A stretch of DNA of 64,000 nucleotides from Spizellomyces punctatus DAOM BR117 (Eukaryota; Chytridiomycota; Chytridiomycetes; Spizellomycetales; Spizellomycetaceae). Positions 1 through 64,000 of the stretch are shown in pieces. Both the position numbers and the translations under genes were made by a program. The notes beneath the pieces were generated by a model. That model did not search any database and had not been told where the DNA came from. It saw nothing but the letters and a program-made list of their open reading frames with translations. The stretch covers positions 196,976-260,975 of the forward strand of contig NW_015971542.1 in the NCBI RefSeq assembly GCF_000182565.1, given 5' to 3'. The first letter of the stretch is position 1, and each line of letters opens with the position of its first letter.

Positions 1-108
1 AAAAGCTGGCAACTGTTCCGCCCTTCCACTTTTGTTCCTCCAAGTTCCCCACAAGCACTAACTACCCAAAGCTACTACACTCTTTTTGTACCTCATTATA
101 CCCTCAAA

Positions 109-1426
109 ATGGTTCGCTTGACTTCCTTCCTCTGCCTCGTGTTGGCATCTGTTGCCTCGGCTTCCCCAGTGTTGCAAAAGCGTGCTGGTGGTAAGTTTTT
201 TTTGGTTCAATTGCTTTAAGTCTACTTGGTCGCTCATTCCCTTTTAATATATTCCAGATGTCATCCCCGGCCAGTACATTATTACCTTCAAGGAATCCAA
301 CAACTTTGCCCCCCGGAACGTTGACGCTCTCATCAACGACATCCTCGGCTCAGTCAAGACTGACCTCCGTCGCGCAGAGTCGGCCGAACTCCTCCACAAG
401 TACGACTTTGGTAGTGGCCAGCTCCAAGGTTTCGCTGCAAAGTTGGAAGCCGATGCTCTCACAAAGGTCCAGGCTCACCCCGAAGTTCAGGCCATTGAGC
501 CCGACACCGTCGTCACGCTCGAGGCCACCCAGAGTGGCTTGGACAGGGGCTTGTGGGGTATTGATTCCCTCGACGGCCGCGTTGACGGCTCATACACCTA
601 CCCCGACAGCGCTGGCGCTGGTGTAGACGCCTACGTCATCGACACTGGTGTGACCGTCAACCACCCTGACCTTCGCGGCCGCGCAACCTGGGGTGCTTCC
701 TTCACCGGTGAATCCGGACAGACCGACGGAAACGGCCACGGTACCCACGTGGCTGGTACCATCGGTGGTAGCACCTACGGTGTTGCCAAAAAGGTCAACA
801 TCATTGGTGTCCGTGTCCTTGGTGCCGACGGAAGTGGCTCTAACTCCGGGGTTGTTGCGGGTATGAACTGGGTCGCTGACAGGGCGAGATCGACTGGACG
901 CAAGTCTGTTGCCAACATGTCCCTTGGTGGTAGCAAATCTTCGGCCACCGACAACGCTGCCCGTGCTTTGATCAACGCCAACGTTGCATTGGCCGTTGCT
1001 GCCGGTAACTCTGCAAAGGACTCGTGCACTGGATCTCCCTCCAACGTCAAGGAAGCTTTCACCGTCGCCGCCTCGGATGTGAACAACAGGTTTGCCTCCT
1101 TCTCCGAGTTTGGTCCCTGTGTTGGTAAGTGATCAAATGCGTGACAATGCACTACATGGCTTTTTAGGTGCTGACTGTTTTGCTCTCCATCAGACATTAT
1201 CGCCCCCGGTGTTCAAATCAAGTCTGCATGGAACAACGGTGGCACCAACACCATCTCTGGTACCAGCATGGCCACTCCCCACGTTACCGGTGCTCTTGCC
1301 GTTGCCTACAGCCAGCGCTCCTTCTCCTCCCCCGCGGAAGCTTTCCAATTCATCCTCAGCAAGGCCAAGACCAACGCCATCTCTGGTGTTCCCTCTGGTA
1401 CTCCCAACAAGTTCCTCCAGATCTAG
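109..1426 (+). CDS. secreted subtilisin-like serine protease (S8, proteinase K type)
   Basis: Three exons (109-190, 258-1124, 1194-1426) give 393 aa. The N-terminus is a signal peptide (MVRLTSFLCLVLASVASA) followed by an I9-type inhibitory prodomain (roughly residues 28-110). The catalytic domain shows the whole S8 triad: Asp in VIDTG, His in GHGTHVAGT and Ser in GTSMATPHV, plus the oxyanion-hole region around AAGNSA. In this family the prodomain is removed to give a secreted endopeptidase used in feeding or host degradation. Both introns are GT-AG and keep frame, the second falling inside FGPCVDIIAPG. Nothing is truncated. The gene stands alone, with broken coding-like sequence downstream. 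The family assignment is firm; the substrate is unknown. Confidence 0.95.
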
Positions 1427-3191
1427 ATTTCTAGAGTAGCGGTAGTTGCTTTGGGGTAGACATTTTACCTTTCCTTGACTAGCAGGCTCCAGTTAAGGAT
1501 TAGACATTAGTATGATTCTATGCGTCTGTGGATATTGAGCAGACATCAATAAAATGTCTCGTGATAAACATTGGTTTGAATTGGAAGATCACTATTATGG
1601 GACAGTGCTCCTACCAGGTCATTAACCTGTTGCCTCTAAAGGTTATAGGTGCGCATACGGAAAGACCCAAGTAGGTAAGCAAGGATGTGTCCGATTTGGT
1701 CAATTCTGATGACCAGTTTGTTCTTCAACTTTTCTCAGGGGTCCCAAAGCCTCCTGCTCATCCATACTACCGTCCTCGAACCCCTTTTACTGTCTCAGTT
1801 ATCCTTTTTCATCACAAAGCGCTTTGCGATCTGTCGTTACACTCTGACGGTCGGAAAATGTATGGCGACGGCGACGTCCGTGCTTGGACAGACTCGTGAT
1901 CGTCCACGTCCCGATCGCTTATGTAAGCAAACGTTGTCAATCACTACAGGATTACCATAAAACTGCCTGACTGAAAACCTGCGAATATATTTATTGCGTC
2001 GTGCCAAGCAGAGGCCCTTTGTTAAACTTGGTAGATGCCCAGAGTCCCCGATGAGCCCTTTGCGCTCGCTATCTTACCACAGATCCCGATGTTGACATGG
2101 CTGTCGTCGCCATTAAGTTGCGATAAACTCAATGGTCCGAGCGCGCTCATGCCCTTCTTTGCAATTCGCATCGGCACAGTCGTTGTCAACCCAGCAGACC
2201 GCGACGAAGTAATCAGGAAGTTGTAGTCGAATTATAAAGGAAATGAATTAACAATTTTGGACACAAGGAGCTATGAAATCGCTCGTTTGCATCAGAGGGA
2301 TTTTCCTGAAGAAAAGCGAGTGCCGTTGAAAGATGTTTGGGCAAAACTGAATACCCTACATCCAAGGGGACCATCCCGAAAAAGCATTATTCTAGTGACC
2401 TTTTGAGATCCCTACGGTTCAAAGTACGTGCCTAGAGAGTGTGCCGCTTTCGCCGACCTCAAGCGAGCTGCTTTGACGATCTCAACCTGAAACTGAACAA
2501 GATTGACAGGAGGGCCTTTGATCAGTCTTCTTCTGGCTGAAGAAAGAGTCCGCTGTCTCTGCAAGGAGATGGATCGGAAGGGTACGCAAATAGCAGATTG
2601 GATGAATCCGAGCCAAATTCCCGTATAAAGATGACGCCTGGGAGGACACTGAATGACATATGTAGGGCAATCCTTGTTGAGTATATTGTGACTCATTTTT
2701 TGACATGCAAGTGCTCTCCACAGCTGTGCTTTTCTCATTGTTAAGCTGTGGATTTCCTCAAGATTGGGACCTGCTGCTGGCAATGTGACCGAGACAGTGC
2801 AGCCAAGGTCGGCGCCCCTATTGCATGATATTCCCATTGATTCCCAAAACGGCCGTCACTGTATTTGTATGATACTGACAGAGCTACCAGAGCTTCCACT
2901 GAAGTCATATGCATTTGCGCTGGGTTGACGCTCAATGTCCTAGTTTAGGGTATTGATCCCACTGCACGAGTTGGGTACCTCCGGTGCATCTACTTTACCT
3001 TGGCAATACTCCCTGTACGCTAGCTGTAAGAATGGGAACTGTCGTTGCACCCATGAAGGTCGTGAAGCTTGCTGAGGTTGCACCCGACAGTCATTCAAAG
3101 TACGAACAGACAGGACATTACATCTGAGTTGTTAACCCAATCCATAGACATACACATTGTTCGTGGAATGAGTACCCGCTGTAGGCGCGTG
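1427..3191. other. gene-poor stretch with broken coding-like segments
   Basis: There is no complete gene that I can support. Plus-strand stretches at 1687-1899, 2035-2226 and 2240-2405 read like protein (for example LDTRSYEIARLHQRDF near 2256). They are separated by stops and frame changes, and I found no consistent splice solution. The LDTRSYE segment is only faintly reminiscent of a rhodanese domain. A further plus-strand piece near 2495-2625 (SLLLAEERVRCLCKEM) is in another frame. This could be a decayed gene or a multi-exon gene that I failed to assemble. Confidence 0.3.
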
Positions 3192-3705
3192 AATGGGCAC
3201 CGCAGCGTATCCAACGTACGTTCCAGAAAATGCAAAGGTCAATGCTTGCACTGCACCGAGTAGTCCTCCAAAACAGTGGCAAAGCACCCGCGTATGTCCC
3301 CTCACAATTGCCTTGTCAATGGAATAATCTTTTCCGAACCCTGGCTCCAAAAGATATTCGTATCGCCGAGTCATGTCCATCACCCCCATCCATACCACCA
3401 TTATCTTTGATCCTGAAGAGATGGCAAACCTCTGATGGGGACACCCTCGTGAGCATGGAGGCCAAGAAGACTCTTGGGTGGATGACCCTGATGAGGCTGA
3501 CGAAGCCATCTTAAAGGCGACAAAGGCGTCCAAAGACGCGATCGATCAGGTATCATCTGCGGGGCATGTCCTCGACTGGTGTATGCAGCCAACTCGAAGA
3601 GTTGGATGTGCAGTAGAGGTCATTCAAACGGCACACTTCAAGAATGACATGTTTTTTCAAGCGACACCCAAGTCGGCTGCGAGTTGCATGGCAGTATGGA
3701 AGTAG
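3192..3705 (+). CDS. possible small multi-exon gene, unidentified
   Basis: An ATG at 3192 opens a 44-codon stretch beginning MGTAAYPTYVPENA. A second acidic stretch at about 3409-3549 contains DDPDEADEAILKATKASKD and ends at a GT donor-like GTATCA, with one in-frame stop between the two that would need an intron. The opposite strand is also open here (3132-3533), so the coding strand is not certain. I do not recognise the product. It could equally be part of the decayed segment upstream, or the leader region of the dehydrogenase gene that starts at 3928. Confidence 0.18.
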
Positions 3706-3927
3706 ACTGTATATTTGCCAAAAGGGCCTATGTGGCAATTACCTGTGCGTTTCGTTGTCCGTTGTCCAACGCAGTTCAGACGTCGAGTTGAGTGCTGCGC
3801 CTCGGAGGGTAACACGAGAGGTCCGCGCATCGCGTGACATTCAAGTTGGCAAAGTTGGCTTTTGTAAGTTGGTGCTTTCGACTTGCTAGTTTGCCCACCT
3901 AGAGTTGTCTTTTGCTTCAACATCACA

Positions 3928-6362
3928 ATGCTTTGCACGCGCACCAGGCCCGCAGCCCGTTTCCTGCAGGTGAAGACATGCCTTGTGGACTTCTTTCTCG
4001 TCCTGCACACCTAACAATTCCTGTCTCAGTTGGCTAGCCGGACATGTACACTTGCCTCTGTGCGAGGAATGTCTCTTACAGCTACTGTGGAACGCACAAA
4101 GTCACAAAAGACACCGACTACACAATTGTATGTCAACGGAGAGTTCTTTGAGTCACAGACGAAGCAGTGGTTTGAGTTGCGCAACCCAGTAAGTGCTCCA
4201 CAAGCAAGCATAGTGCAAGAGTTAAGCGACTAATATGTTTTTCTTTATAGGCAACTCAGGAGCTCGTAACGTTGGTACCACAAGCGACGCCGGAGGAATT
4301 GAAGCATGCGTCCCGAACCGCTGAAGAGGCATTCAAGACATGGAAACAGAGCAGCGTATTGACTCGACAGCGGATCATGATGAATCTACAATTGCTCATA
4401 AGAGATAACATGGTGCGCTGATACTATGGAACTTTAACTGTTGCAATATTGGATAATTGCTGAGCGCGAGCTTTTTATAGGATGAACTTGCGAAATCCAT
4501 CACGACAGAACAAGGAAAGACATTTCCAGATGCCAAGGGTGATGTCCTGCGTGGTCTGCAAGTGTGAGTAAACTGCCATGCTGTTAAATCTCTGGACACT
4601 TGTTCCTCAACAGTCCGTGTCGCAGAGTTGAGAACGCGTGTGGTATCCCGTCGCTTCTGATGGGTGAGAAGCTTCCCGTTGCGCGAGACATGGACACGTT
4701 CACCATCCGTGAACCATTGGGCGTGGTCGCTGGTATTGCCCCTTTCAATTTCCCCGCTATGATACCCTTGGTAGGTTGTCCGTCAGCCTCCTCCAGGTTT
4801 GTGAGCACCGAAAACCTTATGATTTCAACATTTTACAGTGGATGTTCCCTTTGGCCATCGCAACAGGCAACACATGCCTCATCAAGCCTTCGGAGCGGGA
4901 TCCGGGTGCTATGATGATATTGGCAAAGCTCGCTGAAGAAGCTGGTGTACCTAAAGGTGTTCTCAACGTTGTGCATGGCGGTACGTCAAGAACATTTTAA
5001 AAGTTCAAGAACATTGCGTTCAAAGATACTAATGTGATCCATATATAGGTGTCGATACTGTAAATTTCCTCTGTGATGACCCTGCAATTCGTGCCATCTC
5101 GTTTGTTGGCTCAGACAGAGCTGGAAAATACATTTTCTCACGCGGAACTGCCAACGGGAAACGGGTTCAAGCCAACCTTGGAGCAAAGAACCATGGTGTG
5201 ATTATGCCAGATGCGAACAAAAACCACACCTTGAATCAGCTTCTTGGAGCTGCTTTCGGAGCTGCTGGTCAGCGTTGCATGGCGTTATCTACTGTCGTGT
5301 TTGTGGGAAAAGCGAGGGAATGGTTGCCGGAGCTTGTGGAACGCGCCAAGACGTTGAAGGTTACTGGGGGATTTGAGGAGGGCGCTGATTTAGGGCCACT
5401 TATTACTCCCCAGGCTAAGGAACGCTGTGAAGAGCTGATTCAATCTGGTAACCAAGTAACATTTCATGATATATTGTGCAATCACTGAGGCGTATTGCTG
5501 CCATTTTACATAGGTATTGATGAAGGCGCTACATTGCTGCTGGACGGACGGAACCCTCAGGTTGAGATCACGTTCTTGGTTGTGCCCGATGGCATGTGCG
5601 CTTACTGTTCTTTAGGTTCCTGAGAAGTACAAGGCCGGAAACTTCGTTGGTCCAACCATATTAGGAGATGTAAAACCGACAATGCGATGCTACACCGAAG
5701 AGATCTTTGGTCCAGTCTGTATTCGGGTCAAAGGCCGCACAGTTTGCATTCATTTGGCTTATATGTAGTTTCCAGGTTTTGGTATGCCTTTCAGCTGACA
5801 CCTTGGATGATGCGATCAAGATGGTGAACAGAAACCCGTATGGTAAGGTGGTTGTGTTCTAATTTGGCCGCTCGCTTGTGACTAACCTTGTGATGCTCTA
5901 TAGGCAATGGAACTGCTATTTTTACCAATTCGGGCGCAATTGCTCGCAAGTTCACGGAGGAGATTGATGTTGGCCAAGTCGGGTAAGCCCTTGACATCCA
6001 GTATTTGGTATCAAGGCTTCACTAACATTATTGTAATACCCAGTGTGAATGTCCCCATCCCTGTCCCGCTGCCTATGTTCTCGTAAGTTTTGCACAGTCA
6101 AGTTACAATTATGCGTCAAGATTCTTATCTTGGCTCAATGTATTACCAGGTTCACCGGGAGTCGCGGAAGCATTCAGGGAGACCTCAACTTTTACGGAAA
6201 AAGCGGCATTCAGGTAGAGTATCTGTCACATAACGCTGAGATAACTTTGATATTCACTATCATTTGTAGTTTTACACTTCGACGAAGACAGTTACGCAAC
6301 TCTGGAGACACGAAGATGCCACTGAGCTGGAGGCAGCTGTCAACATGCCTACCCATCACTAA
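3928..6362 (+). CDS. ALDH6A1: methylmalonate-semialdehyde dehydrogenase (CoA-acylating), mitochondrial
   Basis: Fourteen exons (3928-3969, 4030-4188, 4251-4412, 4481-4563, 4626-4770, 4839-4980, 5049-5447, 5514-5560, 5616-5714, 5776-5842, 5904-5982, 6044-6082, 6150-6213, 6270-6362) sum to 1620 bases, or 539 aa, the usual family length. The N-terminus [14 protein letters not shown] is Arg-rich like a mitochondrial presequence, which is why I prefer this start to the Met downstream. Family hallmarks are [11 protein letters not shown]-type (here [11 protein letters not shown]), FVGSDRAG, the catalytic Cys in [18 protein letters not shown] and FTGSRGS near the end. In valine and pyrimidine catabolism the enzyme converts methylmalonate semialdehyde to propionyl-CoA in the matrix. 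The intron at 5715 has a GTCTGT donor, an unusual form seen again in neighbouring genes. Confidence 0.96.
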
Positions 6363-6897
6363 AATGATCAGACAGCAGTATGTGTAGTGTTGCTTGCCAT
6401 AGATAGCTAGTGAGACAGTATATGACATAGGGCATGTGAGGTAACGGAAGCAATACATCCACTAGTAGCATGGCATTATCAGGACTGTGATTGCCCGCGG
6501 GGCAGAGAAATGTTTGCTAGCTGCTTTAAGAAGTTTTCAGCCTGCTCTTTCCCAGACGGTATGCTCAAAACAGGTATGTTCGGCCTCTCGGTGGTTTCGT
6601 CACCGAAGTGCATCTGCGTTAAGGTTTAGGCCAACTGAACACAATACAGTCTGGTCTTGGAACGTGCCTTTCCGTCGTCTGGAACCATCTCGCCGCTACA
6701 TACGGAGTTGTTATTTTCAGGGAGTTTTGCTGCTCGGGGGGCTTGCGAGGGAGTTTCCATTGTTCCAACTTACAATTGTTGCCAATGTGCCGTTTCCAGT
6801 ATCGTCGCGTGTATCCGTCCGAGACTTCCGGACACAGACGAGCATTTTCCTTGGACTTGCAGAATCGTCAAAGAAATGAATTTCAAGATCCTACCTA
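6363..6897. other. intergenic: downstream of MMSDH, upstream of CIP2A-like gene
   Basis: A 130-codon plus-strand open frame (6487-6879) and shorter overlapping frames occur here. None resembles a known family and the leading sequence has no splice support. I treat the segment as 3' flank of the dehydrogenase plus promoter of the next gene. Confidence 0.4.
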
Positions 6898-9800
6898 ATG
6901 TTGGCACGATCCCCAACCCCTCCTCTACATCCCCATTATGCCTCTGAACAACTCCTAGAGATCCTGGGCTCTAGACACTCCCATCCAGAATCAATTTCAA
7001 CAAAGCTTCACCCGTTGATTGTGGTCTGTCTCTATTCGGCCTTTATGTACTTTTGACCCGCCACTGAAATGCACTGGATATGTAGCCTTGTCTCGAAGAA
7101 TTCCGTCAAACGCCGTCCCTACTTCGTTTGCCAGCATTCTGGCAGCCTTTCGGGTCTGACTCTGAACAGCGAAATGCTTGCGCGGCATACAATTTCGTAT
7201 CTGAGTTGGTGAACGTTTTACGGGTTTCGGGCAGTGAAAAGGAATTGTATTTGAGAACAAATGAGATATTGGAACTACTAGGTGGATTTCAATGCTGTTC
7301 TGTCTTCCGAGATTGCTAGAGCCTTATGTTTATCTGCTTGTCGCGACCGTGTTTCTTAGCGAAGGATTCGTTATGGCGAGAACTTATTGCTGTATTTCAA
7401 GTGCCGCTCATGGAGATCTTGGCCCTTGATCTCACGAAATGCACTGACAAGCTTCCAAAGGTGCCTTTTACGAGTGCGCGGTGACCCATGCAGCCCATTA
7501 TAATTTGGTACATTCGTCGTAGCTTGTTACTCTTCTGAGTATCATTACATATAAAAGCGAGGTGAAATGCACTGCACCGGACTTTGTTGAAATCCTTTGT
7601 GATAAGATGTGAGTAAAGGTGGGTTGAATGGGACTTGGGCCACCAGTGGGATCAGAGTTACATGAGTTATATCGTTGCCAGCATGACCATTGAGACCCTC
7701 AACTCGGAGATACTGGGATTATTTTCCAACCTTTGCGAGTCCGAGGCGTTCCGGAATACCCTCTTATCCGTATCAGTACTACCACGAATATTGCGGCGAT
7801 TGGTGAAGATGCTGAGCGACGAGGTTAGCTTGATACGTTTTATGGCTTCCTTGCATAAAACTTATCTAGTTTTGTGACGTAGAACTTGATTCTCGTGATT
7901 TACAGCCTCCAGATTCTCGTGCAACTTGTTGGATGCACCAGTATTATCCAAAATCTATTTAACGATGCAAATGTTCAAGAAGCATGGAAATTGGTTGTTA
8001 CTATATTGAGCAAGCAGAATTCCCAAGAATCGTGCCACGAGGCTGCTATCGACTTGCTAGAATTCATGTTCCGGCAAGAGAAGTTGGTGGGAACTTTGAA
8101 AAGGTATGTTCTGGAAACTTGATTGGCAGGAGGGCTGTATTTTGACGAATTTTAGATATGTGTCAGATACGCAGGTCATACGCAAATTACTGCTGTCTTT
8201 GTCGAAAGATGAAGCACTTTTGTCCCAAGTATGGTAACCTCCAGAGAAATACCGAATTACTCTTTGCATCTCATTAATGCTGGATGTCGTATAAGATGTG
8301 CCGTTTTGCGGCGGTGATGATGGAGAATTGCAAATATAGTCACCAGCTACTAGCAGTAGTACTAGAGTCCGATGCAGTACCGAAGGCGTTGGAGGGCATT
8401 GCCCAATATTGTCTTGAGCCGAAAGAGAAGCTGGTTCGTGGCCGTAACGGGCAACATGATCGGGGAATGCAAATCCGCTCCAGCACCGTCAACGCATGTA
8501 GTTTTTTGCGAACCGTACTTATCGCGGTACTGTACCATAATAGCCTCCTTCATCCTTGGACGGACGCTGGACTAACTCATTCCTATAGCTCGAGAATGAA
8601 TCTGTAACGCAAGAAGAGTTTGATCGACTTGCCGACCAGTTTATCCCATCAATACCCCTGTTGCTTGATTGCCTTGCGTCGGCTTTGGAAACCGTCAAGG
8701 AAGATCAAATGAACGTCGAACCTGAGAATCATGAATCAGCCCAGCGGTTGACACAAAAAGAATTGCTAGAACTTGCCCAAACGATTGATGATATCCTTTT
8801 GTTATTGATTTTGCTTTCTTTCGAGTATATAGCTTTTGCAAGTGCCTTGACTCTTCACACTTTTGATTACATTCCCCCGGTTCGATCTAGACGAGGCGGA
8901 TATGGAAGCAGTTGATACTGAACGGTGGATATCTATTGCCTTGGAAATTGCCGTGGCGTATCTATGGAGCAATATGAAGAGTGGGGATGCATGTGCTGCT
9001 GTTTTTACTCTCGTTACTCACTTGGGAGAGACCAAGAAAGTGCCGTATGCGCTGGAGGTGAGATGAAAATCAGGAGCCACTTGCTGATGAAGCCGCAATG
9101 ACCATATCCTTAGTTTCTGTCAAGCGATGAGGTTGCCAAAACGCTAGCGACAATAATGCGTGAATCTTCCTGCTGTTCTACAATTGAGCGTATCCTGGCT
9201 CTGGTCGCACGAACAACTCATTGCCAACAAATGTCAGTAAGGTTGTTGTAAAGTTGAATCTATTCGGCTGCTAACTTTGACCGCAGGCTAGGTCGTTCTC
9301 TGGCTCGACTGAATATATCGAGAGCAGCTGAAGACTGGCAAGAGAAGGATATCGTAAATAATGCGAATAATGTAGACACAAATCTTGGTCGAGTTACTGC
9401 TTGTTCAAAACCAAAGAAAAGATTCGAGTTAAAAGAAGTGGACGAGACGTTGGCAACCTTGGAAAAGCTGGTAACCTCTTTCAGCCGTATTCAAAACAAC
9501 GGCGATTGTCCTTAAGACATGGCAATTTCAGGAAGAGGAGCTTGCTATCACACGAGAGAACATGCGCAAAGAGATGGAGCTCAAAGATGCGATTTCTCAG
9601 CGGAAGATCTCTGTCCACTCGAACAAATCAGAATTCCTGAAGGTGAGTTAATGGATTGAGACAACCTAGTTCAATTTCTCACAGCTTGGTGGTATCCATA
9701 GGCAGAACTGGATCGGTTAACTGTATGGTGGTTGGGTGGAGTTTGACTCCCACGTTTAGCATCTTATAAGAGTCTCCTATTCTAGGAATGTTTGGACCAG

Positions 9801-10597
9801 AAGACATCTGCTCTTGAACAAAGCGAAATAGCAAATGCAGATATGACCCAGAAGGTGAGCAAAGTGCCTTAGATGGCTCCAAATATGGAACTTACTGAAC
9901 ACCGATGTTAATTTGACCACTAGGTAGCGGATTTGCAGAGGTCACTTTCAGAAGCAAGACACGAGAGTAGCAGAATCAAGGGAGAGCTTATCCAAATGAC
10001 GGAAGAAACAAATAGATACAAGAAAAAGAATCATGAGACTGAGCAAGCATTGGCATGTTGTCGAGAGAAGTAAGTTATTCACCAGCATACGTTCACGCGC
10101 ACATGAAGCGCCTTTATTCAGAACCTTTTCTATAGACTTCGAGAGGTGACGGATGAAGCTGCATCTGCCACAGAGAATATCCACCGCCTCGAACATGAGA
10201 AGGATGCACAGGGAAAAGCGCATAAGGCCCGGCAAAAGGAATTGCAGCTGGAGATACAAGATTTAACCCATCAACTAAAGGAATTGCAGGCAGAGGTACG
10301 GCCTAGTGAATCCTCTAGACATGTAGTAGCTCATCTCTAATCATAATCCTGGTATAGAGAGCTTTATTCCAACAAACCACGGTCGCTCAAAAGGCACGGA
10401 TTTCCACCCTGGAGGAAAAGGTGAAAGAGCTGCAACTTGAGCTCGGAGACCAGGAACGTGAGCATGATGAAATCGTGATGAAATTGGCACAAAGTTTAAA
10501 TAGCCTTAATTTGCGGAAACGAAAAGGCGTGGTTGCGGTTGGGGGAAAGATGAAGGATGAAGTTGATGAAGAGCTGTCCAGTGGGCAGGAGCCTTGA
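6898..10597 (+). CDS. CIP2A-like protein: armadillo-type helical N-terminus, long C-terminal coiled coil
   Basis: A multi-exon gene starting with MLARSPTPPLHPHYASEQLL at 6898, first intron 7024-7085 (donor GTCTGT). The N-terminal half is helical with hydrophobic repeats, such as EILGLFSNLCESEAFRNTL near 7710 and AIDLLEFMFRQEKLVGTL near 8050. These resemble the armadillo-like part of CIP2A. From about 9400 the product becomes a charged coiled coil (RENMRKEMELKDAISQRK, KARQKELQLEIQDLTHQL). It ends after HDEIVMKLAQSLNSL, comparable to the C-terminal tail of animal CIP2A. In animals CIP2A binds and restrains PP2A and acts with TOPBP1 in mitosis. Exon edges between 7220 and 7620 are approximate. 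A generic p115/Uso1-like tether is the main alternative, but the armadillo match favours CIP2A. Confidence 0.5.
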
Positions 10598-10753
10598 ATA
10601 AACCAATGGTTGCAATGTGCAATTTATCTCTTTTTGGAAGAATGGCGGTGTCATTTCGCGCTGGTCATTAAACCGAGCAAGTTCGGTCCAAAGTGAGATT
10701 TCCCACTTCAACTACTTTTCGTCTTTTCATCTGTGCATTATCTATTATTCGCC

Positions 10754-11190
10754 ATGTCGCAACCATCGGGCAAAACCGCACAAGTGCAGGACCAAGTGAA
10801 TGAGGTCGTCGGCATTATGCAAGGTGAAAACTCGCACAACTGGCGAAGAACTTCTCAAGGCGGTGGCTGACTCAATTCCTACAGATAATATCAATAAGGT
10901 CATGCAAAGAGGCGAGCAACTTGACACCCTACAGGACAAGACAGGTATGTCCTGCCAATATGGCTGTGGCATATAGCAGCGGACTGACTCTATATCTTTG
11001 TGCAGAGGACCTTCAAAACTCCTCGCTACAATTCAAGCGAGGAGCAAACAGGGTCCGAAAACAAATGTGGTGGAAGGATATGAAGATGAAGCTTATCCTT
11101 GGAGGGGTCATTGCAGCTGTTTTGATTATTATTATTGGTGCGTCTGCAAGACAGTATTCGATTACTGAGAAGGAGCAGAAGGAGAACTGA
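10754..11190 (+). CDS. R-SNARE, VAMP/synaptobrevin family
   Basis: Three exons (10754-10823, 10885-10944, 11006-11190) give 104 aa. The protein is a short N-terminus, a SNARE motif and a C-terminal transmembrane anchor. The zero-layer Arg is visible in KVMQRGEQLDTLQDKTEDL, followed by the conserved basic-aromatic juxtamembrane KQMWWKDMKMK and a hydrophobic segment (LILGGVIAAVLIIIIG). A short lumenal tail of about 15 residues follows. Synaptobrevins sit on secretory or endosomal vesicles and pair with Qa/Qb/Qc SNAREs to drive fusion; yeast Snc1/2 are the closest functional comparison. Length and architecture are complete. Confidence 0.93.
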
Positions 11191-11539
11191 CATTTCCTTT
11201 TTCCTTGTCGTCAGTCTCGGTTATTTCTAGCACGAAGAAGTAGACTAAGAAATTGTTTACTGCTCTTGAAAGTATGGCGGCATCTTGATACCACGGCGCT
11301 TATCGACCCAGGCGTATGCGCCCCCATCGGCTATTTTTTTGGATGGAGTCTATAATGTAGTTTGAATAGGCGCCTTTCGAAGTTTGTATTTTTACTTATT
11401 AATTATTGACTGTAACTCACACATCATTACCATGCTGAAAAAAAAAGAGAGCGTTATGGTGTTGGTGCAAAATGGTTCAAAGATGCACTTCAGCTCAATC
11501 CAGTATTGAGGCATTGATCGTTAAAGTTCCCTTGTTGCC
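11191..11539. other. intergenic, 349 bases
   Basis: 3' flank of the VAMP gene and upstream region of the Sel1-repeat gene. It is AT-rich around 11340-11450, with an A-run near 11440. No gene seen. Confidence 0.5.
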
Positions 11540-13171
11540 ATGGCAATATCAAATGGTGCTTTTACGTTGTTCGTTCTCCGTCCACATTCCTACGCACACT
11601 GGGTACGCATCATGTCACCGGCAAAGACAGGCGCATCCCCTCCTGCTCCGACCACCTTTCTCGATGGTGCGGCTTACACTGTCACCCAAACAGAGGATTC
11701 TTTGACGATTACATTGCCAGTTCCCGACGAATATGACCCTAAACGCCGTGAGGGAGATGTGGTTGAGATACAAGAAAATACCCTCTTAGTTAAGGTTCAA
11801 GGAGAGGAGACTCCTCGACTCTCTGGCTGGCTTTTTCATCCCATCAACAAGTTTGACTCGGTGTATGACCTCCAAAGAGACGCAAGAACGGACTTGCGTC
11901 TCTTGAACCTAAACCTCACCAAAGCTGGTCCTTCCGACTCATTCATGCCTGCACCAACATACCCTGTCCTTTTTTCATCTGGTCTCAACACCCCTGCACC
12001 CATGCCGAAAGATGCAGCTTTGGACGATATGGACCCTCACTCGTTGTTCCTTCTGGCGGACTGGATGCTCAAAAGACTAGCAAAGCCCGACCGTGCTTTG
12101 GCATGGTACAGTAAAGCCGCAGAACGTGGCAGCATCATGGCGTGCTTGAAATTGGGAGCATGGTTTGAACTGGGTAAAGATGCGCACAAGGATATACCTG
12201 TGGAACGCGATCGTGCAAAGGCTTTCGAATACCACCTGCGTGCGGCCGATCTGGGACACCCGGAGGCCTGCTTAATTGTGAGCGAATGGTTTGCGCCGAT
12301 GAGTCAGGATATGCTGATAAAGCTGCGACCTGGAGAAGAGGAGACTCAAAATTTGGGCGTGCAAACCCAGGAAAAGGATTTTGCCAAAGCGGTTAGCTAT
12401 CTGGATCGGTTACGAGATATTGTCATCCAGCACCGGGCGACACAAGCTCCCTCGACTCGTGAGCTAATGGGATTGGCAATGTGGCGTGCTGGTGTCTTGT
12501 ACGCCGAAGGCGGGAACGGTCTTCCTTCCTCTGCGGAAGGTATTTCCCAGTCGTTTGCTTATTTCTCTACAGCCGCACTGGACTACCGTCACCCGCGAGC
12601 TATGTGGTCTCTAGCTCTATACTATATAAATGGATTCGGCTGCGATCAAAACATCCCTCAAGGCGTCGAGCTGCTTAAAGAAGCTTTGGCCGCTGACCCA
12701 AAACTGGATCTCCCCCCGCAATTTCAGGGGCTCGATGGCATTGGCCTGGATATCTTAGTCGGAGTGGAGAAGGAAGCGAGAACGGTGAATGGTGTCGAGC
12801 CGGGCAAAATCTTGGATGTGGAGAGTCTTGTCAACGCTGCTCGACGTGTGGTTGAAAAGGCGGGAGGCAAGGAAAAAGTGGAGGACACTGTAGAAAAGGC
12901 TTTGAAAGAGTTGGAACTTTCCGTTGTCAAGGTTAACATGATGGAAGAACCCGCTGGCACAAAGGCAGAAGCAAAGGTAGAGGAAAAAATTCATGTAGAA
13001 AAGTCTGCTAAACTGAAGAAAAGAAGAGTATCAAAAGCGAAAGCGAAAGCCAAGTCCAGAACGCGGAACACTGGGTGGTCTGGTATGGAGATTGCTGTGG
13101 GAGTGGGTATTGTCGCAGCTGTGGGGGCTGGGCTGTGGATCTGGATGCGGAGCTCAAAAGTCAAAGCTTGA
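11540..13171 (+). CDS. tail-anchored protein with CS-like domain and Sel1-like repeats
   Basis: Single-exon, 543 aa. Residues about 45-110 look like a CS (p23/NudC-type) fold: beta-rich TVTQTEDSLTITLPVP, then ENTLLVKVQG and GWLFHPINKFDSVYDL. Sel1-like repeats follow at about 184-212 (RALAWYSKAAERGS), 224-252 (KAFEYHLRAADLGHPEA) and 338-366 (SFAYFSTAALDYRHPRAM). After a charged Lys/Ala-rich linker (about 430-510) comes one membrane span (516-535, MEIAVGVGIVAAVGAGLWIW) and an eight-residue tail, so it is probably tail-anchored with its bulk in the cytosol. CS domains often contact Hsp90 and Sel1 repeats scaffold adaptor proteins, which suggests a co-chaperone or adaptor on an organelle surface (inference). 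The start at 11540 has a better ATG context than the Met at 11612. Confidence 0.8.
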   Translation: MAISNGAFTLFVLRPHSYAHWVRIMSPAKTGASPPAPTTFLDGAAYTVTQTEDSLTITLPVPDEYDPKRREGDVVEIQENTLLVKVQGEETPRLSGWLFHPINKFDSVYDLQRDARTDLRLLNLNLTKAGPSDSFMPAPTYPVLFSSGLNTPAPMPKDAALDDMDPHSLFLLADWMLKRLAKPDRALAWYSKAAERGSIMACLKLGAWFELGKDAHKDIPVERDRAKAFEYHLRAADLGHPEACLIVSEWFAPMSQDMLIKLRPGEEETQNLGVQTQEKDFAKAVSYLDRLRDIVIQHRATQAPSTRELMGLAMWRAGVLYAEGGNGLPSSAEGISQSFAYFSTAALDYRHPRAMWSLALYYINGFGCDQNIPQGVELLKEALAADPKLDLPPQFQGLDGIGLDILVGVEKEARTVNGVEPGKILDVESLVNAARRVVEKAGGKEKVEDTVEKALKELELSVVKVNMMEEPAGTKAEAKVEEKIHVEKSAKLKKRRVSKAKAKAKSRTRNTGWSGMEIAVGVGIVAAVGAGLWIWMRSSKVKA

Positions 13172-13648
13172 GCCATCCCGAACCTTTCCTTTCGCACACT
13201 TGTATACACATTATTTATTCATGTCAGCATTTTTTGCATGTTCCAATATCATTAAAACTTTTTGGATCGAGGGTCAATGTTTGTTAAAACACATGCAAAA
13301 GCAACAGCGTCGCTGAGTTTACTATTAATAGAAACAGCCCGTTGAAAGGAAAGGAGACCGTAGCGGCCATCAACATTGCCTAATGCTTTTCCTTGCTGCT
13401 ATCGACGTTGACTGACTGCGAGAAACGGCACATGAAGTCAAGGGGAAGCGGTTCATCAAATGACAAAATGGTGATACAGCACACAAGTCGTGGAATCTGC
13501 TAGGTAGATAGAGGCGTTCTTTCTTTGGCTATCTTTTTACATAAAGCATCTCACCTCGCTCACCACCCTCCCTCGTCCATATCCACCGTACTTCAAAGCC
13601 CAAAATTAACCTTCAACCCACAACTCTCCTGACAGAAACGTATCCATC
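13172..13648. other. intergenic, 477 bases
   Basis: Downstream flank of the Sel1-repeat gene and promoter of the surface-protein gene. The last 100 bases are CT-rich (13540-13645), as often seen before fungal start codons. No gene seen. Confidence 0.5.
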
Positions 13649-14350
13649 ATGCGTCTAACAACAGCTCTAACTGCGCTCTTCAGTCTCTTATCGGCAACAA
13701 CAGCACTGGCCCAACTTCAGGTCCCTAACTGTCTTCCAACTGATGTCGAGTGCTTTATGACAAAGGCCCAATACACCGTCCTCGGTACGATCACCTCTAA
13801 CAATGCAAACTCGACAGACCCAGGTGCATCTCCCGCAAACTACAATGCAACGATGCTGATTCAGTGTGTGTACGCGTCCTTTGGGAACAACAAGGGAACT
13901 GGAGCGAATATGGCGAATAATCAATTGACGGTAACGGGCTTTGGATTCCCGAACCCGAATTGTCCTCCAAACACTGGTGCCCAAGCCATAGTGAACTCGT
14001 CCTCTATCTACTTTATCTACGTTGCGACGAGCGTGCCTCAGGGTGGTATGCCAATCTACACCGTTTTCAACCCTTGTGGAGGTGGGATCCCTTTCAGTGA
14101 CGAGAATTTGAACAAGCTGGGAGCCATTGTTGCCAAGAACCCGCAGAATGCGATTCCCCCGGCAAACCAAGGAAATCCAGCAAAGTGCACTCTCCCGACT
14201 CCCACACCGGTCTCGACCATAGCGCCGACAGCAACAGGGTCTAACAAGCCATTGGAGTTGCCTTCGAATGCTGTTGTAATTCCTCAGTGGACTGTGTTAA
14301 GTGTTGTTGGCGCGATCTTTGTTACTGTTCTTACTGTGGTCTTGGCCTAA
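13649..14350 (+). CDS. secreted, probably GPI-anchored cell-surface protein
   Basis: Single exon, 233 aa. An N-terminal signal peptide (MRLTTALTALFSLLSATTALA) is followed by a Cys-containing ectodomain with several N-glycosylation sequons (NST, NAT, NSS). A Pro/Thr-rich spacer (TLPTPTPVSTIAPTATG) leads to a C-terminal hydrophobic stretch that ends the protein (WTVLSVVGAIFVTVLTVVLA), the usual layout of a GPI-attachment signal. Cysteines are conserved-looking (PNCLPTDVECF, FPNPNCPP, NPCGG), suggesting disulfides. I do not recognise the family. A single-pass membrane protein is the alternative to GPI anchoring. Confidence 0.75.
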   Translation: MRLTTALTALFSLLSATTALAQLQVPNCLPTDVECFMTKAQYTVLGTITSNNANSTDPGASPANYNATMLIQCVYASFGNNKGTGANMANNQLTVTGFGFPNPNCPPNTGAQAIVNSSSIYFIYVATSVPQGGMPIYTVFNPCGGGIPFSDENLNKLGAIVAKNPQNAIPPANQGNPAKCTLPTPTPVSTIAPTATGSNKPLELPSNAVVIPQWTVLSVVGAIFVTVLTVVLA

Positions 14351-14479
14351 ATGTACATTGTCTCTTACTGTCTTGTAATTTTACCTTATATATAGTCTAT
14401 TAACATCCATAGTATAAATGTTTTGATCGTTTATTTGCAAAGTATTACGTGGTCGAAAATGCAAGGTGGCAGGCGAAGC

Positions 14480-15602
<1,123 letters not shown>

Positions 15603-15788
15603 TGTCGTGCGTCGAAAGTCGCTTGGGTACTGCGACGATCTCAAAAGGTCTTCATTATGGCTGTTGCCATGGTATCTGATATCACATATCGTATATATTC
15701 CAAGGGCACCTCAAAAAACCACCGAGATATCAACATCTTTCTTTCCCAATAATGTACACCCCAAGGACCAGCCATGAAAAGAAACTAG

Positions 15789-17480
15789 CTACTTTTTCTG
15801 TGTTATGATTTTCCTCAAATCTGCAATATTTTGAAGTACCTACGATTGTATGGTAATCTGAATTTTAGACCGCGTCGTATAATTGACACCGCAGGCGCTT
15901 CTTACCACTGTGTAATTATCGCCGTTCTGCAAGTCGGTCGCTGAAAAATTGTATTGCTTCGCTACCCCCGTGGCCTCTGCGGCCTTCAAATAGTTGTTTA
16001 TATTCTCAAGCCGTGCGAAGGCGAATTTTCCAGTGTTGATTTTCAACGAAGAATCAGGACGCACCGCGTTCATCAACCTGTTGGCAAATGGTAAACATGG
16101 GGGACAAACATAAACCAGTAGCGAAATCATTGTCAGCGATTTGTAGTTGAAACATACCGGCATAGTAATTGGCCGTCCTTCAATAATTCCTTGAGGTCTG
16201 CAGGGTTGGTAGGACTAGACTCTCCGATGGTCTTGAAAATCCAATCCTTCAGCTCTTTCTCATCAACATCACCCAACTCAAGCCCAGTCTCCTGCGACTG
16301 GGTCCTACTCAGACGTCCGGGTTTCAACTGTCCAGCCATCATACCAGGATTCAATCCCATCAAAGGGTTAATCCCACCCATTCCTGCAATCTTCTTCTTG
16401 AACTCCACAGCAGGATCTTCAGCGGGCTTTTCTTCAACCATTTCTGGAGAGGTAGACTGGGGCAACCCCAACTATTTAGAGACGCTAACGGGTGGTTGAT
16501 AGAGTAGATGTCGCTCACCAGTACATCTTGGTCCAGGTTCTTTGTAGTTCCCTCTGAAGCAGAGGACTAGCGTAGAGAGCGATGAGGAAAAGATAATATA
16601 GCAATGTAAATCGTAAACCACATCCCCCCACCTGACTTTTCGTACTTGTCCGTGTTCGAGGAGAGGGTCGTGCTTTCGTTGCCTGTACCAGAGCTTGACG
16701 TGAGAAGATCTGATAAAAGGACTTCTCAAGAAAGTATTCGTACGTGCTCGAGCTTTCTCCCCGAATTTGCCAAGACTGGAAGTGGCCCCCCTTTTGCCGC
16801 CTTTAGACTTTCCAGTTCTGAAGTTAATTCCGCGACTCTTTGACGTAGTTTCTCAATTTCACTCAGATCCTCTTCAGCAACGCTCTCTCGCTTTTGATCG
16901 CCTTCCGAGCGGCTTGACGCGATCTTCTTCATAACATCTTCTGCTGACTTTCCATCCGCTACCAATGGTACGCCCTGCGCCAATTCTTCGGTGACTGCAG
17001 AGGTATCGTCGGCAACCGAGCGAATTGCAGACCCAATATTTTCCAGCTGCTCGGTCGCACATCGGGAAGTCTCAGCGGCAATGATCAGTTCATTTTCGGT
17101 CACTGCCGACTCCGCCATAAATTCCATATTGGCAATCCGTTCTTGAAGCTGACCAATTTGTGCATCTGTTGCATAGAATTGCAAAGGGTCAGGGCGTTCC
17201 CATTCTGTTTTGAATTCAGATATCTTCAATGTTACGAACCCTTCGCCTTGACCGCTTCTGTCAACTGCACTACTTTTGATTGCAATCTTGTCAGAACGTC
17301 ATCTGGTGGCAATGGTTTGCCATGGACGATGCAGATTATTGAGTTCCGATTCCGGGTTTGCCAAGCACATCGGAGAGTACAAGTCTCCGAATCGCACAGC
17401 TCCAGCTTCCCGCCCCCTTCAGTACCTATGTCCTCGGTAGCCCGTCGTCTCAAAATATCAGCGGAAGGTGATATATCCAT
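15789..17480 (-). CDS. coiled-coil protein with C-terminal calponin-homology domain
   Basis: The C-terminal part is a transgelin/calponin-type CH domain: KELKDWIFKTIGESSP, DLKELLKDGQLLCRLMNAV, KINTGKFAFARLENINNYL, ending NYTVVLQNIADLRKII before the stop at 15789. Upstream are a Ser/Thr-rich linker (SSSGTGNESTTLSSNTD) and a short Gly/Met-rich segment (KKKIAGMGGINPLMGLNPG). The N-terminal part (17480 to about 16790) is coiled coil, joined by an intron with a GTTCGT donor to give TEAVKAKDAQIGQLQERI. CH domains of this type bind actin. The join between coiled coil and linker needs a GTCTAA donor near 16810, and I am not sure of it. Two adjacent genes remain possible. Confidence 0.6.
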
Positions 17481-17953
17481 AGATTCGCTGGAAAAAGGAG
17501 AAAACAGAGAAGGCTGTCATGTTGAGCCTTTAGCTGTATTAAGCAGGTGGCAAGTCAATTGAACGCACCTCAGCGCAGCCTCCGGCGGTTGTAGGGGCGA
17601 ATACTATGTTTAATACAAAGTTAGATGAGGGCATTTCCATGAAGGTTTCAGTCTGTTGCTGCTCACCACCCAACCCCCGGTGGGTGCAACTGCAGGGTCG
17701 GCCTTCTCAGTCATTGTCATCGCCGTTCCTTGCACACGGTGAACGGCGGGCAGCATCCGCGTTCTGGTTGTTCCCCGCTACGAGTCACCGTGCCCCACGG
17801 CTTCTAAATGTAGACAAATGATGTCTGCAGTAATACAAGCGCTTGCTTCTCCGAGGTGAAGGACGACTCTGTTCCTCAGATTTCCATTAACACTTACTGC
17901 ATGGTGCAGCTCTCCATTCAACTGTAACCTGATCGTCGCACTGTATCTAAACC
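17481..17953. other. divergent promoter region between CH-domain gene and DOT1
   Basis: 473 bases separate the divergently transcribed start codons. I see short open frames only and no strong core-promoter motif. Confidence 0.5.
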
Positions 17954-20346
17954 ATGGAGCAACCAAAAATACATAAGCGGATATATAACGATACTCCCCG
18001 CTCTCCGCCAAAGCGTCATTTGTATGTTCCTGTCAGACATCCACCTTCTCCGTCGTCGGACTTGTTTGAGAAGTCTGGAGAGGACGCTGTTCATACTGTT
18101 GTGAAAGAGGATGATTCTGATTCGACAAACTATAGTGTGCTGCTGCCGGTATCAGCGACGTTGCAACGAGACCAAACCCCCGACTCAACAGTCTCGGAAC
18201 TTTTTGCAGACGGATCTCGTGGAAACGCAGGTTCACGAGACCTTTCTACGGACAGAGCATCAAATCGTTGCGATAATTCCAGAGGTAGTCAAGTTTCTAC
18301 CCCTAGTTCAGTAGACAAATTTAGAAGACGTAACCCCATATCGCCAGTAACGTCTGGATCGTCAACAGCGGGAGACTCACCAGAGCCAAATAAGCCAGAG
18401 CTAGGCCACGAGACGATATCCGGATGCGATTCAGCACCAACTAGCGAAAAAGGCCGACCGTTGTCGAAGGAACATACTACGATGGCCCCCAAAATGTCAT
18501 CCAAGCGAAAGCGCAGTTGTGACCTTTCTGCCGAGTCACCACGAAATGGATTCGTCCCAAAAGATGTAAATGTCGATGAGGGCAATCGTGCCAATGCAGT
18601 AAAAGGGCCTGAGGGTGCGGCGAAAACTGCCAATAGAAAAACTCCTGCTACGACAAAACCAAAGATAAGACGAAGAAATGATCATCGTCACTTGTCGAAG
18701 AGGGCCATGGAGCCTTGTATCAGTGCTCTGGATGTTGTCAAAGAACATCTGAAACTTTACTCGTTGCGTGAGTATTTGTCTGTGGCAAACATTTGAAAAT
18801 TGTTCAGAAAGATGCTAAAACCTGCCTGAAAGTCTCAGAATCAGGAACCCGCGTACGTGAAGAATCGGATATGGAGACCATTGAACTGCAGTACCCTGGG
18901 GAAAGTGCTTCTGAAATGTAGGCTATCTGTGTTCTGTTGTTGGCATCTCAGACCGTTCTACTAACACTCTTTGGGCACCGTAGCTTCCCACTCGTCGTAT
19001 CACGGAAAGCTTTAGAATACAATCCAATCAAAGACATCTATGCAACAACTCAGTTTATTATCGAAAATTGCCTGAAAGACGAACATGCAGCGCGTTTCGG
19101 TGATACACGGTCCGGCATACTTCGAAGTATACAAAAGGCATGTAATCGGAAAAACGCAGAAGACCTGAAGGCAGGAATAGCGGCTTGGAATGAGGAAATG
19201 AGCGCTCTCAAAAAGAAAAAGATCTTTGCAAGTTGTGAATTTACTGGGCCTGCCGCAAGTTATCCTATGATAGCACACATCCTAGAGCAAGCATATTCAC
19301 GATCAGTAGCACCCAGCTCAAGTTTATTAAATAATTACGAAGGTATATAAGAGACGTGCGCTTCACCCTGAACCATTTCTAAGCTTTCGTTTCGTTATGT
19401 CTTAACCTTTTAGGGTTCTCAAATAACGTTTACGGTGAAGTAAAGCATAATTTTGTAAATACCATTATCAAGGAGGCCAACATACAACCAAACCATGTAT
19501 TTGTGGATATGGTACGTTTCGTTGTTGTCAGAATTGTTATCAGATGGTGCTGATACTGCTGACGCTGTCACCTTAATCTTAGGGCAGTGGTATCGGAAAT
19601 GTTGTGCTACAAGTGGCAGCACAATGCCTATGCGATTCATATGGAATAGAAATAATGGAAACGCCGGCGAAGCTGGCAGCTAAGCAGAAGAAAGAATTTG
19701 TATCCCGCATGAGGTTCGGTTTCATCGCACTTGTTCTCGGCGGTGCTATGCATCAGTCTAATGGTGACTTTTTATTTGCTGAACAGATATTACGCAAAGC
19801 CTTGTGGCAGAATCACGTTGAAACACACTGACTTCCTTGAAGACAATGAGATGCACGAAGTCATCAAGAAGGCCGATGTCATCTTTGTCAATAAGTCGGT
19901 ACCTCTACTGTTGTATAACCGGTTTGTGAGACTATCCTTAACCAAGTTCCTCAGCTATGCCTTCAGTGCCGAGTTGAATCAAATGATCCTAGCCAAGTTT
20001 TTGGACTTGAAAGAAAATGCAATTGTAAGTAACCTTCCCGCATGCTACTGGTATCGTTACATTTAATTAGAGGCTGATCGAATCTCGTACGCAGGTCATT
20101 GCGCTTCGTAGTTTTGTTCCTGTTGATCGCCCAACAGCGCGAAGTGCTCGACGAAGCAATGCCATTGAATCCATTTTTAGAGTGAAAGAGGTAGGTCACG
20201 TTCAGCCGCAACTATCCGAACGCGTTGATAACTTACGAGGCTCTTAGCATTACTTTGGTCGGGATAATGTGTCATGGATGAACGAAGGAGGACAGTACTA
20301 TATCCACACTGTCGACCGTCGACAACTCGCTAAATTATCAAGATGA
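17954..20346 (+). CDS. DOT1: histone H3 lysine-79 methyltransferase Dot1
   Basis: Nine exons (17954-18767, 18812-18917, 18984-19342, 19414-19511, 19583-19713, 19787-19894, 19955-20024, 20095-20190, 20248-20346) give 626 aa. The first about 270 residues are low-complexity, Ser/Pro-rich and basic, matching the nucleosome- and DNA-binding tail of fungal Dot1. The C-terminal catalytic fold carries NNVYGEV, motif I VDMGSGIGNVVLQVA with SYGIEIMETPAKLA, the NNYAF acceptor loop and SWMNEGGQYYIHTVDR near the end. Dot1 methylates H3K79 on nucleosomes and influences silencing and DNA-damage checkpoints. Two introns have odd donors (GTTCGG at 19714, GTCGGT at 19895). The exon 2 acceptor (after AAAG at 18811) was chosen for frame. 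Confidence 0.94.
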
Positions 20347-20839
20347 TTCATACAGTGAAATATCCGTTTTTGTAGATGATTTCTGTTCCGCCCTTACTGT
20401 GTCGTGTAATTATGAAGGAAATGTAGTGTACAGTAACTAGAAAGCATTCAATGCCAGATCCCCTAAGCAATTAATGTCGCCATGCAGTGACATTGTAGCG
20501 TTGAAAGAACGTTTCAACCACATGCCCTGCTGAACTCCAGCCATGGAACGATTGAAACGTTCTTCATATTTTCTTCCACAGTCGGAAGTTTCGTTAAATG
20601 CCTGAAATTCATGGTCCTTCTAATCGCTCATCCAAAGTCGCACTTTCCTCCAAAGTGGAGGACGCTAGCTATCCTGACTTGGATGTCAGTATGTGGCGGA
20701 TTCAATAGGATCGAAGGCTCGAAATTAGTGTGCAGGAGCAAACGTGGTGCACAAGTCTGTCATATGAGTAGCGAGTCACTGCGGGTCATCGAAGCGATAG
20801 GTATTCTCCTACGAGCACAATATATGTGAGCAAAATGCT
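20347..20839. other. convergent intergenic region with inverted repeat
   Basis: Space between the 3' ends of DOT1 and TFB5. It contains an inverted repeat GAACGTTTCAA (20507-20517) / TTGAAACGTTC (20552-20562). The left arm lies inside a smaller GTTGAAA...TTTCAAC pair. A shared 3'-end hairpin is possible. No gene seen. Confidence 0.5.
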
Positions 20840-21223
20840 TTAACAACTGATAGCAGTTTTCAATTCGTTTGCAATTACCTCAAGGATTTCGTCCAACTTC
20901 TCCTTCAGCCACTCCACTACCGAAGCATCTGCACAAATGTCATTATATTAGCTTCAGTTCTTGAACTCAAGATATCTCAGAGTTTACGCTTCCCATATAC
21001 CGCACCTATGAAGAGATGAGTTTCGTCCAGTGACTCGAATATAAATCGAGATTCACCATTCTCCTCTCTTTTGTTATCGAGATCTATCACAATCTGTTTG
21101 ACGGCAGGATCACTGTATGTTGAGAGAAAAATGTACAAGACGATGTTAAGGACAGAGTTTGGTGTTGTCTAGTAGAACATGCACTTGCCATTCCAGAAGA
21201 GCTCCTTTTGTTGCTCGGACCAT
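20840..21223 (-). CDS. TFB5: TFIIH subunit Tfb5 (TTDA/GTF2H5 family)
   Basis: Three short exons on the minus strand (21223-21189, 21112-21006, 20928-20840) give 76 aa, close to the 71-72 aa family norm. The protein begins MVRATKGALLECDPAVKQI, continues FIFESLDETHLFIG (compare the family DDTHVF/DDTHLLV) and ends EWLKEKLDEILEVI. Tfb5 is the smallest TFIIH core subunit, stabilising p52/Tfb2 and needed for nucleotide-excision repair. The first intron (21188-21113) is GC-AG: the donor reads GCAAGT. Every exon is too small to stand out as an open frame. Confidence 0.93.
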
Positions 21224-21869
21224 GGCGAAAATGGGATTTGCAAGCGTCGTTTGCAACGCGATCGATCAGCGGATTGACAACACATGAATAAATAGTATGA
21301 TGTTATGGCATTGCATTCTAACGTCAGTTGGTTTATAATACAAGTTCAAACACTACTCGATGATTCTCTGGGTGGTTATATGGAACCCAAGAACTTCTTG
21401 TTGCTTTTGGTTAGTTCAACACCGTTCTGAAAAAGGCATAGTTTGCAATCAAAAGTCAAAGAATGACCCTTGGAAAGGCTATTGTTCTACGTTGTTCGTA
21501 AAGTCTCGCACTATGGTGTTGGCCGGAGGACTCACTCGCAGTCCATTCTCGTCAACGTAATATATTGTGGCAATGTTGTCGTCAATGCGCTGAATACGGC
21601 GCCCCAGAAACATCGAACTCGGGCACATTCTGGTCCTTGAAGGAGTAGATCCCGTTACACGGCATCTGCATGACTGTTTATTATGTTACCCTGTTCTGTC
21701 TCTCCGTGTGTATAAGTAACCACCTTCGAATTGTGTTCGCAGAGTCGTCATTTCAAAGGTAGCGCGGTTCAGACGACCAGTTATAACTTGAATTCTTAGC
21801 CTCACACACTATCTGTCATGGTAATTGATAGTCGACAAATCTATATACACTTGTAGAAGCCCATCTCTC
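21224..21869. other. unresolved region with possible minus-strand coding pieces
   Basis: Between TFB5 and the oxidoreductase 3' end. On the minus strand, 21810-21730 reads RIQVITGRLNRATFEMTTL and 21632-21498 reads RRIQRIDDNIATIYYVDENG up to a stop. I could not join them with an in-frame splice. It may be a small gene or 3' UTR. Confidence 0.25.
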
Positions 21870-23444
21870 TTATATATCGACTGTTTCTGCTGATAAGGGT
21901 GTTCCGCACCAATCCCAGGCCCGACTCGCCAAAACGTTGTACGAAAAATGCTTGCGAACCAACCATGTACCCGCCGTGTAAAGATATCCATGATAGGAAA
22001 GCTGAGCTACACCGCGGTGCTATTTGAGATGAACAAACGTTATAAGGGGTAGCTCTCATGAACATACAGGGGGAAGCCACTTACCAAGCCGAAATACAAG
22101 TAGATTTGCGGCAGCACGGGACTTCTCTCCACCAACTTGATCTCGTCATCTTTTAATCCCTTCTCCCTGCCCTCAACCAATTTCACCACGTTTTCAATGG
22201 CAACTGCTGCATGTGCAAATGCCGATATTCCGGTCTTAATATCCGGGAGATCCACCACATCTCCTCCCGCAAATACATTTGGGAATCGCGGATCGGCAAT
22301 TTGAAGGCTTGGCTTCACCAGGACATACTTGTTTTCCGGATTGATCGATGCGGGGGAGAGGGTGCTGAGGAGTGCGCTGTTGGGGATCATTCCCGTGCAA
22401 AGGATTTGGAGATCCGTCGTAATGGAGAGCCCGGCCCGTGTTTTAACGACAATTTCCTTGCCATCATCCTTGAAACCACCAGGGGGAATGATGACACGAT
22501 CCCCAAGGATTTGCCGTACTCCGAGGTTCTTAAGGATGGAATATGCTCGCCGATGTAGACCAAACTTGTACGTCTGAAGATACCGCGCTCGAGAATGAAC
22601 CAAGGTCACTTCCTTTTCCGGATAGTGTTCTTTGATCTCTGCTGCCAATTCCAGTCCTACTGCTCCTCCTCCTACGACGAGCACTTTGTCCGACCGTCCT
22701 ATTCGGGCTTGGTATTCCTTTAACACGGTCACACCCTCTTCCTTAGTGTTCTCATCACTCAAGCAACCTGGTCTTGGATGCTTTGCCCCAGCGCCGTACA
22801 ACAAATACTCGTATGGAACTATTGTACCGAACCCATCCACAGACCGGTCCAGTTCCACGTGGGTAGGGGTAATGGATGTTGCGCATGCTTGAATGACACG
22901 CCCTTCCTTGGCACTTTTGAATAAGTTATCATATGGAGCAAAAAGCTCTTTCTCGAAACCTGGTATCACAGAGGCGCGCGGGAATGCAAACATGTAATGC
23001 ATGTGGGAATGTTTTTCTATGATGATAAGGCGATAATTTTTCGGAAGGGGAAGAGAGTAGCGAACTTTCATTGCTGTTGCAATGCCTGTAATTTACAATG
23101 CAGGAGATCAATACTTGTGCCTTTATTCGAACATGAAGTTTACACGTACCAAATATCGATCCCCCGATGATAACTATATTTTTATATTCCTCTGCTCCAA
23201 TATCTACGGCCTGTGCGGTCTTGATGACTTCCTGGCCCTTAAGAGGCAAGCCCTGGTGCTGCTTTCTTTCTCCCGCAAGGTGTGAAGCAATTTGATACAA
23301 GGTTGGCGCTAGTCCCTGTGATGAAACTTCATGAAATACGGCCGAGCATGTGTCGAACGCATCGTTCATGGTGGGGCCCAGGAATGGCACCGAATGCAGT
23401 GCCTCGGTACAGCGTTGAAGTCTAGAGATGTTTGGGCCGAGCAT
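21870..23444 (-). CDS. AIF/FSP1 (AMID)-type FAD-dependent NAD(P)H oxidoreductase
   Basis: Three exons (23444-23150, 23085-22085, 22001-21870) give 475 aa. The first dinucleotide fold crosses the first intron (NIVIIGGSIFGIATAM), and the second is VLVVGGGAVGLELAAEI for NAD(P)H. The C-terminal FAD motif is NVFAGGDVVDLP. The last exon ends GYLYTAGTWLVRKHFS...RAW, like the membrane-facing tail of fungal AMID proteins. Relatives reduce quinones with NAD(P)H; FSP1/AIFM2 protects membranes from lipid peroxidation and AMID is linked to cell death. About 90 residues precede the first fold, longer than in animal FSP1, with no clear presequence. Frame across all introns supports this model. Confidence 0.88.
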
Positions 23445-24764
23445 TGCGGAAGGAAGGAGGATTGTTTGGAGGCCATGGTGCGAAAACGTGGGTTTTATGT
23501 ACGTTGAAAGTTGGAAGGAATGTCGTTCGGGCGCCAGGAAGCGTTGTTGAATGAACCCTATTGGTCGTTGTTACCGATGCTACAACCTTATTGTTGCATG
23601 GTAACGGATGGCACAGCAGTCGAGTCGGAAGACTAGCGCGCTGTTACTTGAGAGCATGAATGAAGACTGGGGAATTATTTGCATGATATGTTTTCCGATG
23701 AAAACAAAATTCTTAAAGCAGGTAACTTTCATACCGTATATGAGCAGCCGTGGGCTGCTTCATCATGTGTAAGAAAATGCAAACGTCAATGTAGCGTGGC
23801 AGCTTATTGAATCAACATGAAAATGGGTCCATTTGCAGCCATCTGATGAGTGGAACCTACTCTTTCTTTCCTCTGTCCTTTTGTTCTTTATCTCTCGACT
23901 CTCAAGCGAAGAATCATGAGAAGAATGGGGATCTGGTGCCGAGAACCTCGCCCTCCTACCATCCACCATCCCGGTGATACTAGTTACCCGGTTAGACCAA
24001 CTGTAGTGTATCGCATGCGTAATAAGACCTGGTAGTAGCTTGCTTCATCCGTGGGTCATGCCCATCTAACCAGTCAAGCTTACGGGCATTGGGCATTTGA
24101 TCGCATTGGCGTCTCTTATTTGTCGCCAGACTAAGCCACTGATCCGGACCAAATCATCTGGGGACAGTGGGGACGCTCCTGACGATTACCATCCTGCTTC
24201 TCAACGACGATGGTAATGGTCAGCATCGAGGGTCAGAATCTGAAATAATTAATAATAAATATATGTCTTTTACACTCATGACGTCGTAACAGCTGTGCTC
24301 ACTATCGAAGTTTCGAACGAGATGCCGAGATGCCTGCTTCTGGTGCTCCTTAGAAACCTTGACCGTACGTGGCTTCATTCGTCCTGGAAAATGAAAGCAT
24401 ACTGCTACCAAAGTGTGGAAAGTGTGAAGTGAAGTTTGAAAGCTTTCTGCAGCCAAAATCTGAAGAAGAGTGTGTCATATGATTGTTCGATTGTGAACAG
24501 TATTTTGACCATACCCATGGTTATAAGAGCCCAAGGCTCACATGTGCATCATTCCGATAAGAATGCTAGATAGAAAGCTCCCAAGAATCGGCGAATTGCA
24601 AGTTCCAGTATTGACCTCCACCTTTTTATATTTGTGGAGCCTGAAAGGACGAGCTTACACGATTGTGTTTAGTCACATGATCACGCCAACCAACCTCTCG
24701 AGTTTCAACGGTGGAGAACAGACTCGTCGTAAGAGCTGTCACTGACTGGAAAACGCCATCCACC
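23445..24764. other. intergenic, 1.3 kb
   Basis: Divergent region between the oxidoreductase and USE1. Only short overlapping open frames are present, with no family resemblance and no repeat that I can see. Confidence 0.4.
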
Positions 24765-26091
24765 ATGCTAGCATCAAACCCTCACGCTGAAGTCAATCTC
24801 CGTCGACTTCTGGCCAAGTTCGAATCCAACTTGGCAACTTTCCAAAGTGACGGCGACTCCTCCGACAAGGGCCCGTTTGTGCTGGCCAAATACCAAGCAG
24901 TGAGTACTCAATGTCTCAGTTGTCTGAACGTGAACATTAACTTAACACACTTATTTGAGAATATATCGCATCTGCACCGCCTGTTGCGCACGATTGAGAC
25001 TGACTCTGCAAGAAAATGTCAGGATTCAGTACTGTCCGAGTATCGGCGTAGAGTGGAGCAGTTGGAAGATGTATTGGACCAAAGTCGACTGGTGGGTATT
25101 ATGCATCTAACTATCGTGTTTTCCGCAGCTGTTGATCTGTTCTGATCTCTGATAGTTGTCATCGGTGGAGAAGACTGTATCATCTATACGAAAATTATCC
25201 TGCCTGCCTGATTCAGACCCTGATGCTGCGGAGCGAGTCAAAGCTGCTGATCGTATTCTGACATTGCAGAGAATGGCGGAGGAGGATTTAAGAGCGGAGT
25301 TATTGGAGGTCGGTGCTTTTGTCTCCAGATTTCTTCTGTGACTTCCCTCACATTGCTTGTAGTCAACACGTGAAGCGAGCGGGAGGGTATCGATTCTGGG
25401 GAATGAGCAACAGACGCTGGATGAGGCCAGGGAAGGTCTGCGTCACCTGCTTTGGTTGGGACTCATTGATTAGTCTGGCCGTGGCCCTCTGACCCATCTC
25501 GGTTTGCAGAGCTCCTGTCCACTCCTCAACGCGACCTTCGTAAACGAAAGTATGTTCACATGAACTTTGCTTTAATGTGCCCTTTCTCACAATTTCCCAG
25601 TCATAAATCGCATAGCGCATCTCCCGCTTCAGCTTTGGACACACCAGAAGACCTGACCTTACTCTTAGACCACGACAAAAAACTGCAAGAGCAGATGGCG
25701 GAAGATATGGCCCACATGGCTGCTCAATTGAAGCTAAATAGTCTGGCACTGAGGGATGGATTGAAGAAAGAGTCCAAGGTATCTTCCTTGGTTATTGCAG
25801 AGTACGATTACGACAGGTGCTGATGTTTGCTTGTCGTAGGTTTTGGACGAAGCACATCATCATCTCTCGACAAACGTGTTCCGACTACAAAGAGAAGGGC
25901 TTCGACTGGGGACGCTCAATATCACAGCCAGATCTACCACTTGGATGGTGTGGCTGACGGTATTGTTCGTGTGTATCGCATTTGTCTTTACCTTTGTGGT
26001 CATGAGGCTCTTCAAACCGCGGGTAGAGAGTCCAGTTGTGGTTGCGCCAAAAGGTCCACATGTGGGTGAGGACGATGGGTGGTTGTGGTAG
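24765..26091 (+). CDS. USE1: SNARE Use1 (ER Q-SNARE for Golgi-to-ER retrieval)
   Basis: Exons begin 24765-24899, 24960-25091, 25156-25308 and 25363-25435, followed by further exons to 26091. The SNARE region is LLLDHDKKLQEQMAEDMAHM...LKKESKVLDEAHHHL, matching the Use1 C-terminal pattern. Next come a membrane anchor (MVWLTVLFVCIAFVFTFVVM) and a short lumenal tail. The N-terminal part has the Use1-type helices (LHRLLRTIE, EYRRRVEQLEDVL). Use1 works with Sec20, Ufe1 and Sec22 in retrograde COPI-vesicle fusion at the ER. Two introns have C at donor +3 (GTCGGT at 25309, GTCTGC at 25436). The assembled frame is open throughout. Confidence 0.9.
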
Positions 26092-26393
26092 ACAAGCCAC
26101 GAGTGAAGGGGATGTACATATGATTTTTTCTTTAGGATATTAGGATGAGTTTTATTAGCCGTCCCGGGCAGGATAATTGTAGATTGCACAGCATTTGGTA
26201 AATAGAACTTTTTAAAAGCTAAAAGCGGATTAACTAAACTATCGAACATATCATGCACTATTTTCCATTCCGAGTTTTGACCTCTAAGCACACATGTGGC
26301 GCAGTAGGCGCCTGATCATGTCGACGATCGTCACTCTAGCTGGTGGTAAGGAGCATCTGCCAATTCAACACTGACAACACGAACTTGCGAGAT
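26092..26393. other. intergenic, about 300 bases
   Basis: 3' flank of USE1 and 5' leader of SNF4. An ATG at 26318 opens ten codons running into a GTAAG; it could be an alternative first exon of SNF4. Confidence 0.35.
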
Positions 26394-27892
26394 ATGGAGA
26401 ATGGCTCAAACCTGGTGACGGGTGCAGCAGAGGCTCTTAAACGCCATACATGTTATGATCTACTACCGGTCAGCTACAAAATTATTGTACTTGACACATC
26501 TCTATTGGTGAAAAAAGCCTTGGCAGCTTTACTTCAACATGGTCAGTTCCCTCGTCTACGCACTCTGGACTATAATACCCAGAATACCTCACACAATACG
26601 TTTCATGCAGGAGTTCAGTCGGCTCCGCTCTGGGATTCTTCTGAGCAGCGGTTTGCCGGAATGTTGACTGGTGGGTAGTGGTCTGTAAAATGATACACTC
26701 GAACATGCACTGAAAACTTGGCCTTTTAATTTCGCCTTCAGTAACGGATTTTATCTACCTTATTCGATATTACTATAATCACACGTCCTACGAGTCTGCC
26801 ATCGAAGAGATTGAACAGCTGCAAATAGCCGGGCTCCGAGGTTTATCTTTTGGATTTCTCCCCGTACATGTTTGAGAAACTCATTGATTTGGGCTTTCAG
26901 ATATCGAGCGAAAAATGGAAGTTCTACGTCCTCGAAATATATCTATCCATCCAATGCAAACGTTGTACGAAGGTATGAAAATAATGGGTGCGGCCTGATG
27001 TGTGACACTACGGGATATTGATCGTTCGTTGCTTTAGCAAGTAAACTTCTATTAGATGATCATCTCCACCGCCTTCCGCTCGTTGATCGAAGTGGTGATC
27101 AGGAGACAGTGGTATCAGTAGTCACCCAGTACAAGATTCTGAAATATCTTGCTGCGAATGTAAGGAGGTGAATACTAGGAAGGCGCATACGTGTGTGAGA
27201 ACTTGGTGGTCAACACCGGTGCTCACAAACCCCTCTGGCAGGCACCTGCCGTTACCAAACTAGATGTCACACTGAAAGATCTTGGCATCGGGACTTTTGA
27301 GAATCTTGCCACGGCGACAGCAACAACACCACTCATTACAGTACTTAATCTGTTTATAGAACGAAAGATATCCGCCGTGCCCATTGTAGATGACGAAGGT
27401 AAGAACGTCTGAGACTGATTGGCCAAGTCATAGGGGCATTTAATCTGAGTTGTCTGCGCAGGAAATGTGCTGGATGTGTATGAGAAATATGATGTCCTGG
27501 TAGGAATCCATGTAGTGTAATGGGATTGTCAGCGGAGCAATCCTTCTTGCAGAAGGTCTCACGGTCTTTCGGTTCCTCGAAAACAGATGCTGGCGCGGGA
27601 AGGGGCTTACTACGATCTAGAGATGCCCGTAAGCGAAGCATTAGTGAAGCGATCACCGGTAGGCTTCCGTCCCCATTGCTGCACATATATGTATCCTAAG
27701 ATTGACGATCAATGCTTATTTCCGCCCCAGGATTTTGAGGGTATCCACACATGCACTCTATCAGACACATTAGGTCATGTTCTAGAGACCATTCGCCGAA
27801 TGCCCGTACATCGATTTATTGTTGTTCAAGATAACAAGTTGAAAGGCGTTGTCTCACTCAGCGATCTATTGGGGTATTTGATTGAACACTGA
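26394..27892 (+). CDS. SNF4: SNF1/AMP-activated kinase gamma subunit (four CBS domains)
   Basis: Multi-exon gene starting MENGSNLVTGAAEALKRHTC. CBS1: CYDLLPVSYKIIVLDTSL and WDSSEQRFAGMLTVTDFIY. CBS2: ISIHPMQTLYEASKLLLDDH and LPLVDRSGD. CBS3: LATATATTPLITVLNLFIER with AVPIVDDEGNVLDVYEKYDV. CBS4: TLSDTLGHVLETIRRMPVHR and LKGVVSLSDLLGYLIEH at the C-terminus. The tandem pairs bind adenine nucleotides and relieve autoinhibition of the Snf1 kinase, the fungal energy sensor. Length and repeat order match Snf4/AMPK gamma throughout. Splice sites between 26600 and 27720 were read only roughly. Confidence 0.93.
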
Positions 27893-28054
27893 GAGAATAC
27901 AGTTTGTTAAATATCCTTGTATATAATGTGTGAATAATACATAATTGGACGTGCGACGTGCTGGGATGTGCGTGAATGGGATTAACGAGTGTTTCGATGT
28001 CACAGAGGGGACTCGTGCGCGCGGATATGTGCGGCAAGTTTGGCTTGCTTCTCG

Positions 28055-28355
28055 TCATGTCGTCGCAGCAGGCTGAGATCCAGGGACATGCTGATCTCTT
28101 TCCAATTGTCTCCGCAGTTCTTCCTGCCGCTCCAATTCCCTCATATTTTCTTTTTTCTGGGCTCGCCGACCCTCATCTCGTTCAAGACCGATCCTTCGAG
28201 TCTTTAGGAATTTGGTGAGTATTTAAGCACAGTCCAACCCGTTCCTGCACATGACCTACATGAAACTCCAACTCTTGCATGTAATGAACTGCGCCAATAG
28301 TCCCCAAGGTCACCACACATGATATACCGAAAGTAATCTTGGATGCTCTTGACAT
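28055..28355 (-). CDS. PET117: cytochrome c oxidase assembly protein Pet117
   Basis: Two exons (28355-28260 and 28201-28055) give 80 aa. It starts MSRASKITFGISCVVTLGTI, the classic Pet117 opening, with one N-terminal membrane/mitochondrial segment. After the intron comes the charged helical tail ERDEGRRAQKKENMRELERQ ending in a short PGSQPAATT. Pet117 is a small inner-membrane factor that couples heme a synthase (Cox15) to complex IV assembly. Splicing is phase 0 after EFH. It is divergently paired with BORCS6 across 159 bases and convergent with SNF4. Confidence 0.9.
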
Positions 28356-28514
28356 TGTTATTTTTCCAGTTGAATTCAAAGTGATCTGCTGTGAAAGAAT
28401 TGATTTCCGATCACGGGCGCGGGTTCAGGTTGGTGAGTCAACGTCAGCTTGCGTGAGGGCTTCTCTCCCATTCGTGCATACTGTGAACTTTCACACGGTA
28501 ATCAACTAGACAAG

Positions 28515-29040
28515 ATGCATCCTCTTCCCCAATTACCGTCCGTTCTATCTTCATCCCGAACGTCTGCTCCCCAAAACACAGTCCCTATAGATCCCACCCT
28601 CATTGATGAAATTGAAAAGACTGCTGAGCAGGTATCAGCCGATGTCGTTCGGTTTCTCGGTAATTTGAAAACACGAATGGACGAGGTAGCCTAAGCAATG
28701 ATGTTGCCGACTCGGCTCTTGAAAGTTGCGGTCTCAACTCTGACTGATGTAGATCACGTCATATACCCATGAATCTGTTGGCGTCAACCGACAAGCTGTA
28801 AATTCCCTTTCACATTCAATAGAAGAATCCATTGACCAAATGACAGGACTGATCAATGCTGTGGACGAATTAAGTCATGATATGACGGCCGTGCAGACGT
28901 TAGCCGGAGAAATGTGGGTGTTTATCTCGTCACTTTGGGCAACGCGCGTCCGGACCTGATGATGCTTACTTCCAATATAAACCCCCAGCAAGACAATAAA
29001 AGATGCACTGGATCGAGTAGAGTCGATTATTGGGAAGTAA
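28515..29040 (+). CDS. BORCS6: BORCS6-like subunit of BORC (lyspersin C-terminal domain)
   Basis: Three exons (28515-28685, 28753-28913, 28989-29040) give 127 aa. After a short Ser/Pro-rich lead the whole protein is the conserved helical domain: DPTLIDEIEKTAEQVSADV, SYTHESVGVNRQAVNSLSHS, LAGEIKTIKDALDRVESIIG at the C-terminus. In animals BORC recruits Arl8 to lysosomes for kinesin-driven positioning. The fungal version lacks the long N-terminal extension of animal BORCS6. Splicing is phase-consistent. Confidence 0.85.
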
Positions 29041-30152
29041 TGCTCGAATAGAGGCAAAATTGGAGAATACGGAAGGCTTATAAGCCTGTTGATTGAAAGC
29101 ACTTGCTATCATTTTCTTTCCAAAGAATTGGGCAATCGGCGTGACCCACGTATAGAGCAAGGCAGGTCAGGCCGCAGCCGTACTCTTCGAAGAGGAAAAA
29201 TGGAGTTGGGTTTTCAATAAATATATCCAATCCGCACTCCGCGCACCTCAACCTGTTCTCCAAGTACGTTCGGGGCTCATGTCTCAGCGACCCAACCAGC
29301 TCGCAAGGGGATTGCTTGAAGCGCGAGCCATACCTGAACGCAAAGGGGCAAGCACGTAGCTTTAACGGGGGCCCATCCCAAGGGATTACCACCCGTTCCT
29401 TCTTGCTCGCAGTAGTACTCATCCCAAAGCTGACTGGTAAGCGCGAGTTACAAGTGCCCGTTATCCGCGCAAGACGGTCTAAGCCCACCCAACTTGCATA
29501 AGCCCTCCGGCACAGCGACCTAGGATCCTCTTTATGTTGTAGTTTGCCACCCGCTGGATGACAAATCCAGTCAAAGAGGACCATAAAATACTGGATGGGG
29601 CCGGCCTTTCTGACAGATTATTCCCGAGGGTCAAATCCCGCCATAATTACCGTCAAAGCGGAGTCTCCACTGCGCAGATGTTCTCGAGCCTTTTGGGCGA
29701 GACAATGCACATTAAAGTCTCTACGCTTCGACACACACTTAGGGTTAGGTTCTCCCAGCGGATCTGCATTTTGGACGAGCCACATCACATGGAGGGCACA
29801 CGATCCAGTTTGCAAATCTTTTGGTTGAAGGCCATGGTGGTCAGGCTGTTACGGGTGCACCAACTTGCGAGAGCAACAAAACCGCATATTATGAAAGGCT
29901 TATACAGGCTTAGCGGATCTTTTGTCGAGAACAGGGAGGCGGGATGAACATCCGGAAGTGGGGAAGAGATGAGGAAAACAGCCAGCGCGACCTGCCGTTG
30001 TTTTTATAGCGCGTAGAGCTACAACCCTGGTGGCTGGCTGTTTCATTTAGGATCCCTGTGACGTAAACTGTTCAAAGTCAGCTCGTCCCCGTGGGAGGAT
30101 GGGGGAGCATCTTTACACATCTGCATCCGCCATCTTCTTTCTTCAAAGTACA
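29041..30152. other. unresolved 1.1 kb with open frames on both strands
   Basis: On the minus strand a long frame (stop at 29078, possible ATG near 29427 reading MSTTASKKERVVIPWDGPPL) includes a Cys pair RCAECGLDIF. A second minus-strand stretch at about 29940-29620 has a hydrophobic run (SLYKPFIICGFVALASW) followed by pieces such as DPLGEPNPK. It could be one or two small genes; the second looks like a small single-pass mitochondrial protein, but I could not fix a start or the introns. The plus strand is open too. I assign no function. Confidence 0.25.
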
Positions 30153-30966
30153 ATGCCCTCCATTACGAAATACGTTTGGAGTATCTTGCTTGGTCATGTC
30201 GGCGAAAATGCGCATCCTCTGCATCCCGGTGGGTATCTAGTATGTTTTCTTGCCATTGGAGGCACGCACATTGACGCTGTTTGTATGATACATAGCGGTT
30301 GTGCATGTTCCAGCTACCCTGTACCCTGTCGCATTTGCCAGTGATGTTGTAGGGCTTTTTATGGACAGGTAAATATAAATATGTTTTCTGGATTCTTTTC
30401 AACTGATGATACAGTGCTGAGCTGGTCAACTCTACGTTGAAGCAGGTTTCCGCCTGTGCTCTCTTTTGTAACCTCTAGGGGCCTTTACGCATTTAGTTAT
30501 TATGCAACGGCTGCTTCCCTCATCTCAACCATCCCAGCTGCATTGACTGGCTTTGCGGAGTTCTTCACCATCAATAAGGAGAGGAGCCCGGAGGCAAACC
30601 GGACCGCATATTGGCACGCAGGACTGAACATTAGTGCTGGTATGTAATGAGTGGTATCATGACTTGCGCGCACTTGGGCATTAAATGACTGGTATCCCAT
30701 AACCAGTTGCGATTGCATTGTTCAACTTCCTTACCAAGCGTCAAACGGTGGATTTTGCCCCTTACAAGTTCAACATCTTCCTGTCAGGTGTAGGACTGAC
30801 GGGAGTCTTGTACAGCGTGTACCTGGGCGGAACGCTGGTATACAAACATGGTGTTGGAGTCAGAAGAATGGGGGAAGGAAAAAAGGCCAAGGTTATCGAA
30901 GGCAATCCAAACTACGACCTGGACTCTGAGTTGGGTGTGCCTCAAGTAGGGAAAGGTTGCTGTTGA
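30153..30966 (+). CDS. DUF2231-type multi-pass membrane protein
   Basis: Four exons (30153-30228, 30296-30368, 30446-30639, 30707-30966) give 200 aa. HPLHPAVVHVPATLYPVAFA at the first splice matches the DUF2231 signature (HP...VHFP). At least four hydrophobic segments follow: ASDVVGLFM, FSYYATAASLISTIPAALTGF, HAGLNISAVAIALFNFL and FLSGVGLTGVLYSVYLGGTLV. The C-terminal tail is soluble and basic, then YDLDSELGVPQVGKGCC, with a terminal Cys pair that might be lipidated (inference). The family is widespread in bacteria and fungi; its role is unknown. Confidence 0.85.
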
Positions 30967-31071
30967 CTTGAAAACAGGGCTTGAATCGTGCAGATTTCAA
31001 TAGTCTCGCAAAACTATCCATTTTACAATGTGCCCATGTGTAGTAGTTAAAAAAACAATTGACTGCAACTC

Positions 31072-31170
31072 CTCACCTACCAAATAGTGACCGTACACAG
31101 CCTGGCAGCACGGCTTTGTCAAGTCGACGCACTGTCCGATACGGCCGGACAGCAGTGCACGGACAGAGTC
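31072..31170 (+). repeat. promoter-like module, copy 1
   Basis: About 100 bases beginning CTCACCTACCAAATAGTGACCG, sharing blocks with copies at 33077 and 34616: TCAAGTCGA, the inverted repeat CTGTCCG-ATACGGC-CGGACAG (31132-31152) and AGTGCACGGAC. It lacks the CCAATCA found in copies 2 and 3. Confidence 0.75.
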
Positions 31171-31507
31171 CGCGCTTTTGCGTGTCTTCGACTGCACCTT
31201 ACCACTGCGGGTACTTTTCTGGAGGGACTGATGGTAGATGAAGGGTCCCGGGCTGTCGTGACCTATAACGAAGTAGAGACAATGCTGGTGAATATCGGTG
31301 GTCTAGCGCCCCCTGGCCAGTTTTAGAAGGTACCGCCCAACATTTGAGATACTTTTCGTCTTGTATCTCGCCCATTGCTGTTGCAAATCAATAAATTGGA
31401 CATTATGGGCAAGTGGCAGCTCAGAATACATAGTCTATTATAATGTGCTCAGAACTACGAGACACCACTGATCCTTCCTGTTCCAAATCGCATTACAAAG
31501 TGACGCG
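31171..31507 (+). repeat. duplicated flank, copy A
   Basis: A 337-base block closely similar to 36474-36775. Shared runs include CGCGCTTTTGCGTGTC, CTGCACCTTACCACTGCGGG, TTTTCTGGAGGGACTGATGG, GAGACAATGCTGGTGAATAT and CAAATCAATAAATT. It lies immediately upstream of the BMT5-like start codon. Confidence 0.85.
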
Positions 31508-31548
31508 AGTCGAACCTGAATTTTTGTTTAACACAGCTCCAACTCGCC

Positions 31549-32451
31549 ATGGGCAAACGGAAATCTCGCCCTCACCCCAGTAAAATATCAAAAAGCACAG
31601 CGCCTTCCCAACGCTTCCCCACTCTCTCCTCCCTCACCAGAACGGAGCTCCTTCTGCAAACTTTAAGAACGTCCCAGCCTTCCAATCCCGCACACCCATT
31701 CAAACTAAACCAACGGATTCTCCTCATTGGCGAAGGCGACTTTTCGTATGCTCGTGCTCTCGCAACTTCCCTTGGCAAAGGCCAGAATATCATCGCAACA
31801 TCCTTTGACACTAAGCCGGCGCTGATACAAAAGTACCCGCATGTGCAGACCATACTGGGTGAACTGGTGTCTTCCGGTGTGACAATTCTTCATAACGTCG
31901 ACGCAACCGCCCTCACTTCCAACAGCAGGTTGAGCGCTCTTACGGCACAAAACAAGTTTGATCGTATCGTTTTTCAGTTCCCGCATGTGGGAGGGAGTCA
32001 GCAGGCCGATGTTGAGCAAAACAGGGCCCTCTTATCAAACTTTTTCGCCCAGGCACAGCAATTGATGAATGCTAATGGTGAAATCCACGTAACGCTACGG
32101 GATACTCCTTTTTACCGACAGTGGAGCATTGAGGATCTGGCCTTGAAAGAAGGTTTGGCAATGAAACAGCGTGTTCCGTTCGAAGGGGAGCGGATGCAGG
32201 CGCTTGGCTATACACCTCAAAGGACCCATCCGGCTGTTCGGGATGCTCCGACCCTTGAGAACGCCTTTGTGCACGTTTTCGAGATGCGGGCCGACAAGCC
32301 TGCTACAAAAAAGAAGGAAGATATTCCATCGCATGGGCTGGCAAGGAACATGAAAACAGCATCAGCGTCGACCATACCCAAAAAGTCGAGGGCCGGTGCC
32401 ATTGGCAAAAAACCGAAACAGATGCGCGGAAAAAGGGGAACAAAGAGATGA
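31549..32451 (+). CDS. BMT5: 25S rRNA (uridine-N3)-methyltransferase-like, Bmt5 family (DUF2431)
   Basis: Single exon, 300 aa. A basic N-terminal tail (MGKRKSRPHPSKISK) precedes the SAM-binding core: RILLIGEGDFSYARALA (motif I) and ATSFDTKP. Further on are FDRIVFQFPHVGG and GEIHVTLRDTPFYRQW. The C-terminus is strongly basic (KKPKQMRGKRGTKR), consistent with nucleolar rRNA binding. Yeast Bmt5 makes m3U2634 in 25S rRNA. It sits inside the repeat-rich block yet is intact and intronless, so it looks like a functional gene whose 5' flank is repeat-derived. Confidence 0.9.
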   Translation: MGKRKSRPHPSKISKSTAPSQRFPTLSSLTRTELLLQTLRTSQPSNPAHPFKLNQRILLIGEGDFSYARALATSLGKGQNIIATSFDTKPALIQKYPHVQTILGELVSSGVTILHNVDATALTSNSRLSALTAQNKFDRIVFQFPHVGGSQQADVEQNRALLSNFFAQAQQLMNANGEIHVTLRDTPFYRQWSIEDLALKEGLAMKQRVPFEGERMQALGYTPQRTHPAVRDAPTLENAFVHVFEMRADKPATKKKEDIPSHGLARNMKTASASTIPKKSRAGAIGKKPKQMRGKRGTKR

Positions 32452-33076
32452 CAGGATCTGAATATGGCATCACAACAGGATATTTCCGCCAGACTATGCA
32501 CTAGCTTTAAGGTAGGGAAGGACCCCAACGCGCCATTATTCTCGGCTTCATCGTCTGTTACCCTTTGCGAAACCAAAATTTGTCACAGTGTGGGCATCTC
32601 TTCTCGGGTCACCATGTCGGCGAAGTTGTTTCATCTAAAGTTAGAGCCCGTCAATGCCTCTGACACCTCAAATGTAGATATAACAGTGATGTATCATTAT
32701 TTATACACGTCAATTGCTTCAACTCGCGTGATGTAGCAGAGTACGGCATTCTCGCGCGTAGTGATCGCCATATTTGCACTAGCTCTTACCGTAAGAAGTT
32801 TCAGGGCTAGCATTTCGTATGCCACACATTACGCATATAATGCGAATCTAAACCCTTGTTTCATGAATACAGGTTATACTTGATATATGGACACCTCTGT
32901 TCATGTACCACTCCTACACCGTTAAACAATTGGCACCCCATTATGTAGGTTATATAGTGCATTAACTCAGTACATGCGCCCAGTCACCGCCCATATCTTC
33001 TCGCAATCTTGGTTACAGTGTGCCATAAAAGGGTGTTCTTATTATTATTACGTTCGACCGCAGTCGAGTTTCTTTT
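32452..33076. other. intergenic, 3' of BMT5-like gene
   Basis: A 90-codon open frame starts 12 bases after the stop (32464-32736), with no recognisable family. The rest is AT-rich with no feature seen. Confidence 0.35.
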
Positions 33077-33192
33077 GCACCTGCTAAATAGTAACCGTAC
33101 ACAGTCTGGTCAAGTCGAAGGACTACAGTTCTGTCCGATAGGCCGGACAGCAACGACGCGCTTAGTGCACGGACCGGGCCAATCAGAGTGCA
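33077..33192 (+). repeat. promoter-like module, copy 2
   Basis: Begins GCACCTGCTAAATAGTAACCG. It carries CTGTCCG-ATAGGC-CGGACAG (33131-33150), TTAGTGCACGGACCGGGCC and a CCAATCA box (33179-33185). A TATAAA follows at 33204-33209. The minisatellite lies about 190 bases further on. Confidence 0.75.
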
Positions 33193-33393
33193 CGCAAATT
33201 TCCTATAAAGTCACCGTGTCGCCCCAGCTTTTCGCGCACTTCCACACTGCTCACAGGGCACCTCATCTGTTGCGACGGTACGAGGTGAAGTCCATTGCGA
33301 TGGCCCCAAGTTAGGTCAATCCCACCCCGGGTGTCTGCGGAGACCTGGGAGGATGTGCATTGCGATGCCGGCTTTGACCGAAGCGTAGAGCGA

Positions 33394-33643
33394 GCTCCAC
33401 TTTTGCAGATGCGTTCTGCACTACTTTGCCGCAGATGCGTTCTGCTCCACTTTTGCAGATGCGTTCTGCTCTACTTTGCCGCAGATGCGTTCTGCACTAC
33501 TTTTGCAGATGCGTTCTGCTCTACTTTGCCGCAGATGCGTTCTGCTCCACTTTTGCAGATGCGTTCTGCTCTACTTTGCCGCAGATGCGTTCTGCTCTAC
33601 TTTTGCAGATGCGTTCTGCTCCACTTCTGCAGATGCGTTCTGC
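33394..33643 (+). repeat. minisatellite, ten alternating 24/26-base units
   Basis: Ten copies of GCAGATGCGTTCTGC, joined alternately by a spacer ending ...ACTTTT and one ending ...ACTTTGCC. Each core is a mini-hairpin (GCAGA-TGCGT-TCTGC). The array is open in several plus frames and would encode Cys/Leu-rich repeats, but codon use is dictated by the repeat. Confidence 0.92.
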
Positions 33644-34615
33644 TGATGTGTTCTGCTCCAATCGCAGCTGGTCTGCGCAGCGATTGCTCCCATTCGCGGA
33701 ACGGGGATGAGGGATGTGAGGATCCGAGGTTTAGGTGGGATTGTCAGGGTGTGTTCAATTGATTCTGCAGCTGGTCTGCTTCAATTACGACGGCATATAC
33801 TAACTGCTTGTGCTCCATTTCTTTTACATAGTGATTGCCAGTTGACCGTTCGTGGAGTCGCCATGATTACCGGGCCCGCGTCCTTAACCGCAAGCACCTC
33901 TGTGATCGGTGAAAGCGGGTTGCACTCGGAGTGTTTTGTGGATTTGTGGATCAGTTAGAGCATTTGCTTGGGGGGGGATGTCGCACGATACTAGTAGGAA
34001 AAGTTGGAAAACGGAGGATATCGGACAATGTCGGTGGTAAATAGTTGCCACGATATATCAAAGTAGCTACATGATTTGATGAATGTATCTTGAGACGCAG
34101 GGAAACATTTATGGATGTGAGCCAAGCTGGAGAGCACGCATTATCTAATGGCCAGGCATGCGTAGGTTTTGGGAAGGAAGAAAGCTCTGAATAACTTGAC
34201 GTGACAGATGCGTGATAGAGTCGGCCACCCCACTTTCCATATTCCTTAGCTTTTACAATGAAATCACGAAAAGTATAGGTATACTTACCTGAGTGGGTGA
34301 GAGATGCGCTACGACAAGCAAGTGATGCACAGTGATGCAATGCCTCTATATACACGGAATGCGTGAAGGACTAAAATAAGTGTAAAAGATATGGCGCAAT
34401 CAAAGACGTTTTACGGGATAAATGCATGATATAGAATATAGAGAACTGCTTCCATAGGATATGAATAACAATAAGCTGCATCTTGTGTTTTATCCGGTCT
34501 TCTGTCGAGTGTGTTGCGCGCACGCATTTCCACTAGTTTTGTTGCATTACCTCGGGCGCTCACAGTATTTCGCTTTCGGTATGTAATTAAGGCTTAACGG
34601 AGTTTCTTTCAAAAG
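33644..34615. other. intergenic, about 1 kb, no supported gene
   Basis: It holds a G-run (33971-33979) and a 134-codon minus-strand open frame (33951-34355) that has no recognisable features. I saw nothing else. Confidence 0.35.
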
Positions 34616-34735
34616 CTCACCTCCTACATAATGACGGTAACAGCTGCCGACTGTCTTTGTGAAGTCGAAGGACTGTCCGATACTCTCGGACAGCTTAGTG
34701 CACGGACCGGGCCAATCAGATTGCTCGCACGTTAT
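34616..34735 (+). repeat. promoter-like module, copy 3
   Basis: Begins CTCACCTCCTACATAATGACGG. It carries CTGTCCG-ATACTCT-CGGACAG (34673-34693), TTAGTGCACGGACCGGGCC and CCAATCA (34712-34718). It lies directly upstream of a TATA box and the two-exon orphan gene. Confidence 0.78.
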
Positions 34736-34779
34736 CGGATTACGCGTGGCGCAGGAATGTACCCCTTGACGCGTTCGCC

Positions 34780-34787
34780 TATATAAA
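34780..34787 (+). promoter_or_regulatory. TATA box of orphan gene
   Basis: TATATAAA, 62 bases after the CCAATCA of repeat copy 3 and about 90 bases before the ATG at 34878. A CT-rich leader lies between. The arrangement is that of a strong fungal core promoter. Confidence 0.6.
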
Positions 34788-34877
34788 GGGGGTGTTCTAC
34801 CCCATCGTCTTCCCCATCAACTTTCTCCTTTCGACATCTGCCGTCAACGTTCCCTCTTCTACATCCGCCGCAGAAGT

Positions 34878-35276
34878 ATGAAAGACATCGCCGAGCCTCT
34901 CATACCCCACAAGTACTTTACTGGGCAACACCCGCAAGTATGGAGCCCCCAACAGTTTTGGGCTAACGGCGGATCAAAGTTGGAACACCCCGCGAATGTC
35001 TATTACCGCTCATTGGAGCATATCAGGAATAATGAAGAAGGTTTTGCCGCCGAGCGGGCAGCTCAATTGCTGGACAAATATGATGTGAGTTATTTTGCTA
35101 GTTCTACTTGTCTGCATCTCAGTGGTAGTGGTGATGCCTGCGCGTATCTCTTCAACTTTCCTGTTTGCGCGCATTCGTAGCTGAGCTACGCGTCCGATGC
35201 CAAACAGCTTGGGACATTGGAAGCTAAGGAGCAGCACCGTTACAGGTGGACTTTTCGAAATCCTCCAGAGCGGTAA
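34878..35276 (+). CDS. orphan two-exon gene, 100 aa
   Basis: Exons 34878-35084 and 35181-35276, phase 0, with a GTGAGT donor and a CGTAG acceptor. The product has no signal peptide or membrane segment. It reads MKDIAEPLIPHKYFTGQHPQ at the start, then HIRNNEEGFAAERAAQLLDK, and a charged C-terminus DAKQLGTLEAKEQHRYRW. I do not recognise a family. A TATA box, a CCAAT box and repeat copy 3 lie in the right positions for its promoter, which argues that it is transcribed. It could be a lineage-specific gene or a passenger of a mobile element. Confidence 0.55.
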
Positions 35277-35733
35277 CGCGATGCTGAACATGCGGCACAA
35301 TGACAGTAGTCATATGTGATCCATGGGTGGAGCGGCTCATGCTATGACCCCCTCTACGCTGCTCCTCCAGCGCAGTCTTCACCATGATAGCCTCCCCTAA
35401 CTCTTCCCCACGTGCCGCGATACTTTCGTTGGTGCACGGATTTGAAATCGGTGCGAAGAGGCGAAATCGGCGCGAGGGCTCGGTGTTCGGGGAACTACCA
35501 CTGACGCGCAAGTGGATTTACATTACTGACCCATCCGTCCTCAGTCTGTCATCTTTAGACTTAAGGGCCGGAAACATGGATGCATTTCGCGTTGTTGAAT
35601 TGGCAGTTGAATCGACGAGCAAAGACATATCCTGCTCCACCGGTCTACCAAACAGTATGCCAACCTCTTAATATCTGATAGTATCTCCGTCAAGGTACGT
35701 AACTAACAAGCCTGAAACGTCTATTGTGCCTCC
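35277..35733. other. intergenic with one 95-codon open frame
   Basis: A plus-strand frame at 35384-35671 (MIASPNSSPRAAILSLVHGF...) has no known match to me and no intron signals. The minus strand is open too (35224-35511). Left unassigned. Confidence 0.3.
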
Positions 35734-35797
35734 GGAGATGAACGTGTTGTGTCCGTGGGAGAAGCGTCACGTCCACGGACACGACACGTTCATCTCC
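35734..35797. repeat. 25-base inverted repeat with 14-base loop
   Basis: Left arm 35734-35758 (starts GGAGATGAACGTGTTG) and right arm 35773-35797 are reverse complements with one mismatch. It abuts the start of the 106-base tandem repeats. Confidence 0.9.
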
Positions 35798-36030
35798 CAC
35801 GTCTGGCATAGCTAGGGGTTTGGTCGTTCACGTCCGCGACGCGCCCTGTAAGGAGGCCGTCCGAGGGGTCTGTCGCGTCCACGGACACAACGCGTCCATC
35901 TTCCATGTCTGGCGCAGCAAGGGGTTTGGTCGTTCACGTCCGCGACGCGCCCTATGAGGAGGCCGTCCCAGGGGTTTGTTGCGTCCGCGTAGCAAGGGCG
36001 TTTGGTTGTTCACGTCCGCGGACACGCCGA
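35790..36030 (+). repeat. 106-base tandem repeats, two copies plus a partial
   Basis: Copies start at about 35790 and 35896, with a degenerate partial from about 35991. Shared runs include GGGGTTTGGTCGTTCACGTC and CCGCGACGCGCCCT. The unit contains GTCCACGGACAC, itself a near-palindrome shared with the adjacent inverted repeat. Confidence 0.88.
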
Positions 36031-36473
36031 CGGGGTACGTGGTTTTCACTGGGCGAACATCACATTGCATGGCAGGCTTGATGTTGTCCCACCGTCATAT
36101 CCTTCTTTTGTATCGTTAAGCGGCATCCACCCGGTAAGTGTGCGATCAGAGAATGGATGGGTGAGAAATCCTCCGGCGAGAGGAACCACGAATGCAATAG
36201 TTGTCGCTTTTTCCCTTCGCACGTACCTGCTGGAAGGTGCCATCTTACGACTTTGGGATAGCATCTTTCACTACAGAGGCGTTACCTCTTGCCCACGGAA
36301 ATTACGCAAGATGTTGCGGAAAGGATGTGCTTTGACGCATCTGACTAAACCTCTGAAGTTGCTACGACACCTGGGGCTTCTGACACAGCTAGGGGTCGAT
36401 GACCGCCTTTGTTGGATTCGCCGTCGTTGCATTTTCCCGGTTGGTGTTGCAAGGTGATGAACCCGCGCTTTTG
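36031..36473. other. intergenic between repeat blocks
   Basis: A 151-codon plus frame (36002-36457) begins inside the tandem repeat, and overlapping minus frames occur. None shows a known domain; I regard them as chance frames in GC-rich repeat-flanking DNA. Confidence 0.3.
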
Positions 36474-36775
36474 CGTGTCGTCGACTGCACCTTACCACTG
36501 CGGGTACTTTTCTGGAGGGACTGATGGTAGATGAAAGATCCCTTTAGGGGTTGTCGGGACCTATGACAAAGTAGAGACAATGCTGGTGAATATGCATTTG
36601 AGATACTTTTTCGTCTTGTATCTCGCCCATTACTGTTGCAAATCAATAAATTAGTGATTGCTGAACATTATGGGCAACTGGCAACTCAGAATAGACACTA
36701 TATTGTGCTCAGAAACAACTACGAGAAACCACTGATCCTTCTTTTGCTAAATCGCATTATTAACAGTCTGACGCG
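36474..36775 (+). repeat. duplicated flank, copy B
   Basis: Matches 31171-31507 in the same orientation with scattered substitutions and one ~46-base deletion after GGTGAATAT. It ends about 100 bases before the RraA-like start codon. Confidence 0.85.
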
Positions 36776-36878
36776 TACACCTGGGCTTTGTCCGGATTCA
36801 TCTTTGTACAATTGCACATTGCAGTTGCACTTGCTTCAGAAGGATAATCTACTGTAACACTGCAGCCAACTCAACACT

Positions 36879-37652
36879 ATGTCGGCCACAGCTATATCTA
36901 CAGCCCGTGCTGCATCACTTCTTCGTGAATTCGGCAGCTGTGAGCTCGCAGATGCGCTCACAAAGTTATCCATCCCAGCACACATCCCCAACGTTGTCCT
37001 TCGTTCGCCAGATCCTTCCTCCTCATCTTTCTCTTCAACTCGCATCTGCGGTCCCGCACATACAGTAGAGTTTGTTCCTGCAACAGATACCGTCTCACCT
37101 CGGCTTCCTTCCTCCATTCCCCACCACGTTGATGTCGCACCGAAAGATTCCGTTATTGTTATCAAGGCTCCGCTAACCACACCTAATGCCGTATGGGGAG
37201 GGTTAATGTCTGCTAGGGCGTCCCAGTTGGGTTGCGTGGGGGTAGTTGTGGAGGGTCGCATTCGGGATTTGAGAGAACATTGGGGCTTGAATTTTCCCGT
37301 CTTCTCCTCGGGCACATCGACCTTGGGTGCATCACCTTACGTGCGTGTTACCAGTGTAGGTGAGCCAATAACATTAGGAACAGAGTGTGGATGGCCCGTA
37401 GTGGTGCGTAATGGCGACATGATTGTTGCGGATATTGATGGGGTTGTACGAGTCCCGTTGGATCGTGTAGAGGAGGTCGTTCAAGTCGCGCAGAAAGGGG
37501 TAGAGACTGATGCAAAGTGTATGAAGGATCTGCTGAATGGGAGGAGCATTGTAGATGCATTTGCGGAACATCGCGGAAAGAAAAAAGGTGTGTACTTCAT
37601 TTCATTACAAGAGTCTCATCATGTAAACTAATGTCCTTTAGCAACATCCTAG
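36879..37652 (+). CDS. RraA-like aldolase/decarboxylase family protein
   Basis: Exons 36879-37587 and 37642-37652 give 239 aa; the last exon encodes only three residues. Family hallmarks are the N-terminal FGSCELADAL, ICGPAHTVEF and AVWGGLMSARASQLGCVGVV. The active-site segment VVEGRIRDL has the Arg and metal-coordinating Asp, followed by NFPVFSSGTS and VRNGDMIVADIDGVVRVP. Relatives are HMG aldolases and oxaloacetate decarboxylases (yeast YER010C); some bacterial members inhibit RNase E. Enzymatic residues are kept, so it is probably an active pyruvate-enolate lyase. The upstream flank is duplicated (copy B). Confidence 0.87.
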
Positions 37653-38765
37653 GAACGAAACCCAAATTGTAGACGATTAGAGCGATGTGAGATGTCAATT
37701 GATTACCCATTTTATTAGAGAGCTTCAAAGGCGTACATAGAAACCGTACGAGACAACAGAAGGTGCTTTAAGTTTACAATGAGACGATCAACATTGCGAC
37801 AGGACGAAGGTCCATTTATTATCAATATATTGACCTATTTGGGAAGTGTATAGGCTGGTATTTGACCGTCCACCTTTTGCTTTTGTTTATTTACAATTCT
37901 ATCCTGGTTCGTGAAGAGTGCGATCTTCATACATTAACGGGAGCCATTGCCTCAGTGGTCACATTGCTTAAAGGCAAGTGCAGGACCAAGATGAACAAGA
38001 GACGCGGTCCATACTTCCAATCCACTCGCGACCGAACAATATCCTGTGTGCAGTTGTTCACCATGATGGGCAATATGTACCGGGCGGACATACGGCCGAC
38101 TCCCTTGATCACGGTAATGTCAACCACATATTCTGGACATAGCCAGATCGCACCATGTGAAACGTCTCTGAAGTTCGACTTGAGAGCGTCCCGCGCAACT
38201 CCCAGAATAACTGGTTCTAATCTCGGGGATGTACTCATAACCTTAGGCAGCACACATTCCTCTTAAAAGTTCCACCTAACTGGTGCGGCATAGAAGATTC
38301 ATTGTCACATCTCAAGGGAGTTGCGTGCGATATCTGAAGCATCTGGGAGGAATAGTGGTGAAACAACTCAGGCATTTGACAAACCACTCTTGCCATCCGT
38401 GTATCGGCAATGCTTAATTAAGGACCCCTCCATAAGGAAGAAACATAGGCATTGAAGATTTCCCTTGCCGCCAAGGACGTGAAAATGGGGGATTCGCATC
38501 GCTGCGATACAGTCGTGGTGGTCATCGAAGATCATCAAACGTTACCAAACGCGTGGATCCGTTATCTCAGAGATTAGTGCTGCCATGGCAACAACAAGTG
38601 CGACCCATCAACCTGAGATGGTCCAACCCAGACTGCCTTCTTCACAGCCACTACGGCCAAGTCATCTACTGCAACGCCTACGATACGACAAGTCTGCCAT
38701 AAGAGCCTGCTCCTTCATACGTTGAACGCACTTTATCCTGATACACGCGCGGTTTGGAGTCCTTG
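37653..38765. other. 1.1 kb with no confirmed gene
   Basis: Apart from the possible minus-strand gene at 37927-38238, listed separately, I see only short frames. The last 150 bases form the promoter of the pseudokinase gene. Confidence 0.4.
37927..38238 (-). CDS. possible small gene, unidentified
   Basis: Minus-strand frame of 103 aa starting MSTSPRLEPVILGVARDALK and containing WLCPEYVVDITVIKGVGRMS and a hydrophobic run LLFILVLHLPLSN. The composition looks protein-like, more so than the overlapping plus-strand frame (37862-38266). I see no known domain and no clear promoter. It may be a terminal exon of a longer minus-strand gene. Confidence 0.3.
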   Translation of the reverse strand: MSTSPRLEPVILGVARDALKSNFRDVSHGAIWLCPEYVVDITVIKGVGRMSARYILPIMVNNCTQDIVRSRVDWKYGPRLLFILVLHLPLSNVTTEAMAPVNV

Positions 38766-39934
38766 ATGGCGAGCACAGCATCTGAAGTGGATGCAGCAGC
38801 GGACAAGTTATCTCAACTTGGATTAGGCAACTCGAAAGGGAAAGAGACGGCGTCAGAAGGACGTTATGTCCTTGAAAACGGGAACGTCGACTTAGTGGTT
38901 AGTTGGAAGTGTGCAAAGGAATGGCATTTTGCACTGAGGACTGACCAGCCAAGCTGACCTTCCTTGCTGCTCAATTCCCTGTAGACAACTGATCGCTCGA
39001 CCTTAATACCAGCCGTCGATAGCCAAACCAGCACCAACGTGATTTTGAAGCGGATACCTAGTTCTGAAACCGCCAACCGCGAACTGAAGATTCTACATCG
39101 GCTCCAGAAAGCGAATGTTCCACATGTTCTGACCCTCCTGGATTCATATGTGGAGAGGGAAACAGGGAATTCGGTTCTGGTCTTCCCCAGACTGAAGCGA
39201 TTAGAGACGAGAAATATTGATTTGGTTGTGGTTGCTAGATATACCAGACAACTAGCAGAGGTAAGCCCGAAACGGTGCTGAAGATTCAACATGCCACTGG
39301 AGCTGATTTTCGTGTTTAGGCTCTGAATGGCATTCACAGCATCAAATTGGCCCACACCGAGATCTCAGCAGCCACCATTATGGCGGATGACGCCTCTTCC
39401 TTAGTCATGATATCATGGAGCAGGGCCCAATTTGCTGATACCTTGGCAGCAGACCCGTCCAACCCAATCACAACCAGCGCAGAAGCGGCTGCGGCGGCTG
39501 CCCGGCCACCACCATCATTCACGGCTCCCGACATTCATGCTGCCGGAGCGATCCTCGGGCAGTGGCTCGAACCCTATCTTCCAGGCTGCTCACTCAATTA
39601 CCTTGGATCCCGTCTCGTGCGCCGCTCAACAACCACCTATATATCTCGAAAACTCTTGGATCGTCTAGATGCTCAACGAATGGGGCGGGAAGCTCCATGG
39701 CATGTTGCTGTATCCCATGCCGCTGACTTGTTGAGTAAAATGCTAGAGCCAGATGAGGAAATTAGGATCACGGCTGAGGAAATGTTGAAACATCCATTTG
39801 TGGTAGCAGATGAGCAGGACTTTTTGGGAACGGATTATGAGGCCTACCGGAAGGAGCTTGCGTTGATTGGATTGCGGGGTGCATCAAGAATTTCTGCAAC
39901 GGCAAGAGAGCCGAGAATTTTCATGAGAGGATGA
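38766..39934 (+). CDS. kinase-fold protein lacking catalytic residues (pseudokinase)
   Basis: Exons 38766-38897, 38985-39260 and 39320-39934 give 340 aa. The N-lobe Lys is kept (NVILKRI), with a following helix (RELKILHRLQKANVPHVLTL). The catalytic loop reads HSIKLAHTEISAATIM where HRDLKPxN is expected, and the DFG position reads LVMISWS. An APE-like SFTAPDIHAAGAIL and the late-lobe pattern EEIRITAEEMLKHPFV support a kinase fold. With neither the HRD Asp nor the DFG Asp it should not phosphorylate substrates; a scaffold or regulatory role is likely (inference). I cannot place it in a named family. Confidence 0.75.
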
Positions 39935-40335
39935 TGGGATATGTAGACTTTTTGTGTATCGTTTGTTATGAGAAGGAAACTCTTTTGTCCATAAACCATT
40001 ACGCACGTAACTAGCATTGCTTCATGGTAAACCATTGCGCGCAAGTACGCCGTTTTTACCCCGGCCCGACATAGTGCACTGTCCCTGTGCGTTCACCTAC
40101 TATGTCAATTGTGAACGTCAGTAAGGGCACGACCCTTCTGGTGATCGGCGAATTAATCATCATGGCTCTTCAAAGTTCGATCAGTCCCTTCCAAACACCC
40201 CAAATTTCTTAACAAAAGCAACGAAATTCCTTTAGCCAAAAAAATCAAGGGTCCGTTACCCGGGGTATTTCCAATACCACGCCGGCACTCAAAAATTCCC
40301 CGGCTTTTGATCCCACCAACCTCCACCCAAGAATT
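39935..40335. other. intergenic, 401 bases
   Basis: 3' flank of the pseudokinase gene and promoter of CFAP97. No gene or repeat seen. Confidence 0.45.
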
Positions 40336-41258
40336 ATGTACAGTCCCGTCCTTCATCACACACATCGGCATGCCCCACCACCACCACCTCAGAATTGGTC
40401 CCATCGCCACTATAACCCACCCCATCCCACGGCGTCTAAACTCTTGTCCAAAAAATGGGAAGACAAGAGCCGATCACTGCACATGAAAAAGATCAAAGAA
40501 GCCAAATCCACAATTGATAGTCGTCCACCTCGGGTATGGCCGCATTTGGAAGTGCGACTGAAGAGGGTTCAGGTTGAGCAAGGTGTGTGCAATCATTCGC
40601 CGCAACGCATCTCAAGCCTTTTGCTCTGTACTAAATCGTATTATTTACAGAAAGGCTACAGGAAATCGAACGGAACAACCACATTTTGCTTGACCGTATT
40701 GCCTTCCAGTTGGATAATCCATCCCAAGTGTCCGATTTGAAGAATTCCCAGCGAGTCTCATCCCACCGGGGAAGTGCAAATTCAGTGAACAGTAGTGGTA
40801 GCACGAGGTCACTGCATGCGCCTAAACGCAAAAGGGATTTGAAAGCGATTGAGGTTCAAAACATGGTAGGGAATTGTTCAGCATTCATAAACGTTTGACA
40901 TGTCTAATAATTGTGCATCCCCAAGACCATTTTGCAACGGATCGAAGACCAGCCACCTACATATCCCCGCACAAAGTTCTTTGCATCCCGCTGCCAAAAT
41001 CTGGAGTATCTACGCAATATTGCACAATATCCTCAGACATACGAAAGGCTCCTAGAGGGACATGTGGGGAGGCATCGCAGGGAGAGCTCTTTGTGTGTGC
41101 ATGAAGAGATTGTTTTGCCGCCTCCTGGTAAAACTAGCGGGCGACCACCAACGAGACCTAATCGAATGTCGGGCCCTTTGGAAGATTTAGTGATTGAGGA
41201 TGTCGAGGATGGGGGAGCAGCTGAGAGGAAGAGGGAGGAGTTGCCAAAGATAGCGTGA
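40336..41258 (+). CDS. CFAP97: CFAP97-domain protein (hemingway family), cilium/flagellum associated
   Basis: Exons 40336-40582, 40651-40865 and 40926-41258 give 264 aa. The family core is complete: KIKEAKSTIDSRPPRVWPHL, then QEIERNNHILLDRIAFQLDN. It continues with KRDLKAIEVQN...TILQRIEDQPPTY and YLRNIAQYPQTYERLLEGH. The N-terminus is His/Pro-rich and the C-terminus is acidic and Lys-rich. Animal CFAP97/hemingway proteins are needed for motile cilia and sperm tails, so the gene implies a flagellated zoospore stage. Frame is exact across both introns. Confidence 0.88.
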
Positions 41259-41962
41259 TTTCCTTTTTTCCATTATGTTTTTATTTCTCTAGGAAATCGG
41301 TGCTGAATAGGTTTCGAAGGGGATGATATCATTATTTTGGCATTCGAAAGTCTGGAGGATTTGGCTAGCCCTTCATCCAGAATACAAAGATTGCTTATAC
41401 CGCCGGACATGAATTTGTACATGATTGCTAGGGAAGTGATAGCTGTCAAGAACTAAAGAATTTTAGTTTGTTCCCTGAGATCTTTAGATTTCATGGCAGG
41501 ATGAGGCCTCCGAAAGCATGAAATCCTTGAAGAAACGGTCAAGCTAGCCAGAAGCAAGGCTATAAAGACGAAAGATTATTAGCTTATATGCGATGGTACT
41601 CAGTAGTGCATCCTCAAAGTGTTTGTTTGGTTGCAAAGTCCGCCCTACAAGCAAGTTAAAAGGAATAAAGTTATTTGAAGATCTGAGCTGCCAAGCAGAC
41701 ACGTGTAAATCGCTTTGACAGGGGCCAGAACACCCAGGGACTCAAGTGAACCATTCGAGATCCAACACCCATCCGACACCAATCTTGTGGTCTGGCAGAC
41801 ATTCCCTTTCTCCGTCGTTCTGAAAAGACAAAGATAGGAGTAATCGAACGCTCGCTCGTCGCCACGGCGGCGTGCGGCCGCGTCAGTCGTCGGTCGTATC
41901 CGTCGTCGACCAGAGCGGAGGGTGCGGGTGGTGCAGCACAAGACGGGTGGTGGGACGCTGAG
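41259..41962. other. intergenic, 0.7 kb
   Basis: A 98-codon minus frame (41645-41941) rich in Arg and Thr is probably chance. No feature supported. Confidence 0.4.
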
Positions 41963-43007
41963 ATGCTACTGTGTATTGTGTTTAGCTTGAGTGGTGTTAT
42001 AGCCTGTTATTTGGAATGGACAGGGCGATTCAATGTAAGTAGGCAAAGTATGGATTCTTTGTGTGTGCCCGCATGTTCCTTGGTGCAAAGTAGACGAGGT
42101 CAAGGGCGTATCTTGTCATATTCCAAGCTTTTGCATGGACAGGCTTTATCTACGTCCGCTATGCCCTAATTTAACCAACTCTTTCCAACGCTAGGCGCCA
42201 TATTCAAAGTTTCGTGCAAGGTGGTCATACACCACCGAACTGTCCTCTCGTATCGGCATGGCCATCGTATATGGCTCAGTCGTGATATGGGTCTCGATCT
42301 TGTACGGGTTATTTGGATCCTTCGACCACCCCTACCACATCGTTACATACGCTTTCTATTTTGTCAATTACACCAAGCGAACGCTTGAATCCTTCTTTGT
42401 TCACCGGTATTCCAGTTCGATATCCAAGGAAGTCGTGGCATGTCTCACTGCCGCAAACCTTTTCGTTGCAACATGTTCCTGCTATTCCATTTTGTTTACG
42501 AAGAGTGTGGATGATAGTGATTGGGTGGTGCTGTTCTTTCCGGTACCGTTGATGATTTTTGGATTAGCAGGGAATTTCTATCATCATCTGCTGCTTGCAA
42601 GACTAAGACCGAAGCATGGTATGTCTTTGACATTTGTTAGTCCATTACGAGATCTTTGGGTTGATGCGATGTGCATAGGAAAATACAACGTCCATAGGCC
42701 TTATCGAATACCCCGAGGCGGACTATTCTGGTACACCACATGTCCGCATTATTTTCTCGAGATTGTGGCATGGATAGGATTTGCGGCAACCGTACATCGT
42801 CCCACCGTGTACGGGCATGTCGTTTACATCTGTCTGAAACTCATGGGTAGAGCTGTGCAGACGAGACTCTGGTTCGTATGCTTATATTTAAAATGGCCGT
42901 GATGGTGTACGTTATAGTGTCTAAATTGTGGCTCTTTATAAAGGTATCTGCGAAATGTCAGTGGATACTCTCCTGACCGCACTGCGTTGATACCCTTTTT
43001 ATTGTAA
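41963..43007 (+). CDS. steroid 5-alpha-reductase / enoyl reductase family membrane enzyme
   Basis: Exons 41963-42034, 42195-42618, 42679-42871 and 42944-43007 give 250 aa. The C-terminal family block is plain: YRIPRGGLFWYTTCPHYFLE, then VAWIGFAATV, and a C-terminal SPDRTALIPFLL matching the conserved R-x-A-L-I-P-F end. There are five to six hydrophobic spans. Members reduce C=C bonds of steroids, polyprenols or very-long-chain enoyl-CoAs at the ER using NADPH. The protein is shorter than TECR and lacks its ubiquitin-like N-terminus; the exact substrate is unclear. Intron 2 (42619-42678) is 60 bases and in frame, so it could be retained. Intron 3 has a GTTCGT donor. Confidence 0.85.
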
Positions 43008-43288
43008 CGCGGCATGACGGAGGGTATCGGTGTAGATGTAGGGATATCGTTAGCATGGTAGATAGACTTGGGAGGTAATTTATCGTGGGCATCCCACTAA
43101 TCCGACATTTCAAAATAAGTGGATCATGTCTTTGCAAATTCCTTATTCACTTATGTTAATATTATATGTACAGAAGCTATATTTTGAAAGAAAGAAAAAC
43201 GCAATCCAGTTGCACTCTAATTCAGGATGTCAATGTCAGATGATGGGTCGGTAGGAGATGCTGGGGGATGGCCAAAGCCAGGCGAAAG

Positions 43289-44332
43289 CTAAATGGAGGT
43301 GAAAAATGTCAACATACAAATAAATATAAGTGAAGCCCATTCTTGCTCCACAACCTTCTTCTTTTTCTTTGGCTTCTTGTCTCCTATTGAATCTCCATCT
43401 TCTGTCCTTCGTTTCTTCTTCTGAATTTTGAACGAGGGTGAGTACTGACGCAAACATTGGGATTCTTTCTATCGAGAATGCGCCACCTTTTTGTCTCTGC
43501 CATCATCTCCAGCCTCTGTTTTGATTGGCAGGGGTGGAGGTGCAGCTATCAAGCAGTCAAGTCAGAATTTCGATGGACTTTCTATGCCAACCAGCAAGCG
43601 TATTCACCTGCAAAGTTCAATTTGAGGGATATTCGTTTCTGAGGTTTGTCAGGTCCATGTTCCAATTTGACCTTGTCTAGGTGGCTATTCTGAGGTTGGA
43701 CTTCCCGGCCAAGGAGGCTGGTATCAACCTGTAATTACTCATGTAAGGCTTTGACCCATGCGAAAGTAGTGGCTCAGAACAGTGGTAAAGACATACATTG
43801 GGTATCGGCCCTGGAGGGAAATTGAATGCTGCTTTGAGAGCACTTCTATCAATGCGTTTCACTTCAACTGGTGGTAGAGGCTGGACAAAAAGGTCGCGGA
43901 TGTATCGCCCTGGTCGGGTATCCGGCTTGCCTGTCAATGGCAAGATGGTTGAGAATTCTCTCTAAATCCTATGCAAGGTTGAAAAGTGGCTATACCCCGA
44001 AGGTGAGCAATGTACGGTGTATACGTTGCATCCAGGGATTGGACATTCACAGCGAGTCTGGGATTGTACGGTTTGGCGTGTTTCTCAAAAATATACTTTA
44101 GGCCGTATAGATCCAGAAGATCCTTGCTACCGTGCACGATGGGCGGTGGTGGTAGGTCTGTTTGCCCGGGATTTGCAGCGAGTGAGTGACTGGTTTACAC
44201 CAACTTTCTGTAGATTGCCCAGCAAGCTGTTCTGGTTTCCCACTCTTCCTTTCAATCTAAATAAGATGAACATGTAGTTTTTCTCTCTTTACCTTCTGGT
44301 ACCTCTTTGTAGAATGGATATGTCACTGTCAT
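43289..44332 (-). CDS. MED19: Mediator complex subunit 19 (Rox3-like)
   Basis: Six exons (44332-44293, 44157-43996, 43930-43797, 43728-43608, 43545-43487, 43420-43289) give 215 aa with perfect phase. It opens MTVTYPFYKEVPEDLPPPPI and continues GSKDLLDLYGLKYIF, matching the Med19 'GSTDLLxxYGL' core. Next come YIAHLRGKPDTRPGRYI and FNFPPGPIPNVDTSLLG. The C-terminal part is Lys-rich (KKPKKKKKVVEQEW), as in metazoan MED19. Med19 lies in the Mediator head/middle region and connects regulators to RNA polymerase II. The promoter is divergent with the carrier gene (171 bases). The last 20 residues are hydrophobic and unusual. Confidence 0.72.
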
Positions 44333-44503
44333 TTCCCGAAAGATTGTCCAGAGCAACCCGTACCAATGCTTGAACATGGGTTTGATTTGGAATCCCTAAA
44401 CTAAAGGTCAGGCTTAGGGCAGCCAGTGGCACAGTTTCAGTCCACGACAGACGGGATTTGGGGATTTTACACTCGCGAACGATCTCACCTCTCCCTCTAC
44501 AAA

Positions 44504-45580
44504 ATGGCCTCGCCAGCAACGTCAGAAAAAGCAGGCGAGTCCTGGCAAACGGCCAAAGAGCTGTTCGCTGGTAGCGTGGGAGGTATCGTGCAAGTCTTGA
44601 GCGGTCAGGTATGAGTGGGTCATGACGGTTATCTATGCTTTTGCGCACTGGCCGTGTTATGTTGACATGACCCTTCTTTTTCAGCCGTTCGATACGGTCA
44701 AGGTCCGCCTCCAGACACAACCTCGTGAGAACCCGCTTTACAGCGGCATTGGAGACTGTGTGAAGAAAATTGTCAAAAATGAAGGGTTCAGCGGGTTCTA
44801 CAAGGGCACACTAACACCCCTCATTGGAGTAGGAGGGTGTGTCTCCATTCAATTCGGTGCACTTGAATATGTCAAGCGCTCCTTTACATCCTACAACCGA
44901 TCCGCTGGCTCTGCAACGCCTGACCATCTCTCCATGCCACAACTTTTCTTGGCTGGGGCCGCATCAGGTATCGCGAACTCGGTACTATCTGGACCAATTG
45001 AGCACGTGCGGACTCGTCTGCAGGTTCAAGGAAGCAGTACGTCTGGTGGGAAGCCGACATACAGCGGGCCACTCGATTTTGCGCGTAAAGTTGCCGGTGA
45101 ACATGGTGTGAACGCGTTGTACAAGGGTCAGGCGGTGACGATGGTTCGAGAGTTTTTTGGATACGGTGCCTATTTCGCCACGTATGAATGGCTGATGCAA
45201 AGGACGATGAAAAGTGAGGGGAAGAGGAGGGATCAGATTGAAACCTGGAAGCAGTGCTTGTATGGTGCTATGGCAGGATATGCTTTATGGATTTCAGTAT
45301 ACCCGGTGGATGTGATCAAGTCCAAGATTCAGACGGATGGATTCGCCCTGTCGACACGGCAATACAAGGGGATGTTGGACTGTGCTAGGAAGACTCTCGC
45401 CCAAGACGGACTTGCCGGATTTTACAGAGGTATCTTTTAATAATTTGAAAGTTGGAAATTATTGCAGCATGCTGATATATTACATTCCTAGGATTCTGGG
45501 CTTGCATGTTCCGTGCTGGACCCGTCAATGCTGCTACATTCGTTGCGTACGAGATTACCATGAATTTCATAGGTCGATAA
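44504..45580 (+). CDS. mitochondrial carrier family transporter (SLC25)
   Basis: Exons 44504-44608, 44685-45429 and 45492-45580 give 312 aa. The three repeats each keep the carrier signature: PFDTVKVRLQTQ, GPIEHVRTRLQVQ (Pro then Glu) and YPVDVIKSKIQTD. The matching GFYKGTLTPLIG, ALYKGQAVTMVREFFG and GFYRGFWACMFRAGPVNAAT segments are present. The last segment resembles the acylcarnitine/ornithine/Ymc branch. It exchanges metabolites over the inner mitochondrial membrane; the substrate cannot be fixed by eye. The gene is complete. Confidence 0.92.
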
Positions 45581-46692
45581 GGCAAAGGCGATCGAAGAGT
45601 GTTTGTTCGTACTGTGGCGATTTACATGGGTTTACGGATGGCTAGACGCGTAGATCATGGTTAAAGAACATATCTAAATCAAGGGCCCAGTGTACTTAAC
45701 ATCCGTTATCTTTAAAAGTGAATATCAAGAATAGATAAACTCTGATATAGATAAAGTAATAGCACTTTGTGACCAGCACATAATGGGAAGCTTTCATGTC
45801 GGGCATAATGGACTAAGCCAACTGTTCTGTTGCTATGACAACGTCACCTTATAAAAGGCCCTCTGCCGTTTTCTTTCTTGTCGATTTTTCGTTTACAGTT
45901 GATGACGATGGTGAACAAGGACAGTGCCTCTCAACAGATGAGCATGTCGTTTTTCTAGGAACATTGTCGTCTCTTGAAGGCACTTGTCTTTAGTTTGCGT
46001 CTCGTCTCGAACGTCCTCCTATATATTGTAACACCCTCCATCCCCTACATGGAGCCCGAATGATGTGTAAACACTGCGTTATCTATCCAAATTCGTAATG
46101 CGGACAAAGAAAACAGAATACAGCTGACGGGTTCCTTCTCTATTCTCTTTCTACTCAAACCTCCGTGTCTGGTTGTTATGTTTGGTACCGAGCTTTGAGT
46201 AAGAAAGACCATTGATCTGGTGGGCACTTTAAGTATGGCTCTCGCAACATTTTAGCATTGCATTGCCACGATTCCCAGTGCCCGAAAGTAAGACGTGAGG
46301 TCCCCTAGAGCAGCATCATGTTTCAATCCTGGTTGCATGTGTAGAAGGGACCATATATTATCATCCGTCCTACAAACAGCCAACCTAGTTAAGTTGGGGA
46401 AGGTTTAGTTAACGTGAGGGTGGTAGCCTAACCCTCACCTTAACTTACCCACCCTCACCTTATCCTTACCGGTAACGAGAAAACGTTAGGCGGTATTTCA
46501 AGGTGCTGTGCGTACATTCAAGCAATTTGGTCGACGGGGAAGGCAGCCGATTTGGCCAATCTAAGAGTCCAATTATTGCTCCACAGCATGTCTCATCGAA
46601 AAGCCCATACGTGGCTTTTAGAGTCTCGTGACCTGCTTCTGGAAGCATGTCGTTCAGTTGCTTGAATAAAGTTTTGCATCACCGCCGACGAC
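45581..46692. other. 1.1 kb intergenic
   Basis: No gene supported. It contains the small inverted/direct repeat at 46409-46462, listed separately. Confidence 0.4.
46409..46462. repeat. inverted plus direct repeat of ACCCTCACCTTA
   Basis: TTAACGTGAGGGT (46409-46421) and ACCCTCACCTTAA (46431-46443) pair with one mismatch over a 9-base loop. A further direct copy ACCCTCACCTTA is at 46451-46462. Confidence 0.8.
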
Positions 46693-48267
46693 ATGGAAGT
46701 GAAGCGAACACCAGTTTCGTTCTCGTCTCTTCCGGCCGAATTGGCAGAGCAGATTGTCACTTCCTTGGAAGCTCGTGAGGACTGGGTTTCTGCTAGTCAG
46801 GTATGAATGTCACTCTCAGCTACATGTGCAAGATGCCCACCAGTCTTATCGACGAACACAATCAGGTCTGCCGATTCTGGTACCGAGTGTTAGTACCAAA
46901 GATATGGCGATGCATAGCCCCGACTCAGTCGGACACAATACGACAAATCGTCATCAATGTGGCCCAACGCGGATTCGTCCTGTCACCGTTAATGAACTTT
47001 AGTTCTCTGTTTCACCTAATTCGCGAGATCGACTTGTCCCGAATGACAATATATAATGCAGAGGTATATTGTTGTACTGTTGGCACATGCAGGCTATTCT
47101 CTTTCAGTATATTAATCTCGTGTGCGTAACGCTTGGTCTGGTAGCCGAAACTAAACTTCGAAAAGCTCATCATGCACTGCCGAGAGCTAGAGTCACTAAA
47201 CCTGACCAATTGCCTGTGGGTAAGCACCTGTGACTCCCGTTTGCTCGTATCGAAGGTGGTGGCTCATGTCTATATTTCCCACGCAGGTTACGGATACGAT
47301 CGTAATGCAGCTGATAAACTGCACGAAACTGAAGCGGCTGAATCTACACGGTTGTGGGCAGGTAACTGGAGACCCGATGGGACTCCTTTTGGAAAATCTT
47401 GATCATCTGGAAGAGCTTTCACTGGCACATTGTACCATGATGCGTAGTTTACACCCTGCGTTCGTTGTTTGTCGGGCGCCATTACGAGTCCTTAATCTCG
47501 GCGGTATTTTTGAGCTTTCAGACATGAATGACGTTTTAGCGGCAATCTTTGATAAGTGTCATGCCACGCTAGAGAGTCTGGTTATTGACTGGAGTAAGTG
47601 GCAAACCAGATAGTGTTGAGACTCGTTTAGTCCTCACACCTTCTTGAATTCAGACAACACGCTGAATGAGAATCCATTTCGGCGTTTGAACACACTACCG
47701 ACGATGAACCTCCGGGAGCTCAGCCTAATTCGCTGTCCTCGACTCAGTGGTGGTGCGCTTGCGCGTCTCGCGCCGCACAGCAGTAATTTGCTTAAGCTCT
47801 CCCTCAACGGAAGCTCCGGTCTGACGGGGGCCAACATTGCAGGCTTTGTCCAAAGTACCCCTCACCTGACATCTCTTGACATAAGCTTTATCGAAGACAT
47901 TACAGACGACGAGCTAGAGGACATTGCTACCGCATGTCCAAACCTCAAAGAAGTTAAAATGCTCGGAATCGGGACGGGTATCACGGATTGGACCCTCCTG
48001 AGTCTTAGCGCCCATACGACTGGCCTTCGCAAGCTCTACATGAGTATGAACATGAACATTACGCCGCAGGCTGTGTACAGTCTCGTGGTTGCTTGTCCTA
48101 ACATAACGGTTCTGTCATTTCTGGGATGTGGGCAAATCATGGGTAGTCGCATTCAGCAGCTAGCTTTAGAATTAGATCCTACCCTTTCACCAGAGAATGT
48201 TCATTTTGAAATGACAGAGTCTGTAAATTGGAGGACACGCATGATTGAAACCCTGGCGGCGGGATGA
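46693..48267 (+). CDS. F-box-like protein with leucine-rich repeats
   Basis: Multi-exon gene. The N-terminus SFSSLPAELAEQIVTSLEAR followed after the first intron by VCRFWYRVLVPKIWRCI is an F-box. Downstream LRRs of the AMN1/Grr1 cysteine-containing type include LESLNLTNCLW, LKRLNLHGCGQVTG, LREISLIRCPRLSG-like (LRELSLIRCPRLSG), LTSLDISFIEDITDDE and ITVLSFLGCGQIMG. F-box/LRR proteins bring substrates to SCF ubiquitin ligases. There are about eight repeats. Intron positions near 46800, 47075, 47220 and 47600 are approximate. Confidence 0.82.
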
Positions 48268-48781
48268 GGTATACCGATATCGGTAGTGTAATTAGGTTGT
48301 TATAGACTGTGCATACTTGCATATTTCGAGATTCCCAAATTATATTAACTAGTCGCAGTATTACGAATCCTGTATGAACTATATGCCTCTAACACACCGG
48401 CGTAATTAGCCAGTATCACTCACTGTGCTTAACGCACGGTGTAGTGTTGGCGCGTCTTTTGCCTGTGTACCGTTTACCATCTGACCCTAGTTGCAAGTGG
48501 TGAAGGCCTCGCGAGACGGTTGAAATTGTCAGCCCGATTACGGCTCCATCATTTGAATCAGTGCTGAAGGGTCACTGCACAACTCCAATGTGATGACCTG
48601 CCGATGGGCATTATCTGTGCAGGTAACGTTGCTGTCTTCCAACCTTTTTCCAATGTCCATATCGTATTATACACGTGATTAATGGCGACACGCGGCAGAT
48701 ATGCTACTGGTTTTGTCCACCACAGGCAATGTGTCATGTCGGTAACGAGGGTGTCGTGCCGCACCCTCGTAGCGATCCACC
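48268..48781. other. intergenic, 514 bases
   Basis: 3' flank of the F-box gene and promoter of the racemase gene. No gene seen. Confidence 0.5.
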
Positions 48782-49798
48782 ATGACTGTCAAAGAAGAGA
48801 TCTCCTTGCGAACGGTAACGGCAGCTGCTGAACGGATACAAGGACATGCTCACAAGACTGCCGTCCTGACCTCGACTACCCTATCGTCGCTCTTTGGAAG
48901 AGATCCCTCAACTAATGCGCCACGCACACTTCTCTTCAAATGCGAGAACTTTCAACGAGTCGGCGCTTTCAAGTTCCGCGGTGCGTTCAATGCGGTCTCA
49001 CGGTTATGTCAGGAGACACCTGAACTCGCTGCGAAAGGGATTGTCACGCATTCGTCAGGGAACCATGGGCAGGCGGTTGCGTTGGCAGCAAAATTGAATG
49101 GCATACCTGCATATGTAGTCATGCCGAGCAGCGCGCCACAAGTGAAGAAGGACGCCGTTAAAGGGTATGGAGCTACTGTTGTTGAATGCGTACCGACTTT
49201 GCAGGCGAGAGAGGACACAGCTGCCAAGGTTATCAACGAGACTGGAGCGACGTTTATCCATCCTTATAATCACCCGGATGTGATCAGTGGACAGGGGACT
49301 CTCGCACTGGAGTTTTTGAAGCAGGCTGAGGAATTGGGGCATCCTCTTGATGCATTGATTGTACCAGTGGGAGGTGGAGGAATGCTATCGGGGTGTATTA
49401 CCGCCGCAAAGGCAATCAATCCGAATATTCGCATTTTTGCTGCTGAACCATTGGGCGCAAATGACTGTGCCCAATCCTTTCAGTCCAAAACTTTTGTCCC
49501 GTCCGTTGCTCCCAAGTCTATTGCGGATGGCTTGCTGACGAGTTTGGGATCCCTGACATGGCCAATTATTCGAGACAATGTGGAAGACGTACGGACCGTA
49601 ACGGAGGACAATATCATCAAGGCAACGAGGCTGATATGGGAACGAATGAAGATTATTGTTGAACCTAGCGCAGCGGTACCGGCTGCTGTTGCGCTGTTTG
49701 ATGAGGAGTTCAAGTCATTGGATGGATTAAATAACGTGGGTATTGTATTTTCTGGAGGAAATGTCGACATGGAGAAGCTTCCATGGCTTCGATCATAG
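48782..49798 (+). CDS. serine racemase / threonine dehydratase family PLP enzyme
   Basis: Single exon, 338 aa, fold-type II PLP enzyme. The Schiff-base Lys lies in FQRVGAFKFRGAFNA, the cofactor loop is HSSGNHGQAVA and the phosphate-binding glycine loop is VPVGGGGMLSG. Late motifs are ADGLLTSLG and IVFSGGNVD. The protein lacks the C-terminal regulatory ACT-like domain of biosynthetic threonine deaminases. That fits eukaryotic serine racemase or yeast Sry1 (3-hydroxyaspartate dehydratase). Racemisation versus dehydration cannot be told from the sequence. Confidence 0.9.
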   Translation: MTVKEEISLRTVTAAAERIQGHAHKTAVLTSTTLSSLFGRDPSTNAPRTLLFKCENFQRVGAFKFRGAFNAVSRLCQETPELAAKGIVTHSSGNHGQAVALAAKLNGIPAYVVMPSSAPQVKKDAVKGYGATVVECVPTLQAREDTAAKVINETGATFIHPYNHPDVISGQGTLALEFLKQAEELGHPLDALIVPVGGGGMLSGCITAAKAINPNIRIFAAEPLGANDCAQSFQSKTFVPSVAPKSIADGLLTSLGSLTWPIIRDNVEDVRTVTEDNIIKATRLIWERMKIIVEPSAAVPAAVALFDEEFKSLDGLNNVGIVFSGGNVDMEKLPWLRS

Positions 49799-49953
49799 AT
49801 CTTACACTCTAGATTGATTCAATATATGGCGAGACTAAGGCAGATTTGCGGTTTATGTTTGGCTTCTGCAATGGTTCCACATAAGACACTCTGCATGCGA
49901 TTGTAGCAGGTAGTATCAAGCCCAGTAATTGTAAAACAGAGACCAGCTCAGTT

Positions 49954-50904
49954 TTAAGTCTCTGAAATACATTCCGAATTAATATTTAACGTCCTATCGC
50001 CTGCTGAATAGTCTGGAACCTCGTCTCTTTCCCATATTCCCGTTCGTCTTGCATCTCGGCCTACCGGTAGAGTAGTCCGTCCCTCTTTTTCTTCTGCCAG
50101 TTCAATGGCAGCTGCACGTCCCTTCAAGCCCTCGATCTGCTTATCGAATCCGTTTTCTCGCGCTTTTTGGACTCTAGCATCATAGAATTGCTGCAATGCC
50201 GCATCCTTGGCATCCATATGTTCCCGCAAATATCGTCGCATACGTTTCACATGCAGGAACACAATCACACCTGACAAAACAGCGACAAGTACAATGATGG
50301 AAGCCATCCGACCATTTGACATGTACCGGGGGCCGGTATTGGATGCAACATTAGCGTAATAGTATGTAAAGTAATCATCGTCCGTTGATTGCCATCCACG
50401 CGGTGATTGCCAACGGTAGCCGCCATATGGATCGAAATCAGTTCCTGGCCCGAATCCGCTTCTCGGCCTAGACGATGTCCCCGTTACATGCTCCGATGTA
50501 AACGAGCCTGTCGAATCCCACTCATTTCGCCTCTTTTTATCACTCAAAATCTCATAGGCTTTGACTACACGAAGGAATTGTTCCTTTTCGACAGGATCTG
50601 CTCTCCGCGGCTCCTTTTTACGGTTATGTGAACTACTTCCTAGATGTGAAGCAACTTGTCGATCGGGATGCAGGTCGAATACTCGCTTATAGTAAGCTTT
50701 TTTGATTTGCGCAAGTGTGGCAGTTTTGGGAACATCAAGCGTTTGATAGGGGCAAAAGCGTCCTGGTGTTGACGAGGAATGCGTTGTATATCGAACTTGG
50801 GGGATGAACGGTGTACACAGACTGAGGCATTTTCTCTTGGGTTGAGGCCTTGTCCAAATTCGGTGGGCCGCTTGTTTGCCGACGTATCTCTGGAGGCATT
50901 CCAT
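49954..50904 (-). CDS. mitochondrial J-domain protein with membrane anchor
   Basis: Single exon, 316 aa. A basic, hydroxylated N-terminus (WTRPQPKRKCLSLC) suggests a mitochondrial presequence. The J domain is YQTLDVPKTATLAQIKKAYY with the HPD motif in FDLHPDRQV and ends FLRVVKAYEILSDKKRRNEW. After a Gly/Tyr-rich stretch comes one transmembrane segment (IIVLVAVLSGVIVFLHV) and a charged helical C-terminus. J proteins stimulate Hsp70 ATPase; this layout resembles DNAJC4-type proteins. The promoter is divergent with MPC2 (265 bases). Confidence 0.87.
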   Translation of the reverse strand: MECLQRYVGKQAAHRIWTRPQPKRKCLSLCTPFIPQVRYTTHSSSTPGRFCPYQTLDVPKTATLAQIKKAYYKRVFDLHPDRQVASHLGSSSHNRKKEPRRADPVEKEQFLRVVKAYEILSDKKRRNEWDSTGSFTSEHVTGTSSRPRSGFGPGTDFDPYGGYRWQSPRGWQSTDDDYFTYYYANVASNTGPRYMSNGRMASIIVLVAVLSGVIVFLHVKRMRRYLREHMDAKDAALQQFYDARVQKARENGFDKQIEGLKGRAAAIELAEEKEGRTTLPVGRDARRTGIWERDEVPDYSAGDRTLNINSECISET

Positions 50905-51169
50905 TGTGGAGGGGGTGCAGAGGTGGAATTACCGCGCGGAGCAAACGTCAGCATGTCCGTCAACACTTCCAGGGCAACAAATAAACTGACACAGCCACCG
51001 AAATCAACTGCGATCAGTGATGATGATATCCACAAAGGGACAACTGCTGTCATCACGGATTTTAAGGGCCATCACAGGCGTAGGTTCACAGTACAAGAAG
51101 CTCTTACCTTCGAATCTATTTATACCAGTCACCTCAACTCTCTGGATTAGACTTTTTGTTTGAACGACA

Positions 51170-51841
51170 ATGGCTGCTGCATCAGCTCACACTGGGTCCG
51201 CGTTTGCGCGGTTTTGGAACCATCCCGCAGGTATGTCGTGTGCTTCTGAAATGACCGGATGATGCAATCCATTTTAGCTCGAGTGAGGCTGTTTGGAAAA
51301 GGAGATTGTTTTTATTGTGGCTAAACCCAAGTTTTTGATTGCTTGCACAGGTCCGAAGACAATCCACTTCTGGGCACCTGCTATGAAATGGGTAAATATT
51401 CGTATTGCTGTTATATATGCGTTGCGCTTCAAGGATCTGACCAAAACCCACTTAGGGTCTCGTCATTGCTGGCTTGGGAGACTTGCAACGTCCTGCTGAA
51501 AAGCTTTCTGTGATGCAAACTGTGGCCCTTGCGGCGACAGGGGTTATCTGGTCCCGGTATTCGCTTGTTATTACACCCAAGAATTGGAGCTTATTCAGCG
51601 TCAACGTATTCGTCGGAGCCACTGGATTGTATCAATTGTATCGAATCTACGAGTAAGTGTTTTTAATTTCTATATTCACTGCCAGGTGTGGATTGACAGT
51701 TTTGCCTCCCTGTGACATAGCTACAGGCAGTCGCTTAAAAACGCTCCGCTAACGACCCAGGCAAAAACAATCGCAAATGCGGCACAGGATACCGCTGCGC
51801 AAGCAAAGGACAAAGTTGAAAACGTCTTGAAGAATAAATAA
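51170..51841 (+). CDS. MPC2: mitochondrial pyruvate carrier subunit 2
   Basis: Four exons (51170-51230, 51351-51391, 51456-51652, 51721-51841) give 139 aa. Exon 2 is only 41 bases. The conserved MPC2 sequence is complete: FWNHPAGPKTIHFWAPAMKW, GLVIAGLGDLQRPAEKLS, TGVIWSRYSLVITPKNWSL and NVFVGATGLYQLYRI. Three helices are expected in the inner membrane, pairing with MPC1 to import pyruvate. The C-terminal tail is Ala/Lys-rich and slightly longer than usual. Confidence 0.95.
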
Positions 51842-52042
51842 ATAAATAGATTTTGATTTTCATTTGGAGGACACCCGCTAGAGAAAGTGCCCTTCTGAGG
51901 GGGAACTTCATCATATAGATGTCGGGTTCATTGACCATTGTTAGCTGAGTCAGGCAATCCTGTCGCTTCCGTGGCTAGCGCAGGCTGATGAGCCAAATTT
52001 CTCTGGTTTTGTCTTTCGTAACCATGAGTGGTCAATCCCTCT

Positions 52043-53824
52043 TCACATTCCTCCCATAGAAAGCCGTCGTGATGGTCTTCGAGGTGGGTTTACGACACGC
52101 TTCGTTTTTGCTCTGGCCTTGCGCAATTCCGCCAACTGATAGGGAACCGGAAATGGATTGTTCCGCGATACAACCCTATTTTCACATTGGGATGAACACA
52201 ATATACATGACAATGATGTTTGCTTTGCGCTTACACTAATTTTCTTGCCGGCAGCGTGTATCCTTTCATATATCCCTGTAGAGTTGTCCATTGAGATTTT
52301 TCGTAGACAGAGCAAGCGGAACTTGTACTGCCTTACCTGGGCGATCAGGGCCACCACAATGCTCTCGAGACTAGCCATGTTCATATCCTGCACACCGGCA
52401 AATACACAGGCACGTAGAAGCTGAGCATAATCAAGTTGGGTCATGGCAGCATCGGGTTTCCCTTCTCTTGACAGCAGTAACCTAGAAACCGTAGTGACAT
52501 CAGCCGGCGGCCCACTTCGAAGACACAGCCCAAGTGTACGTACACACTTCGAAACAGGTTTCTGTACATAATAATACGCGTTCGATGCTCCAAAATATAC
52601 AAAACTCCCAAACTCGCAAAAAAGCTCGCATTCTTCTCCAATAATCGGTCGTACTCGGCGAGATGGCCTCTTTTGTAGGCCGCAATCAGTGGCCCAAACG
52701 ATTGGTCCAGTTGAAACTTCTCGAGAAGGTAGGTGCGTGGGATCATCCCTCGAATCATTCTGGCGACCACAAGAAGAGAGAATATACGGCTGATGAATTC
52801 AAATATGGTCAGATTGGCATGCCACGACTAGTTGCACAAATTACCCACCATCGATTTGCTCCTGCCCGTGCATGACAATGTTCCAATGCAAACGATAAAT
52901 GTCGCTCTGCCTAAAAGTAACGACATCAGAAACGAATATATCTAAAGAGGTGCCGTCTACCTACCGCGCGAAATTTATGATAATACAGTTTCAGTCGCCC
53001 AACCAGGAAATGGTATGTAACTCGTTGACTCATCGAATAAGCTGTTAGATCAAGCCTTCGTTGATCGATCTGACGAACCAGCTTGGTGCACAGTTGCCAT
53101 TCGTTTATTTTGATATAAAATCTGAGGGCGGTATTGGCCACTAAGAGAGCGGCTGCTTTTGTCTCAGCAAATCCGGGTCTAGCGGCTAGTCAATAAATGT
53201 CGCGCGAAAGGACCGCCCCCTCTCAACCGCAATGACATACCGATCCACCAATATCAATGACATTAGCACCGAAAACCGATTCTGCAAATTTACGGCACTT
53301 GTTCCCTTCTTGCCCAAACTTTTCAGGTACATATCCCTTTGTAGGGCCAGAAAAATCATACTTCCGCAGAGCCGCTTCAGGACCGGGATATGCCAATGTC
53401 GTGAAAACACTGGGTTGCAAAATTGCCTACGTAGGGATATCCGCCTTGAGCACATTTTTCTCATCCAAAAAAGCCTCCGTTTTTGAGACTCACGCGAATA
53501 CCGCAGCGGCGGCATCGTAAAAGTCTCGGGGGTCGGCGGTTTGTAGGTAGCCTAGGAATGCCGAGACGTAGGAATCAAGGGGAGCGGGCACCGCTGAAGA
53601 TACTCGTGCTTCTATTGTTGAAAACTCGCCCTGTTAAACAAAAGATGAGCGAAACCGATCTGTGATAGAAACTCAATTTATCTATCCACCTCTGAGAGTT
53701 CTGGTAATAGCTGGGAGACCCATTCCTCAGGCATAAGCAAATCCGTCAAAGTCGCAAGTGCTTCGCCATTTTCAGTCCCAACTGCATTTGCGACTTTGGC
53801 TAGGTAGTCTCCCAAAGGTGTCAT
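52043..53824 (-). CDS. PCID2: PCID2/Thp1-type PCI-domain protein (TREX-2 mRNA export)
   Basis: Multi-exon minus-strand gene. The start MTPLGDYLAKVANAVGTENG is at 53824. Central parts read ALRFYIKINEWQLCTKLVRQ and SMSQRVTYHFLVGRLKLYYH, then FQLDQSFGPLIAAYKRGHLA, LEKNASFFASLGVLYILEHR and IMYRNLFRSVYV. These align in order with human PCID2. The C-terminal exons give GYMKGYTLPARKLVVVSRNN then PFPVPYQ. PCID2 binds the Sac3/GANP scaffold in TREX-2 and couples transcription to nuclear export. The tail after PFPVP is a basic extension (RRPSRRLSMGGM). Splice sites in the N-terminal third are approximate. Confidence 0.88.
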
Positions 53825-54145
53825 GGTTCCGCTGGGAGTCTACTGATAACTTCCCCTACGGCCAAAGTTGCGGATCCCCAGTGTCCCAGTGTCCGCAAAG
53901 TAAATCTCTTGCCCCTCTTTGGTGTTGTTGCTGTTAAGATGAGAATCGACAATGGCCGTTCATGTAGGTCCAATGGTGTGGACAAGTGTGTGGGTCGATA
54001 ACCCAAAAACTGTATGTTAATTAGATTTTTGCATAAGCCGCGTTAATACGACAATTTGGGTACAACAGGCCGACCGCTGTTGAGGTCATAACATATCAGG
54101 CTGGGGGTTCTTCCCCCCCACTCCTCCCCAAGCAAGAGCAGCAGC
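53825..54145. other. divergent promoter between PCID2 and hydrolase
   Basis: 321 bases, no gene. A C-run (54114-54120) lies just upstream of the hydrolase start. Confidence 0.45.
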
Positions 54146-55666
54146 ATGAGGTCGTCCACTCAGATTGATAGAGAAGCCTTTGAACTCGATCAGCGATCAC
54201 GACCGTTGCGTTCCCCATTGCCGACATGGAGCAGAACTTTTGTATGTGGCCACGAATATCTTTGATAATGTAGTGATACTAACAATAACTTTTGCCCCTC
54301 CACTAAACTTGAAAGACCATGACACTCGGGGTTTTGCGTGGAACACTAGAAGCGAACAAAAACTCTCTTCGGCGAGCCCGCCTTCTCACTGATAAAGCCG
54401 CGACTCCCGTTCCACTGCGAGTAAAGCTCTCAAAAATATATATTCCACGTAGAAAAGATGTCCTTCCGGAAGGAATGGCTGAAAAGGATGCTGAGGGTGC
54501 GATCAAGGCAGAGTGGGTAGACTGGGAGCCAATTAAGAACGATAAATCAGCAGCGGATCGAGTGATTCTTTATGTGCACGGCGGGGCGTATTTCATATGC
54601 TCAAGGAAAACACACAGGGGAATCACTTACCGACTAGCAAAGTATGCAAAGGCAAGATTACTGGGTACGTCAGTATTTATAAAGTTTACTACTTTATTCG
54701 GTGTAAAAGCTGGGTTTTAGTCTCTTACTCGATCTTGATGTAGCAATTGACTACCGCCTGGCGCCAGAGGCCACCTTTCCCGTACCGCTGAGCGATGTTT
54801 TGTCGGCCTATCTTTTCCTTATCGATCCACCGCCTCATACGGGTGCACCCAAATACCGCCCTGAACAGATTACATTCATGGGTGATTCTGCTGGTGGTGG
54901 TCTTGCACTGTCAGCTATCCTATGGCTTCGGGACAATGGCCGACAGTTTCCGATGCCGGGTGCTGCTGCGCTCATGTCACCTTGGATGGATTTAACACAC
55001 TCTATGCCCTCATGGCGACTCAATAATCCTTATGATTATCTGCCGGACGGTTCCAACGATCCAAAATACATTAATCCCGAGCGTTCCCACTACTATGTGT
55101 CCCACAATTCCTTCTTGGATCATCCACTAGTTTCGCCTCTGTATGCAAAAGAAAATCCTAACCGCCCACTCCCGCCGATGATCATTCAATGCGGAGATGC
55201 AGAGAAACTACGGGACGAAATAATAACTTTTGTGGAAGAGAAGTTTCCCACAAGTGCTATTCAACTTGAACTTTACGAAGATCAAGTCCATGTTTTCCAA
55301 ATGTTTGCAAGTCTCGAATCTATTTCGAAACTTGGACTACGGCGATTTGGAGAATGGATTCTCGGTGTAACCAGCCAATACGCAAAGGAGCGTGCGCCAA
55401 GGGTGGAGCACAACGTCCTGCGAATCTTAAATCGGAAAGGGCACCCTGTATCGGTTGTGAAAAATGCTCTCGATATTGTTGAGGAGGCGAGAAGAATACT
55501 GATTGGACGTGGACAATGGAGCGGCGACAAGAAATTTGGCAAACCAAAATTGTCACGAGGCGAGTCAGCGTTTGTGGTGAACCCGGAGTATGTGCAGTAT
55601 GATGAGGAGGTAGCGGAGGAGCTGGATAAGCTTGCAATCGCCGGGGGACAGGTCCAAAGTAAATAA
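54146..55666 (+). CDS. alpha/beta hydrolase of the hormone-sensitive-lipase type
   Basis: Exons 54146-54241, 54316-54664 and 54744-55666 give 455 aa. HSL-family marks are the oxyanion motif YVHGGAYF, IDYRLAPEATFPVPL and the nucleophile elbow FMGDSAGGGLA. The acid is in IIQCGDAEKLRDE and the catalytic His in EDQVHVFQMF. There is no signal peptide or clear membrane anchor. An extra 100-residue C-terminal extension follows the fold. Fungal relatives deacetylate sterols or hydrolyse lipid esters; the substrate is not evident. Frame is exact across introns. Confidence 0.9.
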
Positions 55667-56927
55667 GCGTAAGGGATGTTTTTTTTGAGGATAGAGTACC
55701 TTAGAATATCTAAAGGTAGATTTGTATATGTGGCTGGAACTCATAGATAACTACACAGTACTCATATATAGCACAAACGACACCAGATGTCCGTACAATA
55801 CGGGTTCAAAACTTACATATCTAGTAGTGACGAGGCGACATACAAGAGCCATCAAGTTAGAAGCGGAAAACAAAGCAAAAATGATTGACATGCTCAACCC
55901 GATCGTGTGTGTTCCGATCTCGTCAAGCCACAGGGATGTGAGATTGAAATACAAACATTAGATCAAGTCAAGAAGGTGTCATTTTGCACAGCATGAACGG
56001 TGATGAAGAGCTACAAAAGACTGCAACATTAAACACATCTTTTGCACGAGCGATGAACAAGTTACCAAAGTGATCCCACTTTCTGTTGCATGATTCGTAC
56101 TCAAACAGAGGAAACGCTGACAATGGTGCGAGGCTGTGAAAGGGATGATTAGAAATTTGGACAACAAACCTTAACTGTGCGCAATGATGAAGCCTGTATC
56201 GTTTCCTTTTGCTATAAGAATCTCAAAACGACAGCGAAAAGCCTTGACTAGAATCCTCCAACAGAATCACATATTGGCTTAAACCCAGCGCACACTCTAG
56301 TAGTAATAAAGTCAAATGGTTATTTTATAGCTCCCGACCCAGTAATTTTTCAGATGAACGGCGCGTGACTCAGCTGGCAAGTTGGGGTTTGGAAAGCAAA
56401 ACTACTCGCAAGTGGCGGGCAAATAGGACCTTTTTTCTCTCCTTTTTCTTTCACATCTCTTTAGGCATCCCGCATCGACAGGGCACCGGGGGCTCCTGGG
56501 CGTGGACCTAAACCGTGATACGCAGTGGAACGGGTACCCCCAACTCATCGTCCAAGAGAAGGACGGTCATTTTGTGGACCTGTCAGCGTCGACAGCTAGC
56601 TTCAATTCATTCCGTTACCTGCTGTCCACGCCTAATTGTAGGAACAGTGGCGCGAGCGACGTTTTCACAAAAGCAGCCAAAAGCCATCGTTGTTCCATAG
56701 TCTTGGACGTTCTTAAAGGTCTTTGGGATTGGAAGGAGGCGTTGGAGATTGGATCTCATCCCTTGCGTGCCTTGCAGACAGCTAGAAGGTCGATTGATTA
56801 TCTGTCGCCCGGTTTGAACCAGGAGAATGCTATGACCGAGGTGGCCATAAGCTGTAGTCGAAACGAACGCATTATTATTTCCAAGCGTCGTACCTACAAG
56901 AACATTGACTTGCGTTGACGCTGCACG
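55667..56927. other. 1.26 kb upstream of RhoGAP gene, with a long leader frame
   Basis: From 55667 to 56500 I see no gene. A 138-codon plus frame (56502-56918) ends nine bases before the RhoGAP ATG. An overlapping minus frame (56607-57086) is also open. The plus frame has no recognisable domain; it may be an upstream ORF or a missed first exon. Confidence 0.35.
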
Positions 56928-59900
56928 ATGAGTTCCACTACTTCTCCGACGTCTCCTATTCACGAATCCGCAATGACGCATACGGCAGAGGCTAAGCGGG
57001 TAGTAGACACTGGCACACAAACCGAAGTTGAATTGGAAGACGCAGAATCCCAAGCAACGCTGAGTATTACAATACCGCATTCTCAATTATCCTTTTTCCA
57101 CATTGAAGAAGCTGGTAAAGGGAGGAAAGAAAAGAAGCGGATGTCTGCAATAATAGTGTCATCGAGCGGGACAGATGGAACTGTCACGGACGACGTTTCA
57201 GTACTGTCTATCAGCCTGTCCAGCCGCTATTCGGTCAGCTCGGTCAAATCCATAAAGTCGCCTGACAAACCTTTTGCTGCCAAGAACAGCATTATCATAA
57301 GTGGTGCCGAGCAGATGCAAGACAAGTCTATCGCTATTGACCTGCTTCCTTCATCAAAGCTCACCGCCGTTACCGCGCCGTCCTCCTTACCCACGCGGAC
57401 AAAGGACTCTGAGCTCTTCCCAATTCCGGCTTACGAAGAAGTTGCTAATAATGCGAGTCCTGGTGCCGAGGAGAAAGCTCCCAGTTCAGTGATTGCAAAC
57501 GATGTATCGATGGTGACCCGGCAGCCTAGCACAGCAACATTGAATGATTCCAATTATCAGCCAGAATCTCAAATGAACAGTTCTTCCGTTCGCCAGTCCA
57601 TTACCGCTCTGCCCAAGCTACCACCTTTGAATGTATGTGCGATAGCTTCTCCTCTTCTTGCGTGTACTAAAGCTGGCTATATTTAAGGTTCATGAGATAA
57701 TAGTTCATCCTGAAGCAGCCAGTATGCTCCGAACACTCTCTTTACAGTGGCCCGTTCTTAAATGTGGCCTTCTTCTTCGAAAAGAGGTGCTTGCATCATC
57801 TTCGGCATCGATGCACCTTCGAAGTTTGGATCGACCATCAGCTGTCAGAATGGTGGGCCGCTCCTTGGGGACGCTTTTGAAAGGGAAGCGCAGAACCAGA
57901 GGGCCTGGCGACTACGTCGAATCGAGACCCGCTTACTCTACAGAAGATGACGAATGGAATTTGTTTTACGCCGAAGTTAGGGGGCGGTATTTGATGTTCT
58001 ACGTGTTGCAGGAGCCTCCCCGACAAAATTCGTCGCCAGTGAATCCTGGAACAGGAGCTCCCCCCCTGCCTGCGAAATCGGCTGTTCCGGCAAAAGGGCC
58101 ATCTCAGGTGACCGCAGCTGGGCGCGATGGACTTCTGCATAAACCTTTTACGAAGGTATATTCTTGTTTAAAATGGGATGGCGAAACAGAGATTCTCATA
58201 TTTCTTCACGGTACCCGCGCAGCTTTTTAATACGTTGGGGAAGAAAGCAAGATCAGATCCTGCGAGAAAGTCATCCGCTGACTTGGCTGCGAAGCTCTTC
58301 CGCAACGAGAGGTCATCTGTGGATGATGTGCGACGACCATCCAATGAACAGCAGAGGACCATTCTGGCAAATCTCACACCCGATGCTCTCAAGGACGCAC
58401 CGGTAACTATGCAAATTTGGTTATTAGCTTGATGACCTGTAACTCATTTTATACTTTATTAGCGTACTCTAGTTCACTATCTACCGCTTCACAAGGCTTT
58501 AGTGGAACCTGTGCCACAAGCAAGGACAGGGGCGATGACCTCACCGGGCAACTCGTCCTCTTTTGTCAGTACGAGTTCATGTCATGTGAATTCGCATCTT
58601 GTCCTTAGCACCACCCCGGTTGAACGGCATCACGAAGCGGGTCTGGCTGGCGCGAAATGCGATCAAGTTTTGCTGGATATCGTTCTGCACGAAGATATCC
58701 TACTAGATCACAATGAGCTCACTGTCTCTACCGTGAACTCCACGATGCGTGATACACACGCGCGTCGCCAAGAGATTCAGGAATGGATGACAGCCATCCG
58801 CACTGTCAGCGATTTTCAACCACCGTCGTATGACCCTGAAAGGGTATCATTGAGCCCATCGCTTGTTGAGAATGCTGAACCCGGAGATAAACGACCGGAG
58901 AGCATACACCATGAGAAACGAGCTGGTCCGCTACCTGTTCAGATGATTTTCAAAGAAAATAGCTCCATATCTAGTATAAAGAGCTCTGAAAGTGCACAAT
59001 CGTTAAAAGAAAACTCCGGGAATCAAAGATCACCGTCTGTTGAAGAGCTCCCGGAACCGCTTGACTCAGTGGCCCGGGACGAGCGCCAAAAGGGACCGTC
59101 AAGCCCCGCATCATTCCCTTCATCAGCCTTGCTGAATAGTCCGCTGCCACCTACACTGACGGACTCTCTACCCGCTGCCGAACCATTGATTCTAAACACT
59201 GTAGCTGCGGATGCGTCCGTTCGTGCCTCTCATCCAAGCGTTCCTGCGCCTGGTAACAAGTCGTTTGCAAAGTTGATCTCTAATAAGTGGAAGATGACGT
59301 TTGAAAAGGAGAAAGAACCCGCACGTGCAAAACCCGTAATTTCGGGCCCGACCAACTTCACAAAGCTTGAGGTATCGCCGGAAATGCTTGTAAAGAACGC
59401 CGCCGCTATCAGCGGGCCAATTTCGGGAAGCCCGCCATCCCGTTCTAAGCTGGATATGAAACCATTGTCGGTGGCTGGCGAAAAGGAGTTGGTCCCTTCG
59501 TCCGAACCATCAGTGAATGACTCCGATGCCAGGAGGAAAGATGATCGCCGAAAGGGTGAGAAGGCACCTCGAACCAACGTCCATAAAAAGAAAAGTCATA
59601 AGGGCGAGGAGAAAGATCCAGGGTCTAATGTGGTGGCCAGTAAGAAAGATCGCGAAAAGGAGAGAAAACGGGAAGGAAAAGACAAAAGCAAATTCCACAA
59701 GGCCTCTTCAAGCTCTTTTGTAATATCGGCCCCTATTGCGGTTACTGCAAGCGATTCGACTGGTGTACACCAGCAACAACCCCAGAAAATACATCCACCG
59801 GCTTCAGATCTGGATCAGCAGCCTAGCGTCTCCACGTCGAGACTATTCTTCCCTTTTTTCAACAAAAGCCTCTTTACTCCGAAGGAGAAGGAAAGCCTCG

Positions 59901-61738
59901 CTGCCATATCCCCTGCGGCAGACATCTTAAAGCGCACAGCTACTGTGTCTTCAAGGGCGTCAACAGTAAGACGGCGTGTTGGTAAGTCGCGGCCGCCGTC
60001 TTCTGGTACCATGGCTAGCGATCGCGGAACAATCGGGAGCGCAGTACGTGATGGGCAAGGGCGTGTGCCTCTGGAACTGAGGAAGTGCATTGCGTTGGTT
60101 GAAGATATTGGTATGATACGACCTATTTTGGCTTCTGAATGACTGATTGCTCATAACCATGCTAAACAGGAATGGAAACCGAAGGACTTTATCGGATATC
60201 TGGAAGCGCTGCCAGTGTTGAGCGGCTACGACGCCTATTGATGATTAACCCATCCAATGTGTATCTTCAAGCGCCGCCCACCACACTGCCGTTGTCTTCG
60301 CCTCTGTCTGCTATGGTGACGGCTGAGATTGTGGCCGCAGCTGAAAAGATACCCAGTCTACCGCACAGATCGTCAAGACTGTCACTTGCCGAAACCGTCT
60401 CCTCTGCGCGATCTAGCGTTGATTTCGGACCTTCTCTTTTTGAGATGCGTCGCGCGTCTCGAGCACGTCGGCTATCTACCTCTAGTATCCCTCCAGGCAT
60501 AGCTGGATTGTCTGGCCCATCGTTGTACGACAATGACATACACGTTGTGACTGGGGTGATCAAGGGCTTTTTGAGAGACGGCTTGGGATCCAAGAAGTTA
60601 CCAATCTGCACCTTTGATGCTTACGAAGATTTCATTTCGGCCACTCGTAAGTGAATCCATACTTCCCCTTCACCATAAGCACCTGTTGACTTTTGTGTAC
60701 TCTACAGAGATTGGCGACTGGCGATCCCGAATGATTGCCATACAAGACCTTGTCCATTCCCTCCCAGCTAACCATTTCGCGACTCTAAAGTTTATATGCG
60801 AGCATTTGAACCGCGTTGCTTCCAAATCCGAGAAGAATCGCATGTCTGTGCGTAACCTATCCATCATTTTTGGACCGACCCTGTTACGACCTCCACCTGC
60901 ACTTGACTCGATGGCGCGAATTATCGAAGACATGCCGTTTCAATGCACCGTTGTTGAGACTCTGATCGAACAGGTTGACTGGGTCTTTGGTCCAATTGAG
61001 TATGAAGAAGTGGAGGAAGTCGTGGAGTATGGTGATCTTGAGCATTTGCAAGACTTGGTGGTTGCAGATGATGAGGAGGATATTACGAGCAACATTGTGG
61101 TTGGTGGGACAGAGTCTAATCAGAATGATGTTGCTTCTGATTGTGGTGTAGTTGGGTCTGCGGATGGGTCAACTGTAGGGGTTGACAAGGAAATCCCGCA
61201 TACGGAAAATGAACCGACATCCCTACCAGAGGCCGCCGATCTACCTAATCAACAAGCAACGGACTTGCACCCGGAGGAGGGCGGGAATACCACTGGCCAC
61301 CCCGCGGTGCCTTCTGGAGGCCGACTTCGCCACACCAAATCCAAACTCGACCGTCGTCGTGGTCATATTCTTCCATCTATGTACCTCAACGACCTCTGCG
61401 AGAACATGCACGTTGATACATTGGGTTATTACCCAGTCAACACCACCAGCGTATCATCCGGTGTGGACCCTTCGCCTCGTCGAGGATCAGCATCGTCAAC
61501 CTCAACCCCTCTTCAGCGCTCACAGCACAGCCCGTCCTCCTCTTCTGCCTCAAGCACTCTTAATTTGCCTCCTCTTCCCGCGCCCTCTCAATCCGGCTCT
61601 GTTACGACTACCATACCACCACCGACCCCGACGTCCCTCATAAACACGACAAGAGTCTCTTCCTCATCTGGGGACCATGAGCCGCCGCGGTTGAGCTTGA
61701 ATTTGGATATTGAGGAACGGTCCTTCTTGGACATTTGA
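56928..61738 (+). CDS. large PH-RhoGAP protein
   Basis: Multi-exon gene of more than 1,300 residues. A Ser/Thr-rich N-terminus precedes a PH-like start (WPVLKCGLLLRKEV, NLFYAEVRGRYLMFYVL). A PH-like ending lies further on (VLLDIVLHEDILLDHNELTV, EIQEWMTAIRTV). A basic linker (KKKSHKGEEKD, KDREKERKREGKDKS) leads to the RhoGAP domain, with Arg finger in METEGLYRISGSAASVERL and the conserved NRMSVRNLSIIFGPTLLRPP. About 90 Ser-rich residues are inserted in the GAP domain between NPSNVYLQ and DIHVVTGVIKGFLRDG. The C-terminal tail is acidic, then Ser/Pro-rich. It should stimulate GTP hydrolysis by Rho-type GTPases at membranes. Splice sites were not all fixed. Confidence 0.88.
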
Positions 61739-62124
61739 TATGGTGTATAGTTATTGTTCTTTTGCTTGTCTTTTTTCCCTTTTCTGTATGTGTGCGTAGT
61801 CTAAGATAGTGGATATGGGACGAGTAGTTTACATGATTGTTTAGCAGGGCTCGTATCGTTTTCTTTTTTTTTCTTTACATGCTTTTTTTGTTGGAACGTT
61901 TTTCGTATAGGTTTGATATTGAATTTTCAGCATAGTATGTTCTGTAGCAGTTTGAAGTGAAGACGACATTTTTTTTCTGATAATAACATTGTATGGTTCC
62001 CAGTTAAATGAGAGATTGTTAATTCTGCAGGTCTACGACTGCACTGCGTCTCTTTTAGCAGTTAAGTACAAAAATGTAACAAGTAGGGGGGTACTAGGAT
62101 ATCTAAACGATTTCCGCGCCATCT
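61739..62124. other. convergent intergenic region, T-rich
   Basis: Space between the convergent RhoGAP and acyl-CoA synthetase 3' ends. T-runs at 61862-61874 and 61968-61978 may belong to 3' UTRs. No gene seen. Confidence 0.5.
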
Positions 62125-64000
62125 CTACAACTTTGCCTTGGGACCCAAGACTTCAGCAACATGCCTCCTCTGCACTTTGCCAGTCGCCGTCTTTGGTACA
62201 CTATCGACAATGTGAATTTTACGTGGAATTTTAAAGGTTGCCAAGCTCTTTTTGGCATGAGCCAGCAAGTCAGCTTCTTTCACTTTGCCCTTGTATTCAT
62301 CTTTGGGTACGATGGCTGCCTCGATTTCCTGGCCATAGATTTGTGAGGGAACGGGGAAGGCGACCGCTTCGCTTACGGCACGATGTTGAAGTAGGACCTA
62401 CGAGGTGAGATTTGAGCAAAAGGGGGTAAAAGCGACCGTATTGGAACAAGAAACGCACCTGGTCGATTTCAAGGGGACTAATCTTTTCCCCACCTCGATT
62501 AATCTGTTCCTTGATACGGCCGACAAGGAACAGGAATCCCATTTCATCAATGTACCCCAAATCGCCTGTACGGAACCATTTAGGAGCTGACGGTGACGTT
62601 GGGTCATCGAAAAAGGACTCTAGAGTAGCCTTCTCATTGTTGTGGTACCCTAATGAGAACTCATTTAGGAAAATTATAACCCCCAGATGATGATCGATGA
62701 GAAATGTCTCCTACCTTTAATCACGTTTGGACCCCTTACACAAACCTCTCCTGCCTGCCTTGTCTTCAAGGGCTTGCCTTCCGCGTCCATAATCTGCACC
62801 TCAACTCCACGGCCTTTACCCACAGAGCCCGGCTTCCGCATGCCAGGAGGCAGAAAATTCGCCGAGATCTGATGTGCACTTTCGGACATTGCGTAGGCCT
62901 ATCAGAGCAGTTTTGATTAGCGATGGTCTCTACAGGCTCGCAAAGCCAAATTCATCTACCTCAACAACAGGTGCTTTGAACGTCTTTTCAAGTTGGAAAA
63001 GCGTGGCGGGCGCTCTAATAAGCGGTACGGGTGAGAAATACAATACAACCATAAATAAGCTTTTTCAAAAACTCACAAGCTAGCACTGCAGCTCCGAATA
63101 AACCGAAGCTTGCCACTGCTTCCTTTATAGCTCTCTTTGACTTTGAGGAGCATCATTTGGTGAATGGTGGGCACAGCTGAATACCAAGTGGCCTATGTAG
63201 GGACACGCTGATTAGCAAAGACATCCGACTATTGTCATTGCATCTCCTGACATACGCCGTGTTCGATAAAATCTGGCCAGAAATGCGTCACAGAGAACTT
63301 TGGAGGGATGACCACAGTCCCACCAGAGTGGAAGGTTGAAAGTAGCACACCAATAAGACCGTGAACATGGAAGAGCGGCATCACGAGATACGAGACGTCA
63401 GATGCATTGAGTCCGAAAGTCTCCTCGACATTCCGCAAGGTGGCAAGAATATTCCCGTGCGAAAGAGGGACACCTACAAGAACGCTTCAGTATAATGTAT
63501 GGATTAAACGTATTTCCAATAAAACAACCTTTAGGCCTTCCTGTAGTTCCACTGGTGTGCAACATGAGCGCAATATCATCCGCTACCGGAGCGCCCCGTT
63601 CCTCCGGTTGCACGGCTGCCCCGATCGCGCCAGAGGCATCGGATGGCCTGACGTGAACAATGGGATCGATGACATTTACCCTCTTCTCCTTGTCAACCTT
63701 CTTCACTGGCTTGTCTCTTCGCAGCACACTTCCAACTTCCGCCCAGACCTCGTATATCGGAATGGCGCCGCCAAGACTCTCCACCGCCTTCTTGGTATTA
63801 GCAAGGATTTTTGCGTCCCCTTTGGGCACAACTACCGCTTTCGATCCCACGTCCTGAAGGTAGAATGCAATTTCTTCCGCGGTATAAGAAGGATTAAGTG
63901 GGTTGGCGATGGCACGCACTCCAGTGGTTGCGAAAAACACAGCCACGTATTCGAGCGAGTTTGGCAACAAGAACGTCAACACGTCCCGTGGACGCAGATG
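62125..64000 (-). CDS. PCS60: peroxisomal acyl-CoA synthetase (Pcs60/AAE3, oxalyl-CoA synthetase type), 5' end beyond window
   Basis: Minus-strand, multi-exon, running off the right edge, so the N-terminus is missing. ANL-superfamily motifs appear in order: [21 protein letters not shown]-loop [41 protein letters not shown]-like (LRFIRSCS), [34 protein letters not shown] and [16 protein letters not shown]. The C-terminal Lys lies in [11 protein letters not shown]. The protein ends GPKAKL, and AKL fits a PTS1 peroxisomal signal. Yeast Pcs60 and plant AAE3 activate oxalate to oxalyl-CoA; medium-chain acids are an alternative. Confidence 0.9.

Follow-up and report, generated by a model that had tools for sequence, protein, structure and literature searches.

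A repeated dyad, CCAAT and TATA module in Spizellomyces punctatus is probably the promoter of a small, mostly decayed gene family

Sites of the Zn2Cys6 (Gal4-type) regulators of fungi consist of CCG/CGG triplets set as inverted half-sites at a preferred spacing. The CCAAT box of the HAP/NF-Y complex, which as CCAATCA is the pentamer followed by CA, lies upstream of a TATA box. The cis-regulatory sites known from chytrids are very few. Here we analyze a short repeated module that combines a CTGTCCG...CGGACAG dyad with CCAAT and TATA boxes; we know of no described factor whose site is exactly this dyad. The module was found in a window of 64,000 nucleotides (positions 196976-260975 of contig C6) of the Spizellomyces punctatus DAOM BR117 genome, which comprises 23,997,880 bases in 29 contigs. 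Comparison of the module copies, of the DNA behind them and of dyad sites throughout the genome indicates that the module is probably the promoter of a lineage-restricted gene family with few members, most of them dead, in which the one intact member behind such a promoter would be SPPG_03776.

The original prediction described three diverged copies with a common block order, and this description held in the window. The three palindromes lie on one strand and have identical 7-bp arms, the block order is common to all copies, and copies 2 and 3 both add CCAATCA followed by a TATA box. Copy 1 lies before the gene BMT5, copy 2 before a minisatellite and copy 3 before the orphan gene SPPG_03776. 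In window coordinates, the copies and their parts are:

31072..31167, + strand: copy 1, truncated, with the left blocks, the dyad and AGTGCACGGACA, without CCAAT and TATA boxes (alignment)
31132..31152, + strand: dyad of copy 1, spacer 7
33076..33196, + strand: copy 2, with CCAAT box and without a detectable gene behind it (alignment; gene test negative)
33131..33150, + strand: dyad of copy 2, whose spacer of 6 is one base below that of the other four copies
33179..33196, + strand: extended CCAAT box CCAATCAGAGTGCACGCA of copy 2
33204..33209, + strand: TATA box (TATAAA) of copy 2
33394..33644, + strand: minisatellite with a 50-bp period (not a multiple of 3), where the gene behind copy 2 would lie
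34616..34729, + strand: copy 3, intact (alignment)
34673..34693, + strand: dyad of copy 3, spacer 7
34712..34729, + strand: extended CCAAT box CCAATCAGATTGCTCGCA of copy 3
34780..34789, + strand: TATA box (TATATAAAGG) of copy 3

The similarity of the three copies, each of about 100 bp, is far above chance. Their pairwise local alignments score 53, 81 and 69, whereas 300 shuffles of each pair reach no more than 31, 29 and 31, and within the window the copies score 209-272 against each other and at most 135 elsewhere. By alignment, the homologous parts are 31072-31164 with 34616-34707, 31074-31154 with 33078-33152, and 33101-33196 with 34650-34729. Copies 2 and 3 have in common a stretch of 37 bases (35 of 37 identical) that ends in CCAATCAGA(G/T)TGC(A/T)CGCA. 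Copy 1 breaks off after AGTGCACGGACA, and neither CCAATCA nor a TATA box was found in the stretch examined behind it. No exact palindrome turned up when the window was shuffled 100 times with its dinucleotides preserved.

The module had also been called dispersed, which fails for the exact palindrome: CTGTCCG-N5-8-CGGACAG has three matches in the 24.0-Mb genome, all of them the window copies (one match for the reversed-pattern control). With exact 7-bp arms there are no other copies, but the core TGTCCG-N7-CGGACA occurs at ten sites outside the window. Two of these ten belong to further homologous copies of the module elsewhere on contig C6, at C6:135412 (- strand), about 93-96 kb off, and at C6:35810 (+ strand), about 192-196 kb off. 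Both were chosen by the dyad alone, and their CCAAT block was noticed only afterwards. They keep three parts, namely TGTCCG-N7-CGGACA, the CCAATCAGAGTGC box 13-31 bp on (range over four copies) and a TATA box, which supports the promoter-like character proposed for the module. From the end of the dyad, CCAATCA follows after 29 bp in copy 2, 19 in copy 3, 13 in C6:35810 and 31 in C6:135412, and the TATA box after 54, 87, 62 and 107 bp, respectively; the block placed at the CCAATCA offsets reads CCAATCAGA(G/T)TGC in all four. Among 46 other listed dyads of spacer 6 or 7 that we inspected, these two are the only ones with CCAATCA in the matching place. A profile of the four CCAAT-bearing copies recovers them and copy 1 (E 7e-4) in 312,742 bases searched, where the next-best match (E 0.05) covers the dyad alone. 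In the loci searched, CCAATCAGA occurs without the GTGC extension at four other distinct places, and these were rejected as modules. At C6:135412, as at copy 2, the TATA box is soon followed by a short tandem repeat.

The left blocks and AGTGCACGGAC, which the original prediction had counted as part of the module, are not conserved in the two remote copies, so these blocks would mark recent local copying, while the dyad, the CCAAT block and the TATA box would mark constraint. The variation in spacer length that had been taken as expected is not supported, since 7 bases separate the arms in four of the five copies and 6 in copy 2 alone. DNA searches of the genome with copy 2, copy 3 and the 31000-36900 stretch returned no further module copy; the same searches also missed both remote copies, and more diverged copies may exist. 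A sensitive alignment of the module to 40 loci was not convincing (best scores 182, 168 and 162, shuffle maximum 170).

That the dyad is the type of site bound by a dimeric regulator is supported by its spacing throughout the genome. GTCCG...CGGAC occurs at 54 sites with spacers 6-7 (25 in the reversed control), compared to 79 sites for the six spacers 8-13 (control 85) and 71 for the six spacers 0-5 (control 87). The 12 other spacers lead to an expectation of 25 sites at spacers 6-7 (Poisson P 3e-7), and the excess is significant also in a conditional binomial test (P 4e-6, or 2e-5 without the three window copies). Among the 50 listed sites at spacers 6-7, 30 have spacer 7 and 20 have spacer 6; the next highest counts among the matches listed are 15 of 50 at spacer 12 (three of which are one repeated sequence) and 12 at spacer 0. 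At spacer 7 with up to three mismatches there is little signal (755 matches versus 670 in the control). Flanking T...A accompanies 12 of the 30 listed sites at spacer 7, 3 of the 20 at spacer 6 and 5 of the 50 at spacers 8-13, so that the flanked dyad is enriched at spacer 7 and not clearly at 6. Among the sites listed, the difference between spacer 7 and spacers 8-13 (Fisher p 0.002) persists without copies 1 and 3 (10 of 28, p 0.008) and without the four spacer-7 module sites (8 of 26 versus 5 of 50, p 0.027; about 1.3 expected per spacer), although the flank rule was noticed post hoc and these p values flatter it.

Eight TGTCCG-N7-CGGACA sites lie outside the module family. A gamma-tubulin gene, the N-terminus of which was matched, starts 74 bp behind one of them (L023); repeat-protein matches that topped the listing for this gene were taken as artefacts, as no stretch passes alone. 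Another (L159) precedes by about 180 bp the presumed start codon of a gene with MCM domains in its exon. Two (L018 and L006) are 140-200 bp from the first ATG of weakly matched or nameless frames, one (L007) is inside an open frame of 246 codons, and the remaining three are L155, behind a Fanzor gene, L156 and L160. These placements are suggestive of dyad sites in promoter position. Given the enrichment at spacer 7 and the two sites 5' of the gamma-tubulin and MCM genes, a dimeric regulator acting at the dyad is plausible. More tentatively, TGTCCG-N7-CGGACA might be the site of an undescribed dimeric regulator of chytrids, with targets across the genome that would include gamma-tubulin and an MCM helicase subunit (growth and division) as well as the SPPG_03776 family; we consider this possible rather than probable. 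The half-sites would fit a Zn2Cys6 protein, which is a possible but unproven binder; of the 16 Zn_clus matches in the genome, none lies inside the window and none is linked to the site.

What follows the module differs from copy to copy: an intact gene behind copy 3, a relic behind C6:35810, a match to one of two queries behind C6:135412, nothing behind copy 2 and BMT5 behind copy 1. The gene behind copy 3 is represented in the window by:

34878..35084, + strand: exon 1 (69 aa) of the orphan gene SPPG_03776, which would be under the control of copy 3

The exon read behind copy 3 is 100% identical to SPPG_03776, whose annotated protein has 86 aa with the last 17 residues placed at 35545-35598. 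Upstream of its start, the palindrome centre lies at 195 bp and the TATA box at about 98 bp. No Pfam family reaches the cut-off for SPPG_03776, a literature search found no mention of it, and among similar-length proteins in a large database only SPPG_03776 itself was found. The genome holds one further readable relative, at C4:477134 (39% identical over residues 4-67, one stop). No module is seen at the locus of this paralogue, so not all readable family members carry one; its score of 190 against copy 3 (shuffle maximum 170) comes from a loose 288-base alignment that does not correspond to the module parts.

Using both proteins as queries, we found a frameshifted relic behind the TATA box of C6:35810. 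Its frameshift-aware scores of 50 (SPPG_03776) and 54 (paralogue) were reached by none of 150 random genomic segments, the highest of which scored 31 and 38. Behind C6:135412 the paralogue scores 43 (none of 150 random genomic segments, highest 38) and SPPG_03776 scores 27, which 29 of 150 segments also attain. Neither query gives a gene signal behind copy 2, 129 and 110 of 150 random segments reaching the score. Shuffle tests without frameshifts agree: for SPPG_03776 and the paralogue, 3 and 15 of 1000 shuffles reach the score at C6:35810, 862 and 6 at C6:135412, and 144 and 861 at copy 2. A coding relic behind copy 2 was rejected on both tests. The distance from the TATA box to the start of the match is shorter in both relics than in SPPG_03776, which requires one to assume deletions. 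An RNA gene was also rejected, as there is no Rfam match at the module and no tRNA in the window. Separately, the stretch 35732-35799 has two weak matches to MIR7486, both well below the gathering score.

That intergenic DNA was simply duplicated locally and now has no function, its conservation being left over from recent copying, is an unlikely account of these data, and still the best of the alternatives. In a hand-fitted alignment of the copies, the invariant columns (65 of 83 ungapped ones) extend throughout the module, beyond the dyad, and their clustering is modest (matched by 2,632 of 100,000 column shuffles). The identity of the arms, which is real, is for this reason a weak argument against neutral decay, which the original prediction had excluded. 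The locus also holds a second duplicated segment:

31170..31495, + strand: segment S1, a direct repeat of 36463-36759, which starts where copy 1 breaks off and is now the 5' flank of BMT5
31549..32451, + strand: gene for a BMT5-like rRNA methyltransferase, behind copy 1 and S1 (Pfam PF10354, E 6.6e-49)
36463..36759, + strand: segment S2, the counterpart of S1, in the 5' flank of the RraA-like gene
36879..37631, + strand: RraA-like gene (Pfam PF03737, E 1.5e-26)

S1 and S2 are identical in 274 of 303 ungapped columns, with 74 further gap columns. Copy 1 is now about 400 bp upstream of BMT5, whose nearest listed relatives are from chytrids (Rhizophlyctis, Powellomyces), and the flank of this host gene is assembled from two duplicated pieces. 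Against plain duplication, the remote copies have lost everything but the dyad, the CCAAT block and the TATA box, as selection predicts, and the dyad is in excess throughout the genome.

It is less likely still that the module is a mobile regulatory cassette, that is, a short non-autonomous element with promoter parts that inserts before genes. The original prediction had raised this possibility, and the three window copies do lie before unrelated things in a single orientation, with dispersed repeats just upstream of copies 2 and 3 (32904-33035 and 34217-34537). These repeats, however, belong to two different families that end before the module, and their aligned copies do not continue into it, so the module was rejected as a part of them. 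Only five copies are known, all on one contig, and DNA searches added none. Their edges differ, an inverted-repeat scan of 30000-37000 gave none of at least 16 bases at the module edges, and no shorter terminal repeats or target duplications were noticed by eye. An independently moving or duplicating cassette also fits poorly with the decayed SPPG_03776 relative that follows C6:35810 and the weaker match that follows another copy.

We give even less weight to the SPPG_03776 family being part of a transposable element, of which the module would be the promoter. The C4 paralogue lies directly 3' of DNA that matches the 3' end of an S. punctatus Fanzor gene, and one more dyad, at C4:984666, also directly follows such a match; but a partial search around the C6 copies showed no transposase, terminal repeats or Fanzor, and the family has only two readable members. 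Finally, the perfect 7-bp arms with a loop of 6-7 bases could form a hairpin in RNA or single-stranded DNA, or a recombinase site with a 6-7 bp core, but this is highly improbable, as two of the three copies fold no better than their shuffles (z for the three, -1.19, -2.01 and -0.48), no Rfam family matches at the dyad, every one of the four TATA-bearing copies has its dyad upstream of that box, and the spacer sequence changes from copy to copy, contrary to what a recombinase core allows.

The promoter of a decayed gene family is the reading that we favor. Such a promoter would have three working parts in fixed order: the dyad TGTCCG-N7-CGGACA, which would be bound by a homodimeric transcription factor, the extended CCAAT box, which follows after 13-31 bp and is presumably a target of the HAP/NF-Y complex, and the TATA box, which with the CCAAT block would form a conventional core. 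We infer that gene and promoter were copied together along one arm of contig C6 and that most copies then decayed. Copy 3 would still drive transcription of SPPG_03776. Copy 2 has kept its boxes and may have lost its gene to the minisatellite; its dyad, one base short, would break a rigid dimer geometry, in keeping with a promoter that has no gene to serve. Copy 1 would have been truncated behind AGTGCACGGACA by the joining of duplicated DNA from the 5' flank of the RraA-like gene. A dyad with a preferred spacing next to a CCAAT block may offer an entry to transcription control in chytrids, and candidate promoters are at hand for tests in a transformable species, Agrobacterium transformation of S. 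punctatus being described in PMC7213984.

Compared to known systems, the dyad has the same CCG/CGG half-sites in dyad arrangement as Zn2Cys6 (Gal4-type) sites, and likewise a preferred spacing throughout the genome; it differs in being everted (CCG-N7-CGG) and in its longer half-site, TGTCCG. The module has the same CCAATCA upstream of TATA as HAP/NF-Y promoters, but its box is extended by GA(G/T)TGC(A/T)(C/T)(G/A)CA, which is conserved in four copies. MITE-like and other promoter-carrying mobile elements are likewise short repeated modules before genes, whereas here there are five copies on one contig, with terminal repeats and target duplications not seen. The shared promoters of tandem or segmental duplicate families likewise keep their core elements after the genes decay. 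In the module family described here the survivors are mostly promoter and less coding sequence, which suggests that promoters can outlive the genes that they once served.

The stretch at 31170-31495 in the window forms a direct repeat with 36463-36759, the two members lying 5.3 kb apart and constituting the 5' flanks of BMT5, a BMT5-like rRNA methyltransferase gene, and of the RraA-like gene, respectively. Copy 1 of the promoter-like module is cut exactly at the edge of the 31170-31495 member. Two different dispersed repeat families occupy 32904-33035 and 34217-34537, a short way 5' of module copies 2 and 3 respectively; further copies occur on several other contigs, with counts that are lower bounds. 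Short pieces of 34011-34189 recur elsewhere on the same contig (C6:125646-125753 and C6:194713-194767).

We also observed a 106-bp tandem repeat at 35734-36028 with a long hairpin, whose 25-base arms are 96% complementary; a miRNA model (MIR7486) matches here weakly, below threshold. Related arrays occur near C6:1.058-1.077 Mb.

On contig C4, the paralogue of the orphan gene SPPG_03776 (L050, C4:477134) and a TGTCCG-N7-CGGACA dyad (L155, C4:984666) each lie directly 3' of the end of a Fanzor-type gene. The Fanzor-type gene of L050 was identified through its DNA likeness to that of L155, where the frame gives a match at E 3.8e-161 to the solved Fanzor of S. punctatus.
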